64,000 nt of DNA, taken from NCBI RefSeq assembly GCF_016065055.1, contig NZ_CP065856.1:1735836-1799835 (forward strand), given 5' to 3'. The number at the start of each line of letters is the position of its first letter. Position 1 is the first letter of the stretch. Shown here in pieces: positions 1-64,000 of the stretch. Under the pieces are notes generated by a model. It had not been told where the DNA came from and ran no database searches. It was given only the letters and a program-made list of their open reading frames with translations. Both the position numbers and the translations under genes were made by a program. Source of the DNA: Halosimplex litoreum (GTDB lineage: Archaea > Halobacteriota > Halobacteria > Halobacteriales > Haloarculaceae).

Positions 1-754
1 GTACGTCCAGTCCGTCCGCCTGGGCGTCCTCGACGGCTGGCTCGATCTCGCTGCCCTCGGCGATACCGAGGATACCGCCGTCGCTGGCGTGGGGGTTGAG
101 CCCCGCGACGGCGATGGTCGGGTCGTCGATGCCCAGGTCGCGCAGCCCCTCGTGGGTCACGTCGATAGTCGTCCGGACACGGCCGCGACACACGCGGTTG
201 CACGCCTCGGTCAGCGGGACGTGCGTGCTGACGTGCGTGACGATCAGGTCCGCGTCGACGCTCCCGTCGGCGTCGTCGGAGAGCCCCTCGACGAGCATCA
301 TCGCGTACTCGTCGGTATCGGTGTAGTCGGCGAGCATCCCCGTGTGGCCGGCGTGGGTGCTGCCGGCACAGCGGGTCGCCTGCTTGTTGATCGGCGCGGT
401 CGCGATGGCGTCGACGGCCCCGTCGGTCGCCAGCTCGATGGCGCGCTCGACGTATTCGAGGCTGGCCGCGCCGTAGTCCTCGCGGACCTCGCCGTAGGTC
501 AGGGCGTCGGCGTCGACGTTGTCCAGGTCGAGCACCGGGATCGTTCCGGGGTCCGCACTCGCCGCGTTCGGCGAGTCGACGCGCTCGACGGTCAGGTCGC
601 TGTCGCAGATATCGACGGCCGCGGCCAGTACGTCGGCGTCGCCGACGACGAGCGGCGTCGCGGCGTCGCACAGGCTCGGGTACGCTTCGACGACCACCTC
701 GGCGCCGACGCCGGCGGGGTCGCCCATCGTCACGGCGACGGTCGGTCGCTCCAT
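1..754 (-). CDS. PdxA-family NAD-dependent dehydrogenase, probably PdxA2 type (partial)
   Basis: About 251 residues are present; the C-terminus lies beyond the window edge (the family is usually about 330 aa). Visible PdxA motifs are MGDPAGVG near residue 10, APINKQAT, HAGHTGML (a metal/phosphate-binding His region) and NPHASDGG. The family oxidises 4-phospho-hydroxy acids with NAD and then decarboxylates them. The gene begins 1 nt after the stop of a four-carbon acid sugar kinase, the classic partner of PdxA2. A 4-phospho-D-threonate or D-erythronate dehydrogenase role is therefore more likely than pyridoxal phosphate synthesis; this is inferred from context. The ATG lies just after the kinase stop, so the two genes form one operon. 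Confidence 0.85.
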   Translation of the reverse strand, partial: MERPTVAVTMGDPAGVGAEVVVEAYPSLCDAATPLVVGDADVLAAAVDICDSDLTVERVDSPNAASADPGTIPVLDLDNVDADALTYGEVREDYGAASLEYVERAIELATDGAVDAIATAPINKQATRCAGSTHAGHTGMLADYTDTDEYAMMLVEGLSDDADGSVDADLIVTHVSTHVPLTEACNRVCRGRVRTTIDVTHEGLRDLGIDDPTIAVAGLNPHASDGGILGIAEGSEIEPAVEDAQADGLDV

Positions 755-755
755 G

Positions 756-2009
756 CTACCGACCCACCGCGTCCAGACAGTTGAGGATGGCCCTTTCCGT
801 TCCGAAGCCGCCGGCCTTCGTGACCACCCGCGTCCCCGCCGCCGGCCCGGTCGCGACCCGACCCTCGGGGACGCCCGCGGCGACCGACTCGCCGGAAAGG
901 CGGATCTCCTCGGCCGCCAGCGCGTCGAGGACCGCCCCCGCCACGTCGCCGCCCGTGAGAACGAGTCCGGCCGGCGGAGACGCGTCGACGGTCGCCCGCG
1001 CGGCCGCCGCGAGCGCCCCGGCGACCCGGTCGGCGGCCGCCACCGCTCCGTTCAGGCGCTCGGCCGCTCGCTCGGCCGCGGCCACGTCCTCGCGGCCGGT
1101 CGCGGCCGTGAGGACCGCCCGCCCGCGCCAGTCGAGCAGCGCCGAGAGCGACTCGGCGGCCGCGCGGCCCGCCGCCGCCGGGTCGCCGACGGCCGCGGCG
1201 GGATCGAGCGCGACGACCGCCTCGTCGTCGACCGCCGCCAGCTGGTCGAGCGTTCGCTCGTTGACGCTCCCGACGACGCCGAGGACGCCCGACCGACGGG
1301 GGTCGACCGACACGCCGGACGGCGCACCGGCCTCGCCCGGCACGGCCACCTGCGCCGCGAGCCCGCCGCTCCCCACGTAGAGCGGGGCCGTCTCGAGCGA
1401 CGCCGCGCCGGCCGCGATCGCGCCGAGGTGCTCGTCGGTACGGGCGTCACAGACCACGAGCGTCGGCCGCCTGCCCGCGGCGCCGTCGGTCAGGCGCTCG
1501 GCGACGGCCGCCGGGCCCGCCTCGACGGTGGCGATGTCGAGGCGCACGACGGGGGACTCCGAAGCGGCGAAGTACTCGCCGAGGTCCGACTCGCCGACGC
1601 CGTAGCCCGCGTCGGCCAGCGGCGTCCCGTCGACGAGGTGGCGGCCGTCCTCCGTGGTCCGGCCGGTCGCCGGGAACGCCGGCGCGACGACCGCCAGATC
1701 CGCGCCGGTCGCCGCCAGGGCCGCGTCGACTTCGGCGACGACGTTCCCGCGCAGCGTGGAGTCCACCTTCTTGTACACCAGGTCGGCGGGCTCGGTCTCG
1801 ACCGCACGGGCGACCGCCGTCGCGGCCGTCTCGGGGTCGGCGTCGCGACCGTCGGTGTCGACGACGAGCACGTCGGCGTCGGGTCCGCGGTCGGCGCCGT
1901 CGGTGTCGACCGACCGGCGAACTCGGACGCCCCGACCGCGTTCGGCGAAGCCGTGGCCCGTATCCATCGCTCCGGTGAGGTCGTCGGCGACGACCAGCGC
2001 GTTTCGCAT
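756..2009 (-). CDS. Four-carbon acid sugar kinase (OtnK/DtnK-like, DUF1537)
   Basis: 417 aa. The N-terminal VVADDLTGAMDTG motif binds the sugar acid. The C-terminal nucleotide-binding part shows LTGGDVAGA and VVTKAGGFGT, both diagnostic of the family (DUF1537 N- and C-domains). These kinases phosphorylate D-threonate, D-erythronate or 3-oxo-tetronates with ATP in the cytosol, and the product goes to a PdxA2-type dehydrogenase or an aldolase. The dehydrogenase follows after 1 nt. A TATA-like box centred 27 nt upstream (2033-2040) suggests a leaderless transcript starting at this ATG. The exact substrate cannot be read from the sequence. Confidence 0.9.
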   Translation of the reverse strand: MRNALVVADDLTGAMDTGHGFAERGRGVRVRRSVDTDGADRGPDADVLVVDTDGRDADPETAATAVARAVETEPADLVYKKVDSTLRGNVVAEVDAALAATGADLAVVAPAFPATGRTTEDGRHLVDGTPLADAGYGVGESDLGEYFAASESPVVRLDIATVEAGPAAVAERLTDGAAGRRPTLVVCDARTDEHLGAIAAGAASLETAPLYVGSGGLAAQVAVPGEAGAPSGVSVDPRRSGVLGVVGSVNERTLDQLAAVDDEAVVALDPAAAVGDPAAAGRAAAESLSALLDWRGRAVLTAATGREDVAAAERAAERLNGAVAAADRVAGALAAAARATVDASPPAGLVLTGGDVAGAVLDALAAEEIRLSGESVAAGVPEGRVATGPAAGTRVVTKAGGFGTERAILNCLDAVGR

Positions 2010-2032
2010 TGCTTCCGGTTCCGCTCGCTCGG

Positions 2033-2040
2033 ACTTAATA
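2033..2040 (-). promoter_or_regulatory. TATA-like box for the four-carbon acid sugar kinase
   Basis: Reads TATTAAGT on the minus strand and is centred 27 nt before the ATG at 2009, the spacing expected of an archaeal TATA box on a leaderless mRNA. It lies in a divergent promoter region facing the gene at 2145. Confidence 0.6.
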
Positions 2041-2110
2041 CCGCCCGGCTGGCCCGCTCACGGCACCTCCCTCTCGCCCCCCGCATTCGACCGTCGTCGG
2101 GATGCAGTCC

Positions 2111-2132
2111 GGTGACTTATGCGACTGTCACC
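2111..2132 (+). promoter_or_regulatory. TATA box framed by a 6-bp inverted repeat
   Basis: GGTGAC and GTCACC arms flank a 10-nt spacer. The sequence CTTATG (2116-2121) is centred about 26 nt upstream of the GTG at 2145, fitting a TATA box. The symmetric arms could be an operator, but they are short and chance is possible. Confidence 0.45.
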
Positions 2133-2144
2133 CCAACCACCCCC

Positions 2145-2714
2145 GTGACAGATCCCGATCCAGCGGTCGTCGACGAGATCGTACGCGAAGGGGCGACGGC
2201 GGGACCGCGCGACGTGATCGAGCGGGTCGAGCGCGCCCACGAGGGCCGCGGCGTGGAACGGGCGACCGTCGGGGCCTACGCCGGGGCGCTGGCCGACCGC
2301 GACGACTACGCCTTCGACGCCGAGGCGTTTCTGGAAGGGGTCGACGCCGAGACGACCGACGCCGACCGGTGGACCGGCGGCGTCTACTACGCCGTCGGCG
2401 ACGGCCGGATCAGCCTGTTCCCGGCGGCGTGGCACGACGCGCTCGGCGGCTCGACCGACGTCACCGAGTACGTCGCGTTCGTGCAGGACGAAGAGCCCGC
2501 CTATCTGGAGGACCTGGACCGCGGCGGCCCGGGCGAGGGCGTGCCACAGCGAGCGGTCGTCGAGGCGCTGACGCTTCTGGGCGGCGTCGACCGGGGGTCC
2601 GCTCGCGGGCTGATCGCCCAGGCACGCGAGGAGGGCGACGTCGTCGAGGACGCCGACCAGAACCCCGACGCCGACGTCTACCTCGCCGACCGCGTCTCCG
2701 AGGACACGGCGTAG
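2145..2714 (+). CDS. Hypothetical haloarchaeal protein, 189 aa
   Basis: I do not recognise a named family. The product is soluble and very acidic, with no signal peptide or membrane span. Its N-terminal half looks alpha-helical (VVDEIVREGATAGPRDVIERVERA), and the C-terminal part reads like a small winged-helix fold (VPQRAVVEALTLLGGVDRGS, then ARGLIAQAREEGDVVED). The GTG start is chosen because a TATA-like box lies 26 nt upstream and no longer version keeps haloarchaeal codon use. It is divergent from the sugar kinase and precedes the mannonate dehydratase gene by about 100 nt, so it could belong to sugar-acid regulation, but nothing in the sequence proves that. Confidence 0.7.
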   Translation: MTDPDPAVVDEIVREGATAGPRDVIERVERAHEGRGVERATVGAYAGALADRDDYAFDAEAFLEGVDAETTDADRWTGGVYYAVGDGRISLFPAAWHDALGGSTDVTEYVAFVQDEEPAYLEDLDRGGPGEGVPQRAVVEALTLLGGVDRGSARGLIAQAREEGDVVEDADQNPDADVYLADRVSEDTA

Positions 2715-2816
2715 CGACGGGTCCGCCCGGAGTCACGCCCCGCAGCCGGAGCACCGAGCCCGGAGCGAACCGCGACCAACCGAACGGTTTTGCTCCGCCG
2801 GTCGCAGGCGAAGAGT

Positions 2817-3773
2817 ATGGAGTACACCGTCTTCATGTCGACCGAGCCCACCGAGCGGTGGGACCTGGCGAGACAGATGGGGCTCTCGCGAGCCGTCTCG
2901 GGGCTCCCCCGAGACGCCGACGGCGACCCCTGGGAGTTCGAGGCGCTGCTGGAACTGAAAAATCGGTTCGCCGACGCCGGCCTGGACCTGGCCGTGATCG
3001 AGGACCGCCCGCCGCTCGACGACGCCATCCTCGGCCGCGAAGGCCGCGACGAGCAGATCGAGACCGTCAAGACGCTGCTGCGGAACATGGGCCGGGTCGG
3101 TATCGACGTGTGGTGTTACGTCTGGATGGCCCCGCTGAAAGTACTCCGCACGTCGCGGTCGGTACGCGGTCGCGGCGGCTCGCTCGTCACCCGTTACGAC
3201 CACGCCCAGATGGACCGCGGTCCCGAGCTTCGGGGCGCCAGCGCCGAGGAGCTGTGGGCCAATCTCGAACAGTTCCTCGACGAGGTCGTCCCCGTCGCCG
3301 AGGAGGCCGGGGTCAAACTCGCGCTGCACCCCGACGACCCACCCCATTCCCCGATCCGCGGCGTCGAGCGGATCGTCACCAGTCCGGAGGCCTACCGGCG
3401 CGCGATGGATCTGCACGATTCGGAGCACAACGGGATCACGCTCTGCCAGGGCAACTTCGCGGCGATGGGCGCTGACGTGCCGGCGGCGATCCGCGAGTTC
3501 GGCGACCGGATCCACTTCGCACACTTCCGGGACGTGGCGGGGACGAGCGACGACTTCACCGAGGTGTGGCACGACGAGGGCCCGACCGACATGGCCGCGG
3601 CGATCCGCGCCTACGAGGAGATCGGCTTCGACGGGCCGCTGCGGCCGGACCACTGCCCGACGATGGCCGGCGAGGACAACGCCTCGCCGGGCTACCACGA
3701 CAAGGGTCGGCTGTTCGCGGTGGGGTATCTGAAGGGTCTGCGCGACCAGTATCGCTCGATGAGCGGCGAGTAG
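2817..3773 (+). CDS. uxuA: Mannonate dehydratase (UxuA family)
   Basis: 318 aa, a TIM-barrel xylose-isomerase-like fold. UxuA hallmarks are visible: LALHPDDPP in the middle, NGITLCQGNF, then HFAHFRDV, RPDHCPTMAGE and GYHDKGRLFAVGYLKGL near the C-terminus. These supply the His, Asp and Cys residues around the divalent metal. The enzyme dehydrates D-mannonate to 2-keto-3-deoxygluconate in hexuronate breakdown. An in-frame TTG 27 nt upstream is also possible, but the ATG gives the usual MEYTVFMS start. The sugar-acid kinase/dehydrogenase pair and the enolase-superfamily dehydratase nearby support a catabolic cluster, although the genes are not in one operon. Confidence 0.88.
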   Translation: MEYTVFMSTEPTERWDLARQMGLSRAVSGLPRDADGDPWEFEALLELKNRFADAGLDLAVIEDRPPLDDAILGREGRDEQIETVKTLLRNMGRVGIDVWCYVWMAPLKVLRTSRSVRGRGGSLVTRYDHAQMDRGPELRGASAEELWANLEQFLDEVVPVAEEAGVKLALHPDDPPHSPIRGVERIVTSPEAYRRAMDLHDSEHNGITLCQGNFAAMGADVPAAIREFGDRIHFAHFRDVAGTSDDFTEVWHDEGPTDMAAAIRAYEEIGFDGPLRPDHCPTMAGEDNASPGYHDKGRLFAVGYLKGLRDQYRSMSGE

Positions 3774-3799
3774 AGGGGCAGGCAGCGACGGCCGTCCTC

Positions 3800-4276
3800 T
3801 CACTCCGGATAGACTGTCAACGACGGGAAATACGTTCCGTAGAATCCGCTGTCGAAACTCACGAGGGCGTCCGCGTCGGCGCTCGCGTGAGCGCCGATCA
3901 GGAAGTCCGCGGCGACGTGCTGGCGCGGCGCGAGCGAGCGGCCACAGTCGTCGCACTCGACCGCCCGCTCCGAGCCGCACGCGGGACACTGCAGGCCGTC
4001 CGGGCGTCGGTCGACGTATCGAGCGAACGCCTCACCCGCCGCGAACCGCGCCTCGGCCGAGGGTTCCGCGATTCGGATGCTGAAATCGGAGAGGAATCGG
4101 TCCAGCGCCGACCGGTCCGCGAACTGCCCGTCCGCGGCCAACTCGGCGGCGACGATGGGAGCGACGACGAGTCGGCTGTCGCGATAGGCGCGCCGGAGAG
4201 CCCGCTCACTCTCGTCGGCGTGCTCGTCCTCGTAGAGGAGCGCCAGTAGCGCGTTCGTATCGACCGCGGTCGTCAC
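3800..4276 (-). CDS. VapC-like PIN-domain toxin with an internal zinc ribbon
   Basis: 158 aa. The PIN-domain acidic residues are in place: D6 in AVDTNALL, E45 in AAEL, D124 in AADFLIG and D142 in SFDSGF. Such proteins are Mg-dependent RNases that usually cut tRNA or rRNA. Between the central helices and the third acidic residue there is a C97-x2-C100-x7-C108-x2-C111 motif, a zinc-ribbon insertion not found in classical VapC. The start overlaps the last 4 nt of the upstream AbrB-type antitoxin gene, so the pair is co-translated. Function as a toxin is inferred from family and arrangement. Confidence 0.85.
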   Translation of the reverse strand: MTTAVDTNALLALLYEDEHADESERALRRAYRDSRLVVAPIVAAELAADGQFADRSALDRFLSDFSIRIAEPSAEARFAAGEAFARYVDRRPDGLQCPACGSERAVECDDCGRSLAPRQHVAADFLIGAHASADADALVSFDSGFYGTYFPSLTVYPE

Positions 4277-4572
4277 GGCTCGTCCTCACCGTCCGCTTCG
4301 CCCTCGGAGACGCTTTCCGCCGCGTCGCCGACCGTTCTGGGGAACTCGCCGCGAAGGCGAGTCATCCGGTCGGTCATCGTCTCGTCGCTCTCGGCCCGCC
4401 CGCGGTAGCGTTCGAACGGGTCCTCGCCCGCCTCGGTCGTCGGCGCCTCCTTGCGGATCACGTAGCCGCCGTCCGCGGGTTCGAACGTGATCTCGTCGCC
4501 GGGCTCGATCCCCAACTCCTCGCGGATCTCCTTCGGGATCGTCACCTGCCCCTTGGTCGTGACTCGCGGCAT
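4273..4572 (-). CDS. AbrB/SpoVT-type antitoxin (VapB-like)
   Basis: 99 aa. The N-terminal 50 residues are a swapped-hairpin AbrB DNA-binding domain (PRVTTKGQVTIPKEIREELG, then GDEITFEP). The acidic C-terminal half probably wraps the toxin. It precedes the PIN-domain gene and overlaps it by 4 nt. Antitoxins of this type repress their own operon. The promoter region directly upstream carries overlapping inverted repeats (4581-4614) that fit such autoregulation. The TATA element (about 4593-4600) lies inside the repeats and is spaced for a leaderless start at this ATG. Confidence 0.88.
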   Translation of the reverse strand: MPRVTTKGQVTIPKEIREELGIEPGDEITFEPADGGYVIRKEAPTTEAGEDPFERYRGRAESDETMTDRMTRLRGEFPRTVGDAAESVSEGEADGEDEP

Positions 4573-4580
4573 CGCTCTGA

Positions 4581-4614
4581 TATTACGTCAGTCGTAATAC
4601 CTGAAAAGTATTAC
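4581..4614 (-). promoter_or_regulatory. Overlapping inverted repeats covering the toxin-antitoxin promoter
   Basis: Three 7-bp half-sites appear in order on the plus strand: TATTACG, 5-nt spacer, CGTAATAC, 7-nt spacer, GTATTAC. The first and second halves are perfect inverted repeats, as are the second and third. The array spans positions 9-42 upstream of the antitoxin ATG and covers the presumed TATA box and transcription start. A cooperative autorepressor operator is the natural reading. Confidence 0.75.
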
Positions 4615-4657
4615 CCGTGTCGCTCCGACGGAACAGCCCGCCGAACTGGCCGGACGA

Positions 4658-5074
4658 TCAGTCGTCGGCCGGCTCGACGGCGCCGGACGACCCCTCGCGG
4701 GCGGCCTCGCGGTCGCTCCGGTCCAGCGCGTCGAGGCCGCCGAGGAAGTAGCCGACTATGTAGGTGGCGAGGAGGACGACGTGGAGGCCGATCTGGTCGG
4801 GCAGGCCGACGGACGCCGAGAAGACGGCCTGGAACGCGACGACGATGACGAAGAACTGCCCGGCCGCGGTCCACTTGCTGTCTTCCCAGCGTCCGGTCGA
4901 ACTCGTGAACTCGGGGTGGGTCCGAACGGTTCGCGACAGCACGAGCGCGAGGACGAGCACGCTGACCCCCGCGGCTCCGGCGATGCCGGGGTTCGCGTCG
5001 AACCACCACAGTCCGCCGCCGGTGGCGACGCCCAGCGCGACCGCGAGCAGTCGATGGAGGGTCGTTCGGTTCAT
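4658..5074 (-). CDS. Small integral membrane protein, 138 aa
   Basis: Three to four hydrophobic helices are seen: about residues 8-25, 30-48, 72-92 and 97-115. A polar loop lies in the middle (RTHPEFTSSTGRWEDSKW), and the C-terminal tail is charged. No signal peptide cleavage site or catalytic motif is visible. It stands alone between the toxin-antitoxin pair and the dehydratase gene, transcribed in the same direction as both. Function unknown; it resembles small uncharacterised haloarchaeal membrane proteins. Confidence 0.75.
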   Translation of the reverse strand: MNRTTLHRLLAVALGVATGGGLWWFDANPGIAGAAGVSVLVLALVLSRTVRTHPEFTSSTGRWEDSKWTAAGQFFVIVVAFQAVFSASVGLPDQIGLHVVLLATYIVGYFLGGLDALDRSDREAAREGSSGAVEPADD

Positions 5075-5150
5075 GCGCGGTCGCTACGACCGCCCGGGAT
5101 AAAAGTCATGCGACTAACTGGACGGGCGCCGTTAGCCCCCGTGACTTCGG

Positions 5151-6338
5151 CTACGCTTCGTCGAGCAGCGTCTCGCCGTCTTTCATGTGTTCTTCGACGG
5201 CGTCGAGGTCGAGGGTGACGCCCAGGCCGGGCTCGTCGGAGACGGGGATCGACCCGCTCTCGATCACGTCCTCCTCGACGAAGGTGTCCCAGTCGGGGTC
5301 GTCGCGGCCGTGCCACTCCAGAGCGAGGAAGTTCGAGACGGAGACGCCGACGTGGGCGCCGGCCATCGTCCCCAGCGGCGAGGAGACGTTGTGCAGCGCC
5401 AGCGGGATGTAGTAGTCGTCGGCGAGGTTCGCGGCCTTGACCGTCTCGCGCATGCCGCCGAACTTCGGCATGTCCGGCTGGAGCACGTCGACGCCCTGCC
5501 GTTCGACCATGTCGCGCACGCCGTGGGTCCGGAAGACGTTCTCGCCGGCGCAGATGGTCGTGTCGGTGGCCTGGGTGACCTCCCGCTGGACTTCGAGGTT
5601 CTCCGGGGGGACCACGTCTTCGAGCCACCACACGTCGTAGTCCTCGACGGCGGCGGCCAGCCGCCGGGCGCTGTCGCCGGCGTAGTTCCAGTGACAGTCG
5701 AAGGCCACGTCGGCGTCGTGGCCGACGCGTTCGGTGACCGCCTCGACGACACTGGCCTTGTAGTCGATGGCCTCGGCGTTGAGGTGACGGTTGTGTCGGT
5801 CCTTCTCGTAGCGCTTGCTCGCGTCGAGGTCGAACTTGATGGCGTCGTGGCCCTCGTCGACGACCAGCTCGGCGGCGTCGGCGTAGCTCTCGGGCGCGTA
5901 GATGTCGCGGTCGAACTCGTCGGGCTTTGCGTTCTCGTGGGCGCCGCCCAGGTGCGCGCCGGCGTGACAGTCCACGTAGATCCGCGCCTCGTCACGGTAG
6001 GCTCCGCCCAGCAGTCGGTAAGCCGGCTGTTCCTCCAGTTTACCGGCCAGGTCGTGCAGCGCGATGTCGATGCCGGAGATGGCGCTGACGGTCGCGCCCG
6101 CCAGCGACCCCGTCGCCGAGTGGATCTCGTAGAGCTTGTGCACCAGCGGCTCGACGTCGCGAGGGTCTTCGCCCACGAGCCACTCCAGGGAGTCCTCGAC
6201 GATGTCGGCCACGCCCGGCCCCCAGTAGCACTCACCGGTGCCAGTGGCGCCCGCGTCGGTGTAGATCCGGACGAACGTCCACGTCCAGTCCGCGTCGACC
6301 TGTGTCGCCTGTACGTCCGTGATCTCCACGTCTGTCAT
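5151..6338 (-). CDS. Enolase-superfamily sugar-acid dehydratase (mandelate racemase/muconate lactonising type)
   Basis: 395 aa. An N-terminal capping domain (residues 1-120) precedes a modified TIM barrel. Superfamily features include IKFDLD on the second strand, the metal ligands Asp in VAFDCHWNY, Glu in WWLEDV and Glu in ICAGEN, and ALHNVSSPLG carrying the barrel His. Haloarchaeal members act as gluconate/galactonate or xylonate dehydratases giving 2-keto-3-deoxy acids; the substrate cannot be chosen here. The ATG at 6338 gives the normal MTDVEITDVQ start; an extension to 6368 lacks support. The PdxA2/kinase and UxuA genes nearby suggest broad sugar-acid use. Confidence 0.85.
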   Translation of the reverse strand: MTDVEITDVQATQVDADWTWTFVRIYTDAGATGTGECYWGPGVADIVEDSLEWLVGEDPRDVEPLVHKLYEIHSATGSLAGATVSAISGIDIALHDLAGKLEEQPAYRLLGGAYRDEARIYVDCHAGAHLGGAHENAKPDEFDRDIYAPESYADAAELVVDEGHDAIKFDLDASKRYEKDRHNRHLNAEAIDYKASVVEAVTERVGHDADVAFDCHWNYAGDSARRLAAAVEDYDVWWLEDVVPPENLEVQREVTQATDTTICAGENVFRTHGVRDMVERQGVDVLQPDMPKFGGMRETVKAANLADDYYIPLALHNVSSPLGTMAGAHVGVSVSNFLALEWHGRDDPDWDTFVEEDVIESGSIPVSDEPGLGVTLDLDAVEEHMKDGETLLDEA

Positions 6339-6847
6339 GGCGCCCCCTTTCGAGGCCTCCGTAATCAACGTCGGGGCGTCCCATCAACCGTCTGTCTGGT
6401 CGCCGCAGTCGCCCCCGGAGAGTCTTTCCGCCGTCCGCCGCCGCGTCCGACCTGTCCGCTCGACGCCCACCCCGTCCGCCCGCCGCCCGCCCCGCTCGCG
6501 ACTGGGTCCCTGCTCGCCCGCACCCCCGTCCGAACCACCCCCGACGTGTCTCAGAGAGTACAACACCGATCGATCCGCGGATCGTCGAACGACGAACCCA
6601 CGGTAACGACCCCCAGACGGTCGAGATCGAGGGTTTTCACGATCACTCAGCCGCGGCCAGTGCCACGATACCTAGTCACACGGGCGTTCAGTTTTTTCTG
6701 TGAATTGTTGACTACCGTTCGTGGGAGGGCGTACCGTCCGAGGATCGTTCCGTTTGTCCGGCGTTACTCGATGTTCGATCGGTTAATTGCCGGCTACTTC
6801 CCGGTGGGCGTATGATTTTTCACGATCAGTGTATAACGATCACCTGT
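6339..6847. other. 509-bp intergenic region with a 12-bp direct repeat
   Basis: No credible gene is seen. The right half (about 6690-6850) is clearly more AT-rich than its surroundings. TTTTCACGATCA occurs twice in the same orientation, at 6634-6645 and 6817-6828; the second copy lies about 20-30 nt before the small-protein gene at 6848 and overlaps its probable promoter. TATA-like GATTTTTC and TATAAC elements are also close to that start. No tRNA-like fold was recognised. Confidence 0.5.
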
Positions 6848-7027
6848 ATGGGGTTCGGGAGCTACGACGAATCAGAACAGGAGAACCAGGAGCTAGACGC
6901 CGACCTCGAGGACGACGACGGCGTCAACACAGCGGAGAACACACACGACGGCGACGTCGAGTACGAGTTCGACGCGTCGAACGACGAGCTGCTCGACAGG
7001 CTACAGGACATCAAAGAGAACACGTGA
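6848..7027 (+). CDS. Small acidic haloarchaeal protein (DUF5786-like), 59 aa
   Basis: It starts MGFGSYDESEQENQ and ends in LLDRLQDIKENT. This pattern recurs as a tiny conserved protein across haloarchaea (I believe DUF5786). It has a highly acidic centre followed by a short amphipathic helix, and no cysteine or membrane span. The GTG of the following DUF99 gene overlaps its TGA, so the two are co-translated. The ATG at 6848 rather than an in-frame ATG at 6812 is chosen because it gives the conserved N-terminus. Function unknown. Confidence 0.85.
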   Translation: MGFGSYDESEQENQELDADLEDDDGVNTAENTHDGDVEYEFDASNDELLDRLQDIKENT

Positions 7028-7638
7028 AACGCGGGGTTCGCGCCATCGGGGTGGCCGAATCCTACCGCACGGAGCACAGCACGCTGGCGGCGGCCGTCGT
7101 CCGCGCGAGTCGCGTCGTGGACGGGCTCGCGTTCGACACCTGCACGGTCGGCGGCACCGACGCCACCGAGACGGTCGTCTCGCTGGTCGACCGACTCGGC
7201 CGCGAGGACGCGCGATACCTGCTGCTGGCGGGCATCGCGCCCGCGTGGTTCAATTTCTTCGACCTGCCGACCGTCCGCGAGCGCGTCGACCGCCCCGTCC
7301 TCGCCGTCGCCTTCGAGGACAGCGACGGGCTCGAACCCGCGCTCCGGGAGGCCTTCGAGGGCGAGGCGCTCGACGAGCGACTGGCCGTCTACCGCCGCCA
7401 GCCCGAGCGCCACCCGGTCGACCTCGACGACGACACCGTCTACGTCCGCGCCGCGGGCCTCGGCCCCGACGAGGCCGCCGAGGTGGTTCGGGCGTTCACC
7501 CCCGAAGGCGGCCGACCAGAGCCGCTGCGGGTCGCTCGACTGGCCGCCCGCGCGGCCGACGAGCGGTTCGTCGGCGGCGACGGGAACCTCGACGACGGCG
7601 AGCGCGACGGCGACGACGGTGACGACGGCGGTCGGTGA
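7024..7638 (+). CDS. DUF99 family protein (endonuclease V-like fold)
   Basis: 204 aa. Typical DUF99 features are VRAIGVAESY at the N-terminus, VVDGLAFDTCTVGGTDATETV, and LLLAGIAPAWFNFFDL in the middle. The family is related in fold to endonuclease V and has been proposed to act on damaged nucleic acids, but its substrate is not established. The GTG start overlaps the previous stop (GTGA). The last 20 residues are low-complexity Asp/Gly. A family-4 uracil-DNA glycosylase follows 55 nt downstream, which would fit a repair context. Confidence 0.82.
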   Translation: MKRGVRAIGVAESYRTEHSTLAAAVVRASRVVDGLAFDTCTVGGTDATETVVSLVDRLGREDARYLLLAGIAPAWFNFFDLPTVRERVDRPVLAVAFEDSDGLEPALREAFEGEALDERLAVYRRQPERHPVDLDDDTVYVRAAGLGPDEAAEVVRAFTPEGGRPEPLRVARLAARAADERFVGGDGNLDDGERDGDDGDDGGR

Positions 7639-7693
7639 CCTGCCGGTCGGCGAGACCGACCCGATTATGGTCGTGCCGGTCGACCCGTGAGTC

Positions 7694-8287
7694 ATGACCG
7701 AGGCCGAGATGGACGGACTCGACGTGGTCGCCTGCGAGCGCTGCCCCGACCTGGTCGAGTGTCGCAGCCGCATCGTCAACGGCGTGGGCCCGGCCGACGC
7801 GGATCTCCTGTTCGTCGGCGAGGCGCCCGGCCAGCACGAGGACGAGGGCGGCGAACCGTTCGTCGGCCGCTCCGGCGACGTGCTCGACGACGGCCTCCGC
7901 GACGCCGGACTCGACCGCGGCGACGTGCGCATCACCAACTGCGTCCGCTGTCGCCCGCCCGACAACCGCGACCCGACCGATTCGGAACTCGCGAACTGCC
8001 GCGGGTATCTGGAGACGGAGATCGACCGCGTCGACCCCGAGGTGGTCGTCACGCTGGGGAAGGTGCCCGCCGAACACCTGCTCGAACGGGACGTGGCCGT
8101 CACCGGCGAGGCCGGCGACGTGGTCGAGGCCGCGATCGGCGACGAGCGCCGGCGCGTGCTGGTCTGTGTCCACCCCGCAGCGACGCTGTACGACCCCTCA
8201 CAGCGCGAGACGTTCGCCTCCACGCTGGAGCGGGCGGCGGAGTTCACCGACGAGTCGAGCGGCCAGTCCCGTCTCGGCGACTTCTGA
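7694..8287 (+). CDS. Uracil-DNA glycosylase, family 4 (iron-sulfur)
   Basis: 197 aa. C14 and C17 in the N-terminal CERCPDL, plus the cysteines of NCVRCRPP and the Cys of ELANC, supply the 4Fe-4S ligands. The active-site loop is GEAPGQHEDEGGEPFVGRSG and the C-terminal motif is VHPAATLYDP, whose His stabilises the flipped uracil. The enzyme removes uracil from DNA to start base-excision repair. Length matches the family. It follows the DUF99 gene on the same strand. ATG is preferred, and no better start lies upstream. Confidence 0.9.
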   Translation: MTEAEMDGLDVVACERCPDLVECRSRIVNGVGPADADLLFVGEAPGQHEDEGGEPFVGRSGDVLDDGLRDAGLDRGDVRITNCVRCRPPDNRDPTDSELANCRGYLETEIDRVDPEVVVTLGKVPAEHLLERDVAVTGEAGDVVEAAIGDERRRVLVCVHPAATLYDPSQRETFASTLERAAEFTDESSGQSRLGDF

Positions 8288-8299
8288 GTGGCCGCCGCG

Positions 8300-9334
8300 C
8301 TATCCGAAGATCGCCGGCCCGACGTCGAGCTGGTCGACTACGTCCACCACCGGCTGGTAGGCGTCCACGCCGGCCTCGCGGACGGCGTCGAACCACAGGT
8401 CGTCGTCGGTGCCGTCACGACCGTCGGCGCCGTAGTAGATCCGGTCGGGCGCGTTCAGGAACGACCGCCGGAGCGCGTCCTTCGCGCCGTCGCTCAGTCC
8501 CGCCGCGACGACGAGGGGTGCGTGCGGGATCCCGGTGTCCTCGTGCAGCGTCCGGGCGGTCGCCTCGAACGCCGTCGGTGTCGGGCCGGTTCCGGTGTCG
8601 CGGACGAACCCCCCCATCGCCGCCGCGTCGACCTCCCTCGCCTCCAGTAGCGCGTACGACTGGACGTGTCCCCCGGCAAATCGCGTGTCGAACGCCGCCG
8701 TCGACCCGTCGCCCGCCGGGAGGTCGCCCACGTCCAGCCCGCCCGTCGTCGCCATGGCGGCGAGCGGATACAGACAGCCGCTCGTCGACAGGCGGTTCGA
8801 GAACGCGACCGTCTTCCCCGCCAACTCCGAGAGGCGCTCGACGTCGCTGTCGGTCGGCACCGCGACGATGCTCTCGTAGGTCCAGCTCCCGTAGCCCCTG
8901 CGCTGGAGGAGCACCTCGGCGTCGCCGGCGGCGACCCCGAGTGCCGCCGCGAACGCGCCCGTCTCGGCGATATCGGCCGTCCCGTCGCCCAGCGCCTCGA
9001 TCACGGCGCCGTAGTCGCTCCCGATGTTCATATCGACGCTCGTCCCTTCGGGGACCGGGTACTCCGCTTCGAGGTTCGTCCCCAGGTAGTCCCGGACCGG
9101 CCCGTACTGCACGTAGAAGTTCCGCTGGGGGACGCTCGGCGACAGCCACAGGTCGACCTCGCGGTCGCCGCCGAACGCGAGCGCGTCCGCGTCCGTAGTC
9201 CCGGTCCCGGCCCGGGTCGTCGCCACGTCGCGACCGGGTGTCCCGGTCGTGGACCCGGCGTCGAGACACCCGCCGACGGCGCTCGCGCCCACGAGCGCGC
9301 TCGCACTCGCGAGAAACGTTCGTCTGTCGAACAC
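8300..9334 (-). CDS. PhnD-like phosphonate/phosphite-type ABC transporter binding lipoprotein
   Basis: 344 aa from a GTG start. The N-terminus FDRRTFLASASALVGASAVGGC is a twin-arginine signal ending in a lipobox, so the protein should be exported folded and lipid-anchored. The mature part shows LSPSVPQRNFYVQYGPVRDYL, DYGAVIEALGDGTADIAETG and LAGKTVAFSN, a PhnD-type periplasmic-binding fold. No permease or ATPase gene is next to it, so the partner and ligand are unknown. A TATA-like box at 9359-9366 is centred 28 nt before the GTG, which fixes the start. It is divergent from hisH. Confidence 0.85.
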   Translation of the reverse strand: MFDRRTFLASASALVGASAVGGCLDAGSTTGTPGRDVATTRAGTGTTDADALAFGGDREVDLWLSPSVPQRNFYVQYGPVRDYLGTNLEAEYPVPEGTSVDMNIGSDYGAVIEALGDGTADIAETGAFAAALGVAAGDAEVLLQRRGYGSWTYESIVAVPTDSDVERLSELAGKTVAFSNRLSTSGCLYPLAAMATTGGLDVGDLPAGDGSTAAFDTRFAGGHVQSYALLEAREVDAAAMGGFVRDTGTGPTPTAFEATARTLHEDTGIPHAPLVVAAGLSDGAKDALRRSFLNAPDRIYYGADGRDGTDDDLWFDAVREAGVDAYQPVVDVVDQLDVGPAIFG

Positions 9335-9358
9335 ATCCCGACTACCGAACGAGACGCG

Positions 9359-9366
9359 ATTAAGTG
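9359..9366 (-). promoter_or_regulatory. TATA-like box for the PhnD-like gene
   Basis: CACTTAAT on the minus strand, centred 28 nt upstream of the GTG at 9334; supports a leaderless GTG start. Confidence 0.6.
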
Positions 9367-9479
9367 TTCCCACTGCGCCCGTCGCCGCCCGAGCGGCGGG
9401 GCGCCGACGGCCGCCGTGGTCGCACTCGAAGCTTGCGCGGACGGAAAGCGACTTGACCGGGGTCGCCGTATCGGCGGGT

Positions 9480-10130
9480 ATGAACACGCGAGCGACTGCG
9501 GCCGAGGTCGTCGTGGTCGACTACGGGCTGGGGAACCTCCGCAGCGTCACGCGCGGGCTCGAACGCGCGGGCGCCGCGGTCGAGCTCAGCGACGACCCCG
9601 GCGACTTCGCCGGCGCCGACGGGATCGTCCTCCCGGGCGTCGGCGCCTTCTCCGAGGGCATGGACAACGCCGGCCCCTTCCGCGACGCCCTGGTCGAACA
9701 GGCCGAGGCCGGAACCCCCCTGTTCGGCATCTGTCTCGGCATGCAGATGCTGCTCACCACCAGCGAGGAGGCCGAACGCGAGGGCCAGGGCGACGTCGAG
9801 GGGCTGGACCTCGTCCCGGGCCGCAACGTCCGCTTTCGGGGCGACCTGAAGGTGCCCCACATGGGCTGGAACGAACTCGACGTGACTCGCGAGCACCCGA
9901 TCGTCGAAGGGGTAAACGGCGACCACGCCTACTTCGTCCACTCCTACTACGCCGAGCCCGACGACGACGCGGCGGTAGTCGCCACCACCGACTACGGGAC
10001 CGACTTCGCCTCGATCGTCGCGAACGAACGGGGCACCGTCTTCGGCACCCAGTTCCACCCCGAGAAATCGGGCGAGACCGGGCTGGCCATCCTGCGCAAC
10101 TTCGTCGACATCTGCGTCGACGGGCTCTGA
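9480..10130 (+). CDS. hisH: Imidazole glycerol phosphate synthase, glutaminase subunit HisH
   Basis: 216 aa, a class I glutamine amidotransferase. It shows VVDYGLGNLRSVTRGLERAG, the nucleophile C85 in GICLGMQ, and the catalytic His and Glu in QFHPEKSGETG. HisH releases ammonia from glutamine for HisF, which makes imidazole glycerol phosphate and AICAR in histidine synthesis. No other his gene is in the window; scattered his genes are common in haloarchaea. The ATG at 9480 leaves a short nonconserved lead before the strand motif. Very secure call. Confidence 0.96.
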   Translation: MNTRATAAEVVVVDYGLGNLRSVTRGLERAGAAVELSDDPGDFAGADGIVLPGVGAFSEGMDNAGPFRDALVEQAEAGTPLFGICLGMQMLLTTSEEAEREGQGDVEGLDLVPGRNVRFRGDLKVPHMGWNELDVTREHPIVEGVNGDHAYFVHSYYAEPDDDAAVVATTDYGTDFASIVANERGTVFGTQFHPEKSGETGLAILRNFVDICVDGL

Positions 10131-10218
10131 ACCGCTCGCGACTCGACGGCATCGAGCCGCCAGCAGAGCCCCGATCGTGCCGGTGGCTACTTACTGCCGG
10201 CGGCCGTCGTCGCCGGCT

Positions 10219-10728
10219 ATGCTCGCAGCGCTCGCGGCGGTCGCCGACGCGTTGGTGCAGGTGAACGTCGACATCGATCTGAACCCCCTCGCCAACGTCG
10301 TCCGCGGCGCCCTCGGCTCGTTCCTGACGACGCTGGTCGTCGGCGCCATCCTCACCGCCGTCGCGCCGGAGTTCCTCGAAGACCGGATGGCCGCGGTCGT
10401 CGACGACCCCGTCGGCTCGTTCGTCTACGGCTTTCTCGTGCTGATCGCCCTCGCGCTCGTCACCGTCGTCCTCGTGATCACCGTCCTCGGCATCCTCGTC
10501 GCGATCCCGCTGGTCCTCCTGGCCTACGTCGTCTGGGCCGTCGGCGCGACCGTCGCCTTCCTCGCTATCGCCGACCGGCTCGTCGACCGCGAAGGCGACG
10601 ACTGGACCGCCTCGCTCTTCGTCGCCGCCGCGCTCAACGGCGGGCTCGTCCTCACCGGCGTCGGCGGAATTCTCTCGTTCTGTATCGGCGCCGCCGGCTT
10701 CGGCGCCGTCCTCGAAGACCGTCTCTGA
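10219..10728 (+). CDS. Integral membrane protein, 169 aa
   Basis: Four hydrophobic segments: about residues 33-48, 68-92 (very rich in Leu/Val/Ile), 95-115 and 132-160. They are separated by the charged loops APEFLEDRMAAVVDDPVGS and DRLVDREGDD. The pattern resembles haloarchaeal membrane proteins with a bactofilin/DUF-type helical core, but I cannot name the family. The ATG at 10219 is chosen over an upstream in-frame start because the preceding 14 codons are atypical. It lies between hisH and a small STAS-like gene on the same strand. Confidence 0.75.
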   Translation: MLAALAAVADALVQVNVDIDLNPLANVVRGALGSFLTTLVVGAILTAVAPEFLEDRMAAVVDDPVGSFVYGFLVLIALALVTVVLVITVLGILVAIPLVLLAYVVWAVGATVAFLAIADRLVDREGDDWTASLFVAAALNGGLVLTGVGGILSFCIGAAGFGAVLEDRL

Positions 10729-10815
10729 GTCGTTTCGGCGCGGTATTCGACGGTTTCGCCGACACCTAACGAGTAAGGCATTCCTACCATTGAGAATCGG
10801 ACGGTACGTACTGGT

Positions 10816-11208
10816 ATGTACGAGATAGAAGCAGACCCGCGGACGAACCGACTGTCCCTGAGTTTCAGCGGCCGGATGGACCGGGCGGAGATGGAGACCG
10901 CCGCCGACGAGACGGTCGAAGCTGCCGAGGGGCTGCGCGACGGGTTCGACATCGTCAACGACCTCTCCGGGTTCACCCCGCCGTCGCCCGAGGCCGCCAA
11001 ACCGATCAAGCGTGCCCAGGCCGAACTGAAGGAGATGGGCGTCGACCGCGTCGTCCGCGTCACCGACGAGGAGACGAGCCAGGTCGTCGTCAACGCCTTC
11101 GAGCGCCGTTCCCGCGACGTGGGTTACAGCGGCGAGACCGCCGACTCCGTCGTCGAGGCCGAGCGCAAGCTCGAGGAGAAAGACGTCGCGGGCTACGCGA
11201 GCGCCTGA
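10816..11208 (+). CDS. Small STAS/SpoIIAA-like protein, 130 aa
   Basis: Soluble alpha/beta protein. The N-terminal strands (YEIEADPRTNRLSLSFSGRM) precede a helix, then DGFDIVNDLSGF, then MGVDRVVRVT. This order recalls SpoIIAA/STAS-like domains used in anti-anti-sigma or SEC14-type proteins; the match is by eye only. The 3' end overlaps the 3' end of the convergent sensor kinase gene by 16 nt, so the two transcripts must be complementary at their ends. No catalytic motif is seen. Confidence 0.75.
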   Translation: MYEIEADPRTNRLSLSFSGRMDRAEMETAADETVEAAEGLRDGFDIVNDLSGFTPPSPEAAKPIKRAQAELKEMGVDRVVRVTDEETSQVVVNAFERRSRDVGYSGETADSVVEAERKLEEKDVAGYASA

Positions 11209-12938
11209 CCGCGGTCGTCGCTCGAGGACTCGCCGGTCGGGCCCGCCTCCTCGGCGTCCGGCACGGTGACCGTCGCCCGCGTCCCGTCGCGGGTGTCGAA
11301 CGAGAGGTCGCCGCCCAGCGCCGTCGCGCCCCAGTCGGCCAGCCACAGTCCCAGTCCCGACCCGTGTTCGAGCGCCGACTCCGCCCCCGCCGTCAGCACG
11401 TCGAGCTCGTGGTCGGGCACCCCCGGGCCGTCGTCGGCGACGGTGACCGCCACCGCGTCCCCACGGCGCTCGGCCGACAGCACCACCGTCGGCGCCTCGC
11501 CGGCGTGTTCCAGCGCGTTCTCCAGCAGCGTCCCGACGACGACCTGCAGGACCGCCGGGTCCGCGGTGACGGTCACGTCCGCCGCTTCGACGGTCACGGT
11601 CGCCCCGTCCCCGTCGGCCGCGGTGGCGCCATCGTCGGCCCCGGCGCCGACTCGCTCCGCCCGCACCGCCTCCAGTAGCTCGGCCACGTCCACCCGTTCG
11701 GCGCGCGGATCGCTGTCGAGGACGCGCTCGACGGTCCGGGCCTTCTCCCCGAGCGCGACCAGTTCCGTCGCCTTCGAATCGGCGCGGTCGAGCATGCCGC
11801 GGATCTCGGGGTCGTCGACCTCCCTCGCGGCGGCCTCGGTGAACCCCTGGACGACGGTCATGTCGTTGCGGAGGTTGTGCCGCAGGACCCGGTTGAGCAC
11901 GCCGAGGCGCTGCTCGCGCCGGCGCTCCTCGGTCACGTCCTGGAAGACGACGGTGTAACCGACGTGGGTCCCGCCGGCGTCGGACAGCGGCGTCGTCGTC
12001 ACCGTGAAGACCCGCCGCCGCCCGCCCGACTGCACCGCCACGGTCTCGGTCTCGGTCGGATCGCCGCAGTCCTCGCCGAGCAGCGCCGACAGCGGCCGCG
12101 TCAGCGCCGCCGTCTTCTCGACGCCGAACACCCGTTCCGCGGCACCGTTGAGCGTGACGACCCGGCGCTGTTCGTCGACGATGACCACCGGCGCGCCCAG
12201 GTCGTCGATCGCCGCCCGTTCGCCCACTCGCCGGGTCGCCGGGTGGAACTCGAACATGTCGCTGCCGACGAACGCGTAGGCGTCGAGCGCGACGTGCGGG
12301 AGGAAGGCGACGGTCACGAGGTTGACCGCCGTCACCGACCCGACGCCGTAGAGCCAGGCCAGCACCGCCGCGACCGGCGGGAACGTCGACAGCCCCACCG
12401 CGACCGCCTCCCGCCGGTACAGCGGCCCGTAGCTGACGACCGTGTCGAACAGCAGGAGGCTCCCGACGGTGATCAGCAGGACCCCGGCCGTCGCAGCGAG
12501 CAGCGCCCACAGCCGCATGTCGTAGGTCGCGCCCGCGACACCCAGCACCCGAACCACCTCGAAGTCCGCCCATGCGAGGCCGTGGACCGGGTTCGTCGCC
12601 CCGATCAGCCCGACGAGTATCGGGAACCCGGCGAACCCTTGCCACGCCCGGTCGACGACGCCACCGCGTCCCGTGTACGCCAGCGCGAACGCCAGGAAGT
12701 AGACGCCGGTGCCCGCCATCGCCGCCCACGAGACCACCTCCAGCGCCCACCGCACCGGCTCGGCGACGGTCACCAGTGCGACCCCGTACGCCAGGCTCCA
12801 GGTCGCCTGCGCGCCCAGACTCGCCAGGAACCAGTCCGCGCCCGGCTTGCCGCGGTAGCGCCACAGATAGCGGATCAACAGGAGTGTCCCCGCCGCCGCC
12901 ACGAACGAGGCCGCCACCGGCCACGGGGGGAGTGCCAT
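11193..12938 (-). CDS. Membrane sensor histidine kinase with 7TM and PAS domains
   Basis: 581 aa. Residues 1 to about 225 form seven hydrophobic helices (histidine-kinase 7TM type). A PAS domain at about 245-345 (IDDLGAPVVIVDEQRRVVTLN...FQDVTEERRRE) follows. The HisKA-like H-box LNRVLRHNLRNDMTVVQGF is typical of haloarchaeal kinases. The ATPase domain shows LLENALEHA (N-box), VADDGPGVP (G1) and GSGLGLWLA (G2). It should autophosphorylate the His of RHNLRND and pass phosphate to an unlinked response regulator, because none is adjacent. Its signal is unknown. The 3' end overlaps the convergent gene by 16 nt. Confidence 0.92.
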   Translation of the reverse strand: MALPPWPVAASFVAAAGTLLLIRYLWRYRGKPGADWFLASLGAQATWSLAYGVALVTVAEPVRWALEVVSWAAMAGTGVYFLAFALAYTGRGGVVDRAWQGFAGFPILVGLIGATNPVHGLAWADFEVVRVLGVAGATYDMRLWALLAATAGVLLITVGSLLLFDTVVSYGPLYRREAVAVGLSTFPPVAAVLAWLYGVGSVTAVNLVTVAFLPHVALDAYAFVGSDMFEFHPATRRVGERAAIDDLGAPVVIVDEQRRVVTLNGAAERVFGVEKTAALTRPLSALLGEDCGDPTETETVAVQSGGRRRVFTVTTTPLSDAGGTHVGYTVVFQDVTEERRREQRLGVLNRVLRHNLRNDMTVVQGFTEAAAREVDDPEIRGMLDRADSKATELVALGEKARTVERVLDSDPRAERVDVAELLEAVRAERVGAGADDGATAADGDGATVTVEAADVTVTADPAVLQVVVGTLLENALEHAGEAPTVVLSAERRGDAVAVTVADDGPGVPDHELDVLTAGAESALEHGSGLGLWLADWGATALGGDLSFDTRDGTRATVTVPDAEEAGPTGESSSDDRGQALA

Positions 12939-13013
12939 AGGTACTACAGCGAGTACAGTTACTTCGGGATTTGGGTCCGAACCGGCTCGTCCCCCGGCGG
13001 GGGAAGCGACGGG

Positions 13014-13421
13014 TCAGTAGGTCCGGTGCGACGCCGACCCGACGGCGACCCGGACGAGAGTGTTGTCCGACCAGTCGTCGGGGTCGGCGCCGTAGCGCTC
13101 GTTGATCCGCCGGTTGGCCCGCTCGGTCTCGGCGTCGTCCGCGACGACCGTCGCCGTGCCGCGGACGGTGACCGTCCACTCGGGGTGGCCGGCGTCGCTC
13201 TCCTGGATCGAGAGCGCGACGCGGGGGTTCTCGCGGACGTTCGCGAGCTTCCGGCCGGTCGTCATCACCTCGATCACCGGCCGGTCGTCGCCCTCGGCCG
13301 GTTCGTAGCGGAACCAGACCGGCGCGGCGTGGGGCCGGTCGTCGACGCAGGTCGCGAGGTGCGCCGCGACGGGGTCGCCGGTCAACAGCGCTTCGACCTC
13401 GGCGGGAACTGGCTGGGTCAC
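13014..13421 (-). CDS. Pyridoxamine 5'-phosphate oxidase-like FMN/F420-binding protein
   Basis: 135 aa split-barrel protein. Motifs are HLATCVDDRPHAAPVWFRYE near the N-terminus, IEVMTTGRKLANVRENPRVALSIQE, and VRGTATVVADDAE. The family binds FMN or F420 and includes oxidases and general stress proteins; the short length fits a stand-alone domain rather than a vitamin B6 enzyme. The GTG at 13421 gives VTQPVPAEVEALL. It is followed 41 nt upstream by the peptidase gene on the same strand, with no sign of co-translation. Confidence 0.82.
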   Translation of the reverse strand: MTQPVPAEVEALLTGDPVAAHLATCVDDRPHAAPVWFRYEPAEGDDRPVIEVMTTGRKLANVRENPRVALSIQESDAGHPEWTVTVRGTATVVADDAETERANRRINERYGADPDDWSDNTLVRVAVGSASHRTY

Positions 13422-13462
13422 GGCGGCGCTTGGGGCGCCAGCGAGAAGTGCGTTGTTCGCTC

Positions 13463-14155
13463 TCAGAGCCCGAGGCCGACCAGCGCGTACAGCGCGAGCG
13501 CGAGCATGGGGACGGCGGCGGCGACGTAGACGGGCTTGCTCCAGCCCAGGACCTTGCGGCCGTCCAGCGGGCCGTAGGGGATCATGTTGAACCCCGCCAG
13601 CAGGAGGTTGATGCTGAGGCCGCGCTGGCCGACGAGGCCGAGCAGGCCGGGGCCGAACAGGAACAGCGGCAGGAAGACGGCAGCGAGGCCGACGTTCGTG
13701 ACCGGGCCGGCCAGCGCGATAAGGCCGTTCTCGCGGGCGGTGATGCGGCCGCGGTGGACGACGGCACCGGGCGCGGCGAACAGGAAGCCCGCCAGCGCCG
13801 ACATCACCGCGAGAAAGAGCATGCCGTAGTCGGCCCGGAACGCGGCGACCTGGCCGAAGCGGACGGCGACGACCTTGTGCGCGAGTTCGTGCAGGAGGAA
13901 GGCGACACCGACGCTCGCCAACGAGACGGCCAGCGCGATCGCGATCGTCGACGGCGCGACCGTCCCTCGTGTGACCGCTTCGACCAGCGACCGATCGATG
14001 AACAGCATGAACGCGACGCCCAGCGCGAGCCACGCGATCCCCAGGTCCCGGAGTTCGCGCCGGCTGAAACTGATCCCGTGCCAGCCGCGGTCGCCACCCG
14101 GCGCTCGCCGACCGCCGCGAGGGGACCGACCGGCCGCCCCGCCGCGTCGGCTCAC
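13463..14155 (-). CDS. Site-2 protease family membrane metallopeptidase (M50)
   Basis: 230 aa, with about six membrane segments. The zinc site is HELAH in FLLHELAHKVVAVRFG, and the second ligand motif is NMIPYGPLDGRKVLGW. Family members cut membrane-embedded substrates. The GTG start overlaps the TGA of the TraB-like gene (GTGA), so the two are translationally coupled. After the start there is a short Arg/Gly-rich leader before the conserved SFSRRELRDLGIAW. Substrate unknown; coupling to a TraB-like protein is a useful hint. Confidence 0.88.
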   Translation of the reverse strand: MSRRGGAAGRSPRGGRRAPGGDRGWHGISFSRRELRDLGIAWLALGVAFMLFIDRSLVEAVTRGTVAPSTIAIALAVSLASVGVAFLLHELAHKVVAVRFGQVAAFRADYGMLFLAVMSALAGFLFAAPGAVVHRGRITARENGLIALAGPVTNVGLAAVFLPLFLFGPGLLGLVGQRGLSINLLLAGFNMIPYGPLDGRKVLGWSKPVYVAAAVPMLALALYALVGLGL

Positions 14156-15951
14156 GAGACGACACCCCAGACGATCCCCCAGCCGTTGCGTGCGCCGTCG
14201 AGCAACAGCCCAGGGATGGCGTCGACGCCGCCGATCGGCGCCGACAGCATCGGCAGGATCAGCGGGAAGACGACGAGGCTCGCGATCATGCTCCCGACGT
14301 TGGTGAGCCCGGCGACCAGGATCAGTCGGAACAGCGGGACCTGTCGCATCCGCGCGAAGATCTCGCTCACCGGCGCCGTCTCGTCGTCCATGATCTCGTT
14401 GAGCCGCCCGATGTCGGAGACGTTCACGTCGACGTAGCGCAACTCGACGTAGCCGGCGAACCAGCCGGGCGCCAACAGCGGGTTGACGCTGGTGAGCCAG
14501 GCGACGCCGCCGCCGACGACCGCGCTGGGCCAGGTCGCGCCCGCGAGCTTCGCCAGCCCGCCCGCCAACAGTGCGTTGACGACGAACCACGCGACGAACA
14601 ACTCGACCAGCCACGCGTTGCTCGCCCCGCCGAGCGCCAGCAGGACGAAAAAGACGAGGAAGCCGACGGTGAGCAGGTAGCCGACCGCCTTGTAGAGATA
14701 CCCGGTGAGACTCGTCCCGGAGGCCTCGCCGACCAGCGACTCCATCGGCGGCAGGCTCTGCGGGTCCGCGAGGTAGCCCTCGATACCCTCGCGGTGGCCG
14801 GCGCCGACGACCGCGACGACGCTGTAGCCCGCCTCCCGCAGCGCGACGAGTCGGTGAGCGATGAAGGCGTCGCGTTCGTCGATGAGCGCCTCGGCGGCGC
14901 CGGGGGCGAACCGACGGAACTCCTCCATCATCGCCGTCACCACGTCCGCGTCGGTCAGCTCGTCGATGTCGATCTCCTCTAAGTCCTCCTCCTCCGGCAG
15001 GAACGTCGCGAGGACGGCGCCCCCGAGCGCTCCGAGGGCCGCGCCGCTCAGGGCACCGCCGAGGACGCCGGTCCCGGCCTGGAGGACGAACCCGCCCAGC
15101 CCGGTCAACCGGTCGCTGGACACCGAGAGCGGGCCGAACGCGAGTCCGCCGCCGGCGGCGACCGCGACGCCCGCCGCCGAGCCCACGATGACGCCGACCG
15201 CAGCTCTGACGTACGTGGTGTTCGGGACGGGCAGGGGTTCGAGCCACTCGACGAGCCACGGTTCGAGCAGGCTCCAGAGGACGACGCCACCGATCGCGCC
15301 GCCGACGAGGCCGCCCGCGAGTGCGACGGTCCCGGGCCCCAGCGCGGCGACGAAGTCGGCGCTCGCGAACCCGAGGGCGCCCGCGCCGACCATCGCGAGC
15401 GAGAAGCCGACGAACAGGCCCAGGGAGAGACCCAGGCCGGCACCGACGGCGATCGGCGACCCGACCGCGAGAGTGAGGTTGCCGAGCATCGAGACCTTGC
15501 GCAGCGGGCTGAGTCTGGCCCAGAAGCGCTGGACGGTCAGCTGGATGTCGCGGTCGACGAGGGCGACGCCGAGGCCGTGCTCCTCGGCGGAATCGACGGC
15601 GGCCAACATGTCGGCGCCGGGGTCGACGCCGAGCTTCTTGCCCATGCGGGTCTGAACGTACGAGAGCATCCAGTAGGCGAGAAACTGGAAGACGGTGTTG
15701 CCCCGGAGCATGTCGCCGGGGTCGATGTCGTCCGGGGTCTCGCCTTTGAGCTGGCGAAAGCGCCCCTCGTCGAGTTCGACGGCGACCACGTCGGGTCGCC
15801 GCTCGGCGATGGTCTCCTCGACCTCTTCGACGCTCTGCTCGGAGACGTGTGCGGTGCCGAGAACGTGAACCTCTCCCTCGCCGCGCTCGCGGGAGGGCGG
15901 GAGCGACAACTCCCCGTCGACCCCGAGGTCGTCGCCGGCGGGCTCGGTCAT
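14152..15951 (-). CDS. TraB-family (pheromone-shutdown-like) membrane protein
   Basis: 599 aa. The N-terminal domain (about residues 25-180) shows VHVLGTAHVSEQSVEEVEE, PDVVAVELDEGRF and VALVDRDIQLT, the conserved TraB/Tiki-like motifs. A Gly/Ala-rich hydrophobic region with several helices is inserted at about 155-330. IDERDAFIAHRL and VVAVVGAGHREGIEGYL then complete the TraB domain. The C-terminal third holds four to five more membrane spans. The family is fold-related to metalloproteases that inactivate peptides, but archaeal function is unknown. It overlaps the site-2 protease gene by 4 nt. ATG start at 15951. Confidence 0.85.
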   Translation of the reverse strand: MTEPAGDDLGVDGELSLPPSRERGEGEVHVLGTAHVSEQSVEEVEETIAERRPDVVAVELDEGRFRQLKGETPDDIDPGDMLRGNTVFQFLAYWMLSYVQTRMGKKLGVDPGADMLAAVDSAEEHGLGVALVDRDIQLTVQRFWARLSPLRKVSMLGNLTLAVGSPIAVGAGLGLSLGLFVGFSLAMVGAGALGFASADFVAALGPGTVALAGGLVGGAIGGVVLWSLLEPWLVEWLEPLPVPNTTYVRAAVGVIVGSAAGVAVAAGGGLAFGPLSVSSDRLTGLGGFVLQAGTGVLGGALSGAALGALGGAVLATFLPEEEDLEEIDIDELTDADVVTAMMEEFRRFAPGAAEALIDERDAFIAHRLVALREAGYSVVAVVGAGHREGIEGYLADPQSLPPMESLVGEASGTSLTGYLYKAVGYLLTVGFLVFFVLLALGGASNAWLVELFVAWFVVNALLAGGLAKLAGATWPSAVVGGGVAWLTSVNPLLAPGWFAGYVELRYVDVNVSDIGRLNEIMDDETAPVSEIFARMRQVPLFRLILVAGLTNVGSMIASLVVFPLILPMLSAPIGGVDAIPGLLLDGARNGWGIVWGVVS

Positions 15952-16049
15952 TCACCCGCGCTACACGGCCGTCCCGTTTACCGTTGTCGGGACGCGCCGC
16001 TGGCGGGAGCGGCGACGACCGGCTGAGAAATCGGAGCGCGGACGGTGGT

Positions 16050-16793
16050 TCAGTCGCTCTGGATGCGCGGTGCGAGCATGAACGTGACCTGACCCTCGCC
16101 TTCGGCGATGTCGAAGTGCATCTTGACGGGGAACTCCTCGCCGAGTTCCATCCGCACCTCGGCGTCCTTCGGGATGGCCTTGTTCATGTCTTTCAGGTAG
16201 TCCAGCGAGAACAGCGAGTGGGCCGTGCCCGCCGTCAGGTCGATGAGGTCGTCGCGGGTGAGTTCGAGGTGGACGTCGTCGGTGTCGCCCTCCGCGTCGA
16301 CGTAGAAGTACTCGTCGGCGTCGTCCACGCCCAGGGCGATGTGGTCGCTCACCATGTCCGCGGCGGTGACCGCGCGGTCGATATCCCGCCCCTCGACGAC
16401 GATCTCGGCCGCGAGGTCCAGGTCCGGCAGGTCGGGCTCCTGGCGGATGGAGTCGGGGTCGATGAGCGCCAGCGTGTACTCCAGGCCGTCGATGGCGATG
16501 TGGAGCTTGCGGGTCTCCTCGTCGAGTTCGAGGTGGACCAGCTGGTCGGCGTCGGCCATGCCCGCGATGTCCTCCAGCCGCGAGAGGTTGACGCCGATGA
16601 CGCCGCCGTCGGTCTCGTAGGACTCGAAGGCCGACGCCGACAGTTCGAGGTCGACCATGCCGACGTTGGCGGGGTCGACCGCCCGGATCTCCAGGCCTTC
16701 CTCTTCGAGGTGGATCTTGCACTCGTCCACCAGCACGCTCACGGAGTCCAGTGTCGTCCGGAGCGTGTCCGCGCTCACGATAGCGTTGAACAT
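16050..16793 (-). CDS. pcn: DNA polymerase sliding clamp (PCNA)
   Basis: 247 aa, the usual archaeal PCNA length, with two repeated clamp domains. Recognisable parts are [45 protein letters not shown], the interdomain region around residue 120, and [25 protein letters not shown] at the C-terminus. The homotrimer encircles DNA and tethers polymerases, Fen1 and ligase. As expected for a halophile, surfaces are rich in Asp and Glu. A strong TATA-like element lies 29 nt upstream of the ATG, so the mRNA is likely leaderless. It stands alone, transcribed away from the Spo0M-like gene. Confidence 0.97.
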
Positions 16794-17105
16794 CTTGCCC
16801 GCGGCTACGCCCCCATCCGTTAAAAAGTCCCTTCTTTGCCCGCGAGCCCGCGCGTGGCCGCGTAGCGCGGTTTCGGCGGATCCGAACCGTCCGTCCCGGG
16901 CGCCTACGGGCGTACCCACCTGTCCGCGCCGACGCACGTTCCAGCCGATCCCGCATGCCGACACCGCTACCGGCCGGAGCCCCGACGGGGCGAGCGCTGG
17001 CACTGCTCGTGTTCCGCGCCCTGCGGACTCGCCCCCCGCCCGACCACCGTTCCGTCTCCAGCGCACGTACATTTATCTGTCGAGCCGCACGAAATATCGG
17101 ATCGG
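16794..17105. other. 312-bp divergent promoter region (PCNA / Spo0M-like)
   Basis: The region holds a TATA-like box for PCNA (minus strand, GTTAAAAAG on the plus strand at 16819-16827, centred 29 nt from its ATG) and ATTTATCT at 17071-17078 for the plus-strand gene (centred 32 nt before ATG 17106). The middle is GC-rich with no credible gene or strong palindrome. Confidence 0.6.
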
Positions 17106-17840
17106 ATGAAGAAGATTCTCGCATCAGTCGGCATCGGGAACGCGACCGTCGACACGGTTCTGGCGAAGGAGTCCGTCCGGCCGGGCGACTCGGTCGACGC
17201 CGTCGTGGAAGTCGAGGGCGGCGACGCCGAACAGACCGTCGACCGGATCGAGTTGGAAGTCGAGACCCGCTACCGCGGCGAGGAGGGCTACGAGGAAGCG
17301 ACCGTCGACCGGCTGCATCTCACCGACGGGTTCACCGTCGAGCCCGACGAGTCGACGAGCTACGAGACGACCATGGATATCCCCTACGCGACGCCGCTGA
17401 CGATGGGCGACGCCGGCGTCTGGGTCGACACCGACCTGGAGATCGGGATGGCCGTCGACCCCGAGGACGAGGACCGGCTGGACGTCCGGCCCACCGAGCG
17501 CATGCAGACGGTCTTCGACGCCGCCGAGGATCTGGGCCTGTCGTTCCGGACCGCCGACTGCGAGGCCGACCCGTACGCCCGCTACACCGACCGTCGCTTC
17601 GTCCAGGAGTTCGAGTTCCGCCCCGCGGGCGGCCCCTTCCGCGGCGACCTGGACGAACTCGAACTCGTGTTCGACCCGTCCCCGGAGGCGCTGACCGTCT
17701 ACGCCGAGGTCGACCGCCGCGCGGGCCTGCTCAGCGAGCTCGCCGACGCCGACGAGCGAAAGACGAGCTTCGCGCTCCCCGAGGTCGACGCCGACGCCGC
17801 CCGCTCGCAACTCGAGGGGACGATCGAACGACTGGTGTGA
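17106..17840 (+). CDS. Spo0M-like sporulation-control family protein (arrestin fold)
   Basis: 244 aa. MKKILASVGIGNATVDTVL, then SVRPGDSVDAVVEVEGG and RIELEVETRYRGEEGYEEATV, are characteristic of the Spo0M family (PF07070-type). The C-terminal half has FVQEFEFRPAGGPFRGDLDELELVF. The fold is a beta-sandwich related to arrestins. In Bacillus it affects sporulation; in haloarchaea, which do not sporulate, its role is unknown, perhaps in membrane or cell-shape control. It sits alone, divergent from PCNA. Confidence 0.88.
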   Translation: MKKILASVGIGNATVDTVLAKESVRPGDSVDAVVEVEGGDAEQTVDRIELEVETRYRGEEGYEEATVDRLHLTDGFTVEPDESTSYETTMDIPYATPLTMGDAGVWVDTDLEIGMAVDPEDEDRLDVRPTERMQTVFDAAEDLGLSFRTADCEADPYARYTDRRFVQEFEFRPAGGPFRGDLDELELVFDPSPEALTVYAEVDRRAGLLSELADADERKTSFALPEVDADAARSQLEGTIERLV

Positions 17841-17872
17841 GCGCGGCAGCCACGACTCTCTAGCGGCCCCGC

Positions 17873-18652
17873 TCAGAACCGCGCGAGGATATCGCGGCGG
17901 TTCAGGTCGAGTTCCGTCACGGTCGCCGGCGACTCCTGCCGGGCGGCGAAGGCGACGGCGTCGGCCACGTCGGTCGCGTCGAGTTCGGTCTCGGGGTCCA
18001 GTCGGTCGGCGTTGGTCGCGTCGCGGAATTCGCTTCCGAACCCCGTCGGCACGCCCGAGGGGTTGACGACCGTGACGCCGACGCCCTCGGGGCCGACCCG
18101 GGCCGCCACGCTCGCCGCGAAGCCGCGCAACCACCACTTCGAGGCGGCGTACACCGGCGTCGACGCGCTCGGGTACTTGCCCTTGAAACTCCCGACGAAC
18201 ACCAGCGACCCCTCGGTCGCCCGCAACGCCGGCAACGCCGCCCGTGCGGTGTGGAACGTACCGTCGACGTTGGTTCTGGTCACGCGCCGAAACTGCTCGA
18301 CCGGGAGCGAGTCGAGAGACCGGTCGCGCTCCTCGCCGACGCCCGCCGCGACCACGACCACGTCGAGGCGGCCGAACCGCTCGGTCGTCGCGGCGACCAG
18401 CGCCTCGACGGCTCCGTCGTCGGTCACGTCGGTCGGGACCGCCAGCGCCGCGGCGTCGCGCTCGCGACAGGACTCGGCGACCGCGGTCAGCGGCTCCTCG
18501 CTCCGGGCCGCCAGCACTACCGACGCGCCGTCCGCGGCCAGCCGCCGAGCGGTCGCCGCGCCGATCCCGCCGCTGGCGCCGGTGACCAGCGCGACCCGTC
18601 CGGCGAACGCGCCGTCGTCGGGCTCACCGCCGCCGACGGGCTCGCCACTCAC
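17873..18652 (-). CDS. Short-chain dehydrogenase/reductase (SDR)
   Basis: 259 aa, the classical SDR length. The nucleotide-binding motif is VTGASGGIGAATARRL, the acidic position is in AVPTDVTDD, and VVVAAGVGEE replaces the usual NNAG. The catalytic Ser is in FVGSFKG and the YxxxK pair in PVYAASKWW. NAD(P)-dependent oxidoreduction of an unknown alcohol or ketone is expected. The GTG start overlaps the stop of the upstream epimerase-like gene (GTGA), so the two are co-translated and may act in one pathway. Confidence 0.88.
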   Translation of the reverse strand: MSGEPVGGGEPDDGAFAGRVALVTGASGGIGAATARRLAADGASVVLAARSEEPLTAVAESCRERDAAALAVPTDVTDDGAVEALVAATTERFGRLDVVVVAAGVGEERDRSLDSLPVEQFRRVTRTNVDGTFHTARAALPALRATEGSLVFVGSFKGKYPSASTPVYAASKWWLRGFAASVAARVGPEGVGVTVVNPSGVPTGFGSEFRDATNADRLDPETELDATDVADAVAFAARQESPATVTELDLNRRDILARF

Positions 18653-19356
18653 CCTCGCCTCCCCTCGGCGGCCGGCCCGGTCTCCGGGGACTGCGCCGCG
18701 GCCCCGACCCACTCCGGCCCCGTCACGACGCCCGTCGGCGGGTCTCCCGTCGCGGCGAGGCGGTAGGTCACGTCGGCGGCCCGGTCGACCGAGAGCGGCC
18801 GGTCGGCGCCCAGCAGCCGCGCGACCGGCTCGAACCGGCCCATCGCGGCGAACAGATGATTCGCGATCGCCGGGAAGTGGGGCTGGTCCGGGCCGTAGAC
18901 CGGGCCGAACCGCGGGACCACGACCGTCGGGTCGAGGTCGGCGATAGCGGCCTCGGCGCGCCGTCTAGCGGTGATGTAGGCCTCGTCGACGAACGGCGGT
19001 TTCGCCGACGAGGAGACGTAGACGACGCGGTCGACGCCCGCGCGCTCGGCCTCCAGCGCCGCGACTATCGCCGAGTCGCCGTTGATCCGCTCGAAGGTCA
19101 CGCCCGCGGCAGGGTCCTCGTCGATGGTGCCCACGGAGTGGACCAGCCGGTCGACCGACGCCAGGCGGTCGCGCCACTCGTGGGGCGCGAACACGTCCGC
19201 GGCGACCCACTCGACGGCGTCGGCCCACGGTCCCCGTCGTTCCGGAGCGGGTGGTCCGCTCCGAGCGACGCTCGTCACGCCGTGGCCGTCGGCGACCGCT
19301 CGTTCGCAGACCCGTCGGCCGATGAACCCGTTGCCGCCGGTGACCAGTAGGTGCAT
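18649..19356 (-). CDS. NAD(P)-binding epimerase/dehydratase-like (atypical SDR) protein
   Basis: 235 aa. The Rossmann motif is VTGGNGFIGRRVCE, followed by VSSSAKPPFVDEAYITARRRAE, where the usual YxxxK pair is altered (Tyr in AYITARRR). RPRFGPVYGP-like VVPRFGPVYGPDQPHF resembles the complex I accessory subunit NDUFA9 and related atypical SDRs, which bind cofactor without clear catalysis. It is the first gene of a two-gene unit with the SDR. ATG at 19356. Confidence 0.82.
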   Translation of the reverse strand: MHLLVTGGNGFIGRRVCERAVADGHGVTSVARSGPPAPERRGPWADAVEWVAADVFAPHEWRDRLASVDRLVHSVGTIDEDPAAGVTFERINGDSAIVAALEAERAGVDRVVYVSSSAKPPFVDEAYITARRRAEAAIADLDPTVVVPRFGPVYGPDQPHFPAIANHLFAAMGRFEPVARLLGADRPLSVDRAADVTYRLAATGDPPTGVVTGPEWVGAAAQSPETGPAAEGRRG

Positions 19357-19450
19357 GGGGAATCACAGGTCCCCAGAGTGAAAAACGCCACTCGCTGCCC
19401 ACCGGCGTGTCGTCGCTCGCCCTCCGCGACCGACGGGCGTCGGTCCCCGC

Positions 19451-20218
19451 TCAGACTCGCTCGACCGGCGTCGAACACCGCAGACAGAGGATATCGTCGC
19501 CGGCCCAGTTGACGTCCGACGAACCGCAGGCCGGACACTCGTGGTTAGCGTTGCCGTACTCGGTGGTCCCCCGCGGGGCGGCGAGGTGGCCGTCCGCGAC
19601 CGCTCGCTCGACGAGCCCGGCGAACCGCTGGCGTTTGTACTCGGCCCGGTGGGCGAGGAAGTCGCCGGCCGCGCTCGGGTCGGCGCCGTGCAGGTCCTCC
19701 CAGTCGACGGCGATCTCGCCGTTCGCCCCGCCGCGAGCGACCTGTTTGATCGGTTCCGCCGCCGCCTGGAACAGCGGCGTGGTCCCCCAGTACTGCGGGT
19801 CGTCGACGGCGTCGTCGGCCTCGCGGTAGGCCGCCGCGGCCTCGTCGTAGGCCTCGGCTGCACCGTCGAGGCCGCCGACGACTCGGTAGTCGGCGACGAA
19901 CTCCAGCAGGCAGGCCCGCTGTGGCTGGTGGTCGAGCGCGTTCCGCAGGTCGCGGGCGACGGCGACGCCCTCGACCGCGCGATGGGTGGCCCGGTCCGGG
20001 TGGTCGGCGACCCGGTAGGCCACCGCGGCGACGGCGTGATACTGGAGTCCCTGACCGACCCACCCCTTCTCGTCGGCCGCGAACGGATCGAGATCGGGCC
20101 GCGGGTCGGCGAGTACTCGCCGGCCCGCTCTGGTGTACTCGTCGCCCGCTCGCTCGTACTCGCGGGCCGCGAGCGCCGCGACCGCCTCGTCGACGTGGCC
20201 GCCGTCCTGTGTCGGCAT
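19451..20218 (-). CDS. Helical repeat protein with C-terminal zinc ribbon, 255 aa
   Basis: The N-terminal 200 residues are Ala-rich helices with TPR-like periodicity (AREYERAGDEYTRAGRRVL, AEAYDEAAAAYREADDAVDD). The C-terminus is a zinc ribbon: CPACG, 11 residues, CLRC (CPACGSSDVNWAGDDILCLRC region, residues about 229-250). I do not know a named family; such proteins recur in haloarchaea. A protein-protein or RNA-binding scaffold is plausible from the architecture only. Monocistronic by spacing. Confidence 0.8.
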   Translation of the reverse strand: MPTQDGGHVDEAVAALAAREYERAGDEYTRAGRRVLADPRPDLDPFAADEKGWVGQGLQYHAVAAVAYRVADHPDRATHRAVEGVAVARDLRNALDHQPQRACLLEFVADYRVVGGLDGAAEAYDEAAAAYREADDAVDDPQYWGTTPLFQAAAEPIKQVARGGANGEIAVDWEDLHGADPSAAGDFLAHRAEYKRQRFAGLVERAVADGHLAAPRGTTEYGNANHECPACGSSDVNWAGDDILCLRCSTPVERV

Positions 20219-20328
20219 ACCCTCGCCAGGGACGCGACCGACTCCAACCTTCGTATTCCGCCCGCCGCTCCATCCCGTCGATCCGGCGTCGCCACCCCGT
20301 TTTTCACGCTGGAGGCCCTGTCTCCGGT

Positions 20329-20709
20329 ATGGAAACGGTCCCGGACCGCTCGCGTACGTTCCTGACCGCCAGCGCGGTCGTCGTCGTGCTCGGTACCGTC
20401 CTCGCGGTCGTGACGCCGCTGGTCGCCGACGCGCCGCGCGCCTTCGTGGGGAGTATCGTCACCAGCGGCCTGCTCGGACTGGTGTTCACCGTCCGCGGGC
20501 TCCAGCTGTTCCGCGCGACCGGGCGCGTCCCGCTGCCGGCGACCACGCTGTCGATCGTCTTCGGGATCTGGTTCATGGGCGCGCCGCTGCTGTACGACAC
20601 GTCGCGCGTCGGCTTCGTCGCGACCGCCGGCACGCAGTTCGCCGGTCTCCTCGTCGCGGCCTTCGGCACCTACCTCTTCGTCCACGGCGTGACCGCCACG
20701 ACGGAGTAG
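20329..20709 (+). CDS. Four-helix membrane protein, 126 aa
   Basis: Hydrophobic segments lie at about residues 10-30, 38-58, 68-84 and 97-118, with very short loops. A basic R-S-R-T stretch occurs at the N-terminus and VRGLQLFRATGR after the second helix. No catalytic or ligand motif is visible. ATG at 20329. Function unknown; it precedes a small soluble gene on the same strand by 56 nt. Confidence 0.75.
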   Translation: METVPDRSRTFLTASAVVVVLGTVLAVVTPLVADAPRAFVGSIVTSGLLGLVFTVRGLQLFRATGRVPLPATTLSIVFGIWFMGAPLLYDTSRVGFVATAGTQFAGLLVAAFGTYLFVHGVTATTE

Positions 20710-20765
20710 CGGCCCGACTCGCCAGCCGTCCGTGGCTACTTCCGCGAGCGACCCTGCGATTCGAC

Positions 20766-21227
20766 ATGGACCTGGACCGGTTCGCGACGGACACCCCCGA
20801 CGACGACGCGCCGGCCGACGCCCGGGTCTGCGTCGTCGCGACCCAGCCCGACACCTTCGAGCGGTGTCGCGACGGTGTCTACCCCTCGCCGACCGCCTAC
20901 GACCGCACCGAGGAGCCGTTCGAATACACGGCCTTCTACCGAACCGCCCCGGTGTCGGCGGTCACCCACTACGCGCCCGTCGAGGCGCGGACGCCCCAGA
21001 CCCGCGGTGACCCCGGGCCGATGGACGAGAGCGACTGGGCGGCGACTATCGACCCCTTCTCGGACACCGACGAGGTCGTCGTCTTCGAACTCGGCGACCT
21101 GGTGCCGCTCGATTCGCCCGTCGAGAACGACCGCAACGGCGTGCGAGGTGCCTGGTACTGCACGGTCGCGGATCTCCGCGCGGCGGCCTCCCTCTCGGCG
21201 CTCGCCGGTCGTGCGACGACGACCTGA
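20766..21227 (+). CDS. Hypothetical soluble protein, 153 aa
   Basis: Acidic and soluble, with no membrane span. Its recognisable core is DGVYPSPTAYDRTEEPFEYTAFYRTAPVSAVTHYA followed by VVVFELGDLVPLDSPVEN. The beta-rich pattern of short strands recalls PUA- or EVE-like domains that read modified bases, but this is a weak impression by eye. The ATG is at 20766; the reading frame has strong haloarchaeal third-position GC. It ends 32 nt before the convergent GDSL-hydrolase gene. No function is proposed. Confidence 0.72.
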   Translation: MDLDRFATDTPDDDAPADARVCVVATQPDTFERCRDGVYPSPTAYDRTEEPFEYTAFYRTAPVSAVTHYAPVEARTPQTRGDPGPMDESDWAATIDPFSDTDEVVVFELGDLVPLDSPVENDRNGVRGAWYCTVADLRAAASLSALAGRATTT

Positions 21228-21259
21228 GCGGGTCACCGCGACGACTGTGCCGTCCCCGT

Positions 21260-21883
21260 CTACGCCTCGCCGGCCAGCCACACGGCGACACGCGCCGCGA
21301 CGTGCCCGTGACCGGCCTCGTTCGGGTGGACGCCGTCGGCGGTGCGGGCGCCCCAGTCCGTGACCGGCCGAGCGACCGGGATGTGGGTCCCGACGCACTC
21401 GGCGAGCGCGTCGTCGTAGTCCAGCGAGCGGTCGGGCTGTGCGTCGGCGAACGGGACGCCCCGGTCGGGCAGCAGCGGCACGAGGCCGACGAACGCGTGG
21501 CGGTCGACGGCCGCGTGGTCGGCGAGCGTCCGGTCGAGGCGCGCCGCTGCCGCACGGAACCGCTCTGTCTCGACCCGGGGCTCGCCGCCACTCAGCTGCG
21601 CGTCGTTGTGGCCCGCGTGGACGAGGACGACCGTCTCGCCGGCGGGACCAGTCTCGGGACAGCCCTCGCCGACCGCGTCGTCGACCGCCGTCGTCGCCTC
21701 GACCGCCAGGTCGGCCAGCGTCGTCGCCATCCCCCCGCGGACGGCGACCCGCGCGTCGGCGGCCCTCTCGACCAGGTCGGGGAGCCGATGCGGCCACGCC
21801 GTCGCGTCGGTCCGCTCGCCGGCCGGCACGCTGTCGCCGAGGACGAGAACGGTCGACACCGGGTCCGTCGCGGTCGCCGCCAC
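21260..21883 (-). CDS. SGNH/GDSL-family hydrolase
   Basis: 207 aa. All family blocks are present: VLVLGDSVPAGE (catalytic Ser of GDS), the Gly in VAVRGGMATTL, HAGHNDAQLSG (Asn of the GxND block), and DGVHPNEAGHGHV (Asp and His). These enzymes cut esters or acyl groups. There is no signal peptide, so it is cytosolic. The GTG start lies 2 nt after the stop of the upstream NAD(P)-binding gene, so they form an operon. Substrate unknown. Confidence 0.85.
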   Translation of the reverse strand: MAATATDPVSTVLVLGDSVPAGERTDATAWPHRLPDLVERAADARVAVRGGMATTLADLAVEATTAVDDAVGEGCPETGPAGETVVLVHAGHNDAQLSGGEPRVETERFRAAAARLDRTLADHAAVDRHAFVGLVPLLPDRGVPFADAQPDRSLDYDDALAECVGTHIPVARPVTDWGARTADGVHPNEAGHGHVAARVAVWLAGEA

Positions 21884-21885
21884 CG

Positions 21886-22665
21886 TTACCCCCTCGACTC
21901 CGACCCGTCGCCGACCACGTCGACCGGCACCGCGCTGTCGCCGCCGTCTCCCGCTCCGTGGTCCGCGTCGCCGGGCAACCGCCAGTCCACGTCGACGGCG
22001 CGGGCGGGGAACGACGGCGTCGCGACGACCTCGAAGGTCGCGTCGGCCGCCCGCTCGGTGACCGGCGCGGCGACCAGCAGCCGGGCCACGTCGGCCCGCG
22101 AGACGCTCCCGTACAGCGTCGCGCCCGGTTCGGCGACGGTCACGTCGTCGGTCCGCGGCCCGTTCGTGAGCACGCCAGGTCGAAAGATCGTGTGGCGAAC
22201 GGGTGCCGCCCGGAGCGCCGCCTCCGTCTCGGCTTTGGCCCGCTGGATCGGGCCGATCACCGCCTCGAAGGCGGTCGCCAGCGAGCTCGCGGGCTCGTCG
22301 CCGACGCCCAGCGCCGACTCCATGACGAACGCGTCCACCTCGGCGGCGACCATCGCGTCGAGCAGGGTCTGTGCACCCTCGCCGTCCACGAACGGCCCCG
22401 ACGAGAACGCGTCCACGACGTCCGAGCCGACGGTACTCACGACCACGTCGACGTCCGCGAGCGCCTCGTCGAGGTGGCGCGGGTCGAGCAGGTCGTCGAC
22501 GACCACCTCGTCGGCACCGGCCCGCCGGAGCGTGTCGCGCGTCCCCGGCGAGCGCGTCAGCGCCCGTACGGTCGGCACGCGCGGCCCGAGCAGTCGCAGG
22601 ACCGCGCGGCCGGTCCCGCCGCTCGCCCCCGCGACGAACACCGTCCCCACCTCGTCCGATTCCAT
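21886..22665 (-). CDS. NmrA/SDR5-like NAD(P)-binding protein
   Basis: 259 aa. The Rossmann motif is VFVAGASGGTGRAVLRLLG. Then come DLLDPRHLDEALADVDVVVSTVG, FVMESALG and HTIFRPGVLTNGP, typical of NAD(P)-binding atypical SDRs related to biliverdin reductase-like or NmrA proteins. No YxxxK catalytic pair is present, so redox sensing or chaperoning is as likely as catalysis. The ATG at 22665 gives MESDEVGTV; an in-frame ATG 27 nt upstream is less likely. It leads the GDSL-hydrolase gene with a 2-nt gap. Confidence 0.82.
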   Translation of the reverse strand: MESDEVGTVFVAGASGGTGRAVLRLLGPRVPTVRALTRSPGTRDTLRRAGADEVVVDDLLDPRHLDEALADVDVVVSTVGSDVVDAFSSGPFVDGEGAQTLLDAMVAAEVDAFVMESALGVGDEPASSLATAFEAVIGPIQRAKAETEAALRAAPVRHTIFRPGVLTNGPRTDDVTVAEPGATLYGSVSRADVARLLVAAPVTERAADATFEVVATPSFPARAVDVDWRLPGDADHGAGDGGDSAVPVDVVGDGSESRG

Positions 22666-22852
22666 ACTCACCACTCGGGGCTCGCGATACATGACTGGCT
22701 CGACGGGGGTCACGGGTCGCCGACCGACTGCGCGCGCGTCTCGAACGCGACGGCGAGCGCGCCCGTCGGCGCGCCGCAGGTGTACGCCCGCGCCCACTCG
22801 GGAGCGAGCGTCCGACCGATGGGTACAGGCGTGTCCACCCCCTGTCGCCGGC

Positions 22853-23503
22853 ATGGTCGAGCGCTCGGGCCGATTTCGGGTGTATCGCGTCGTCGAGTCG
22901 GTCCGGCACGTCAACCTCCAGGCGGTCGACTCGGCGCAACTGTACACCGTCTACGAGTCCGGCTACGCCGACATCCAGCCCGCGGTCGACGACCTGACGA
23001 CCGGCGACCTCGTCGCGGCCACACTCGCCGGCGACCCGGACGCCGACGAGGAGCCCTGGCGGCTGACCGACGTGGAGCGGGTCGGCGGCGTCGCGATGGA
23101 CTTCGCCGTCGGCGTCGAGCCGCCGGACGTAGCCCGCGAGGCCTGGACGCCGGGGCTCACCGAGCCCGTGGTCACGGTCCTCGAAGAGGACGGCGAGCCC
23201 GTCGGCGCCTGCTGCGTCCAGCCGCGGGACCCCCTGCCCGGCGGCGCGTTCGTCCCGAACGTTCTCACCGGGGTGCTCCCGCTGGAGTCGACGCTGTCGG
23301 CCGTTCCGGGGGTGGGCGGACCGGCCACGGAGGTGCTCGTTCTCGACCCCGACCAGCCCGACGCGACGAGCTACTCACTCCCCTACGGCGTCCTCGTCTG
23401 TTTCACCGCGGCGGCCGACCGCCTCGTCGCGGAGTTCCGCCACCGATACGACTGTCCGCGACACGAAGACACGCGTCCAGAGTTCGACCCCTACGGGGTC
23501 TGA
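22853..23503 (+). CDS. Conserved haloarchaeal protein, 216 aa
   Basis: Soluble and acidic. It starts MVERSGRFRVYRVVESVRHVNLQ and ends CPRHEDTRPEFDPYGV. The middle has VTVLEEDGEPVGACCVQPRDPLPGGAFVPN and LPYGVLVCFTAAADRL. The even length, domain-like balance and codon use argue for a real gene present across haloarchaea. I cannot assign a function. Two adjacent cysteines in GACCVQ and a C-terminal Cys-His pair could bind a metal. Monocistronic. Confidence 0.75.
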   Translation: MVERSGRFRVYRVVESVRHVNLQAVDSAQLYTVYESGYADIQPAVDDLTTGDLVAATLAGDPDADEEPWRLTDVERVGGVAMDFAVGVEPPDVAREAWTPGLTEPVVTVLEEDGEPVGACCVQPRDPLPGGAFVPNVLTGVLPLESTLSAVPGVGGPATEVLVLDPDQPDATSYSLPYGVLVCFTAAADRLVAEFRHRYDCPRHEDTRPEFDPYGV

Positions 23504-23545
23504 TTCGGGCGCATTCGAGTTCGGTTGGCTGTCGAGCCGCCCTCG

Positions 23546-24457
23546 CTACATCGCCTTGACCCAGCCGGGGACGGTCGCCATGCCGTCCTTGTCGGCCCAG
23601 CCGTGCTCGTGGAGGTACCCCTCGAGGTCGTCGAAGGCGAAGCCGAACCGCTCCTCCAGGGCGTCGATGTCGGCGCTGTAGCCGACCTCGTTGAACCACT
23701 CGCACATGACGGTGAACTCCTCGCCGAAGCTCTCGTAGGCGTCCTCGATGGGGACGTGGACGGCTTCGACGTCGACGCCCGTCACCTCGGAGAGCACGTC
23801 GGCGGTCTCTTCGAGCGTCTTCGAGTCGCCCGCCAGGTCGATCGACTCGCCGACGAACACCTCGGGGTGTTCGAGGGCGACGGCGGCGGCGTGGCCGATG
23901 TCGTCGTTGCTCACCATCTGCAGCGAGACGCCCTCGGCGAGCGGGAGCGCGAGCTGGCCGTCGTCGACGATGTCCTCGGCGAACGCCTCGAGGTTCTCGA
24001 AGAAGAAGACGGGCTTGAGGATCGTCCAGTCGAGGTCCGTCGCGCGGACGTGCTCGTCGATCTCGCCGGCGGAGTCGAAGTGCGGGACGCCCGTGTCCTC
24101 GTCGTGGCTGCCGACGCCGCTGAAGACGAAGTGGTCGACGCCCTCCTCGTCGGCGACCGTCGCGAGGGTCTTGCCCTGCTCGACCTGCTGGTCGTAGCCG
24201 ACCGCCCAGAAGTTCGTCACCGCGAACACCGCGTCGGCGTCACCGACCGGCCCGCGCAGCGAGTCGGTGTCGTTCAGGTCGCCCTCGACCATCGTCACGC
24301 CGCGCTCTTCGAGCGCCGCCGCCGCGTCGCTGCTCGCGTCGCGGGTCAGCCCCCGCACGTCGAAGGCCTCCTCGCTCGCCAGCAGGTGGTCGACGACCGC
24401 GCCGCCCTGGTTGCCTGTCGCTCCGGTTACGAGTACGCTGGTGGGTTCGTCGCTCAT
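23546..24457 (-). CDS. NmrA-like/HSCARG-like NAD(P)-binding protein
   Basis: 303 aa. VLVTGATGNQGGAVVDHLLAS is the NmrA-type dinucleotide motif, followed by VEGDLNDTDSL, VFAVTNFWA, and HFVFSGVGSHDEDTGVPHFDS. LDWTILKPVFFFENL and VSNDDIGHAAAVALEH are also typical. Relatives sense the NADP/NADPH ratio or reduce small quinones. It stands alone, divergent from rlmE, with a TATA-like CTTATG on the minus strand near 24491-24496 (37 nt upstream, so a short leader). ATG at 24457. Confidence 0.88.
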   Translation of the reverse strand: MSDEPTSVLVTGATGNQGGAVVDHLLASEEAFDVRGLTRDASSDAAAALEERGVTMVEGDLNDTDSLRGPVGDADAVFAVTNFWAVGYDQQVEQGKTLATVADEEGVDHFVFSGVGSHDEDTGVPHFDSAGEIDEHVRATDLDWTILKPVFFFENLEAFAEDIVDDGQLALPLAEGVSLQMVSNDDIGHAAAVALEHPEVFVGESIDLAGDSKTLEETADVLSEVTGVDVEAVHVPIEDAYESFGEEFTVMCEWFNEVGYSADIDALEERFGFAFDDLEGYLHEHGWADKDGMATVPGWVKAM

Positions 24458-24634
24458 TGGTTCGTCGTCAGTCGGTACGGCCAGTGGACCCATAAGTCTC
24501 AGGCGACGTACACGATACCGGCTGACATCGGTGTCACCGGGAGCCACCGTGACGGTCGCGGACCGGTCGCGTCCGCCGACGGCTTCCTCCGAGCCAGTTA
24601 TCCGTCTCGGTGGGGTATGCAGGGACAACTGACC

Positions 24635-25420
24635 ATGTCCGGGAAAGACGACTACTACAACAGGGCCAAACAGCAGGGCTATCGCGCCCGCTCGGCGTAC
24701 AAACTCAAACAGCTGGACGAGACCGCGGGGCTGTTCGGGCCGGGCAACACCGTCGTCGACCTCGGCGCGGCGCCGGGCGGCTGGCTCCAGGTCGCCGCCG
24801 AGGAAGTGAGCGACCGGGGGACCGTCGTCGGCGTCGACCGCCAGCGCATCGACCCGCTGGAGGACCACGACAGCGTCGAACTCGTCCGCGGCGACCTCAC
24901 CGAGGACTCGACCATCGACGAGGTCGTCGAGCGCGTCGGCGCCGACACCGGCGAGCGGCCGGTCGACGTGGTGATCTCGGACATGGCGCCGAACATGACC
25001 GGCGACTACGATCTGGACCACGCCCGCTCGGTCCACCTCGCCCGGCAAGCGTTCGAGGTCGCCGACCGCGTCCTCGATTCCGGCGGCGACTTCGCGGTCA
25101 AGGTGTTCGACGGCAAGGATCTGGACGACCTGGAGGCCGACATCGCCGAGCAGTTCGAGTACGTCCGCCAGGTCCGCCCCGACGCCTCCCGGGATTCGTC
25201 CTCGGAGCTGTACCTGGTCGCAAAGGGCTACCTGACGGCGCCGGTCCGCGAGGGCGACACGGTCGAGGTCGAGATCGTCGACACCGGGAGCGAGGGCGAC
25301 GGGATCGCCAAAGTAGAGGGGTTCACGCTGTTCGTCTCCGGTGTCACGGAGGGCGACGAGCTGACGGTGCGCGTCGACGACGTGAAGCCGAACTTCGGGT
25401 TCGCGCAGCCGGCCGAGTGA
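24635..25420 (+). CDS. rlmE: 23S rRNA (uridine-2'-O-)-methyltransferase RlmE/FtsJ with TRAM domain
   Basis: 261 aa. Residues 1 to about 195 are the FtsJ fold: YRARSAYKLKQLDE, VVDLGAAPGGWLQVA (SAM binding), and the K-D-K-E tetrad positions with VVISDMAPNMTGDYDLDH and FAVKVFDG. The last 60 residues are a TRAM domain (VREGDTVEVEIVDTGSEGDGIAKVEGFTLFV), the archaeal addition thought to bind RNA. It methylates the A-loop uridine of 23S rRNA. MSGKDDYYN is chosen to match the family; an in-frame ATG at 24617 would add six residues. Confidence 0.95.
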   Translation: MSGKDDYYNRAKQQGYRARSAYKLKQLDETAGLFGPGNTVVDLGAAPGGWLQVAAEEVSDRGTVVGVDRQRIDPLEDHDSVELVRGDLTEDSTIDEVVERVGADTGERPVDVVISDMAPNMTGDYDLDHARSVHLARQAFEVADRVLDSGGDFAVKVFDGKDLDDLEADIAEQFEYVRQVRPDASRDSSSELYLVAKGYLTAPVREGDTVEVEIVDTGSEGDGIAKVEGFTLFVSGVTEGDELTVRVDDVKPNFGFAQPAE

Positions 25421-25507
25421 CCGGGCGACGAATTTTTCGGACGTGAGTGGGGAACGAGCCGCGTTCTAGCCCGGGGGTTGATATCACACGGTAGCAACAG
25501 TGCTGAC

Positions 25508-26782
25508 ATGACGGGGCACGAGCGGGGCGATTCGGGTCGGTCGTGGGCGAGTCGGCGCCGATTTCTGTCGGCGATGGGTGCGACCGCGATCTCTGGATTC
25601 GCGGGCTGTAGTACCGGACTCCTCGACGACGTGGCCGGAACGGACGCGAGCGGGGACGGGACCGCGGGAGCCGTTTCGGACGACTCGACACCGACGGTCG
25701 ACGGGATGGGCGGGCCGAAGGAGGAACACGCGGGCTGGCCACGCTATCACTACGACAGCTGGAACACGGGGCATCGGACGGCCCCGCTCGGGTTCGACGG
25801 TGCGCCGACGGTCGAGTGGGAGGTCGCGGTCGGCGGGGTCGGGACGATCGTCGCCGACGGCGGGACGCTCTACCTCGCGGAGGGCGAGAACGGCGCCGTC
25901 CGCGCGGTCGACGACGCGAGCGGCGAGGAGGAGTGGGTGTACGACGCGGTCGAGAAGCTCGAACTCGGCGTCGAGACGGTGGCGCTGGACGACGAGGCGG
26001 TGTACGTCGGCGGGACGACGGCGATCCACGCCATCGACAGGGCGAGCGGCGAGCGGCGCTGGACGTTCGACGTCTCGACGCCGGCGAGCGCGCCGGTCGT
26101 CGCCGACGGGACGATATACGTCGGTGGCGGCGAGCTGTTGTTCGCGATCGACGCCGCCAGCGGGGACAGGCAGTGGGCGCTCCGGACGGGCGTCAGGATC
26201 CGCAACCCGCCGGCGGTGGTCGACGACACGCTCTACCTGACCGCGCAGGCGTGGCTGATCGCCGTCGACCGCGCGAGCGGCGAGGAGCGCTGGAGCCTGA
26301 AACCCGAGGGCGCGACACCGCCGGTGACCGCCCCGGTGTACCGGGCCGGCAGGCTCTACGTCGGCGCGCCGACGCACGTCCACGCCTACGACCCCGCGGC
26401 CGAGGGCGACCACCTGTGGTCCACGGAGACGCTGAACCAGGTCGTCTACGACTCGCCCGCGGTCGCACACGGACAGGTGTTCACGGGCGTCGCCCTCGTC
26501 GACAAACTGCACGCCTTCGACGCCGGGAGCGGCGAGCGCACCTGGCAACGGGACGTCACCGTCGCCGGGAGCCCGGTCGTCGCCGGCGAGACGGTGTACT
26601 GCACCGACGAGAACTACGCGGAACTGCGCGCGCTCGACGCGAACGACGGGAGCGACCACTGGCGAGTCGCCTTCGACGGGCGACTCAACGTCCAGCCGAC
26701 CGTCACCGACGACCGGATCTACGTCGCCGGCCTCGAACTCGGGAACACCGAGGGGACGCTGTACGCCCTGGGGGCGCGATGA
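25508..26782 (+). CDS. Exported PQQ-like beta-propeller lipoprotein
   Basis: 424 aa. The N-terminus carries RRRFLSAMGATAISGFAGC, a twin-arginine signal with lipobox, so the protein is a folded, lipid-anchored surface protein. The rest is a series of PQQ-type blades built on 'AxDxASGERRWTF' and 'VADGTIYVGG' repeats (about seven). A Trp-docking motif recurs in DRQWAL and EERWSL. Such propellers act as scaffolds or as BamB-like binding platforms; no cofactor residues for dehydrogenases are visible. The next gene overlaps its stop by 4 nt (ATGA) and encodes a second propeller. Confidence 0.88.
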   Translation: MTGHERGDSGRSWASRRRFLSAMGATAISGFAGCSTGLLDDVAGTDASGDGTAGAVSDDSTPTVDGMGGPKEEHAGWPRYHYDSWNTGHRTAPLGFDGAPTVEWEVAVGGVGTIVADGGTLYLAEGENGAVRAVDDASGEEEWVYDAVEKLELGVETVALDDEAVYVGGTTAIHAIDRASGERRWTFDVSTPASAPVVADGTIYVGGGELLFAIDAASGDRQWALRTGVRIRNPPAVVDDTLYLTAQAWLIAVDRASGEERWSLKPEGATPPVTAPVYRAGRLYVGAPTHVHAYDPAAEGDHLWSTETLNQVVYDSPAVAHGQVFTGVALVDKLHAFDAGSGERTWQRDVTVAGSPVVAGETVYCTDENYAELRALDANDGSDHWRVAFDGRLNVQPTVTDDRIYVAGLELGNTEGTLYALGAR

Positions 26783-28569
26783 GCGACGACGCTCCGAGCG
26801 TCGGGACGGTCGCCCTCGTCGCGGTCGCGGTGCTGCTCGTCGCGGCTCCGCTCGCCGGCGTCGCGGCCGCTGGGCTGGCCGGCGGCGACGACGGTGGCGC
26901 AGTGGGAGACGACGGCGACGCGGCGAGCGACGGAGTCGCGGCCGCCGCGGCGCTCCAGCCGGCCAGCGAGACGGTCGTCCACCGCGGCGAGAACGCGACG
27001 ATCGTCCGCAGCGGCGTGTTCAGTATCGTGGACGCGACCGACCGAGCCTACTCCGAGATGGACGGCGAACCCGTCGTCGCGAACGGGCAGGTGTACGGCG
27101 TGTTCACCGGGAACAAGCTGGCCGGCGACGAGGGCGAGCAGCGCTTTTTCTCGGCGCTGTACGCGCTCGACGCGGAGACGCTCGACGCCGAGTGGCGCGT
27201 CGAGTTCGAGACGGCGGGACTCCACGGCCGCCCGGTCGTCGCCGACGGGACCGCCTACGTCGTGATGTACGAGCAGAACAACGGGACCGGCCCGGACACC
27301 TATTACCTCCACGCGTTCGACGCCGACAGCGGCGATCGCCTGTGGAAACACGAGCTCGGGTCGATCCCCTACGAGGAACGAGGGAAGGCGTCGGGCACCC
27401 ACGGCCGCTATCACCCGATCTACGTCGTCGACGGCCGCGTCCACACGCTGACCGTCGACGCTGGCCTCCAGACGCTCGTCGCGCTCGACCCCGCCAGCGG
27501 CGACGTGGCCTGGCGCCAGGACGGGATCGCCGCCGGCGTCGGGACCGACGGCGAGCGGATCTACGCGGGCTACCGCGAGGGGCGAGACGAGTTCGACGCC
27601 GGCGCCGTCCTCGCGCTCGACCCGGCGACCGGCGAGACGGTCTGGACCCGGCCGAACGGCGACCTGTACGGCCAGCAGCGCGTCTCGCTGGTCGAGAACG
27701 GACGCGTCTACGCCACGCGACCGGCCCCGCTCGACAGCGACGCGGTCGCGAACGTCCACGCGATCGACGCCGCCACCGGCGAGGTGGCTTGGACGGAGAC
27801 CGCCTCGGGCAACTCGCGGATCGCGATCACCGCCGTCTACCCCGCCTCGGAGACGGTCGTCGGCGAGACCTGGTCGCCAATCGACGAGACCGACGAGCCG
27901 AAGGTACAGGGGTTCGACGACGCCACCGGCGACACTCGCTGGGCAGTCTCCGACCGACGCCTCGGTCCGACCTGGACGGTCTACGCGGGCGAGCGCAACC
28001 TCTACGTCTACTCGGCGGGCGGGTTCTCGGCCTATCCCGGCGACACGCTCCACGGCCCGGACACGGACGGCTTCTTCCCGCAGGCCGCCTGGAGCCAGGC
28101 CTACGGCGACTTCGACGACGTCCGCGAGATCGCCGAATCCGACGGCAGCCTCTACGAACTCCGGACGACCACGACGCGCGTCGCGGTGTCGGCGTTCGAC
28201 GCCAGCGAGGGCGACCGCCGCTACGAGTTCGACGTCGAGGGGCTCAGACCGTACATGACCGTCGCGAACGACACCGTCTACCTCGAAACGGCGGGCCTGA
28301 TCCGCGCCTACGAGGCGGTCGACCCCGGGACGGTCCCCACCGACGCCTCGCCCTCGCAGTCGACCGGCGACGGCGACCCGGCCGGCGACACGGACGCACG
28401 CGAGCGCGTGGACTCCGGGACCGCCGCCGGCGACTCCTCGACCGCGCCCGCCCTGCCTGGCCCGCTCGCCGGACGCGGTCCGCTCGGCGCGCCGCTCGCG
28501 GTCTTCGCGGGGCTGGGGCTCGGCCTCGCGACGAGCGGCCTGCTGGTCGGGCGGCGCTACCGGTTCTGA
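26779..28569 (+). CDS. Membrane-anchored PQQ-like beta-propeller protein, 596 aa
   Basis: It starts with a hydrophobic helix (residues about 9-35, VALVAVAVLLVAAPLAGVAAAGL), a signal anchor or cleaved signal. Six to eight blades with 'AxDAETLDAEWRVEF', 'VDGRVHTLTVDAG' and 'DPASGDVAWRQ' repeats follow. A Thr/Pro/Asp-rich linker ends in a C-terminal membrane helix (LAVFAGLGLGLATSGLLVG) and the basic tail RRYRF. The topology suggests an extracellular propeller held at both ends. It overlaps the upstream propeller gene by 4 nt. Partner unknown; the two may form one surface complex. Confidence 0.86.
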   Translation: MSDDAPSVGTVALVAVAVLLVAAPLAGVAAAGLAGGDDGGAVGDDGDAASDGVAAAAALQPASETVVHRGENATIVRSGVFSIVDATDRAYSEMDGEPVVANGQVYGVFTGNKLAGDEGEQRFFSALYALDAETLDAEWRVEFETAGLHGRPVVADGTAYVVMYEQNNGTGPDTYYLHAFDADSGDRLWKHELGSIPYEERGKASGTHGRYHPIYVVDGRVHTLTVDAGLQTLVALDPASGDVAWRQDGIAAGVGTDGERIYAGYREGRDEFDAGAVLALDPATGETVWTRPNGDLYGQQRVSLVENGRVYATRPAPLDSDAVANVHAIDAATGEVAWTETASGNSRIAITAVYPASETVVGETWSPIDETDEPKVQGFDDATGDTRWAVSDRRLGPTWTVYAGERNLYVYSAGGFSAYPGDTLHGPDTDGFFPQAAWSQAYGDFDDVREIAESDGSLYELRTTTTRVAVSAFDASEGDRRYEFDVEGLRPYMTVANDTVYLETAGLIRAYEAVDPGTVPTDASPSQSTGDGDPAGDTDARERVDSGTAAGDSSTAPALPGPLAGRGPLGAPLAVFAGLGLGLATSGLLVGRRYRF

Positions 28570-28614
28570 GAGCGACTGAAAATCGATTCGCGACCGGAGC
28601 GGTGACGCTCGCGT

Positions 28615-31600
28615 TCAGGACTCCTTCCTGCGCAGGACGCCGAGGCTCGCGAGCCCGGCGACCAGGACGACACCGCCGGCGATACCGCCGACGAATCCGA
28701 GCCCGAGGCCCGGGAGACCGCCGGGGAGCGCCGAGAGTGGGCCGACGGCGGCCGGTCCGGCGACCGAAGCGTCGCCGTTCGACGAGGGATCGTCGACCGA
28801 CTCCGCCCCGCCGTCGCCGCTCGACGCGTCGCCGTCGCCGCCATCGTCCGCGTTCGCCTCGCCGTCGGACGCCGCGACCGCGTCGACGGCCACCGACCGC
28901 TCGACGGTCGCGGTGTCGCCGTCGAAGTCTTCGACGGTGAGCGCCACGGAGTACTCCCCGGCCTCGGCGAAGGCGTGGGTCGGCGACTGGCCGAAACCGC
29001 TCGACTCGTCGCCGAAGTCCCAGGTGTAGGCGATCACGCCCCGTTGCTCCGGATCGGTCGAGTTCGACGCGTCGAAGCGGACCGCGGGCTCGCCGTCGAC
29101 GGTCACCGCCTCGACGCCGAACTGCGGGACCGGCGCCTCGGTGTCGCGCGTGCAGGCGTCGCCCGTCCCGTCGCCGTTCCCGTCGGCCTGCCCGGCGTTG
29201 CCCAGCAGCGGGCAGTTGTCCCGGTAGTTCGAGACACCGTCGCCGTCGACGTCGGGCGAACCGAGCCCGGCGTCGAGGTGCGCGCGGAACGTCCACTCGC
29301 TGTGGAAGTCCGAGAACCTGGAGAACTGCTGTCTGAACCACCCCGTCTCGCGGAAGTCGTACTGGAGGTTCGACCAGTCCTCGTAGCCGGTGAGGGCGGT
29401 CCGCGCGCCGTCGTAGTTCACGTCCGCGCTCGTCGACCCGGCGATCCGGTCGTCGCGGTTCCAGTCGATCTCCCCCGACCCCGGAATCACGAACCGTCGG
29501 GGCCCCTCCCCACTCACGTTGCCGATGAAGATCGAGCGCTCGTCACCCGGTCCCCGCAGTCCCGCGCTCTCGGTGAGCGCCGTCTCGTCGAGCGGGGGGA
29601 GTCGCTCTCGGGAGAAGTCGAGGTCGGAGTTCGGGCGCGCCAACGCGTCGTCGTCCACGCCCGGGAGCGAGGTCGCCCGGCCCACGTAGTTGTGGGCGTA
29701 CTGGTAGTTCATCAGGCTCAGGTAGTTCGGTTTGTTGTTCCGGTCGTCGCCGCCCCCGTGCCTGAGCCCGAGGTTGTGGCCGAGTTCGTGCATGATCGTC
29801 ACCGCTTCCAGCCAGACGCGCTCCTCGTGGATGGTCCTGTCTTCGAGGGAGTCGTTCTGGTGAGTGCGCCGCGCCCGCTCGCGCACCAGATCGTCGGTTT
29901 GCGGGCCGCTCACGAACGACATGAGGTCGTTTCCGGGCGTTGGTGCGAGTCCGAGCGCCCCGACGGAGTTGTTGTGGCCGGACAGCAGGTAGTGATACGC
30001 GAGCAGCCGCGCTTCGAGTCGCTTCTCGCAGTCGTCGGACTCGCGGTCGTCGGTCGTGCCGAAGTGGCCGCCGTCGTCGCCGGTCGAACAGCGGTCGTCG
30101 CCGTACTTGATCGCGAAGTACTCGCTCATGTCGAACGAGCCGCCGAAGTCGAGCACCCGGTCCTCGGGGACGGCGTCGTCGACCTGCAGGTGGACGTTCA
30201 CCCCCGTCTCGCCGTCGGGGTTGTCGACGGGTGCGTCGGCGAACGCGGCCTCGACGCGGTCGAGCGACTCGGCGGTCGGCTCGTGGTCGTGGGGGGTCGA
30301 ACAGGACTCGCTGCCCCCGGCGCCACAGTCCATGTAGTCGACCTCGACGAGCACGTCCTTGTGCTCCCTGTCGGCGCCCATCCCGGGCAGATCCAGGTCG
30401 GGCTGTCCGTCGCCGTCCACGTCGATCCCCTCGTCCTCCCAGTTGTCACAGAGCGCGTCGTCGTCGTCGTCGGTGTCGCCGTCACCGTCCGTGTCGACGC
30501 AGCGCAGCGCCCGTGCTACCCAGCCGTCGCGCGACTCGACCGTCGATCGGTCGAGGCCCTGCGACTCCTTGACGCCCCCGGCCATCACGAACCCGTTGTC
30601 GGTCGTCTCGATTGCGGCGAAGCCGCCGACCTGGTCCTCGCGAGTGAAGTTCTTCTCCCAGCGCGCCTGCCCGCTTGCGTTGACCTTGAACAGCCAGCCG
30701 TCGCCGTACGGCGCGGCGAGGCTGTTCTGCGGTCGCGTCTCGGCGTTGGCGCCGGCGACGACGTAGCCGCCCGAGACCTCGACGAGGTCGACCCCAGACT
30801 GGTAGCCGTTGCCGCCGTAGGTCGTCGTCCAGTTGATCGCGCCGTCGGCGGTGGCCTCCCCGACGAGCGCGTCGAGGTCGCCGTTCCGCTCGGTCCAGCC
30901 AGCGTAGGCGTAACTCCCGTCCTCGGTCTCGACGACCCGCCGCAGGACGACCGACCCCGAACCGACGGACCGGGACCACACGACCGACCCGCTCGGGCCG
31001 ATCTTCGCGACCGTCCCGGGGCCGTTCGGCCGGTGACCGACCGCGACGTAGCCGTCGTCGACCGCGATCACGTCGCTGAAGCCGATCCCGGAGTTCTGGA
31101 AGGCGGTCCACTGGGGTTCGGTGTCGCCCGCGCGGTACGAGGCGACGTGCATCCCGGCGACGACCGACCCCGTCGCTCCGGGCGCGACGCCGCTCGCGCC
31201 GCCGATCCAGGTCGTGCAGTCGCCGGCGCCGTCGGCGTTCGTGGCGCCCCCCGCGCTCACGCGCATGAGCAGGACGTTGTATCTGCAATCGCCTTCGCCC
31301 GTGCGTTTGACGTACCGCGCCGAGAGCGTCTCGGAGTAGCCGGTGACGAGGAAGCCCCCGTTACCGTCGGGCGCGATGTCGCCCGCCGTGTCGTCGGGGT
31401 ACGACGTGGAGCAGGGCAGATCGTCCGGACACACCCTCGTCTCCCCGTCGCCCCACGCCGTCTGCCAGTCGAGGTCGCCGGTCAGCGAGTCGACGCGGCC
31501 GACCCACGCCTGCGTCGTCGGCGAGTCGTCCCACGCCAGCCTGGTCTCCCCGGCGAACACGACGCCGCCGTCGTCGGTCCCCTCGATGTCCGCGATCACG

Positions 31601-31884
31601 TCGCCGCGCTCCCCGTCGAACGTCTCGCTCCACTGCTCGACCAGCGGCGCTGGCCGCTCGTCGGCGTCGACGGTCGCACCCGTTACGCCGCCCGCGGTGC
31701 CGTTCCGAACCGCGTCCGGCGACCGCTCACCGACGGTCGAGGGCTCCGCGACCGCTCGGTCCTCCACCGCCGAGGGATCGTCCACCGTCGACGGACCGGT
31801 CGCCGCCCCCGCGACGGCGACGCTCCCGACGGTCAGCGATACGACGACGAGGGCCGCGAGAACCGTTGCGAGCGCTCGCCCCAT
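28615..31884 (-). CDS. Large secreted metzincin-like metalloprotease with repeat, TSP3/PKD domains and C-terminal anchor
   Basis: 1089 aa. A signal peptide spans about residues 5-28. Residues about 55-455 hold Gly-rich beta-propeller-type repeats (ending 'GFVMAGG', 'GYVVAGA'). Asp-rich DTDGDGDTDDDDD and DVDGDGQPDLDL calcium motifs follow at 463-495. The zinc site is HELGH (699-703) with a third His at 709 and a Met-turn SLMNY at 725, a metzincin signature. A TSP3-like DGDGVSNYRDNC is near 880, a PKD domain at about 915-1005, then an acidic Ser-rich linker and a C-terminal helix with RRKES. It should act outside the cell. Catalysis is inferred. Confidence 0.87.
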   Translation of the reverse strand: MGRALATVLAALVVVSLTVGSVAVAGAATGPSTVDDPSAVEDRAVAEPSTVGERSPDAVRNGTAGGVTGATVDADERPAPLVEQWSETFDGERGDVIADIEGTDDGGVVFAGETRLAWDDSPTTQAWVGRVDSLTGDLDWQTAWGDGETRVCPDDLPCSTSYPDDTAGDIAPDGNGGFLVTGYSETLSARYVKRTGEGDCRYNVLLMRVSAGGATNADGAGDCTTWIGGASGVAPGATGSVVAGMHVASYRAGDTEPQWTAFQNSGIGFSDVIAVDDGYVAVGHRPNGPGTVAKIGPSGSVVWSRSVGSGSVVLRRVVETEDGSYAYAGWTERNGDLDALVGEATADGAINWTTTYGGNGYQSGVDLVEVSGGYVVAGANAETRPQNSLAAPYGDGWLFKVNASGQARWEKNFTREDQVGGFAAIETTDNGFVMAGGVKESQGLDRSTVESRDGWVARALRCVDTDGDGDTDDDDDALCDNWEDEGIDVDGDGQPDLDLPGMGADREHKDVLVEVDYMDCGAGGSESCSTPHDHEPTAESLDRVEAAFADAPVDNPDGETGVNVHLQVDDAVPEDRVLDFGGSFDMSEYFAIKYGDDRCSTGDDGGHFGTTDDRESDDCEKRLEARLLAYHYLLSGHNNSVGALGLAPTPGNDLMSFVSGPQTDDLVRERARRTHQNDSLEDRTIHEERVWLEAVTIMHELGHNLGLRHGGGDDRNNKPNYLSLMNYQYAHNYVGRATSLPGVDDDALARPNSDLDFSRERLPPLDETALTESAGLRGPGDERSIFIGNVSGEGPRRFVIPGSGEIDWNRDDRIAGSTSADVNYDGARTALTGYEDWSNLQYDFRETGWFRQQFSRFSDFHSEWTFRAHLDAGLGSPDVDGDGVSNYRDNCPLLGNAGQADGNGDGTGDACTRDTEAPVPQFGVEAVTVDGEPAVRFDASNSTDPEQRGVIAYTWDFGDESSGFGQSPTHAFAEAGEYSVALTVEDFDGDTATVERSVAVDAVAASDGEANADDGGDGDASSGDGGAESVDDPSSNGDASVAGPAAVGPLSALPGGLPGLGLGFVGGIAGGVVLVAGLASLGVLRRKES

Positions 31885-32164
31885 TCACCTGTTCTCCCGA
31901 TCGCCCCGCGGGACGATACCACGCGGCGCCGACCCGACGCCGACCAGCCGTCGTCCCTCGCCCGTCTCGCGCCCGTGTCTCCCGGCCCACAACATTGTCG
32001 CTCGCCGATACAGTGTTCTCGTACAAAAATTACGGGGCTCACTGCCCGTTCACGGCGAAAATTCTCGATCCGTTCGGGAAGACCCGTTCGAAATATACGG
32101 AAATCGACCGATCGCGGCGCGGTGACGAGGCCCGAACGTGCTTCGACGGGGCCCGTCGGTCACC
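31885..32164. other. 280-bp intergenic region with an AT-rich patch
   Basis: It lies between the start of the secreted-protease gene and the end of rio1, both on the minus strand. The part at about 31990-32105 is notably AT-rich with scattered TATA-like words (TACAAAAATTACG, GAAATATACGG), but no box sits at the leaderless distance from the protease ATG. A longer leader or regulated promoter is possible. No gene is seen. Confidence 0.45.
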
Positions 32165-33019
32165 TCACTCCTCGTCGCCCTCGTCGACGACGGAGGCTTT
32201 CAGCTCGTCGGCGGTCACGTCGTGGCCCTGGCGGCCGAAGAAGGCGGCGACGTTCTCGCAGTCCCGGTCGAGGAACTCCTCGGCGTTGGGGTGGTGGACC
32301 GTCACGGCCTGGCCGAGATCGATGACGTAGATGTGGTCGCCGTGGACGATCAGGTTGTACTCCGAGAGGTCGCCGTGGACGAGGCCGGCGTCGTGGAGTC
32401 GACGCATGTACTCGCGAACGACCTCGTAGGCGGTCTCGGGGTTCTCCAGGTCGACCTCCGAGAGGCGTTTGCCACGGCCCGCCTCGGTGCCCAGGTACTC
32501 CATGACGAGAACGTTGCGCTCGACGGCGATGGGCTCGGGGACGAGGACACCCGCTTTCCGGGCGCGCTTGAGGTTGGCGAACTCCTTGCGGACCCACGCG
32601 AGGACGACCTTCTTCTTGTCCGAGCCGATCCCACGGAAGCGCGGGTCGCCGTCGAGGTAGCCGCGCATATCGGTGAAATCGGATGCGTTGATGCGGTAGA
32701 CCTTGACGGCGACTTCGGTGTCTTCGTCGCCCAGCGCGGTGTAGACGTTGGCCTCCTTGCCGGTGGAGATGGGGCCGCCGAAGGCGACGATGTAGTCGTC
32801 CTGGACGAGCTTGTAGAGGGCGGCGTAGGTGGCGTCGTCGAACACCGAGTCTTCGACTTTGAACTGCTCGGTGTCCTTGATGCGTTTGCGGAACTCGCTG
32901 AACTCCCGATCCCGTTGGCGGGCGATCGTGTCGGCTTCGGTGTCCTCGACGTCGATCTCTTCGAACTCGTCACCGGGGGCGTCGGCCTCGTCGGTGTCGA
33001 GCAGGCGGTACTCCGGCAT
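32165..33019 (-). CDS. rio1: RIO1-type atypical serine kinase
   Basis: 284 aa. After an acidic N-terminus comes the RIO fold: the ATP-binding STGKEANVYTAL (about 85-96), the Lys in VAVKVYR (106), and the extra RIO1 segment DFTDMRGYLDGDPRFRG. The catalytic loop is LVHGDLSEYNLIV (Asp 217) and the metal-binding loop is VIDLGQAV (Asp 234). RIO1 acts in small-subunit ribosome maturation as an ATPase/kinase. eIF1A lies 72 nt upstream on the same strand, a pairing widespread in archaea. The ATG at 33019 is preferred over a GTG 15 nt earlier. Confidence 0.95.
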   Translation of the reverse strand: MPEYRLLDTDEADAPGDEFEEIDVEDTEADTIARQRDREFSEFRKRIKDTEQFKVEDSVFDDATYAALYKLVQDDYIVAFGGPISTGKEANVYTALGDEDTEVAVKVYRINASDFTDMRGYLDGDPRFRGIGSDKKKVVLAWVRKEFANLKRARKAGVLVPEPIAVERNVLVMEYLGTEAGRGKRLSEVDLENPETAYEVVREYMRRLHDAGLVHGDLSEYNLIVHGDHIYVIDLGQAVTVHHPNAEEFLDRDCENVAAFFGRQGHDVTADELKASVVDEGDEE

Positions 33020-33091
33020 GGTCAGCGGCGCCACCCGGCGCGCGAGGAGAAAGTAGGTGGTGCGCGCCCGGCGGTGGTGTGGTCCTCCATG

Positions 33092-33379
33092 TTACTCCTG
33101 GATGTGCCCCTCCTCGCGCAGTTGATCGGCTTGCTGTTTCTCGTAGCGCCACGTGATGTCGGCCTTCTCGTCCTGCCAGTCCCACGGCTCGACGAGCACC
33201 ACGTCGTCCTCGCGGATCCAGATGCGCTTTTGCATCTTGCCCGGGATCCGCGCCGTTCGGTTGGTCCCGTCCATGCAGCGCACCTCCACCCGGTTGGCGC
33301 CGAGCATCTCCGTGACGACGGCGAACACCTCGTCGTCGTCCGGCATCCGCAAGTCGGTTCGGCCCTCGTTGTCGCTCAT
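33092..33379 (-). CDS. eif1A: Translation initiation factor 1A (aIF1A)
   Basis: 95 aa, an OB-fold protein. Motifs include [62 protein letters not shown] and a short helical tail. It binds the small subunit A site and aids start-codon selection. A good TATA box (TTTTAAATTTT, 33404-33414) lies 28 nt upstream of the ATG, so the mRNA is leaderless, and rio1 follows in the same direction. Confidence 0.96.
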
Positions 33380-33403
33380 ACGCGACCGTTGACTCGGGAG
33401 ACG

Positions 33404-33414
33404 TTTTAAATTTT
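33404..33414 (-). promoter_or_regulatory. TATA box of the eIF1A-rio1 operon
   Basis: Reads AAAATTTAAAA on the minus strand with a central TTTAAA, 28 nt before the eIF1A ATG. One of the strongest AT runs in the window. Confidence 0.7.
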
Positions 33415-33453
33415 CCAGAATCGCCACCTCGCGTTCGCCGGCGGACCAGGGGC

Positions 33454-34374
33454 TCATCCGACGACCAGATACACCGCCGCGTAGGCGACGGCCGCGAGGC
33501 TGATGGCGGCGAGGGCGGTCACGGCGGCTCGCCAGGTCCGGAACCGGTCGAGCGACGGCGGCGCGACGCCGACGAACCCGACGGCGAGCACGCTGAAGAC
33601 GAAGTGATACGACACCTCCAGCGTCGGCGCGGGGAGCGCGAGCGCGGCCCCCGCGTAGGCGACCCCCAGCACCGCCCGACGGTCGACGTGAGCGGTCGGC
33701 CGCTTGCCGCTGACCTGAAAGTAGGCGGCCAGCGCCAGCCAGACCGTCGCGAGTTCGACCCCGAACGCGCCGAGCAGGTGCAGCGTCGGGTCCGCCGAGA
33801 GGACGACCCGCTCGGCGACCAACGTCGGGTCGAAGGGGTACAGCAAGGCGGGCGGCTCGCCCGTCAGCAGGTCACCGAAGGGGTGGGTGAACAGACCCAC
33901 GAACGCCGCGCTCGCCAGGGTTCGCGGCGACGCACCCCGACGACGGGCGAGGACGACGAGTCCGCCGACGCAGCAGACGAACACCGCCGTCACCGCACCG
34001 GCCAGTCCGCCGCTGACGGCGGCCACGACCGGGACGAGCGCCGCGAGCGTCGCGACACCAGCCGCGCGTCGGGCCGTCTCGGGCCGCCCGACCAGCCAGA
34101 CCGCGACGGTGACGACCGCAGCGACGGGCAGGGCGTGGGTGACCCCGCGGTGGACGCGGTTGCCGGCGTCCCAGAACGACTCGACCGGGACGAGCCCCGC
34201 TCCCGTACCGGACCCGAGCAGTCCGACCAGACCGTACACGACGTCGACGTCCGGAAGCGCGGCGAACAGCGCGGCGAGGGCGGCCACCTGCAGTGAGCGC
34301 CCTCGTGACCACCCGAGGCGGTCGGCGCCGAGGGCGGCGACGGCGAACGCGAGGCAGGCGTGGCCGACGAACAT
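33454..34374 (-). CDS. YdjM/LexA-binding-type membrane-bound metal-dependent hydrolase
   Basis: 306 aa, with about eight membrane helices. The N-terminal [20 protein letters not shown], the Asp pair in [29 protein letters not shown] (HRGxTH) and [17 protein letters not shown] match the DUF457/YdjM family, whose His and Asp residues bind a metal. Activity on envelope or lipid substrates has been suggested for relatives, but nothing is established. An ATG at 34374 starts at the conserved MFVGHA. Monocistronic. Confidence 0.85.
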
Positions 34375-34460
34375 CACGCCAGCTTCGGAGCGCGGAGAGA
34401 TAAGTGTCTCGCGAGACGCGGTCGCACACCCCCGGGAACGCCGCGCTCTCCGGCCGGACG

Positions 34461-34793
34461 TTACGCGTCGCCGTCGTCGAGCCCGAACACCGACCGGATC
34501 TCGGCTTCGATCTCCTCGACGTAGCGCTCTAAGATCGTCTCGACCTTCTCGTCGTCGGCGACGACGACACCCGACAGCCGTTCGTGCGGGTTCTCGGGGA
34601 GGTCGATCCGAAACTGCCCGTCCCCTTCGTAGAACGGTTCGCTCTCGGCGAGGATCCGCTGGTCGATAGCGTGGATCAGCTCCGAGTCGTACCGGTCGTT
34701 CATCGTCTCGAAAGCGCCCTTGTACGCGCGCTGGAGTTCGGTGAAGTAGTTGGCGTACTTGTCCTCGAACTTCTCGGGGTCGAACTCGGCCAT
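34461..34793 (-). CDS. Conserved haloarchaeal protein (DUF5783-like), 110 aa
   Basis: Soluble, helical and strongly acidic. It begins MAEFDPEKFEDKYANYFTELQRAYKGAFE and contains SELIHAIDQRILAESEPFYEGDGQF and a coiled end (VETILERYVEEIEAEIRSVFG). The same layout is conserved in haloarchaea (I believe DUF5783). No catalytic motif or metal site is visible. Function unknown. It precedes the membrane-hydrolase gene by 86 nt on the same strand. Confidence 0.82.
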   Translation of the reverse strand: MAEFDPEKFEDKYANYFTELQRAYKGAFETMNDRYDSELIHAIDQRILAESEPFYEGDGQFRIDLPENPHERLSGVVVADDEKVETILERYVEEIEAEIRSVFGLDDGDA

Positions 34794-34878
34794 TGGTCCG
34801 AGACAGGGCCACCGCCGACAAAAGTCGTCCGTCTCGACCGTCTGTCACCCGGAGCGGTTCCGTTCGTCACGGCGGCGG

Positions 34879-35160
34879 TCACTCCTCGTCGCCGATCCCG
34901 AAGTCGATGTCCTCCACCGGAATCCGCGTGCGGTTCTCCGGGAACGCGAGCAGGAACAGGCCACTCCCGACGATACCCGCGAAGACGACTCCACCGACCA
35001 CCGTCGCCAGGACCGTCGTCGGAATCGACCCCCCGTTCGACGCGGCGACCGCGACCACGACGGCCAGCAACACCAGCGTCACCATCACCCCGAAGACGAA
35101 CCCCGCTCCGAACAGTAGCTTGCCGTCGTCCGTCAGTGGTTGTGCTGGTTTCGTAGCCAT
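34879..35160 (-). CDS. Two-helix membrane protein, 93 aa
   Basis: Two hydrophobic segments at about residues 16-40 (FGAGFVFGVMVTLVLLAVVVAVAA) and 48-70 (LATVVGGVVFAGIVGSGLFLLAF). They are followed by a charged tail with FPENRTRIPVEDIDFGIGDEE. A very short, likely extracellular loop joins the helices. Codon use is normal. No partner or function is evident. Confidence 0.75.
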   Translation of the reverse strand: MATKPAQPLTDDGKLLFGAGFVFGVMVTLVLLAVVVAVAASNGGSIPTTVLATVVGGVVFAGIVGSGLFLLAFPENRTRIPVEDIDFGIGDEE

Positions 35161-35341
35161 ACGTGTCCCACGTACCGCTTCTCACATATATATCTGCTAC
35201 CCGTCGTCGACCTCGCCCGCGACGACCGCTATTCGATATATCGAAATAAGATTTATCGAGCGGTCGGGTCCCGACCATCGATCGGCGTACGTGAGGCGAA
35301 TAGAGCCGTCACGGCGGGAGATCCGTACGTCGAGACGAGCG

Positions 35342-35563
35342 TCACTGCGTGGTCGGCAGGTACAGTACGACGTAGGTCATGAACAGGAACCCACAGATAC
35401 CGAACCCGACGAGATAGGCGACCGGGCCGAGCGACGCGACCGCACTCACCGCTCGACCGACGGCCGCGGCCGGGTTCGAGGCGCTGATCGGCGGTCCGAC
35501 GACGAGCACCAGGGCGACGACGACGAGCGCTACGTCGAACGCGTCGCGCTCCGCGAGGGCCAT
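35342..35563 (-). CDS. Two-helix membrane peptide, 73 aa
   Basis: Hydrophobic helices lie at about residues 8-27 (ALVVVALVLVVGPPISA) and 45-68 (GPVAYLVGFGICGFLFMTYVVLYL). The ATG at 35563 is chosen; a GTG 18 nt upstream would add six residues. It is too short for a confident family call, but the gene has haloarchaeal codon use and lies alone. Function unknown. Confidence 0.6.
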   Translation of the reverse strand: MALAERDAFDVALVVVALVLVVGPPISASNPAAAVGRAVSAVASLGPVAYLVGFGICGFLFMTYVVLYLPTTQ

Positions 35564-35635
35564 CGACCGGACACTCGGCACCCGCCCCCATAGACCTCAC
35601 GACCCGCCCGGTCGACCACCGGAAACCACCCGCCG

Positions 35636-35644
35636 TTATGTATC
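35636..35644 (+). promoter_or_regulatory. TATA-like box upstream of the palindrome-controlled gene
   Basis: TTATGTATC centred 28 nt before the ATG at 35668, consistent with a leaderless start directly at the end of the 18-bp palindrome. Confidence 0.55.
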
Positions 35645-35650
35645 ACCGCG

Positions 35651-35668
35651 TTTTAGGTATACCTAAAA
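35651..35668 (+). promoter_or_regulatory. Perfect 18-bp palindrome, DtxR/IdeR-like operator
   Basis: TTTTAGGTATACCTAAAA is perfectly self-complementary. Its core, TTAGGTnnACCTAA, resembles operators of metal-responsive DtxR/IdeR/MntR-type repressors described in bacteria and haloarchaea. Its last A is the first base of the ATG at 35668, so a bound repressor would cover the transcription start of a leaderless mRNA. The exact regulator is inferred. Confidence 0.75.
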
Positions 35669-36528
35669 TGATCGGACGAACGCTGACGGACATCAGGGCG
35701 GAGCTGGAGGAGCTCGCCGACGCGTCGGGGGAGTACCACGTGCAGTGCGGGCGGACGGGCGAGCGACCGGTGCCCGTCGACGGTCGGCGGTTTCCCGACC
35801 GCGAGACGGCGGTCCAGGCGGTACGGGTGGCCCACGCCTACCGGGCGACGCTCCGGCGGTACGACCCGCGCGCGCCGTGGTACGACTTCGTGGTCTGCGA
35901 AGCCGACACGGGCCCGGCGGGCGACCGGGGGTGGTCGTTCCCGCCGACCGCGGCGGGCGAGTCCCCGTCCCAGCGCGCGCTGGTGGCCTACTGTCACGAC
36001 CTGGCCGGCGCGGTGTTCGAAGCGCTGTCGGCAAGCGACCACGCCGGCGTCGAGCGCGCGGTGATGGACGAGTACCTCGCCGCCGCCGAGCGGACGTCCG
36101 ACCGTGACCGCCTCTGTCTCCAGTTGCTCACGACGATGGCGACCGAACTGCAGTCGCGCCTGCCCGAGCAGGCCCGCGCCGAGACACTCCAGCGCGCCAG
36201 CGCGCACCTCCCCGCCACCGAGGGGAGCGCGCGTCCCGTCCGCGCAGCCCTCGCACACCTCCGGTCGGTCGGACTGATCGACGGGTTCGCCCTCGCCGAC
36301 GGCCACTGGGACCGGCCCCGAGCGGTGACCGTCCGGGGCTACGAACTCCGCTCGTGCGGGGAGCGCCTGCCGACGCTCCCGCTCTCGACCGAGACGGTCC
36401 GACGCACCGCCGGCCGTCCCCGCGTCGCCACAGCCGCAACGCCCGTCGACGACGGCTGGCGCATCCGGGTCTCCCGAACCGACCCCGCCGCCGGCTCGCT
36501 CGACACCGCGACGCCGGTGGACAGTTGA
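35668..36528 (+). CDS. Haloarchaeal protein of unknown function under a palindromic operator, 286 aa
   Basis: It begins MIGRTLTDIRAELEELADASGEYHVQCGRTGERPVPVDGRRFPDRETAVQAVRVAHAYRATLRRYDPRAPWYDFVVCE, a pattern found repeatedly in haloarchaeal proteins without a known role. The second half is helical (VERAVMDEYLAAAERTSDRDRLCLQLLTTMATELQ), and the tail is beta-like (GWRIRVSRTD). No membrane span. An in-frame ATG at 35638 would place the palindrome inside the gene, so the ATG at 35668 with its TATA box 28 nt upstream is preferred. Metal control is likely if the palindrome is a DtxR-type site. Confidence 0.75.
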   Translation: MIGRTLTDIRAELEELADASGEYHVQCGRTGERPVPVDGRRFPDRETAVQAVRVAHAYRATLRRYDPRAPWYDFVVCEADTGPAGDRGWSFPPTAAGESPSQRALVAYCHDLAGAVFEALSASDHAGVERAVMDEYLAAAERTSDRDRLCLQLLTTMATELQSRLPEQARAETLQRASAHLPATEGSARPVRAALAHLRSVGLIDGFALADGHWDRPRAVTVRGYELRSCGERLPTLPLSTETVRRTAGRPRVATAATPVDDGWRIRVSRTDPAAGSLDTATPVDS

Positions 36529-36707
36529 CGGCCGAAGTCGTCCATTTCAGGCCTCGACGACGCCCCTCTACCCGCTTTTTCGCTCCCCGCCGAGTACCGG
36601 CCGACCCGTGTCGGTAAACCGTATTCCGCGATACGGAACTGCCGTATCGGCGCCGAAGCGGCCGCTCCGTCGTGGTCGGATCGACGGCGAAAACGGGTCT
36701 CCGCGAA

Positions 36708-38135
36708 TCAGCCGGTCTGGTCGGCGACGATGTCGTCGGCGGCGTCGACGAACGCTTGCTCCCTCCCGGCGGGGACGGTCGCGCCGGCGGCGATGTCGTG
36801 ACCGCCGCCGTCGCCGCCGACCGACCGGGAGGCCTCGCCCATCACCGCCGACAGGTCCAGTCCCTCGCGAACGAGCGTTCCGGTCCCCCGGGCTGAGACC
36901 TTCGTCTCCTCGTCGTTCTTCCGGGCGAGCGCGACGATCGGCTTGCTCGCCGAGACGCCGTCGGTCCCCAGCGCCATCCCGGCGACGATGCCGACGATGG
37001 TCTCGCGGATCGCGTCGCCCGCGTCGAACCACTGGAGGTGGTCCTCGTGGGTGACGCCCTCCCGGCGGACGTACTCCAGGCCCTCGGAGAGATTCCGCCG
37101 ATGGTTCGACAGGAGCGTCTGGGCGCGGTCGAGGGCGCCGTCGCGGTTGCCCAGGCAGACGCCCAGGCCCACGTCGGCGCGTTCGTACCGCGCAGTGGCG
37201 TTCAACAGCGTCGAGAACTCGCTGGCGTCGCGCAGCTCCGTCCCGCGGGGCTCGTCGACCAGTTCGTAGGTCGTCCCGACCAGCGTGTTGATCTTCTTCG
37301 CCGGCACGCCCCGCTGGACGGCGTGTTTCACCAGCGCGCTCGCGACCGTCTGGCGCTCGTCGTCGGTCAGATCGACCCACGTCCGCCACTCGCCGGCCTC
37401 CTTGAGGTCCACGTCCAGCCCCTCCAGAAAGCGGACCGACCCGGCTTCGTCGCCCGAGACGCCCGGGATCTGCACCTCCGTTGCGTACTCGAACAGCTTC
37501 GGCAGCGGCCGTGTCTGCTTGCCGTACAGCGACAGGTCCGTCCCCTCCGCGAGGACACCCGCCTCGACGCCCTCCTCGACGATCCCTCGGTTGGCGCCGA
37601 CGAGTTCGCCGCCCACCGCCTGCATGTCGCCGACCGCGCCGACGACCGCCAGCGCCGCCAGATCGCAGTTGTCCGCCGACTGGTCGCCGCGTTCCGCGAG
37701 CGCACGCGCGAGAACGTACGCCGCGCCCGCCCCGGACAGCTCCGAGGCCCCGTCGAGCCCCTCCAGTAGCGGGTTGAGGTGGAACGCCGTCTCCGCGTCC
37801 GCGGGCTGGTGGTGGTCGGCGATGACGGGCTGGAAATCGCCCGCTCGTTCGTGGGCCGCGATGACGTCGAGCTGTCCGCTCCCGAAGTCGGTGAACAGGA
37901 CGGTGTCGTACTCGTGAGCGGCGATCGTCGCGATCTCGGTCTCGTCGAGCTGTTTCTTGAACACCGTCTCGAAGTCGAAGCCAGCCCGTTCCAGCGCCGT
38001 CGACGCCACGGCCGCGCTCGTCAGCCCGTCGGCGTCGATGTGCGACGCCAGCAGCACCTCGCCGCTCTCCAGCAGTCTGTCGGCGCAGGCGGTCGCTCGC
38101 TCCGCCAGGTCGGGAACCGGCCCGGTCGTGCTCAT
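36708..38135 (-). CDS. RecJ-like DHH-family phosphoesterase/exonuclease
   Basis: 475 aa. DHH-domain motifs are SHIDADGLTSAAVA, LFTDFGSGQLD, VIADHHQPAD (the DHH) and LAVVGAVGDMQ. The DHHA1 end shows GTGTLVREGLDLSAVMG and GGGHDIAAGATVP. Haloarchaeal RecJ-like proteins are single-stranded 5' exonucleases tied to GINS/replication (GAN) or repair. The fold and Mn ligands look complete. The ATG at 38135 has a TATA-like GCTTAAAC (minus strand, 38162-38169) 29 nt upstream. Which RecJ paralogue this is cannot be told here. Confidence 0.9.
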   Translation of the reverse strand: MSTTGPVPDLAERATACADRLLESGEVLLASHIDADGLTSAAVASTALERAGFDFETVFKKQLDETEIATIAAHEYDTVLFTDFGSGQLDVIAAHERAGDFQPVIADHHQPADAETAFHLNPLLEGLDGASELSGAGAAYVLARALAERGDQSADNCDLAALAVVGAVGDMQAVGGELVGANRGIVEEGVEAGVLAEGTDLSLYGKQTRPLPKLFEYATEVQIPGVSGDEAGSVRFLEGLDVDLKEAGEWRTWVDLTDDERQTVASALVKHAVQRGVPAKKINTLVGTTYELVDEPRGTELRDASEFSTLLNATARYERADVGLGVCLGNRDGALDRAQTLLSNHRRNLSEGLEYVRREGVTHEDHLQWFDAGDAIRETIVGIVAGMALGTDGVSASKPIVALARKNDEETKVSARGTGTLVREGLDLSAVMGEASRSVGGDGGGHDIAAGATVPAGREQAFVDAADDIVADQTG

Positions 38136-38161
38136 CGACCGGTTCTTATCGCGGCTTCGGG

Positions 38162-38169
38162 TTTAAGCG
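38162..38169 (-). promoter_or_regulatory. TATA-like box for the RecJ-like gene
   Basis: CTTAAAC on the minus strand, centred about 29 nt upstream of the ATG at 38135. Confidence 0.55.
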
Positions 38170-38275
38170 TCCGGGTGTCCGTCCGGCGACTGCCGCGCGT
38201 CGGACGTGCAGCTGACGGGCGCACGACGCCCGCGTTCGGGCCCGAGACGGCGCGCTCCCGGCCGCACCGAACCTG

Positions 38276-38280
38276 TTTAG
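38276..38280 (+). promoter_or_regulatory. TATA-like element for the SWIM gene
   Basis: TGTTTAG context, centred 29 nt upstream of the GTG at 38307. Confidence 0.45.
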
Positions 38281-38306
38281 TTCGGGTATCTCCAACCGTC
38301 GGTATC

Positions 38307-38654
38307 GTGAACGCGGTCGACCGCTGGGAGGCCGCGCTCGCCGACCGGGGCGAACTCAGCCCCGAGGCCGTCGACCGGCTCCTCGACCTCCACGGCGAGC
38401 GCGGCGCCCGCGCTATCGACGCGGTCGCCGAGCGACGCGTCAAGGAGTACCGCGATTTCACCGTCGTCGTCGGCTTCGACGAAGAGTACGTCGTCGAAGA
38501 CGACTCCTGTGACTGCAAGGACGCCGAGTACAACCTCGACGACGACGACCCCGAGGAGCTGTGCTGGCACGCCATCGCCGTCCGCATCGCCCGCGCCGTC
38601 GACGCGCTCGACCATCACGACATGTGGTACTCCGAAGTGCGGGAGTTTCTCTAG
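38307..38654 (+). CDS. Stand-alone SWIM zinc-finger protein, 115 aa
   Basis: The SWIM signature is DSCDCKDAEYNLDDDDPEELCWHAIAV: C-x-C, about 16 residues, then C-x-H. It is preceded by a helical region (NAVDRWEAALADRG...VDRLLDLHGERGARAIDA). SWIM domains bind DNA or proteins and occur next to SNF2 helicases or Rad51-paralogue regulators. Here it is alone. The GTG start is fixed by a TATA-like TTTAG (38276-38280) centred 29 nt upstream. Confidence 0.85.
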   Translation: MNAVDRWEAALADRGELSPEAVDRLLDLHGERGARAIDAVAERRVKEYRDFTVVVGFDEEYVVEDDSCDCKDAEYNLDDDDPEELCWHAIAVRIARAVDALDHHDMWYSEVREFL

Positions 38655-38672
38655 GACCATCTAGTTTCCATC

Positions 38673-38735
38673 TTTTTCCCGCCCGGGTTTCCTCGCGCGC
38701 CTCCGGCGCGCTGCGGGGAACCCGGGCGGCAAAAA
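38673..38735. repeat. 63-bp nested hairpin (long imperfect stem with inner 7-bp stem)
   Basis: The outer arms at 38673-38692 (TTTTTCCCGCCCGGGTTTCC) and 38716-38735 (GGGAACCCGGGCGGCAAAAA) pair with two mismatches. Inside, GCGCGCC (38695-38701) and GGCGCGC (38705-38711) form a second stem with a 3-nt loop. It lies just after the SWIM gene's stop. It may serve as a transcription terminator or be a dispersed haloarchaeal intergenic repeat. Confidence 0.7.
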
Positions 38736-38749
38736 CATGGGTGAAAAAG

Positions 38750-38806
38750 CCGGACGACTCGCTCCCGTTGGTCGCTCGCGTCCGGTGAACCGGCGCTCCG
38801 CGCCGG
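38750..38806. repeat. Two further GC-rich palindromes
   Basis: CCGGACG (38750-38756) pairs with CGTCCGG (38779-38785), and CCGGCG (38790-38795) pairs with CGCCGG (38801-38806) around CTCCG. With the hairpin at 38673 they form a three-part palindromic cluster. Confidence 0.6.
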
Positions 38807-39002
38807 ACGTTCGACCGCACCACATCGCGACCGCCCCACACTGCCACTGCCCAGCAGACGCACCGCCCTGCCACCGCCCCGCCATACCGCTCCGCAATCG
38901 CCCAGCCCCCGCTCCGCCACCACACCGCCCAGCCACCTCGACCCCACCGTTTCCGGTCGAACCGCCCCGTAACTCTTGGATCGCCGGTCCACTGGGGACG
39001 CT

Positions 39003-39365
39003 ATGCAGACGGCAGTCGAGTTCGTCGTCGGCCTCGCGACCGAGACGGTGAACGAACTCGGGGCCGCGCTCACGGAGGCGGTCCCGCGACTCGCGATGGC
39101 CGTCGTCTTCGTCTCGCTCGCGTACGTCGCCATCAGAGTCGTCCTCTCGGTCGTCCGGCGGTTCTTCCGCGGTATCTATCCCAGCGAACAGGACCTGATC
39201 GCCCGGCTGCGGGTGACCATCGTCGGCGTCTTCCTGTGGTTCGGCGCCGCACTCGTCCTGTTGAACATCCTCGGGCTAGACGCCATCGCGGCGAGTCTCG
39301 CCGATCGCGACGTGGAGAAACGCTGGACGAAAGAAGGCGGCGACGCCGGCCAAGCGAGCGCCTGA
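39003..39365 (+). CDS. Two-helix membrane protein, 120 aa
   Basis: Hydrophobic segments at about residues 30-52 (LAMAVVFVSLAYVAIRVVLSV) and 74-98 (VTIVGVFLWFGAALVLLNILGL), with the basic loop VRRFFRGIYPSEQDLIARLR between them. The layout resembles the membrane segment before the channel domain of MscS-like proteins, but the channel and beta domains are absent, so it is not a functional MscS as it stands. Its stop lies 1 nt from the stop of the convergent membrane gene. Confidence 0.72.
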   Translation: MQTAVEFVVGLATETVNELGAALTEAVPRLAMAVVFVSLAYVAIRVVLSVVRRFFRGIYPSEQDLIARLRVTIVGVFLWFGAALVLLNILGLDAIAASLADRDVEKRWTKEGGDAGQASA

Positions 39366-39366
39366 G

Positions 39367-40344
39367 TTAGTCGCTGGCCGCCGCTCGCTGCTCGGGGATC
39401 AGGTCGAACGCCTCGTTCGCGTCCCCGAGCACCAGCAGGGCGTAGTACCGCAGGTAGACGAAGACGGGCACCTGGACGACGGCGGCGACGGCGACGACCG
39501 CGAGGACGTAGACGAGGCCGACGACGACGAACGCGGCGATCCCGAGCGGCTCCGCGAGGAGGAAGAGCGCGAACGCCGGCGCCGCAAGCACCGCGGTCGG
39601 GAGCAACAGGACGGCGGCCAGCAGCGCGACGACGACGCCGACCGCCGCGGCGCCGACGGTCCCGAGGACGAACGCGAGGATGGCGTAGACGAGGAACTCC
39701 CGCCACTCGCGGGTGAGCGTCGGCCAGAAGCGCCGCCACCCCGCGAGCACTCCTCGGTCCTCGGCCAGCATCACCGGGACGACGAACGCGGTCGTGAAGC
39801 TCCCGACGACGCCAGCGACCAGCGCGACCACGAGCGCGACCGGGACCGCGACGACGACGAGAACGAGCGTCGCTGCGTCGCCCGCGGCCGCCAGCGACAG
39901 TACCACCGCTCCGACGAGGAGGGCGACGGTGAGCAGGACCGCGAGCCCGACGGCCAGGCGGAAGCCGAACAGCCGCACGCCCCGACCGAAGTGCCGGCGC
40001 CAGTAGGCGCGGACCCTGACGGACTCTCGCCGGAGCGACTCGTAGAGGACGAACTCCATGACCGACCCGACGAGGGTGAACGCGAGCGCGAGCGCGACGG
40101 CGACGACGACCGCGGCCGCCACCGCGATCCAGACCACGGGCGACACGTCGACCGGGCCGCCGGGCGTCGGCGCCGGGTCGCTCGCGGGCGTGCTCCACTG
40201 GACGCCGCTGCCGGCCGCGGTCGGCAAGCCGACGAACAGGCCGATCAGCGCCAGCCGGAGCCACCGACTCCGGTCGACGGGGCGGAGGAAGGCACCGGTG
40301 GCCCGATAGGCGTCGTCGAGCCGGTCGAGCGCGGCCAGCGTCAT
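39367..40344 (-). CDS. Polytopic membrane protein, 325 aa
   Basis: About six strongly hydrophobic regions: residues near 30-48, 70-95, 125-150, 153-182, 216-255 and 262-300. An amphipathic N-terminus carries LDDAYRATGAFLRPVDRSRWLRLALIG and the loop has EFVLYESLRRESVRVRAYWRRHFGRG. The same arrangement is seen in uncharacterised haloarchaeal proteins of the DUF7544 kind (name not certain). No transport signature is seen. ATG at 40344. Confidence 0.78.
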   Translation of the reverse strand: MTLAALDRLDDAYRATGAFLRPVDRSRWLRLALIGLFVGLPTAAGSGVQWSTPASDPAPTPGGPVDVSPVVWIAVAAAVVVAVALALAFTLVGSVMEFVLYESLRRESVRVRAYWRRHFGRGVRLFGFRLAVGLAVLLTVALLVGAVVLSLAAAGDAATLVLVVVAVPVALVVALVAGVVGSFTTAFVVPVMLAEDRGVLAGWRRFWPTLTREWREFLVYAILAFVLGTVGAAAVGVVVALLAAVLLLPTAVLAAPAFALFLLAEPLGIAAFVVVGLVYVLAVVAVAAVVQVPVFVYLRYYALLVLGDANEAFDLIPEQRAAASD

Positions 40345-40460
40345 GGCTCGGAGCCACGCGAGAAGAAGTGAAAAGTATACGTCGGATAGCGGGCGCGTAC
40401 GGCGACCGTACCCCGGTAGTCCGCGGTTAGTCCGGTCGAGACGCCGCTCGGGTCGAGGCG

Positions 40461-40847
40461 CTAGCTCGGGTCGAGACGGTAGCGGACGGTCGGCTGGCCC
40501 TCGAAGGTCGGGCCGGATCCGGTCCGCTCGAAGCCGGCGTCCTCGGCGGTGTCACGCGTGGCGTCTTCGTCCTCCGGGACGAGCAGTTCGACGGCCATCC
40601 CCTCCGAGTCGGCGAAGCGGACCGGCTCTCCGAGCAGGCGGTCGCGCACGCCGTCGGTGCCTTCGAGTTGCGTGACGTGGACTGTCTTCTCGCGCGCGTC
40701 GTAGCTGACGAACCCTTCGATGGTCTCCTCGTCGGCCGCGACGCGGACGGTCCGGTCGTGGACGAGGTTGCGCATCACGTCCTGGGGCGACCCCGTGAGT
40801 TCCGCCAGCCGCTCCGCGTCCGCCTCCACTGCGTCCCGGATGTCCAT
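40461..40847 (-). CDS. Small GNAT-like acetyltransferase-related protein, 128 aa
   Basis: MDIRDAVEADAERLAELTGSPQ opens like a GNAT N-acetyltransferase. EGFVSYDAREKTVHVTQLEGTDGVRDRLLGEPVRFADSEGMAVELLVPEDEDATRDTAEDAGFERTG covers the GNAT strands and the final 'xxGFExxG' element. The canonical acetyl-CoA motif R/Q-x-x-G-x-G/A is degraded, so activity is uncertain. The ATG at 40847 is preferred over one 12 nt earlier because a TATA-like box (40871-40878) is centred 28 nt upstream. Confidence 0.78.
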   Translation of the reverse strand: MDIRDAVEADAERLAELTGSPQDVMRNLVHDRTVRVAADEETIEGFVSYDAREKTVHVTQLEGTDGVRDRLLGEPVRFADSEGMAVELLVPEDEDATRDTAEDAGFERTGSGPTFEGQPTVRYRLDPS

Positions 40848-40870
40848 ATCCGCCACCATGCCCCCTGCGC

Positions 40871-40878
40871 AATTAAAT
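40871..40878 (-). promoter_or_regulatory. TATA-like box for the GNAT-like gene
   Basis: GATTTAATT on the minus strand, centred 28 nt before the ATG at 40847; used to pick that start. Confidence 0.55.
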
Positions 40879-41096
40879 CCACGCCTGGGTGTGGACGAAC
40901 CCGCTCGCAGAACACGGGCTTCGCTCTCCAGCATCCTCCGCGACGGCACGGAAACGCTGCCCGCGGTCGCCGTCTCGGTGCCGTCTGCCGTCGCGGTCGT
41001 CGGTCGACTCGCGCTGTCGCCGCTCCCGGTTCGATCCCCACCGTCGCTCTCGCGTCGCACCCAAACCGTTTCGTCGACGCCGCTCGAATCCCGAGC

Positions 41097-42101
41097 GTGA
41101 GCGACGACCGCGCGTGCTGTAGCCCCGACCGCGGAGCCGACGACACTCCCGAACCGGACGCCGACCCCGCGACTCCCGAGGCGACCGACGACGAGTGGCG
41201 CACAGAGCCGGCTACCGACGACGACCCGCGCACCGACCGGACGGTCCGCGTCGACGCCGGGACCTTCCGGATGGGCACCGACTCGGAGGTGGGCTTCCCC
41301 GAGGACGGCGAGGGGCCGGCCCGCGAGGTACGGACCGACGCCTACTACGTCGACCGCTACGCCGTCACGAACGCCGATTTCCTCGAATTCGTCCGCGAGA
41401 CGGGTCACACGACCGACGCCGAGCACTTTGGCTGGTCGTTCGTCTTCGAGAACTTCGTCGCCGAAGCCGACCGCGAACACGTCCGCGACCGCGTCCCCGG
41501 CGCGGAGTGGTGGGTCGCCGTCGCGAGCGCCGACTGGTTCCACCCCCGGGGCCCGGGTTCGAGCGTCGTCGCCGACGACCTGTTGGCCCACCCGGTCACG
41601 CACGTCTCCTACCGCGACGCGGCGGCCTACGCCGACTGGGCGGGCAAGCGCCTGCCGACGGAAGCCGAGTGGGAGCGGGCCGCCCGCGGCGGTCGCGACG
41701 GGACGCGGTTCCCCTGGGGCGACGAGCTGGAGCCCGACGGCGAGCACCGCTGTAACGTCTGGCAGGGGGAGTTCCCCGAGCGCAACACGGCCGCCGACGG
41801 CTACCGCGCGACCGCGCCGGTCGACGCCTTCGACCCCAACGGGTCGGGCCTCTACAACGTCTGTGGCAACGTCTGGGAGTGGTGTCGCGACTGGTTCGAC
41901 GCCGAGTATCACACGACTGCGGCCTACGACCCGGAGAACCCGACCGGGCCCGCCGAGGGCGACGAGCGGGTGATGCGCGGCGGCTCCCATCTCTGTCACG
42001 AGTCGTGGTGCAACCGCTATCGGCTGGCCGCCCGGTCGAAGAACGACTCCGACAGCTCGACGGGCAACATCGGCTTCCGGTGCGTCGTCGACGCGGCCTG
42101 A
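41097..42101 (+). CDS. Formylglycine-generating enzyme (FGE/SUMF1-type sulfatase activator) homologue
   Basis: 334 aa. After an acidic N-terminus with CC near residue 7, the FGE domain begins at about 45 (VRVDAGTFRMGTDSEVGFPEDGEGPAREV). It contains YYVDRYAVTNADF, HPVTHVSYRDAAAYADWAGKRLPTEAEWERAARGG, NVCGNVWEWC and GGSHLCHESWCNRYR. C300 and C305 match the copper-binding catalytic cysteine pair of true FGEs. The enzyme would oxidise a cysteine in a CxPxR client to formylglycine in sulfatases. No sulfatase or client is in the window. GTG start. Confidence 0.93.
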   Translation: MSDDRACCSPDRGADDTPEPDADPATPEATDDEWRTEPATDDDPRTDRTVRVDAGTFRMGTDSEVGFPEDGEGPAREVRTDAYYVDRYAVTNADFLEFVRETGHTTDAEHFGWSFVFENFVAEADREHVRDRVPGAEWWVAVASADWFHPRGPGSSVVADDLLAHPVTHVSYRDAAAYADWAGKRLPTEAEWERAARGGRDGTRFPWGDELEPDGEHRCNVWQGEFPERNTAADGYRATAPVDAFDPNGSGLYNVCGNVWEWCRDWFDAEYHTTAAYDPENPTGPAEGDERVMRGGSHLCHESWCNRYRLAARSKNDSDSSTGNIGFRCVVDAA

Positions 42102-42202
42102 CCGGCGGCGCCGTGATCCCCGGAGAGCGCGCACGAACCCTCGATTCGCAGATAGAAATCGCGTTCGCCACAGGCTGAAGTGGCTCCCGGCCATCGAGTC
42201 GA

Positions 42203-43723
42203 GTGACGATGCAGCCCGACCCTGATCCCTCCCCGGACGCCTCGCGCAGACGACTCCTCCGCGCGGTCGCCGGCCTCACCGTCGCCGGCGGTCTCGCCGG
42301 ATGCAACCAGAGCGGCGACGGCACCGACGGCTCGCCCGCTCCAGCCGAGAGCGATACGTCCGCCCAGAGCGCGACGACCGCGGCGACGACCGCGCCGCCG
42401 ACCGACCCCCCGACGGCGACAGTCACGCCGACCCCCACGCAGACCGCGACGGCCGCGCCGACGCCGGCCAGTCGGTCCGTCGCTCGCGAATTCGTCGCCC
42501 ACCTCCGGGCCGGCGAGTTCGACGCCGCCCACGCCATGGGGACCGGCGAGCTCGCGTCGACTCTCCCGCAGTCGACCCTCGAACGGCTCTGGCTCGGCCT
42601 GCTGGCCCAGCACGGCGCCGTCGAGTCGACGGGGTCCGTCGAAACGACGACCCGTGACGGCTCGACGGTGTTCGTCGTCCCCGTCGACTGCGCGGAAGGG
42701 TCGGCACGGGTCGAACTCGGCGTCGACGCCGAGGGCCGCGTCGGTGGTCTGTGGTTCCCCGCCGAGTACCGCTCGCCCGACTACGTCGAGGACGCGGCGT
42801 TCACCGAGCGGACGCTGGCCCTCGAACCCGAGGGCTGTACGCTCCCGGCGACGCTGACGGTCCCCGCCGGCGCGGGCGGCGGTTCCGGGACGGCGACCGC
42901 GACGGACTCCAGTACGGTCCCGGGCGTCGTCCTCGTCCACGGCAGCGGCGCCCACGACCGCGACGAGACGATCGGCCCGAACAAACCGTTCCGCGACGTC
43001 GCCCAGGGACTCGCCACCCGCGGCGTCGCGGTGCTGCGCTACGCCAAGCGCACCTACGCCTGTGACGTGCCCCGCGACGAGTGGGCCATCGACGACATCG
43101 TCGTCGACGACGCCGTCCACGCACTGGGCGTCCTCCGCGAGCAACCCGAGGTCGACCCAGAGCGGACCGCCGTCGCGGGCCACAGCGTCGGCGCGGCCTG
43201 CGCGCCCCGGATCGCCGAGCGCGACGGACGGGTCGCCGGCGCGGCCGTCCTCGCCGGCAACGCCCGCCCGTTCACCGAGGTGTATCCCCCGCAAGTGCGA
43301 CACATCTTCGAGGTGCAGGGCGGGCTCTCCGCCCGCGAGCAACAGCAGCTCGCCGCGGTGAAACAGCTGATGACTGCCGTCGAGAACGGGTCCGTCGCCG
43401 ACGGCCGTCCCATCGGGCCACTGCCGGGGGTCTGGTGGAAGACCTTCTCCGAGTACGACCAGGTCGCGACCGCGAACCGGATCGACGCCGCCCTCCTGTT
43501 CGCCCACGGCGGGCGGGACTTCCAGGTCCCGATCGACCCGGCGATGACGGGCTGGCGGGACGGACTGGACGACTCCAGTGCGGCCCGCTTCGAGCGGTAC
43601 CCCGACCTGTCGCACCTGTTCCAGCCCGGCGCCGAGCCGTCGCTGCAGACGGAGTACACCTTCGCCGACAACGTCGCCCGCGAACTGGTCGTCGACCTCG
43701 CCGACTGGACGACCGGACTGTAG
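42203..43723 (+). CDS. Exported alpha/beta-hydrolase lipoprotein
   Basis: 506 aa. The N-terminus ASRRRLLRAVAGLTVAGGLAGC is a twin-arginine signal with lipobox. A long Thr/Pro/Ser-rich linker (residues 45-90, like a glycosylated stalk) and a DUF3887-like domain (90-200) follow. The hydrolase shows VLVHGSGAHDRDE, the nucleophile in VAGHSVGAACAPR, the acid in FAHGGRDFQVP and the His in DLSHLFQPG. It should sit on the outer face and hydrolyse an ester or amide. The GTG at 42203 or ATG at 42209 are both possible. Confidence 0.87.
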   Translation: MTMQPDPDPSPDASRRRLLRAVAGLTVAGGLAGCNQSGDGTDGSPAPAESDTSAQSATTAATTAPPTDPPTATVTPTPTQTATAAPTPASRSVAREFVAHLRAGEFDAAHAMGTGELASTLPQSTLERLWLGLLAQHGAVESTGSVETTTRDGSTVFVVPVDCAEGSARVELGVDAEGRVGGLWFPAEYRSPDYVEDAAFTERTLALEPEGCTLPATLTVPAGAGGGSGTATATDSSTVPGVVLVHGSGAHDRDETIGPNKPFRDVAQGLATRGVAVLRYAKRTYACDVPRDEWAIDDIVVDDAVHALGVLREQPEVDPERTAVAGHSVGAACAPRIAERDGRVAGAAVLAGNARPFTEVYPPQVRHIFEVQGGLSAREQQQLAAVKQLMTAVENGSVADGRPIGPLPGVWWKTFSEYDQVATANRIDAALLFAHGGRDFQVPIDPAMTGWRDGLDDSSAARFERYPDLSHLFQPGAEPSLQTEYTFADNVARELVVDLADWTTGL

Positions 43724-43886
43724 CGGTCGCCGACGAGTCGACCCGTCTCCTCGACGGAACTCGCCCGACGGAGTTCCCCCGGCAGCGATCGTCGGTCCGA
43801 CAGCGACCGGCGGCGGCCGATGGATTTGTGCTTGTCGACGCGGAACGGTGGCGTATGCATCGGGTCGCGACGGGGAGGGTGGGACC

Positions 43887-44900
43887 GTGACGGCGCCCCA
43901 GGACGGCGACACCGAGGAGTCGGACGAGACCGCGGACACCGACAGGACCGCCGGGGGCGACGGGACCGCCGCGGGCGACGTATCGGACGGGACCACCGAT
44001 GCGGGCGAGCCGGAGGCGGTCGCCGAGCAGCGGGTCGACCCCTCCGAGGCGTTCGCGGCGCTGTCGGACCCGCTGCGGGTGGATATCCTCCGCGAACTCG
44101 CGACCGCCCACCGCGAGCGGACGGTCGAACCGGTGGGGTTCGCCGACCTGCGAAAGCGCGTCGGCGTCCGCGACTCCGGCCGGTTTCGCTACCACCTCAA
44201 CGAGCTCCGGGACAACTTCGTCCGGAAAGACGAGGGCGGCTACCGCCTGACCGTCACCGGTATCGAGACGGTGGCGGCCATCCTCGCGGGCACCTACACT
44301 CACGGTGGGTCGCTCGGTCCGGAATCGATCGACAGCGACTGTTCCGAGTGCGGCGCCGACGCGGTCGCGGTCTACCGCGACGGTCGCTGCGGCGTCACCT
44401 GCGCGAACGACCACCTGCTGTTCGCCTGGAGCCTCCCGCCGGCCGCGGCCGCCGACGCGACGCTCCCGGAGGTCGTCTCGCTGGCCGAACTGTACGCCCG
44501 CCAGGCCATCGAGCGCGCCCTCGCCGGCGTCTGCCCGAAGTGTTCGGCACCGGTCGAGCCCCGGATCGTCACCGAGGACGACGACCCCGGACCCGACGGT
44601 ACCGAACCGGTCGGCCCCCTGCCTGGCCTGCGGGTCCGCTGTGAGACCTGCGGCGGCCGCCTCGTCGGCCCCGTCGGCTTCTGCCTGCTCGTCGACTCCG
44701 CCGTCGCCGACTTCTACCGGCGTCACGACCGGTCGCTCGACGCGCTCCGCGTCTGGGAACCCGCCTTCGTCGCCGACGACGACACCGTCTCCGTCGCCGA
44801 ACGCGACCCGCTCCGCGTCGCCGTCGACGTCACGCTCGACGGCGACCGACTCGCCGTCACCGTCGACGGGTCGGGCCGGGTGTCGGTCCGCGAGGAATGA
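43887..44900 (+). CDS. Winged-helix regulator with zinc ribbons, 337 aa
   Basis: A Thr/Asp/Gly-rich N-terminus is followed by an ArsR-like winged helix (SEAFAALSDPLRVDILRELATAHRERT ... VRDSGRFRYHLNELRDNFVRKDEGGYRLTVTG). The C-terminal domain has zinc-ribbon CxxC pairs (CSECG, CPKC, CETCGG) seen in a haloarchaeal regulator family. It likely binds DNA, perhaps in response to a metal or ligand. A TATA-like TGGATTTG near 43819-43826 could alternatively place the start at the in-frame GTG 43848, adding 13 residues. The hydrolase gene lies just upstream on the same strand. Confidence 0.85.
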   Translation: MTAPQDGDTEESDETADTDRTAGGDGTAAGDVSDGTTDAGEPEAVAEQRVDPSEAFAALSDPLRVDILRELATAHRERTVEPVGFADLRKRVGVRDSGRFRYHLNELRDNFVRKDEGGYRLTVTGIETVAAILAGTYTHGGSLGPESIDSDCSECGADAVAVYRDGRCGVTCANDHLLFAWSLPPAAAADATLPEVVSLAELYARQAIERALAGVCPKCSAPVEPRIVTEDDDPGPDGTEPVGPLPGLRVRCETCGGRLVGPVGFCLLVDSAVADFYRRHDRSLDALRVWEPAFVADDDTVSVAERDPLRVAVDVTLDGDRLAVTVDGSGRVSVREE

Positions 44901-44963
44901 CAGCGTTCGAATAGAAGATCCGTTCGCCGAGCGCCCAAGTGGGCGCCAGCCGAAGGGATCGAC

Positions 44964-45218
44964 ATGGCAACGAACGATATCGAGTCCGCCTCGGGCGGGC
45001 TCGCGAGCCTGTACGCCGAGGCGAAGTCGATGGCCGCGTCGCCGCTGCTGTACGTCGGCGCGGTCACGGTCGTCGCCGGGACGGAACTCGCCGAGTGGCT
45101 CCCGCTGAGCGACTTCTACTCGACGCTGGCGCTGTTCCCGATCGCGGTGGTCCTGCTGTACGGACAGCTGACGCTGCTCGCGTATCTGCGCCGACGGGGC
45201 TACGGCGGGAGCTGTTGA
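44964..45218 (+). CDS. Small two-helix membrane protein, 84 aa
   Basis: Hydrophobic helices at about residues 27-40 (SPLLYVGAVTVVAG) and 51-72 (YSTLALFPIAVVLLYGQLTLLAYL), ending RRRGYGGSC. An amphipathic N-terminus (LASLYAEAKSMAA) precedes them. It follows the regulator gene by 63 nt. No family or function could be assigned. Confidence 0.72.
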   Translation: MATNDIESASGGLASLYAEAKSMAASPLLYVGAVTVVAGTELAEWLPLSDFYSTLALFPIAVVLLYGQLTLLAYLRRRGYGGSC

Positions 45219-45338
45219 GACGCGGCGCGGGTACGACGGACGGAGCCGTTCGCATCGAGACACCGGGCGCCTCGCACGGTTCGACGGCGCGCGCCGCGAC
45301 GGAGGGCACGTCGACGAGACGGACGGACCGACCGGATA

Positions 45339-46763
45339 TCACCGATTCAGCGTGTGGACGGCCTTCTCGAGCGCGTTTGCGCAGGCCTCGCCGACGGCCT
45401 CGGAGAGGGTGGGGTGGGTGTGGATGGTGGCGGCCACGTCTTCGAGCTGCGCGCCCATCTCGACGGCGAGGGCGAGTTCGGCGATCAGCTCGGAGGCCTC
45501 GGGCGCGACGACCTGGGCGCCGAGGAGGAAGCCGCTGTCGTCGTCGCCGACGACGCGGACGAACCCGTCGCTCTCGTCGAGCGTGAGCGCGCGGCCGTTG
45601 GCCCGGAGCGGGAACTGGCCGACGACGGGGTCGAAGCCGGCCTCCTCGGCCTCGCTCTCGGTCATCCCGACGGTGCCGATCTCGGGGTCGGTGAACACCG
45701 CGGCGGGGATGGCCTGGTGGTCCAGGGCGGCGGGTTCGCCGGCGATGACCTCGGCGGCGACTTCGCCCTCGGCGCTGGCCGTGTGGGCGAGCATCGGCTC
45801 GCCGGCCACGTCGCCGACGGCGAAGACGTGCTCCACGTCGGTCCGGGCCTCGTGGTCGGTTTCGAGGACGCCGTCCTCGTTCGGTTCGAGGCCGACGGCG
45901 TCGAGGTCGAGCGTGTCGGTGACCGGTTGGCGACCGACGGCGACGAGGCACTTCTCGGCGCCGAACTCCGCGATGTCGCCGTCCTCGTTCTCGGTGCGGA
46001 CGGTGATGCCGTCGCCCGATTCCTCCCAGGAGTCGGCCGCCTGTCCGAAGTGGAAGTCGACGCCCAGATCCTCGGCGCGGTCGCGGACCACGCGGGCCAC
46101 GTCGTCCTCGTAGCCCGGCAACGCGTCGTCGAGCATCTCCACGACGGTCACGTCGCAGCCGAGTTTCTGGTAGACGGTCGAGAGTTCCATCCCGATGTAG
46201 CCGGCGCCGACGACGACCATGCTCTGGGGGACCGCCTCGAGCGCGAGCGCGTCCCGCGAGGAGAGGATATGCTCACCGTCGAACTCGAAGCCCGGGACTT
46301 CGATGGGGCGCGAGCCCGTCGAGACGATGGCGTGGTCGAACTCGATCGTCTCCGAGCCTTGGCCGTCACCGCCGTGGACGACGCGGGCGGTGTCCTCGCC
46401 GGCGAACTCGGCCCGTCCGTCGACGAGGTTCACGCCCGAGGCTTTGCAGAGCTTCTCGACGCCGCCGGTGAGCTGGTCGACGACGCCGTCTTTCCACTCG
46501 ACCATGCGCTGGAGGTCGACGGCCGGGTCGGCGTAGATGCCCATCTCCTCGGCGTCGCCGGCGTCGTGAGCGATATCCGTCGCGGAGATCAGCGCCTTCG
46601 AGGGGATACAGCCGTAGTTCAAGCAGGTGCCACCGTACGCGTCTTTCTCGACGAGCGTCACGTCGAGGCCGAGCTGTCCGGCGCGGATGGCGGCGACGTA
46701 GCCGCCCGGTCCCGCGCCGATGACCAGTACGTCAGTTCCGGTAGTCACGTCTCCGACGACCAT
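45339..46763 (-). CDS. lpdA: Dihydrolipoyl dehydrogenase (E3)
   Basis: 474 aa, a flavoprotein disulfide reductase. FAD site: VLVIGAGPGGYVAAIRAGQLG. Redox-active cysteines: GGTCLNYGCIPSKA. NAD site: VVVGAGYIGMELS. The C-terminal interface domain ends TIHTHPTLSEAV, with the catalytic His-Pro. It reoxidises dihydrolipoyl groups of the 2-oxoacid dehydrogenase E2 or of the glycine cleavage H protein. The E1-E2 genes lie on the same strand, but an inverted membrane gene intervenes. A TATA-like box at 46786-46793 is 27 nt upstream of the ATG. Confidence 0.96.
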   Translation of the reverse strand: MVVGDVTTGTDVLVIGAGPGGYVAAIRAGQLGLDVTLVEKDAYGGTCLNYGCIPSKALISATDIAHDAGDAEEMGIYADPAVDLQRMVEWKDGVVDQLTGGVEKLCKASGVNLVDGRAEFAGEDTARVVHGGDGQGSETIEFDHAIVSTGSRPIEVPGFEFDGEHILSSRDALALEAVPQSMVVVGAGYIGMELSTVYQKLGCDVTVVEMLDDALPGYEDDVARVVRDRAEDLGVDFHFGQAADSWEESGDGITVRTENEDGDIAEFGAEKCLVAVGRQPVTDTLDLDAVGLEPNEDGVLETDHEARTDVEHVFAVGDVAGEPMLAHTASAEGEVAAEVIAGEPAALDHQAIPAAVFTDPEIGTVGMTESEAEEAGFDPVVGQFPLRANGRALTLDESDGFVRVVGDDDSGFLLGAQVVAPEASELIAELALAVEMGAQLEDVAATIHTHPTLSEAVGEACANALEKAVHTLNR

Positions 46764-46785
46764 TGTCGGAGGGTGGAGTGCCCGG

Positions 46786-46793
46786 GTAAAAAG
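46786..46793 (-). promoter_or_regulatory. TATA box of lpdA
   Basis: CTTTTTAC on the minus strand, centred 27 nt upstream of the ATG at 46763, so lpdA has its own promoter although it lies after E1/E2. Confidence 0.6.
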
Positions 46794-46860
46794 AGGCGGG
46801 TTGACGGCGGCGTCCGTCGCGGCGCGCGCGCCGACCCGGCGCTCACGCCCTCGACGGGGT

Positions 46861-46880
46861 GTGCTTGCAGGTGCAAGCAC
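46861..46880. promoter_or_regulatory. Near-perfect palindrome upstream of lpdA
   Basis: GTGCTTGCAGGTGCAAGCAC has 9-bp perfect arms around a 2-nt centre. It is about 98 nt upstream of the lpdA start and 166 nt upstream of the divergent membrane gene. It may be an operator or a hairpin; no partner regulator is known. Confidence 0.55.
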
Positions 46881-46927
46881 GCGAAGGTAACCGGGTCGCG
46901 ATCGGGTGTCGACCGCGACAGCGGACG

Positions 46928-46977
46928 AAATTCGCGCCGCCCAGACGGGCGGTAGCACGGCGTTCGGTCGCGAATTT
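46928..46977. repeat. Nested inverted repeat in the lpdA divergent region
   Basis: AAATTCGCG (46928-46936) pairs with CGCGAATTT (46969-46977). Just inside the left arm, CCGCCC and GGGCGG (46937-46952) form a second stem. Confidence 0.55.
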
Positions 46978-47045
46978 TGCCGCCGGCTCGCACAACGAAA
47001 CGGTCTTGTATCGGTACCGTCGACCGGGAGCAAACGGGTTCGCAC

Positions 47046-47678
47046 ATGACCGGCAACTCCACGGACGAATCGGACGACCTGCCCGAAGACCCCGTCCTCC
47101 GGCGGGTGCTGAGTGACTCGGCGTACGATCGCGTTCGGGTCGAGCGGTTCTCACACTTCACACAGCCGGTGCCGCGGAAGTTGCTGGTCCAGTCGCTGCT
47201 GGTGGGCGCGCTGGCGCTGGCACTGCCGCTGTATCTGCTCTACCCGGCGAGTGCGGCGTCGTACCTCCCGACGGTCGACCCGGCGGCGGCGTCGCCGATC
47301 GTCCTCGTCGTCGGGCTGTTCGCGCTCGCCCTCGAGCTCGGGACGGCGGCGCTTTTGGTCGGCGTCGTCGTCTACCGGGCGCGCAACGAACCGTTGACCG
47401 AGCGCGCGGCCGAGCGGCTGTTCACGACCGAGACGTTCGCCACCTACGTCGGGTTCGGCACCGGCGGGCTGGCGACGCTCGCGACCGTCGGCCTGCTCAC
47501 CCTCGGGCTCGGCGGCGAACCGATGCTCGCGTCGTACGTCGAGACGGCCAGTACCGGACCCTTCCGGCAGAGCGACCTGGGCGTCTCCGTCCGGACGTTC
47601 ACGACGGCTGCCGTCGTCGGCGCCGTCGCGGTCACCCTCGGCCACCGCTACACCGTGTCGCTGCTCGACGACCTCTGA
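47046..47678 (+). CDS. Four-helix membrane protein inserted between the E1-E2 genes and lpdA
   Basis: 210 aa. A soluble acidic N-terminus (DDLPEDPVLRRVLSDSAYDRVRVERFSHF) is followed by about four helices: residues near 44-70 (LVQSLLVGALALALPLYLLY), 82-108 (SPIVLVVGLFALALELGTAALLVGVVV), 136-157 and 180-203. No transport or enzyme motif. It is on the opposite strand from the 2-oxoacid dehydrogenase genes, with its stop 1 nt from the E2 stop. Its promoter is not obvious. Confidence 0.76.
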   Translation: MTGNSTDESDDLPEDPVLRRVLSDSAYDRVRVERFSHFTQPVPRKLLVQSLLVGALALALPLYLLYPASAASYLPTVDPAAASPIVLVVGLFALALELGTAALLVGVVVYRARNEPLTERAAERLFTTETFATYVGFGTGGLATLATVGLLTLGLGGEPMLASYVETASTGPFRQSDLGVSVRTFTTAAVVGAVAVTLGHRYTVSLLDDL

Positions 47679-47679
47679 G

Positions 47680-49353
47680 CTACTCCAGCAACAGCAGCGT
47701 CGGGTCTTCGATGTACTCGGCCAGCGTCTCGACGAACCGCGCGGCGTCGGCGCCGTCGATCACCCGGTGGTCGACCGACAGCGACAGGGGTAGCGTGTCC
47801 CGCGCGACGACCTCGCCGTCCTCGGCCACCGCCCGCTCCTCGATCGAACCGAGCCCCAGGATCGCGGTCTCGGGGTAGTTGACGATCGGCGTCGCGTACT
47901 CGCCGCCGATGGCGCCGAAGTTCGTGATCGTGAACGTGCCCCCCTGCATCTCCTCGCGGGCGATCGACCGCTCGCGGGCCTTCGCGACGAGTTCGTTCGT
48001 CTCCGAGGCCAGCTGGAGGAGGCCCTTCTCGTCCACGTCGTCGACGACCGGAACCATCAGGCCGGCGTCCGTGGCCGCGGCGACGCCGAGGTTCCGGTCG
48101 GACCTGAAGACGATCGCCTCGTCGTCCTCGTCGAGTTGCGTGTTGAGCACCGGGTGCTCGTCGAGCGCGGCCGCGACGGCTTTCATCACGAAGGGGACGT
48201 AGGTGAGCTTCACGCCGCGTTCGTCGGCGCGGGCCTTGAGCTTCTCGCGGGTCTCGACCAGCGCGGTGGCGTCGACTTTCTCGTGGTGGGTGACGTGGGG
48301 CGCGGTGAACTTCGAGCGCTCCATCGCCTCGCCGATGGTCCGGCGCATCCCCGAGTAGGGCTCGCGGCGGTCGCCCTCGGCGGTCTCGACCGGCGCGCCG
48401 GCGTCGTCCGCACCGGTCGCGGCCGCGGCGGACTCGGCTCCGCTGGCGTCCGCGGCGTCGGCGAGTGCCTCGGCGTCCGCTTCCTGCGCTCGCTGCTGGG
48501 CCGCGGCGTACTCGCGGACGGCCGCCTCGTCGACGAACGCCTGGCCGTCCCGGACCTCGTCGGTCGGCACGTCGTCGATATCGACGCCCAGGTCGTCGGC
48601 GACCTGCCGGGTGGCCGGCGCGGCCAGCGTCCGCTCGCGGCCCGCGGCCTCGACCGTCCTGCCGGCTCCGCCGCTGGCGCCGTCCGTGTCGCTGCCGTCG
48701 TCGTCGACGCGGGAGACGGCCGACTTCAGGCCGTCGCCGACGCTCGATTTACCGTCGCCTGCGTCGTCGTCGATCCGTGAGACGACGGATTTGAGCTGTT
48801 TCTCGTCGTCGCCGTCGTCCGCGTCGCTCCCGTCGCCCTCGGCGGCGGCGCGTACGTCCGATTCGGTGACGCGACCGCCGGGGCCCGAGCCGTCGACGGC
48901 GGCGACGTCCACGCCGAGTTCGCGGGCGAGCCGACGGGCGCTCGGCGCGGCAAAGACGCGCCCGGCCTCGCCGTTGCCCGTCGCCGAGTCGGCGGTCGAG
49001 CCCTCCTCGGCGGCCGTCGCGTCGCTCTCGGCGGCGTCCTGGCCGCTCTCGACGGACGCCGCCCCATCTCGCGGCTCCGCCGCTCGACTGTCGGAGGCGT
49101 CTGGCGACGTCTCCCCCTCCACGTCGAAGGTGACGATCACGTCGCCGACGGGGACCACGTCGCCGGGGTCGGCGAGCAACTCGCGGACGGTGCCGTTCAC
49201 CGGTGATGGCACGTCGACGACGGCCTTGTCGGTCTCGACCTCGGCGACGACCTGATCCTCGGAGACGGTGTCGCCCACTTCGACGTGCCACTCCAGCAGT
49301 TCGCCCTCGGCGACACCCTCTCCCACGTCGGGGAGCGTGAACTCGCGGACCAT
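47680..49353 (-). CDS. 2-oxoacid dehydrogenase E2 (dihydrolipoamide acyltransferase) with two subunit-binding domains
   Basis: 557 aa. A lipoyl domain (1-78) has the modified Lys43 in VETDKAVVD. Acidic linkers lead to a peripheral-subunit-binding domain at about 134-172 (FAAPSARRLARELGVDV). A second similar domain lies at 242-283 (LAAPATRQVADDLGVDI). Between them are two copies of an 11-residue motif, LKSVVSRIDDD (187) and LKSAVSRVDDD (209). The acyltransferase domain (330-557) has the catalytic DHRVIDG near the end. E1 beta ends 3 nt upstream, so it is an operon. The complex may use pyruvate or branched-chain acids; substrate not determinable. Confidence 0.93.
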   Translation of the reverse strand: MVREFTLPDVGEGVAEGELLEWHVEVGDTVSEDQVVAEVETDKAVVDVPSPVNGTVRELLADPGDVVPVGDVIVTFDVEGETSPDASDSRAAEPRDGAASVESGQDAAESDATAAEEGSTADSATGNGEAGRVFAAPSARRLARELGVDVAAVDGSGPGGRVTESDVRAAAEGDGSDADDGDDEKQLKSVVSRIDDDAGDGKSSVGDGLKSAVSRVDDDGSDTDGASGGAGRTVEAAGRERTLAAPATRQVADDLGVDIDDVPTDEVRDGQAFVDEAAVREYAAAQQRAQEADAEALADAADASGAESAAAATGADDAGAPVETAEGDRREPYSGMRRTIGEAMERSKFTAPHVTHHEKVDATALVETREKLKARADERGVKLTYVPFVMKAVAAALDEHPVLNTQLDEDDEAIVFRSDRNLGVAAATDAGLMVPVVDDVDEKGLLQLASETNELVAKARERSIAREEMQGGTFTITNFGAIGGEYATPIVNYPETAILGLGSIEERAVAEDGEVVARDTLPLSLSVDHRVIDGADAARFVETLAEYIEDPTLLLLE

Positions 49354-49356
49354 GGC

Positions 49357-50394
49357 TCAGAACTCGAACGCGTCTCGTATGCCGTCTTCGATGCGCTCCG
49401 GTTCGGGCAGGTAGTAGTCTTCCAGGGCGTACAGCGGGTAGGGCACGTCGAAGCCCGTGATCCGCTCGATAGGGGCTTCCTGATACAACAGCGCCTCCTC
49501 CTGGATGGTCGCGGTGATCTCGCCGGCCAGGCCCCCGGTTCTGGGCGCCTCGTGAACGACGGCCGCGCGACCGGTCTTCTTGAACGACTCGACGATCGTC
49601 TCCTCGTCCATCGGCGAGAGCGTCCGCAGGTCCACCACTTCGACGTCGATCTCGTCCGCCAGGTTCTCTGCGGCCTCCATCGTCGGCCGGGTCATCGCGC
49701 CCCAGGTGAACACGGAGACGTCGGTGCCTTCCTTCCTGACCGCCGCCTCGCCGAGCGGGACGGTGTGCTCGCCCTCGGGGACGTCCTCGCGGAACGCCCG
49801 GTAGATGAGCTTCGGTTCGAGGAAGATCACCGGGTCGGGGTCCCGTATCGACGCGGCGAGCAGTCCCTTCGCGTCGGCGGGCGTGCTCGGAACGACGACC
49901 TTCAGGCCGGGCTCGTGGACGAAGAAGGCCTCCTTCGATTCGGAGTGGTGCTCGGGAGCGCGGATGCCGCCGCCGTAGGGGGCCCGGACGACGAGCGGGC
50001 AGGTGAACTCGCCGCGCGAGCGCGTCCGCAAGCGCGCCGCGTGTGAGACGATCTGGTCGAACGCGGGGTAGATGAAGCCCATGAACTGGATCTCGGGCAC
50101 CGGGCGCAGGCCGTAGGCGGCCATACCGATCGCGGTGCCGACGATCCCCGATTCGGCGAGGGGGGTGTCGATCACGCGGTCGTCGCCGAACTCCTCGAGC
50201 AGGCCCTCGGTGGCGCGGAAGACGCCGCCGTTCCGGCCGACGTCCTCGCCCATCACGAGGACGCGCTCGTCGCGGCCCATCTCGGTCGCCAGGCCGTCGC
50301 GGACCGCCTGGACCAGCGTCAGGCTCTGGGAGTCGCCGCTCGATACCTCGTCGTCGGATCCGGTCGTCGCGTCTGATTCGGTGGTCTCGCTCAT
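49357..50394 (-). CDS. 2-oxoacid dehydrogenase E1 component, beta subunit
   Basis: 345 aa. Beta-subunit motifs: LTLVQAVRDGLATEMGRDERVLVMGEDVGRNGGVFRAT, VEVVDLRTLSPMDEETIVESF, and HEAPRTGGLAGEITATI. It pairs with the alpha subunit to bind thiamine diphosphate, and the lipoyl group of E2 docks here. It lies between E1 alpha and E2, with 3-nt gaps on either side, so all three genes are co-transcribed. ATG start at 50394. Confidence 0.95.
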   Translation of the reverse strand: MSETTESDATTGSDDEVSSGDSQSLTLVQAVRDGLATEMGRDERVLVMGEDVGRNGGVFRATEGLLEEFGDDRVIDTPLAESGIVGTAIGMAAYGLRPVPEIQFMGFIYPAFDQIVSHAARLRTRSRGEFTCPLVVRAPYGGGIRAPEHHSESKEAFFVHEPGLKVVVPSTPADAKGLLAASIRDPDPVIFLEPKLIYRAFREDVPEGEHTVPLGEAAVRKEGTDVSVFTWGAMTRPTMEAAENLADEIDVEVVDLRTLSPMDEETIVESFKKTGRAAVVHEAPRTGGLAGEITATIQEEALLYQEAPIERITGFDVPYPLYALEDYYLPEPERIEDGIRDAFEF

Positions 50395-50397
50395 TGG

Positions 50398-51501
50398 TTA
50401 CTCCAGTAGCGCCTCGTCGCCGTGTCGGTCGCGCAGCCGCCGCAGGTACGCGAGCTGTTCGTCCAGCCGGTCGGGCATGCCCTCGTAGACGTGCGCGAAC
50501 AGCTCCGCCGGGTCGGGCCGCTTGACCGACTCCGCCGCCGTGATGGCGTCGGCCACGGCGTCCTCGACCTCGCGCTCGATAGCGTCGACCCGCTCGTCGT
50601 CGAGGATACCCCGGTCGCGCAGGAAGGTCTCCATCCGCGGGATGGGGTCTTTGGCTCGCCACCGCTCGACCTCCTCGTCGTCGCGATACACGGAGGGGTC
50701 GTCGGCGGTCGTGTGAGCGCCGTAGCGGTACTGGACCGCCTCGATCAGGGTGGGTCGCAGCTCGTCGGGGTTGGGATGTTTGGCCTTCTCGACGGCGGCC
50801 TTGGTCACCTGATAGACGGCGAGGGGATCCATCCCGTCGACCTGGACGCCTTCGAAGCCGTAGGCGTCGGCCTTCTGTGCCAGGGTGGCGCTCGCGGTCT
50901 GGCGTTCGCGGGGGACGGAGATGGCCCACTGGTTGTTGTTACAGAAGAAGACGGCGGGGGCGTCGAACACGCCCGCGAAGTTGAGCCCCTCGTGGAAGTC
51001 CCCCTCGGACGTGGCACCGTCGCCGAAGTAACAGAGGAAGGCCTTCTGTTCACCCTGCAGCTTCGACGCCCACGCCGCGCCCGTGGCGTGGGGGATCTGC
51101 GTGGCGATGGGGACCGCCACCGAGAAGACGTTCACGTCCTCGCGGACGTTGCCCTCCTCGTGACCCATCCAGTACAGCAGCGTCTGTTCCAGCGAGAGGC
51201 CCCGATGGAGCATCGCCGCGTGCTCGCGGTAGCTGGGGAACAGCCAGTCGTCGGCGGCCAACGCGTGGACGCTCCCGATCTGGGCGGCCTCCTGGCCGCT
51301 GAGCGGCGGGTAGGTCCCCATCCGTCCCTGGCGCTGGAGGCTCACCGCCCGCCGGTCGAAGTGGCGAGCGAGTGTCATCTCCCGATACATCTCGACGAGG
51401 GTCTCCTCGGACAGGTCCGGGACGGTCGCGCCCTCCCGTACCTGGCCGTCCTCGTCCAAGATTTGGACCCGGTCCCCCGGGTCGCGTTGTAAGGTACTCA
51501 C
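50398..51501 (-). CDS. 2-oxoacid dehydrogenase E1 component, alpha subunit
   Basis: 367 aa. The thiamine diphosphate motif runs from [17 protein letters not shown] to CNNNQWAIS, with about 27 residues between. HTTADDPS and YGAH match the active-site loop. The GTG start is preceded by a Shine-Dalgarno-like GGAGGGAG (plus-strand coordinates 51507-51514) and a CTTAAG TATA element at 51549-51554. This gene therefore has a short leader, unlike most in the window. It begins the E1 alpha, E1 beta, E2 operon. Confidence 0.95.
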
Positions 51502-51506
51502 GAGAA

Positions 51507-51514
51507 CTCCCTCC
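51507..51514 (-). promoter_or_regulatory. Shine-Dalgarno sequence before E1 alpha
   Basis: GGAGGGAG on the minus strand, ending about 5 nt before the GTG. Haloarchaeal mRNAs are often leaderless, so a clear ribosome-binding site here is notable. With a TATA element at 51549-51554 the leader would be about 25 nt. Confidence 0.6.
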
Positions 51515-51673
51515 TCGGGAACATACCCGAGCCAAGGGGGGCTGTCGGCTTAAGGATTTTCGTAAATAGCTTTCGCTGTGGTCTATTCTTGCCGCGCCGG
51601 CTGGGCGGTCCGGACCAGTCGGACTGGATGCGTAGTCGAATCTGCCAGGATATGGTGCGATAACTGACCGATC

Positions 51674-51688
51674 GTAAATCTAGATTAC
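51674..51688. promoter_or_regulatory. AATCTAGATT-centred palindrome
   Basis: GTAAATCTAGATTAC has a perfect 10-bp core (AATCTAGATT) and near-symmetric flanks. It lies in the divergent region between the 2-oxoacid dehydrogenase operon and the ECF transporter operon, about 170 nt from each start. Confidence 0.5.
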
Positions 51689-51857
51689 GGGGCCGCCGTC
51701 GGCGACGCGTCGACAGCCGGTCGAGTCCAGACGGGGATATGGTGGGCAATACCGAGGGGATCGTCTCCGGAGGTTGCCGTCCGGTACCGACCGTTCGGTT
51801 CGGCGATAGAGCCCTCATACCAGCCGTTAAGGGACGAGTCGGAGGATCGCTGCCCGT

Positions 51858-52721
51858 ATGGCGACGACTACATCGACGGATTCGGGCGGAGTGTTCAGTT
51901 TCGACCACAGGGACATGATGGTGTTCATCCTCGTCATGTCGCTGCACGGTCTGCAGAGCATGATCACGGAGCTGCTGCCGGAGTTCTCGGTTGGCGGGCT
52001 CGGCGTCTCGATCGGACCGTTCTGGTTCGTCGCGATGTCGGTCGTCCTCCTGTTCCGGTCGTTCTGGGCGTGTCTCGCGATCCCGGTCGGCGGGATCGTC
52101 TTCGGTGAGATCCTCATCGGTGACTTCAGCGCGCTGGGCGCGGTCGAGGGACTCGTCGTCATCACCACGTCCTGGTTCTTCGCGATGTCGCTCGTCACCG
52201 ATCCGTCGGACGTGAAGCAGATCGCCGCGGTCGGCTTCCTCGCGAAGGCCATGGAGGAGACCGCCGCGTGGTTCATCGACGTCGGGAAGTTCTACGTCGG
52301 CGTCGAGGAACTGGAGGCCATCTCCTGGCTCCCCGAGACGGTGTGGGCGACCGAGGGGATGGGCGCACTCATCCAGATCGTCGTCGCCGGTATCGTCTTC
52401 GGTGCGGTCCCGACGCTGTTCCTCTACCCGCGCCTGCGCGGGAAGATCGAGCCGCTGCTGGGGATGCGCTCCGCCGGGGGCCGCGACGGGCCGATGTTCA
52501 CGCGCTCGTCGCTGAAGCGGCTCGTCGCGTGGGTCGGGCTGCTGCCTGTGGCGTTCGCCGTCGAGACGCTTAGCGAGACCAGCGGCGGCCTCATCACGTT
52601 TACGCCGGAGTTCGTCGAGACCTACGGCCAGACGTTCCTGTTCGTGCCGATCGCCGCCGCGGCCCTGATCGCGTTCGGCCTCGTCGCCTACCGACAGCGC
52701 AAGGTCGAGGGCGGAGTGTAA
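51858..52721 (+). CDS. ECF transporter substrate-binding (S) component
   Basis: 287 aa with about six membrane helices. Examples are residues 20-42 (MMVFILVMSLHGLQSMITEL), 50-70 (GVSIGPFWFVAMSVVLLFRSF), 90-115 and 165-195. A long loop and a final helix end the protein (FLFVPIAAAALIAFGLVAYRQ). It directly precedes a double ATPase and an EcfT gene, the canonical S-A-T arrangement. The substrate is not obvious by eye; the 2-oxoacid dehydrogenase operon nearby hints at a cofactor. Confidence 0.75.
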   Translation: MATTTSTDSGGVFSFDHRDMMVFILVMSLHGLQSMITELLPEFSVGGLGVSIGPFWFVAMSVVLLFRSFWACLAIPVGGIVFGEILIGDFSALGAVEGLVVITTSWFFAMSLVTDPSDVKQIAAVGFLAKAMEETAAWFIDVGKFYVGVEELEAISWLPETVWATEGMGALIQIVVAGIVFGAVPTLFLYPRLRGKIEPLLGMRSAGGRDGPMFTRSSLKRLVAWVGLLPVAFAVETLSETSGGLITFTPEFVETYGQTFLFVPIAAAALIAFGLVAYRQRKVEGGV

Positions 52722-52739
52722 CCCGGGCGGTCCCGTTCT

Positions 52740-54545
52740 ATGAGTTCATCAGACATCGTCGTGGAGGGTCTGACGTTCCAGTATCCCGGGGGCGACGAGC
52801 CGGTGTTACGCGACGCGAACCTGCGGATCGAGCCGGGCGAGTTCACGGCCGTCGTCGGCGGCAACGGCAGCGGCAAGACCACGCTGTGCAAGACGTTCAA
52901 CGGACTCATCCCCCACTTCTTCGAAGGTCGGTTCGACGGGCGCGTGTCCGTCGCGGGTACGGACACCCGCGAGTCGGACGTGGCGGACCTCTCCCGGACG
53001 GTGGGGTACGTCTTCCAGGACTTCGAGAACCAGCTCGTCCAAGAGACCGTCCGCGACGACGTGGAGTTCGCGCCCCTCAACTACGGCCTCGACGACTACG
53101 CCGAGCGGGCGACCCGCGCGCTCGAGCTCGTCGGGCTCGACCACCTCGACGACCGGTTCGTCTGGGAACTGTCGGGCGGCCAGCAACACCTCGTCGCACT
53201 CGCGGGCGTGCTCGCGATGGACCCCGAGTTCGTCTTCGTCGACGAGCCCGCCGCGCAGCTTGACCCCCAGAACGCCCGCGAGACGTACGAACAGCTCCGG
53301 CGGCTCCACGAAGACCACGACAAGACGGTGATCGTCATCGAGCACCACTCGGAGTTCATCGCCGACTACTGCGAGGAGATGGTCCTCGTGTCGGACGGCG
53401 GCGTCGCCTGGAAGGAACCGGTCGAGATCGGCCTCAACAGGCTCGACGACCTGGCGGCCCACGATATCCACCCGCCACAGGTCACGGGGATCGCCGCCGA
53501 CCTGCCCACGGGGGCGGGCCGGCTGTCCGACGGACGCTACCCCGTCACCGTCGGCGAAGCGGCCGAGGCGTTCCCGTCGCCCGGCCGCGGTGAGCAACCG
53601 CGGGCGGCGGACGGCGGCTCCGACCGGGGGTCGTCACCGGGCGACGGCAGCGACGCCCCGCTGGTCACGCTCGACGGCGTCGGCCACGGCTACCCGACGC
53701 TCCGCGAGGGGTACAACCGCGTTCTCGACGGCGTCGACCTCGACCTCTACGCGGGCGACCGGGTGGCGCTGGTCGGTGCCAACGGCGCCGGCAAGTCGAC
53801 GCTGTTGCGGCTGGTCACCGGCCTCGAATCCCCCGACGAGGGAACGGTGACGGTGCTCGGCCAGGACACGAGCGAGACGCTCCCCGAGACGCTGGCCGAC
53901 GACACCGTCTACATCCACCAGAACCCCGAGGAGATGTTCGTCGAGGATACCGTCCGGAAGGACATCGGCTACTACCTGAAAAACCGCGGCGACCCGGACG
54001 TCGACGAGCGCGTCGACGAGATCGTCGACTACCTCGATCTCGAGGAGTTCGCGGACCGCGACGGCCGCCTGTTGAGCCTCGGCCAGCAGCGTCGCGCCTC
54101 GCTGGGGATCGGCCTGGCGACCGACCCGACGGTCGTCCTGCTGGACGAGCCGACCGGGAGCCTCGATCTACAGAGCCGCCGCGAGGTGACCGGGATGCTC
54201 CGGAAGGCCGAGAGCCGCGTCGAGACGGTCGTCATCGCCTCCCACGACCTGCAACTGGTCGCCGGCTGGGCCGACCGCGTGGTCGTCATGGGTGAGGGCG
54301 AGGTGCTCGCCGACGCCCCGCCCGGCGTCGTCTTCGACGACCCCGACCTACTGGCCCGGACCGGCCTGCGTCGCCCACAGGTCGTCGAACTGAGCGACCG
54401 GCTCGGCGTCGCTCCGGCGGCGCTGACCGCCGACGAACTGGTCGGTCGCCTCTCCGGCGACGCGCCGACCGAAGCCCGTGCCGACGGCAGGGGGGGCGGA
54501 CGCCGCACCGACGGCGAGGCGACCGGGGGAGGCGACCGGCGATGA
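52740..54545 (+). CDS. ECF transporter ATPase, two fused ABC domains (EcfA-EcfA')
   Basis: 601 aa. The first ABC domain has Walker A GGNGSGKTT (40-48), signature LSGGQQHLVALAG and Walker B FVFVDEPAAQLD. The second has GANGAGKST (about 345), signature LSLGQQRRASLGIG (an altered LSGGQ) and Walker B VVLLDEPTGSLDL. A Ser/Asp-rich linker joins them. Fused ATPases power group II ECF transporters for vitamins or metals. The gene ends overlapping the EcfT start by 4 nt (ATGA). Confidence 0.92.
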   Translation: MSSSDIVVEGLTFQYPGGDEPVLRDANLRIEPGEFTAVVGGNGSGKTTLCKTFNGLIPHFFEGRFDGRVSVAGTDTRESDVADLSRTVGYVFQDFENQLVQETVRDDVEFAPLNYGLDDYAERATRALELVGLDHLDDRFVWELSGGQQHLVALAGVLAMDPEFVFVDEPAAQLDPQNARETYEQLRRLHEDHDKTVIVIEHHSEFIADYCEEMVLVSDGGVAWKEPVEIGLNRLDDLAAHDIHPPQVTGIAADLPTGAGRLSDGRYPVTVGEAAEAFPSPGRGEQPRAADGGSDRGSSPGDGSDAPLVTLDGVGHGYPTLREGYNRVLDGVDLDLYAGDRVALVGANGAGKSTLLRLVTGLESPDEGTVTVLGQDTSETLPETLADDTVYIHQNPEEMFVEDTVRKDIGYYLKNRGDPDVDERVDEIVDYLDLEEFADRDGRLLSLGQQRRASLGIGLATDPTVVLLDEPTGSLDLQSRREVTGMLRKAESRVETVVIASHDLQLVAGWADRVVVMGEGEVLADAPPGVVFDDPDLLARTGLRRPQVVELSDRLGVAPAALTADELVGRLSGDAPTEARADGRGGGRRTDGEATGGGDRR

Positions 54546-55501
54546 AGTACGTCGACGCGGTCACCGACATCTCGATCGCCGACATCAAGGTCGACCTGAT
54601 GCGGACGGCCTACGACAACGACCGTGCGCTGTTGAACACGTTCGACCCCCGCGTGGTCCTGGTGTGGAGCGTCCTGTTTATGATCGTTCCGTGGCTGTTC
54701 TACGACCCGCTCCCGCTCGCGATCCTGCTCGGGGCGGCGTTCGTCCTCGCGGCGCTCTCGCAAGTCAGTAAGTACCTGCTCGCACTGCTGCTGTTCGGCC
54801 AGATCACCAACATCGGCTTCTTCGTCGTGATGGTGCCGGCGATGGGTGGGGCGATCCAGGCCGCCGGGTACCTCGGTGACAACACCGGACGCGTCACCGA
54901 GGCCATCGCGACGCTCGACCCAGCGGTGTTTGGCGAGGTCTGGTCGATCGTCGCGACCGCGACCGGCCGCGGGATCCGGACGGCGACGACCAGCCAGTCG
55001 GTCGGGATCGACGCCGTCGGGGCCGTCGTCCCGTTCTTCCTGAAGCTCACCATCATCTCGGTGATCAGTCTCGCCGTCTTCTCGGCGATGAGCCCGCAGA
55101 AGCTCTCGAAGGGGATGCTCCGGCTGGGCGTCCCCAGACAGCTCACCTTCGCCATCGCCTACGGCTACCGGATGATGCCGCTACTGGTCGAGGAGTACCA
55201 CGCGCTGGTCAACTCCTTCCGCCTGCGCAGCGAGGTACCCGAGAAAACCGGGTTCCTGAAGTGGCGCTACTTCTACTATCTGCTCAAACTCTCCGTGAAG
55301 GCGTTTTACCCCCTCATCTTCAACGTCGCCAAGCGCGCGCGGGTCACCGTCGAGGCGATGGAGACGAAGGGGTTCTCCCGCTCGCTCGGCGACGAGCGGA
55401 GCCGCGCCCTCCGGACCGAGGGCATGATGGTTCGCACTCGGGACGTGTCGTTCGTCTTCGGGTCGCTCCTTTTCATCGCGGCCGTCTGGGCGTTCACCTG
55501 A
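54542..55501 (+). CDS. ecfT: ECF transporter transmembrane component EcfT
   Basis: 319 aa. Several helices are seen (residues about 35-75, 85-105, 150-180). The conserved cytoplasmic coupling motif has the form A-R-V-T-V-E-A-M-E-T-K-G-F-S-R, the 'Ala-Arg-Gly'-type motif that contacts the ATPase. The gene overlaps the double ATPase by 4 nt, completing the S-A-T operon. The products act together at the cytoplasmic membrane. Substrate unknown. Confidence 0.9.
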   Translation: MKYVDAVTDISIADIKVDLMRTAYDNDRALLNTFDPRVVLVWSVLFMIVPWLFYDPLPLAILLGAAFVLAALSQVSKYLLALLLFGQITNIGFFVVMVPAMGGAIQAAGYLGDNTGRVTEAIATLDPAVFGEVWSIVATATGRGIRTATTSQSVGIDAVGAVVPFFLKLTIISVISLAVFSAMSPQKLSKGMLRLGVPRQLTFAIAYGYRMMPLLVEEYHALVNSFRLRSEVPEKTGFLKWRYFYYLLKLSVKAFYPLIFNVAKRARVTVEAMETKGFSRSLGDERSRALRTEGMMVRTRDVSFVFGSLLFIAAVWAFT

Positions 55502-55540
55502 CGGTCGCCGTGCCGACTGTTTTCGAAGGAAGGGGCGCGC

Positions 55541-56317
55541 TCAGCGACCCAGCGGTGTGGGTTCGAACTCCGCCAGCGCCACGTCGCGGTCCTCGACCAC
55601 CTCGCGGAGCGCGGGGACGCGCCGCTCGATCTCGGCCGGCGAGTGGCTGTCCGAGCCGAGGACGAACGCCACGTCGTGCTCCCGGAAGGCGTCGAGCATC
55701 GCGGGGTCGGGGTGAACGCGCCCGAGCGACCGGTGGACGCGGCCAGCGTTGATCTCGGGGACCGTCGCCGAGTCGGCCAGCGCCGCGGCCACGCGTTCGT
55801 AGTCAGACCTGCGGGAGTGACCGCGCAGGGCTTCCATCCGTTCGGGGAGGTCCAGGTGACCGAGCACGTCGAACAGTTCCGACTCGGCGGCGGCGACGAC
55901 GGCGTCGTAATAGCGCTCGACGGCCGCGCGGCGGTCGCTCTCGCTCGCGTCGGCGTACGGCGCCGCCGTGGTGTAGTCGTACTCCCCGGCGAAGTGGACG
56001 CTCCCGATGGTGTAGTCGAACGCCGCCGCGTCGAGGACGGCGGCCGTCTCGCTCTCGGCGTCCTCGACGTAGCTCACCTCGGCGGCATCGTAGACGGTGA
56101 GGGCGGTCCGCGCGCGGACCCGCTCGATGGCCTCGCGGCGGCGCTCGTAGGTCTCGACGAGGTCGTAGCGCTCGCGGCGGCCGAACTCGTCGTCGACGAC
56201 GATGCAGTGGTCGGTAAAGCCGATAGCGTCGAGGCCCGCCGCCTCGGCAGCACGGCACATCTCGGGGAGCGGCGACCCGTCGGAGTAGGTGGTGTGTGCG
56301 TGGTAGTCGGCGTCCAT
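55541..56317 (-). CDS. PHP-domain phosphoesterase (histidinol-phosphatase-like)
   Basis: 258 aa. Metal-binding motifs of the PHP family are DYHAHTTYSDG, GFTDHCIV, GSVHFAGEY, LGHLDLPER and LGSDSHSPAE. The order and spacing match histidinol-phosphate phosphatases and related PHP hydrolases, but a role in histidine synthesis is not proven. The ATG at 56317 overlaps the TGA of the ComB-like gene upstream (a GTG 3 nt earlier is also possible), so the two are co-translated. Confidence 0.85.
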   Translation of the reverse strand: MDADYHAHTTYSDGSPLPEMCRAAEAAGLDAIGFTDHCIVVDDEFGRRERYDLVETYERRREAIERVRARTALTVYDAAEVSYVEDAESETAAVLDAAAFDYTIGSVHFAGEYDYTTAAPYADASESDRRAAVERYYDAVVAAAESELFDVLGHLDLPERMEALRGHSRRSDYERVAAALADSATVPEINAGRVHRSLGRVHPDPAMLDAFREHDVAFVLGSDSHSPAEIERRVPALREVVEDRDVALAEFEPTPLGR

Positions 56318-57054
56318 CACTCGTCGCTCACGTCGTAGAGCTTCTGCCCGTCGAGTTTCGGAACGACCGCGCTCTCGCTGAACCGGAGGTCGTACTCGAT
56401 CAGGTCGTTCAGCCGGATGTCGGCCTTCTGCTCGTACTTGGGCGCCTTGCCGAGCTTAGCGACCTGCTGATAGAGATCGCGCTCGGCGTCGGTCGGCGCC
56501 TCGTCGTAGATATGGCGACCGATAACGACGGCGCCGACGGTGTCCTCCGGCGAGGGCTTGCCCTTCGAGCCCGCGGCGACCATGTAGGTCGGCTTCTCCG
56601 ACCCGTCGAGGTGGTCGGCCACCGCGCGGGCGTTGGCGAGCGTCCCGACGTACACGTCGACGTCGTCGCCGCCGCCGAGTCGGAGGTCGGTCACCGCGGC
56701 GCCGCCGTTGGTCGAGGTGAGCGCAGCCGGACGGCCGGCCACGTCGGTGTCGTTGACCCACGTCGGCGAGTTGAAGAAGTCGTAGCCCTCGGTGGGGGTG
56801 TAGTCGTCGCTGGAGCCGCCGCCGATCCGCGCCTCGGGGTGGTCGTCCTTGAACGCGTGTTCGTCGCCGCGTTCCTCCGTGACGTGGACGTACTCGGCGC
56901 CGTTGTCGAACAGTTCGACGACGGTCGTCGAGAAGTGCGTCACGTCGATGACGACGTAGTTGCCCGCCGGCGGGTCGGTGGGGATCCGCGCCCGCGAGGG
57001 CAGGATGCGGTCGGTGAGTCGGTCCTCCAGGTCGGAGTTGGCCAGCGACGCCAT
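56317..57054 (-). CDS. comB: ComB-like 2-phosphosulfolactate phosphatase
   Basis: 245 aa. VVIDVTHFSTTVVELFDNGAEYVHVTEE, LTSTNGGAAVTDL and VYVGTLANARAVADHL fit the ComB family (2-phosphosulfolactate phosphatase, the second step of coenzyme M synthesis in methanogens). Haloarchaea do not make methane, so this homologue may use another phosphoacid or make sulfolactate. It overlaps the PHP phosphoesterase gene, suggesting two phosphatases in one unit. ATG at 57054. Confidence 0.82.
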   Translation of the reverse strand: MASLANSDLEDRLTDRILPSRARIPTDPPAGNYVVIDVTHFSTTVVELFDNGAEYVHVTEERGDEHAFKDDHPEARIGGGSSDDYTPTEGYDFFNSPTWVNDTDVAGRPAALTSTNGGAAVTDLRLGGGDDVDVYVGTLANARAVADHLDGSEKPTYMVAAGSKGKPSPEDTVGAVVIGRHIYDEAPTDAERDLYQQVAKLGKAPKYEQKADIRLNDLIEYDLRFSESAVVPKLDGQKLYDVSDE

Positions 57055-57163
57055 ACGCGAGCCGGCGCGGAGCGGACGGAAGCCCCTTGCTAAGATCCCT
57101 ATTGTCGACCGATTTCGGGTCCCGACCGGTATTGAGTGGTCCGTACCGGTCCCGTCTACCCGA

Positions 57164-58093
57164 TCAGTCGCCCGCCCGCGCTCGTTCGCGCGCACGCTCG
57201 ACGCTCTCGCCGTCCCGCAGTACCGCGTCGACGAAGAGTTCGCCGGCGCGGTACGAGGAGCGGACCATCGGTCCCGACGCACAGTAGAGGAAGTCCAATT
57301 CACCCTCGGCCACTCGCCGCCAGGTGTCGAAGACGTCGGGATGGACGTACTCGGAGACTTCCAGGTGCGAGCGGGAAGGCTGGAGGTACTGGCCGAGCGT
57401 CACCACGTCGACGCCGACGCTCTTCAGGTCCGCGAGGGTCTGGTACACCTCGTGGTCGTACTCGCCGACGCCGAGCATCAGGCTCGTCTTGACGTACGAC
57501 GCCGACTCGCGGGCGGCCTGGCGCAGCACGGACAGCGACTGCTCGTAGCCCGCTCGCCGGTCGCGTACCGGCCACTGCAATCGGTCGACCGTCTCGACGT
57601 TGTGGGCGAACACGTCCGGCTCGGCGTCGAGCACTCTCCGAACGAGCCGCTCCTCGCCCCGGAAGTCCGGCACGAGCGCCTCGACGAGGACGCCGGGGTC
57701 CCGGTCTTTGATCGCCTCGATGGTCCGGGCGAAGTGGCCGGCGCCCTGGTCGGGGAGGTCGTCCCGATCCACGGAGGTCAGGACGACGTAGTCCAGCCCG
57801 ATCTCGGCGACGGCGTCGGCCACCTGCTCGGGTTCCTCGTCGTCGAGGGCGTCCATCCCGCCGGTCTCCACGTCGCAGAAGTTACAGCCCCGCGAGCAGT
57901 GGTCGCCCATCAGCATGAACGTGGCCGTGCCGGGACCGTCGCGGCCCGACCAGCACTCCCCGAGGTTCGGACAGTTGGCCTCCTCGCAGACCGTGTTGAG
58001 CCCGCGGTCGCGGAGGCTCTCCTTGATGTCCGTGAAGCGCTCGCCCGAGGGCGGCCGGGTCTTCAGCCACTCGGGCTTGCGGGCGCGACTCAT
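57164..58093 (-). CDS. lipA: Lipoyl synthase
   Basis: 309 aa, a radical SAM enzyme. The auxiliary cluster cysteines are C36, C41 and C47 in TVCEEANCPNLGEC, and the SAM cluster is C66-x3-C70-x2-C73 (CSRGCNFC). The C-terminal GPMVRSSYRAGE carries the conserved Ser. It inserts two sulfurs into octanoyl groups of E2 or H proteins, making lipoyl cofactors. It lies about 6 kb from the E2 gene of the 2-oxoacid dehydrogenase complex. A weak TATA-like element lies 27 nt upstream. Confidence 0.95.
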   Translation of the reverse strand: MSRARKPEWLKTRPPSGERFTDIKESLRDRGLNTVCEEANCPNLGECWSGRDGPGTATFMLMGDHCSRGCNFCDVETGGMDALDDEEPEQVADAVAEIGLDYVVLTSVDRDDLPDQGAGHFARTIEAIKDRDPGVLVEALVPDFRGEERLVRRVLDAEPDVFAHNVETVDRLQWPVRDRRAGYEQSLSVLRQAARESASYVKTSLMLGVGEYDHEVYQTLADLKSVGVDVVTLGQYLQPSRSHLEVSEYVHPDVFDTWRRVAEGELDFLYCASGPMVRSSYRAGELFVDAVLRDGESVERARERARAGD

Positions 58094-58167
58094 TACCGGA
58101 GGTTGGGGTCGGTCGGGCAAAAGCCTGGGGAGTTTGGGCGGGCGTCGGGCGATGGCGACCGCTGGAC

Positions 58168-59001
58168 TCACCCCGACGCCCGACAGACCGCGAGCATGTG
58201 TGCGGACATATCGGCGACCGTGCGGTCGTCGCGGAGTTCGTCTACGAGTCGGCGGATACCGGCGAGTCGGTCCTCCGACAGTTCGTCGGCCCGGTCCCGG
58301 AGCGGCCCGGCCGAGAGAACCGACGCCAGCCCCTCCAGTCCCACGAGTCGCTGCACGTCCAGCCCCGCCTCCGCCAGCAGGCCCTCGAACTCGTCGGCGC
58401 GGAAGAAGTGGGTCTCGGTGAACATCGACTCGTAGTCGAGCCGGTCGACGAACGCCCGGTCGTAGTCGCCCGTCTCGGCGAGTTCGTCGGCGCGGGTCAG
58501 GTGTTCCGTGCCGCTCACCAGGTAGAGCACCAGCCAGTTGAGCCGTCCCATCACCGAGACGAAGACGGGGCCACCGTCCGCGGTCACCCGCTTCAGTTCC
58601 CGGGCGGCGGTCGTCCGTTCGTCGGCGTCGAGGACGTGCGAGAGCGGGCCGCCGAGACACAGCGTCGCGTCGAAGGCCCCCGGGTCGAAGTCGAGCTCGC
58701 GCACGTCGCCGGGCGCGACGCTCACGCGCTCGTCCAGGCCCCGCTCGGCGACCTTCTCGCGTGCGAGGTCGCGCTGGCCCTCGCTGGGGTCGACGAGCGT
58801 CACGTCGTAGCCACGTTCGGCGAGCCAGACGGCGTAGCGGCCGGCGCCGCCACCGGCGTCGAGGACGCGACCGGACTCTGGCAACTCGTCGTCCAGCCGC
58901 TCGACGGTCCCCTCCCACTCCAGACGACCGTGGAGACTCGACGTGAGTCGGTCCCACTCGGCCTGGTCGTGGTCGTCGTAGTACGTTTCGGGGTCGTCCA
59001 C
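58168..59001 (-). CDS. Class I SAM-dependent methyltransferase
   Basis: 277 aa. VLDAGGGAGRYAVWLAERGYDVTLVDPSE is motif I with its following strand; APGDVRELDFDPGAFDATLCLGG and LKRVTADGGPVFVSVMG are motifs II-III. Substrate unknown. The GTG start at 59001 is supported by a TATA-like GATATATTTT (59027-59036) 29 nt upstream, so it has its own promoter. Confidence 0.87.
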   Translation of the reverse strand: MDDPETYYDDHDQAEWDRLTSSLHGRLEWEGTVERLDDELPESGRVLDAGGGAGRYAVWLAERGYDVTLVDPSEGQRDLAREKVAERGLDERVSVAPGDVRELDFDPGAFDATLCLGGPLSHVLDADERTTAARELKRVTADGGPVFVSVMGRLNWLVLYLVSGTEHLTRADELAETGDYDRAFVDRLDYESMFTETHFFRADEFEGLLAEAGLDVQRLVGLEGLASVLSAGPLRDRADELSEDRLAGIRRLVDELRDDRTVADMSAHMLAVCRASG

Positions 59002-59026
59002 GCGCGGGACGAAGTCCTGCGTGCCG

Positions 59027-59036
59027 GATATATTTT
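59027..59036 (-). promoter_or_regulatory. TATA box of the methyltransferase
   Basis: AAAATATATC on the minus strand, centred 29 nt before the GTG at 59001. Confidence 0.65.
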
Positions 59037-59067
59037 CTGCGACGACACGTCTCGCCCGGCGGCGCGG

Positions 59068-59808
59068 TCAGAGGTCGGCGACGACGTCGCTCCCGCTAAC
59101 GACCTCGGGGATGACGACAGCGTCGGCGCCGACGCGGCGCGCGGTCGACTCGTACATCTCGTCGCCGACGCGGACGACTAACTTCGACTCGGGGGCGAGC
59201 TGGCTCGTGGCGACGCCGATCTGGATGTTCGCGTTGGAGTCGTCGATACCGGCGACGACGGCGCTCGCGCGGCTGACCCCGGCCCGTTCGAGGACCGCCT
59301 CGCGGCGGGCGTCGCCGGCGACGACGAGCGCGTCGTCGTCGATGCGTTCGCGCTCCTCGGCGTCGCGTTCGACGACGACCACGTCGCGGCCCCGCTCGCG
59401 GAGTCGGTTGGCGACTGTGCGACCGAACATGCCGTGGCCGCAGATGACGACGTGGTCGGTCAGGTCGGCGATGGCGCGTCGTGTCTGCATGCGTGTTAGC
59501 TCCCGGCCGAGCCGCCCGTCGAAGGCCGCGTCGAGCGCGGACTCGCCGACCCAGATGCCCGCGAGCACCAGCGCCACGAAGACGACGACGGCGAATGCCT
59601 TCGTCGCTCGCTCGGGCCCGCTGTGGTGCTCGAAGTACAGTTCGATGCTCGTCGGGTCGAGCAGCCAGAACGACGCGTCGACGACGGACACGCCGGTCAG
59701 GGCGACGAATCCAGCGACGCCGACACAGACGGTGGTGCCGAACGCCGCCAGCGGGACCGCCGCGGCCCGGACGCGGTCGCGCACCTGACCGACGGGTGTG
59801 GCTGGCAC
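59068..59808 (-). CDS. TrkA-N (RCK) protein with channel-like membrane region lacking a K+ filter
   Basis: 246 aa from GTG. The layout is that of a KefC/TrkA-linked K+ channel: helix 1 (about 15-42), a pore-like loop (43-68), helix 2 (69-90), then an RCK/TrkA-N domain with HVVICGHGMFGRTVANRL (NAD-binding GxGxxG form). The pore loop reads SFWLLDPTSIELYFEHHSG and has no TVGYG/GYGD selectivity filter. So it may be a degenerate channel, a regulator, or a protein with another pore. A TATA-like box (59830-59837) lies 26 nt upstream. Confidence 0.83.
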   Translation of the reverse strand: MPATPVGQVRDRVRAAAVPLAAFGTTVCVGVAGFVALTGVSVVDASFWLLDPTSIELYFEHHSGPERATKAFAVVVFVALVLAGIWVGESALDAAFDGRLGRELTRMQTRRAIADLTDHVVICGHGMFGRTVANRLRERGRDVVVVERDAEERERIDDDALVVAGDARREAVLERAGVSRASAVVAGIDDSNANIQIGVATSQLAPESKLVVRVGDEMYESTARRVGADAVVIPEVVSGSDVVADL

Positions 59809-59829
59809 TGGTGATCGTTGGACCGCAGA

Positions 59830-59837
59830 AATAAAAA
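59830..59837 (-). promoter_or_regulatory. TATA box of the TrkA-N gene
   Basis: TTTTTATT on the minus strand, centred 26 nt before the GTG at 59808. Confidence 0.6.
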
Positions 59838-59879
59838 CCCAGTGTCAGGTCGTCGACCTGACGCCCGCGGATCCGGTCG

Positions 59880-60296
59880 ATCCGCTCGCCCGGCGGCCAG
59901 CGGTACGCGGACGGGCCCGGCAGCCCGCCACGCTTCTCGGCGATGTACCGCCGGTCGCCGAGTGTCTCCAGCGTGGCGGCGAGTGGCAGTTCGCCGGCGA
60001 CTGCGGCGGCGTACCCGTCGGTCCAGGTGGTTCGAGCGAGCCCGGACGGGCGAGTGACGAGCGCGGTGGTCGCGGCAGCGCCGAGGACGCCGCGTCGTCG
60101 GAATCGTCCGAGTTCGACCGCCGTCTCGGCGTCGCCCGCCGGCCCCGGTAGACCGAATAGCCGCGCCACCCGACCGCAGCCACGACGGCCTGGAGAGCGA
60201 CGGCGACCGCCGGAGAGCGGTCGGAACCCGCGCGCCGACCGACGGCCCCGACCGTCGAAGTGTCACCGAACAGCCCGGTGAACCACTCAACAAGTA
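59880..60296 (-). pseudogene. Possible frameshifted gene relic
   Basis: Two adjacent minus-strand reading frames have good haloarchaeal third-position GC and protein-like composition. From about 60296 to 60150 one reads WFTGLFGDTSTVGAVGRR then AVALQAVVAAVGW; from about 60150 to 59880 another reads AETAVELGRFRRRGVLGAAAT and GYAAAVAGELPLAATLETLGD. Neither is open over the whole stretch, and a single-base shift near 60150 would join them. The product is unrecognised. A bidirectional AT-rich element (60303-60313) could have driven it. Low confidence; it could also be noncoding. Confidence 0.3.
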
Positions 60297-60303
60297 GGTA
60301 CAA

Positions 60304-60312
60304 ATATTTAAC
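60304..60312 (+). promoter_or_regulatory. TATA box of the MATE gene
   Basis: ATATTTAAC centred 29 nt before the ATG at 60338. Confidence 0.6.
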
Positions 60313-60337
60313 ATGTGTCGGGTATGGATAGTAGTGT

Positions 60338-61729
60338 ATGTTCGACGTGACGCGCGACGACATCGTGGGTGGGTCGCTGTCACGCGCGCTCGTGGTGCTC
60401 GCGGCGCCGCTGGTCGCCCAGAACTTCGCGCTGGTGGCCCAGTCCGTCGTCGACCTGTTCTGGGTCGGGCGGCTCGGGGGGACCGCGGTCGCGGCGGTGG
60501 GGCTCGCGACCGTCGTCGTCGCGCTGTTGACGGTCCCCCTCCGTGCGTTTTTCACCGGGAGTCAGGTGGTCACCTCCCAGCGAGTGGGCGCCGACGAGAC
60601 CGAGGCGGCGCGCCGAGTGCCGTTCACGGCGGCCGCGGCGGCGGTCGCCCTCGCGGCGGCGATCGGTGGGGTGCTCGTCGTCGGGGCGGACGCGGTCGCG
60701 GCGCTGTTCACCGACGACGCCGCGGTGGCCTCGGCGACCGCCAGCTACCTCACCGCCTACGCGCTGGCGCTCGTGACGACCGCAGCCAGCGACACGCTGG
60801 AGAGCGGGTTCACCGGCTGGGGTGACACTCGGGCGGCGCTGTACGTCAACCTCACCGCCATCGTCGTCAACGTCGTCCTCGATCCGCTGTTGATCCTCGG
60901 CTGGGGGGCGTTCCCGCGGCTGGAGCTGTTCGGCGCGGCGCTGGCGACGGCCGTCGGCTACGGTGCCGGGGCGGCGCTGGCCCTCGCGCTCGCCGCGCGC
61001 GGTCGCGAGGGGTTCCGGCTGACGCGCGACGCAGTCCGCCCGCGCCTCGAAACCGTTCGCGCCGTCGTCGACGTGGGGTCGCCGATCGCCGGGCAGTACG
61101 GCGGTCGCCAGGTCGCCCGTCTCGGGATGATCTGGATCGTCTCGGCCGTCGGCGGACCGGCCGCCCTCGCCGCCTACCACATCGGGTCGCAAGTCGCCAC
61201 CGTCGCGTTCGTGCCCGCCCAGGGGCTCGCACAGGCCGCCACCAGCGTCGTCGGGCAGAACCTCGGCGCCGAGCGTCCCGCTCGCGCCCGCCGCGCGACC
61301 TGGGTCGGCGCCGCCATCGCGGCGGTCGGGCTCACCGTCTTCGGCGCGGTCCAGTGGGTCGTCCCCGCGCCCATCGCACACGTGTTCGTCCCCGATCTGT
61401 CGGGGCAAGCCCTGTCGTACACCGTCCTCTACCTCCAGATCCTCGCCTACGGCTACTGGGCGCTGGGAGTCGTCTACACGGTCGAGGCCGGCTTCAACGG
61501 CGCCGGCAACACGGACGTGAGCATGTACTCGACGCTCGCGCAGTACTGGGCCGTCCGCCTGCCGGTCGCGCTCGTCGGCGCGTACGTCCTCGATCTCGGC
61601 GTGGCGGCCGTCTTCTGGGGCGTCACGCTGTCGAACGTCGCCGCCGCCGTCTGGCTGTCCGGGTACTTCTACCGGTCGGCCGACGGCGGGATGCTCGACC
61701 GGGCGGCCGACGAGGCCGCGGCGGACTGA
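60338..61729 (+). CDS. MATE-family multidrug/metabolite exporter
   Basis: 463 aa with about 12 hydrophobic helices in two similar halves. The family pattern is seen in LVVLAAPLVAQNFALVAQSVVDLFWVGRLGG, ASDTLESGFTGWGDTRAALYVN and FVPAQGLAQAATSVVGQNLGA. The DinF/NorM-type fold exports cations or drugs using H+ or Na+. An ATG with a TATA-like box 29 nt upstream gives a leaderless start. Substrate unknown; it is monocistronic. Confidence 0.92.
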   Translation: MFDVTRDDIVGGSLSRALVVLAAPLVAQNFALVAQSVVDLFWVGRLGGTAVAAVGLATVVVALLTVPLRAFFTGSQVVTSQRVGADETEAARRVPFTAAAAAVALAAAIGGVLVVGADAVAALFTDDAAVASATASYLTAYALALVTTAASDTLESGFTGWGDTRAALYVNLTAIVVNVVLDPLLILGWGAFPRLELFGAALATAVGYGAGAALALALAARGREGFRLTRDAVRPRLETVRAVVDVGSPIAGQYGGRQVARLGMIWIVSAVGGPAALAAYHIGSQVATVAFVPAQGLAQAATSVVGQNLGAERPARARRATWVGAAIAAVGLTVFGAVQWVVPAPIAHVFVPDLSGQALSYTVLYLQILAYGYWALGVVYTVEAGFNGAGNTDVSMYSTLAQYWAVRLPVALVGAYVLDLGVAAVFWGVTLSNVAAAVWLSGYFYRSADGGMLDRAADEAAAD

Positions 61730-61814
61730 CCGACCCAGGTCGGTGGACGCCACTTGTCGACCCCCGGGCGTCACCGCGGTCGCCGACCACTTCCGCTCCG
61801 CCATAGAAACGCAT

Positions 61815-64000
61815 ATGCCGACGGGGAACCCGGTTCCGTCCGTGTCACGGCACGCCGACGGCGAGACGGAGCTGGCGGTCTCGGAGGTGCTGCCCGACTA
61901 CGCCGGGGCCTTTCCCTTCGAGCGGTTCAACGCCATGCAGTGCGAGGTGTTGCCCGCACTGCTCGACTCGACCGAGAACGTCGTCGTCAGCGCGCCGACC
62001 GCAAGCGGCAAGACCGCCCTCGCCGAGGTCGCCATCTGCGAGGCGCTCGAGGCCGACGGGACCGCCCTCTTCCTCGCCCCCTTGCGTGCGCTCACCAACG
62101 AGAAGGAGAGCGAGTGGGAACGGTTCGAGGATCTCGGGTATTCAGTCTACGTCGTCACCGGCGAGCGCGACCTGAACCCCCGCAGGGCCGAGCGGGCGGA
62201 CATCCTCGTGATGACCCCGGAGAAGGCCGACTCGGCCACCCGGAAACACGACTCGCCCCGGTATTCGTTCATCACGGACGTCGACTGCTGCGTCATCGAC
62301 GAGGTCCACCTGCTCGACTCGGAGAAACGCGGGTCGGTGCTGGAGGTGACGGTGTCGCGCATGCGCCGCCTGTGCGACCCGCGCGTGGTCGCGCTCTCGG
62401 CGACGATGCCGAACGTCGACGACGTGGCGGGGTGGCTCGACGCCCCCGCCGACAACACCTTCGAGTTCGGTGACGACTACCGGCCGGTCCCGCTGCACGC
62501 CGACGTACGCACCTACGCCCACGGCGACAACGCTTTCGCCGACAAGTACCGCCGCCTGTACCGCGCTCTGGACATCGCCGAGCCGCACGTCCGCGACGAG
62601 GGCCAGGCCCTCGTGTTCGTCTCCTCCCGGCAGGACACCGTCCAGGCCGCCAAGAAATCCAGGGACGAGATCGTCGAACGCGACATCCCGATGGGCGCGC
62701 GGGGCGACTACGACTTCCACAACGACGCCGCCGAGCTCTCGAACGACACCCTGCGCCAGTCGGTGCTCGACGGCGTCGGCTTCCACCACGCCGGGCTCTC
62801 GAAAGAGGACAAGGGCCTCGTCGAGCAGTGGTTCAAGGAGGGGAAACTCCAGTTGCTGTTCTCGACGTCGACGCTGGCGTGGGGTGTCAATCTGCCCGCC
62901 CGCTGCGTGGTGATTCGAGACACCAAGCTGCACGACCCGCTGGAGGGGGAGGTCGACATGAGCCCGCTGGACGTGCTCCAGATGCTCGGCCGAGCGGGTC
63001 GCCCGGGGTACGACGACAAGGGCTACGCCTGGGTGGTCTGTGACTCCTCGGACGCCGACAAGTACCGCGCGCTGCTCCGGGACGGCAAGGAGATCGAGTC
63101 CCGGCTCGCCGAGGACCTGGACGCCCACCTCAACGCCGAGATCGCGCTGGGAACTATCGGCGACATCGAGGACGTGATGGGCTGGCTGGAGACGACCTTC
63201 TACTACGTGCGCGCGGCGAGCGCCCCCGACGAGTACGCCTCCGAGAGCGCGCTGCGCGAGCGGGTCAGCGACACGCTGCGCTCGCTCGTGGCCCGGGGGT
63301 TCGTCGAACGGGAGGACATGCGCCTCGAACCGACGCCGCTGGGGCGGCTCGCCTCGAAGTTCTACCTGCGGCTCGACACCGCCAGGGAGTTTGCCGACCT
63401 CGCCGAGCAAGCCGAGGAAGCGGACGGTCGCCTCGACCAGGACGGTATCCTGCGAGCCATCGCGACCGCCGCGGAGTTCGACAGTGTCAGTGCCCGCTCG
63501 GACGAACGCGACGCCGTCGCCGCCGTCCTCGGAGAGACCGACGACCTCGACCCGGGCGGCCGGAAGGTGCTCGCGATCCTCGAATCGCGGATGCGCGGGA
63601 CCACGCCCGGCGAGCTACAGAGCGACGCGTGGGTCATCACCCAGAACGTGTTGCGACTGCTCGCCGCCCTCCGCGCGTTCCTCGACCGACTGGCCGGCCC
63701 CGAGGCCGCGAACCTCGCCCGTCGGATCGAGGCGCGCATCGAGAACGGCATCAGCGACGACGCGGTCGGACTCACCGCCATCGACGGCGTCGGCTCCGGA
63801 CGCGCGAGCAAGCTCGCCGCCGAGGGGATCACGACGCCCGCTGCGGTCCGCGAGGCGGGCGTCTCGGGGCTACACTCGGCCGGCCTCACCGAGGGCGTCG
63901 CCGAGCGCGTCGTCGACAGCGCGGGCGAACTCCCGAACGTCGTCGTCGAGTGGGGCGACTTTCCCGACAGCGTCGCGGCCGGCGAGAACGACATGCAGGA
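61815..64000 (+). CDS. Ski2-like/Hel308-type superfamily 2 helicase (partial)
   Basis: At least 728 residues; the stop lies beyond the window. The helicase core shows Walker A APTASGKTALAE (motif I), LFLAPLRALTNEKESEWE (Ia), VMTPEK, DEVH (motif II), LSATMPNVDD (III), FVSSRQDT, FSTSTLAWGVNLPA and QMLGRAGRPGYDD (VI). A winged-helix and ratchet region follows, and a helix-hairpin-helix LTAIDGVGSGRASKLAAEG is near the end. It acts on branched or stalled-fork DNA or on RNA. It is less like canonical Hel308, which starts with a different N-terminal Q-motif. ATG at 61815. Confidence 0.9.
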   Translation, partial: MPTGNPVPSVSRHADGETELAVSEVLPDYAGAFPFERFNAMQCEVLPALLDSTENVVVSAPTASGKTALAEVAICEALEADGTALFLAPLRALTNEKESEWERFEDLGYSVYVVTGERDLNPRRAERADILVMTPEKADSATRKHDSPRYSFITDVDCCVIDEVHLLDSEKRGSVLEVTVSRMRRLCDPRVVALSATMPNVDDVAGWLDAPADNTFEFGDDYRPVPLHADVRTYAHGDNAFADKYRRLYRALDIAEPHVRDEGQALVFVSSRQDTVQAAKKSRDEIVERDIPMGARGDYDFHNDAAELSNDTLRQSVLDGVGFHHAGLSKEDKGLVEQWFKEGKLQLLFSTSTLAWGVNLPARCVVIRDTKLHDPLEGEVDMSPLDVLQMLGRAGRPGYDDKGYAWVVCDSSDADKYRALLRDGKEIESRLAEDLDAHLNAEIALGTIGDIEDVMGWLETTFYYVRAASAPDEYASESALRERVSDTLRSLVARGFVEREDMRLEPTPLGRLASKFYLRLDTAREFADLAEQAEEADGRLDQDGILRAIATAAEFDSVSARSDERDAVAAVLGETDDLDPGGRKVLAILESRMRGTTPGELQSDAWVITQNVLRLLAALRAFLDRLAGPEAANLARRIEARIENGISDDAVGLTAIDGVGSGRASKLAAEGITTPAAVREAGVSGLHSAGLTEGVAERVVDSAGELPNVVVEWGDFPDSVAAGENDMQ

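Follow-up and report, generated by a model that had tools for sequence, protein, structure and literature searches.

The site analysed here resembles two described systems, the operators of the regulators IdeR and DtxR and the FerR/TroR iron regulon of haloarchaea. One IdeR dimer binds a half-type site, and the 14-bp sequence TTAGGNNNNCCTAA has been proposed as the redefined consensus of a single dimer (PMC8464063). The FerR/TroR regulon of haloarchaea was described by Leyn and Rodionov 2015 and Martinez Pastor et al. 2024, as cited in PMC11349517. The same paper reports a FerR signal ahead of every fhu gene in Haloferax and the induction of several of these genes by iron starvation, and it refers to three DtxR regulators that act in iron homeostasis in this genus (PMC11349517). 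In the literature searched, to which the published regulon tables do not belong, no statement was found that names a DUF7552-DUF7551 protein as a FerR/TroR target, and no literature on DUF7551 was found in the papers searched.

The window, the whole stretch of 64,000 nucleotides of Halosimplex litoreum DNA that was analysed, contains a palindrome at the start of a gene for such a protein. The palindrome is very probably an operator site of the iron regulon that DtxR-family proteins control in haloarchaea (FerR/TroR), through which the gene would be repressed when iron is sufficient.

The palindrome and its promoter

The features of the locus, in window coordinates, are as follows.

35636-35642, plus strand: TATA-like box TTATGTA, read from the sequence; similar boxes occur in congeners and in other genera
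35651-35668, no strand assigned: predicted operator, palindrome TTTTAGGTATACCTAAAA, with a core usually flanked by T and A; from motif counts and congener alignment
35668-36528, plus strand: putatively controlled gene for a 286-aa protein with DUF7552 (N-terminal) and DUF7551 (C-terminal); from the ORF and a domain search, with the start from congener alignment
35342-35581, minus strand: divergent 79-aa ORF, conserved in part of the genus; from the ORF list and relatives

The sequence TTTTAGGTATACCTAAAA is a perfect 18-bp palindrome that was read exactly at 35651-35668. As the preliminary description had claimed, its final A is also the first base of the ATG that opens the 286-aa ORF. Within three mismatches it has a single place in the window and none in 100 shuffles. 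The 14-bp core TTAGGNNNNCCTAA (TTAGG-N4-CCTAA) matches exactly at 35653-35666. Among the 30 five-base arms that permute TTAGG, searched in the layout arm-N4-arm', TTAGG alone occurs in the window, once, at the operator.

In an alignment of seven orthologous loci of the Halosimplex group (the source genome and six others), the arms are identical and lie directly before the ATG, so that the target site is conserved before the orthologues. The central four bases at these loci are TATA, CACA, TAGG, CATG, CCAG, CCTC, and TCAC. Because the middle four bases differ among congeners, the symmetric centre GTATAC lies outside the signal, and the informative part of the palindrome is the 14-bp core, not the whole 18 bp. 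In an eighth genome assigned to the genus (G005), the only homologue is divergent, and it follows a siderophore-binding gene that has one-mismatch sites. A base table of 142 distinct sites has a T before and an A after the core, with a mild inner preference.

A second perfect 18-bp palindrome, CTCGGCGTCGACGCCGAG, is present at 42716-42733 of the window; it is GC-rich and unrelated to the motif. Perfect symmetry was ruled out as the signal on account of this second palindrome and the unconserved centre. The DtxR-family form claimed for the site in the preliminary description holds for the core; neither the inner T/A nor perfect symmetry is needed. At the locus the classical 19-bp two-dimer DtxR operator TTAGGTTAGSCTAACCTAA is not matched, and the 14-bp form alone is found.

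The TATA-like box lies approximately 28 bp before the ATG, which is the spacing expected of leaderless haloarchaeal transcription and agrees with the leaderless distance proposed earlier. The transcript would start at or near 35668. The start codon of the 286-aa ORF is backed by the congener alignment. A 296-aa alternative beginning at the upstream in-frame ATG at 35638 was rejected, as that codon is not conserved: one congener lacks it, and another has it in a different frame. The operator is located approximately 70 bp upstream of the divergent 79-aa ORF, and control of this ORF by the same operator is possible but less likely.

Sites and candidate regulators in the genome

The source genome, a single Halosimplex contig of 4.158 Mb, was covered by a pattern search and fetched stretches. 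It contains 15 copies of TTAGGNNNNCCTAA versus none of the reversed control, and the totals for 37 genomes of the family are 367 versus 47. At most of the 15 sites, the core is 0-11 nt away from a plausible start codon. The start-codon position is therefore typical of the regulon and not special to the DUF gene. The motif, for which random scattering had been named as the finding that would speak against it, is not randomly scattered: most exact copies adjoin a start codon, in many cases that of an iron-acquisition gene.

The genes at the 15 sites were called from the fetched stretches, and representative ones were scanned with Pfam. By position and sequence, five siderophore-binding lipoproteins adjoin sites, and the three of them that were scanned all match Peripla_BP_2. 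Sites also adjoin a FecCD permease, an SBP_bac_6 protein with its permease (a ferric-type ABC transporter), a helix-turn-helix regulator with a Fe_dep_repress domain, and a PAS-histidine kinase with a partial DUF7551 match. Further neighbours are a metallo-beta-lactamase-fold protein, a GMC-type FAD oxidoreductase, and a glycosyltransferase-like (RGP) protein, and some of the site-adjoining genes have no obvious role in iron metabolism. One-mismatch sites are found near a ferritin/Dps-like gene, near a NifU-like gene, and before an operon that we take, from its sequence and not from a profile scan, to be sufCBD. The DUF7552-DUF7551 gene and genes for siderophore and ferric uptake in this genome thus bear the same site.

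The start codon of the PAS-histidine kinase (409 aa, partial DUF7551 at the N-terminus, source genome 2904739-2905968, locus L054) abuts the exact site. A 408-aa DUF7551-bearing relative is encoded in genome G032 (contig C67, near 52760), with a site adjoining at 52789. It is possible that the DUF7551-bearing kinase is an iron-regulated sensor. Another exact site, at 1549367 of the source genome (L053:3868-4380), abuts the ATG of a 58-aa ORF, which is followed by a gene for an Amphi-Trp-like protein and then by a convergent ferritin/Dps-like gene. The 58-aa ORF may be a small iron-regulated gene.

A functionless chance palindrome would fit the observation that symmetry alone is not rare, given the second perfect 18-bp palindrome at 42716. 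However, that explanation is already contradicted by the motif counts against controls, the co-regulated genes, and the order-wide conservation, and its probability is negligible.

Three proteins of the source genome have a well-scoring Fe_dep_repress domain; they are convincing DtxR homologues, the lack of which had been stated in advance as a ground for abandoning the proposal.

About 3797.4k of the source genome (G000): full-length DtxR-type protein with Fe_dep_repress, the best DtxR match
3401k: shorter DtxR-type protein with Fe_dep_repress, directly after the apparent suf operon
505k: DtxR-type protein with Fe_dep_repress and a site in its own promoter

Their relatives in the PDB include MntR, IdeR, DtxR, ScaR, and SloR. 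An operator of another regulator family with a similar palindrome is very improbable, in view of the exact agreement with the IdeR single-dimer consensus, the iron-related gene content, and the DtxR-type genes encoded in the genome.

By comparison with the gene order of Haloferax, the 3401k protein is presumably TroR-like (by its position after suf), the full-length protein SirR-like, and the 505k protein Idr-like, and the three would then be the corresponding orthologues. TroR is reportedly the main one of the three Haloferax DtxR regulators. The best candidate for the acting regulator would be the TroR-like 3401k protein, whose gene follows the apparent sufCBD operon. The same operator could instead be served by the SirR-like full-length protein at about 3797.4k or by the short Idr-like protein at 505k, with Mn(II) or both metals as the signal. 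In favour of this, the full-length protein gives the best DtxR match and is similar to both IdeR and MntR models, and the 505k gene bears a site in its own promoter; however, the site-adjoining genes encode siderophore and ferric transporters, not manganese transporters, and the three DtxR regulators cited for Haloferax in PMC11349517 act in iron homeostasis. This alternative is judged unlikely.

The DUF7552-DUF7551 family

A family search across the order found DUF7551 above the cut-off in 90 of 195 sampled genomes. The exact site is located upstream in 21 of 30 fetched loci, for each of which a short stretch was examined. At 80 named DUF7552-DUF7551 loci, whose nearest matches are Halosimplex species, 6 kb upstream were searched; 78 loci have an exact site in this range and two have none. 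Altogether, the 80 loci contain 130 exact sites in 468 kb upstream versus 22 in 525 kb downstream, and none of the reversed control. The site is positioned at the ATG (-15 to -18) in 19 of the 80 loci. In other genera it is usually 40-400 bp or further upstream, or before the preceding gene; several Haloferax species have it at -86/-87. The comparative evidence is strong and argues that the family is a core, order-wide target of the iron regulon. Sites are often paired at a distance of 35-37 bp, with a smaller class at 26 bp (for example in L134, L149, and L183, and at 1367645 and 1367681 of the source genome), which suggests two dimers flanking a TATA box.

The protein is uncharacterised, and in searches of Pfam, NCBIfam, and PDB nothing beyond DUF7551 and DUF7552 was matched by sequence. 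No signal peptide or membrane segment is apparent. Residues that are near-invariant over 81 sequences include Cys109, His110, Phe117, Glu118, Glu129, Tyr136, Ala140, Cys150, Tyr225, Pro238, and Trp264. The AlphaFold2 model of the whole protein is confident (pLDDT 87, pTM 0.67), and that of the DUF7551 domain alone has pLDDT 90 and pTM 0.87. A fold search with the whole protein and with the DUF7551 domain returned no PDB or viral structure at E < 0.001. Among the leading weak matches of the domain are soluble guanylate cyclase (6jt0_B), YslB (3njc_A), and TRAPP subunits; the best scores are an E of 0.05 and a TM-score of 0.38. These matches belong to a single superfamily, whose domains bind small ligands or act as scaffolds. 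The trend of the predicted fold towards H-NOX, YslB, and TRAPP is consistent but weak, and may serve as a lead only. Among 56 members, no H-NOX, V4R, or TRAPP Pfam match was obtained at E up to 10, nor was there a PDB profile match.

Within 6 kb of the 80 loci, a siderophore-binding protein gene is found at 28, a DUF7260 gene at 25, FecCD at 13, and a thioredoxin-reductase-like flavoprotein at nine; in some genera the DUF7552-DUF7551 gene is next to genes for siderophore-binding proteins and this flavoprotein. An obligate partnership with either is not supported, since the siderophore-binding gene is directly upstream in only 11 of the 80 loci and the flavoprotein gene in three. DUF7260 proteins are encoded behind the same sites in several genera (L065:6077-6877, L068:7404-8207, L075, L077, L080, and L085), and in two genera the DUF7260 gene overlaps or directly follows the DUF7552-DUF7551 gene. 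DUF7260 is likely another uncharacterised member of the regulon. Site-bearing siderophore operons also contain genes of HEAT-repeat proteins with a C-terminal zinc ribbon (L071:11975-12979, L073:3731-4924, L080, and L084).

Tentatively, the DUF7552-DUF7551 protein may be an unrecognised haloarchaeal iron-acquisition or iron-sensing protein. It would be iron-repressed and apparently cytosolic, with a helical domain, possibly H-NOX/V4R-like, that carries the near-invariant Cys109, His110, Glu118, Glu129, and Cys150. The ligand of the protein could be a metal, a tetrapyrrole, or a siderophore, and the protein might take part in releasing or sensing imported iron.

Proposed control and comparison with known systems

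We infer that a DtxR-type regulator binds the core, that its metal is iron, and that it represses rather than activates a leaderless transcript. Under iron sufficiency, a DtxR-type dimer loaded with Fe(II) would occupy TTAGGNNNNCCTAA. The predicted operator closely follows the TATA box and covers the presumed leaderless start and the first base of the ATG. Because it fills the stretch between the box and the start, the bound dimer should block initiation, and RNA polymerase would be unable to start. Under iron scarcity, the repressor would lose its metal and leave the site, and the DUF7552-DUF7551 protein would be produced along with siderophore-binding proteins and the ABC transporters that serve them. 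Blocking at the start codon itself would not be universal, as the site has another position in most other genera.

Of the two metals proposed for the link to the protein, iron is very probably the right one rather than manganese, because the co-regulated genes belong to siderophore and ferric transport. DtxR-family regulators (Idr/TroR) can act both ways in haloarchaea, and on that ground the bound protein might activate the DUF gene when iron is sufficient. Activation is improbable, however, since the site lies between the TATA box and the start, where a bound protein should hinder the polymerase, and is common to uptake genes, several of which are starvation-induced in Haloferax according to PMC11349517. 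Iron-dependent repression is therefore the best reading, from the IdeR 14-bp consensus (PMC8464063) together with the FerR signal and the iron-starvation induction of several fhu genes in PMC11349517.

A DUF family of nearly half of the sampled genomes would in this way be tied to iron homeostasis by a near-ubiquitous signal. The arrangement would be a compact form of archaeal control, in which one repressor-dimer site over a presumably leaderless start is repeated across the regulon. A protein without a known function or a close solved fold gains a clear first experiment.

The H-NOX/V4R/TRAPP/YslB superfamily is among the best fold matches of the confident DUF7551 model, but all scores are weak and come without a sequence relation. 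The site shares with the IdeR/DtxR 14-bp consensus (PMC8464063) an identical 14-bp string, in which the middle four bases vary freely and which also emerged from the congener alignment. Unlike that system, the predicted Halosimplex operator is combined with an archaeal TATA-type promoter and a start-codon position. With the haloarchaeal FerR/TroR regulon, as described in PMC11349517, the source genome shares a signal before siderophore ABC transporter genes and the presence of DtxR-type regulators. The kind of element and the haloarchaeal FerR/TroR regulon were already known; to these the analysis adds order-wide evidence for the membership of the DUF7552-DUF7551 family.
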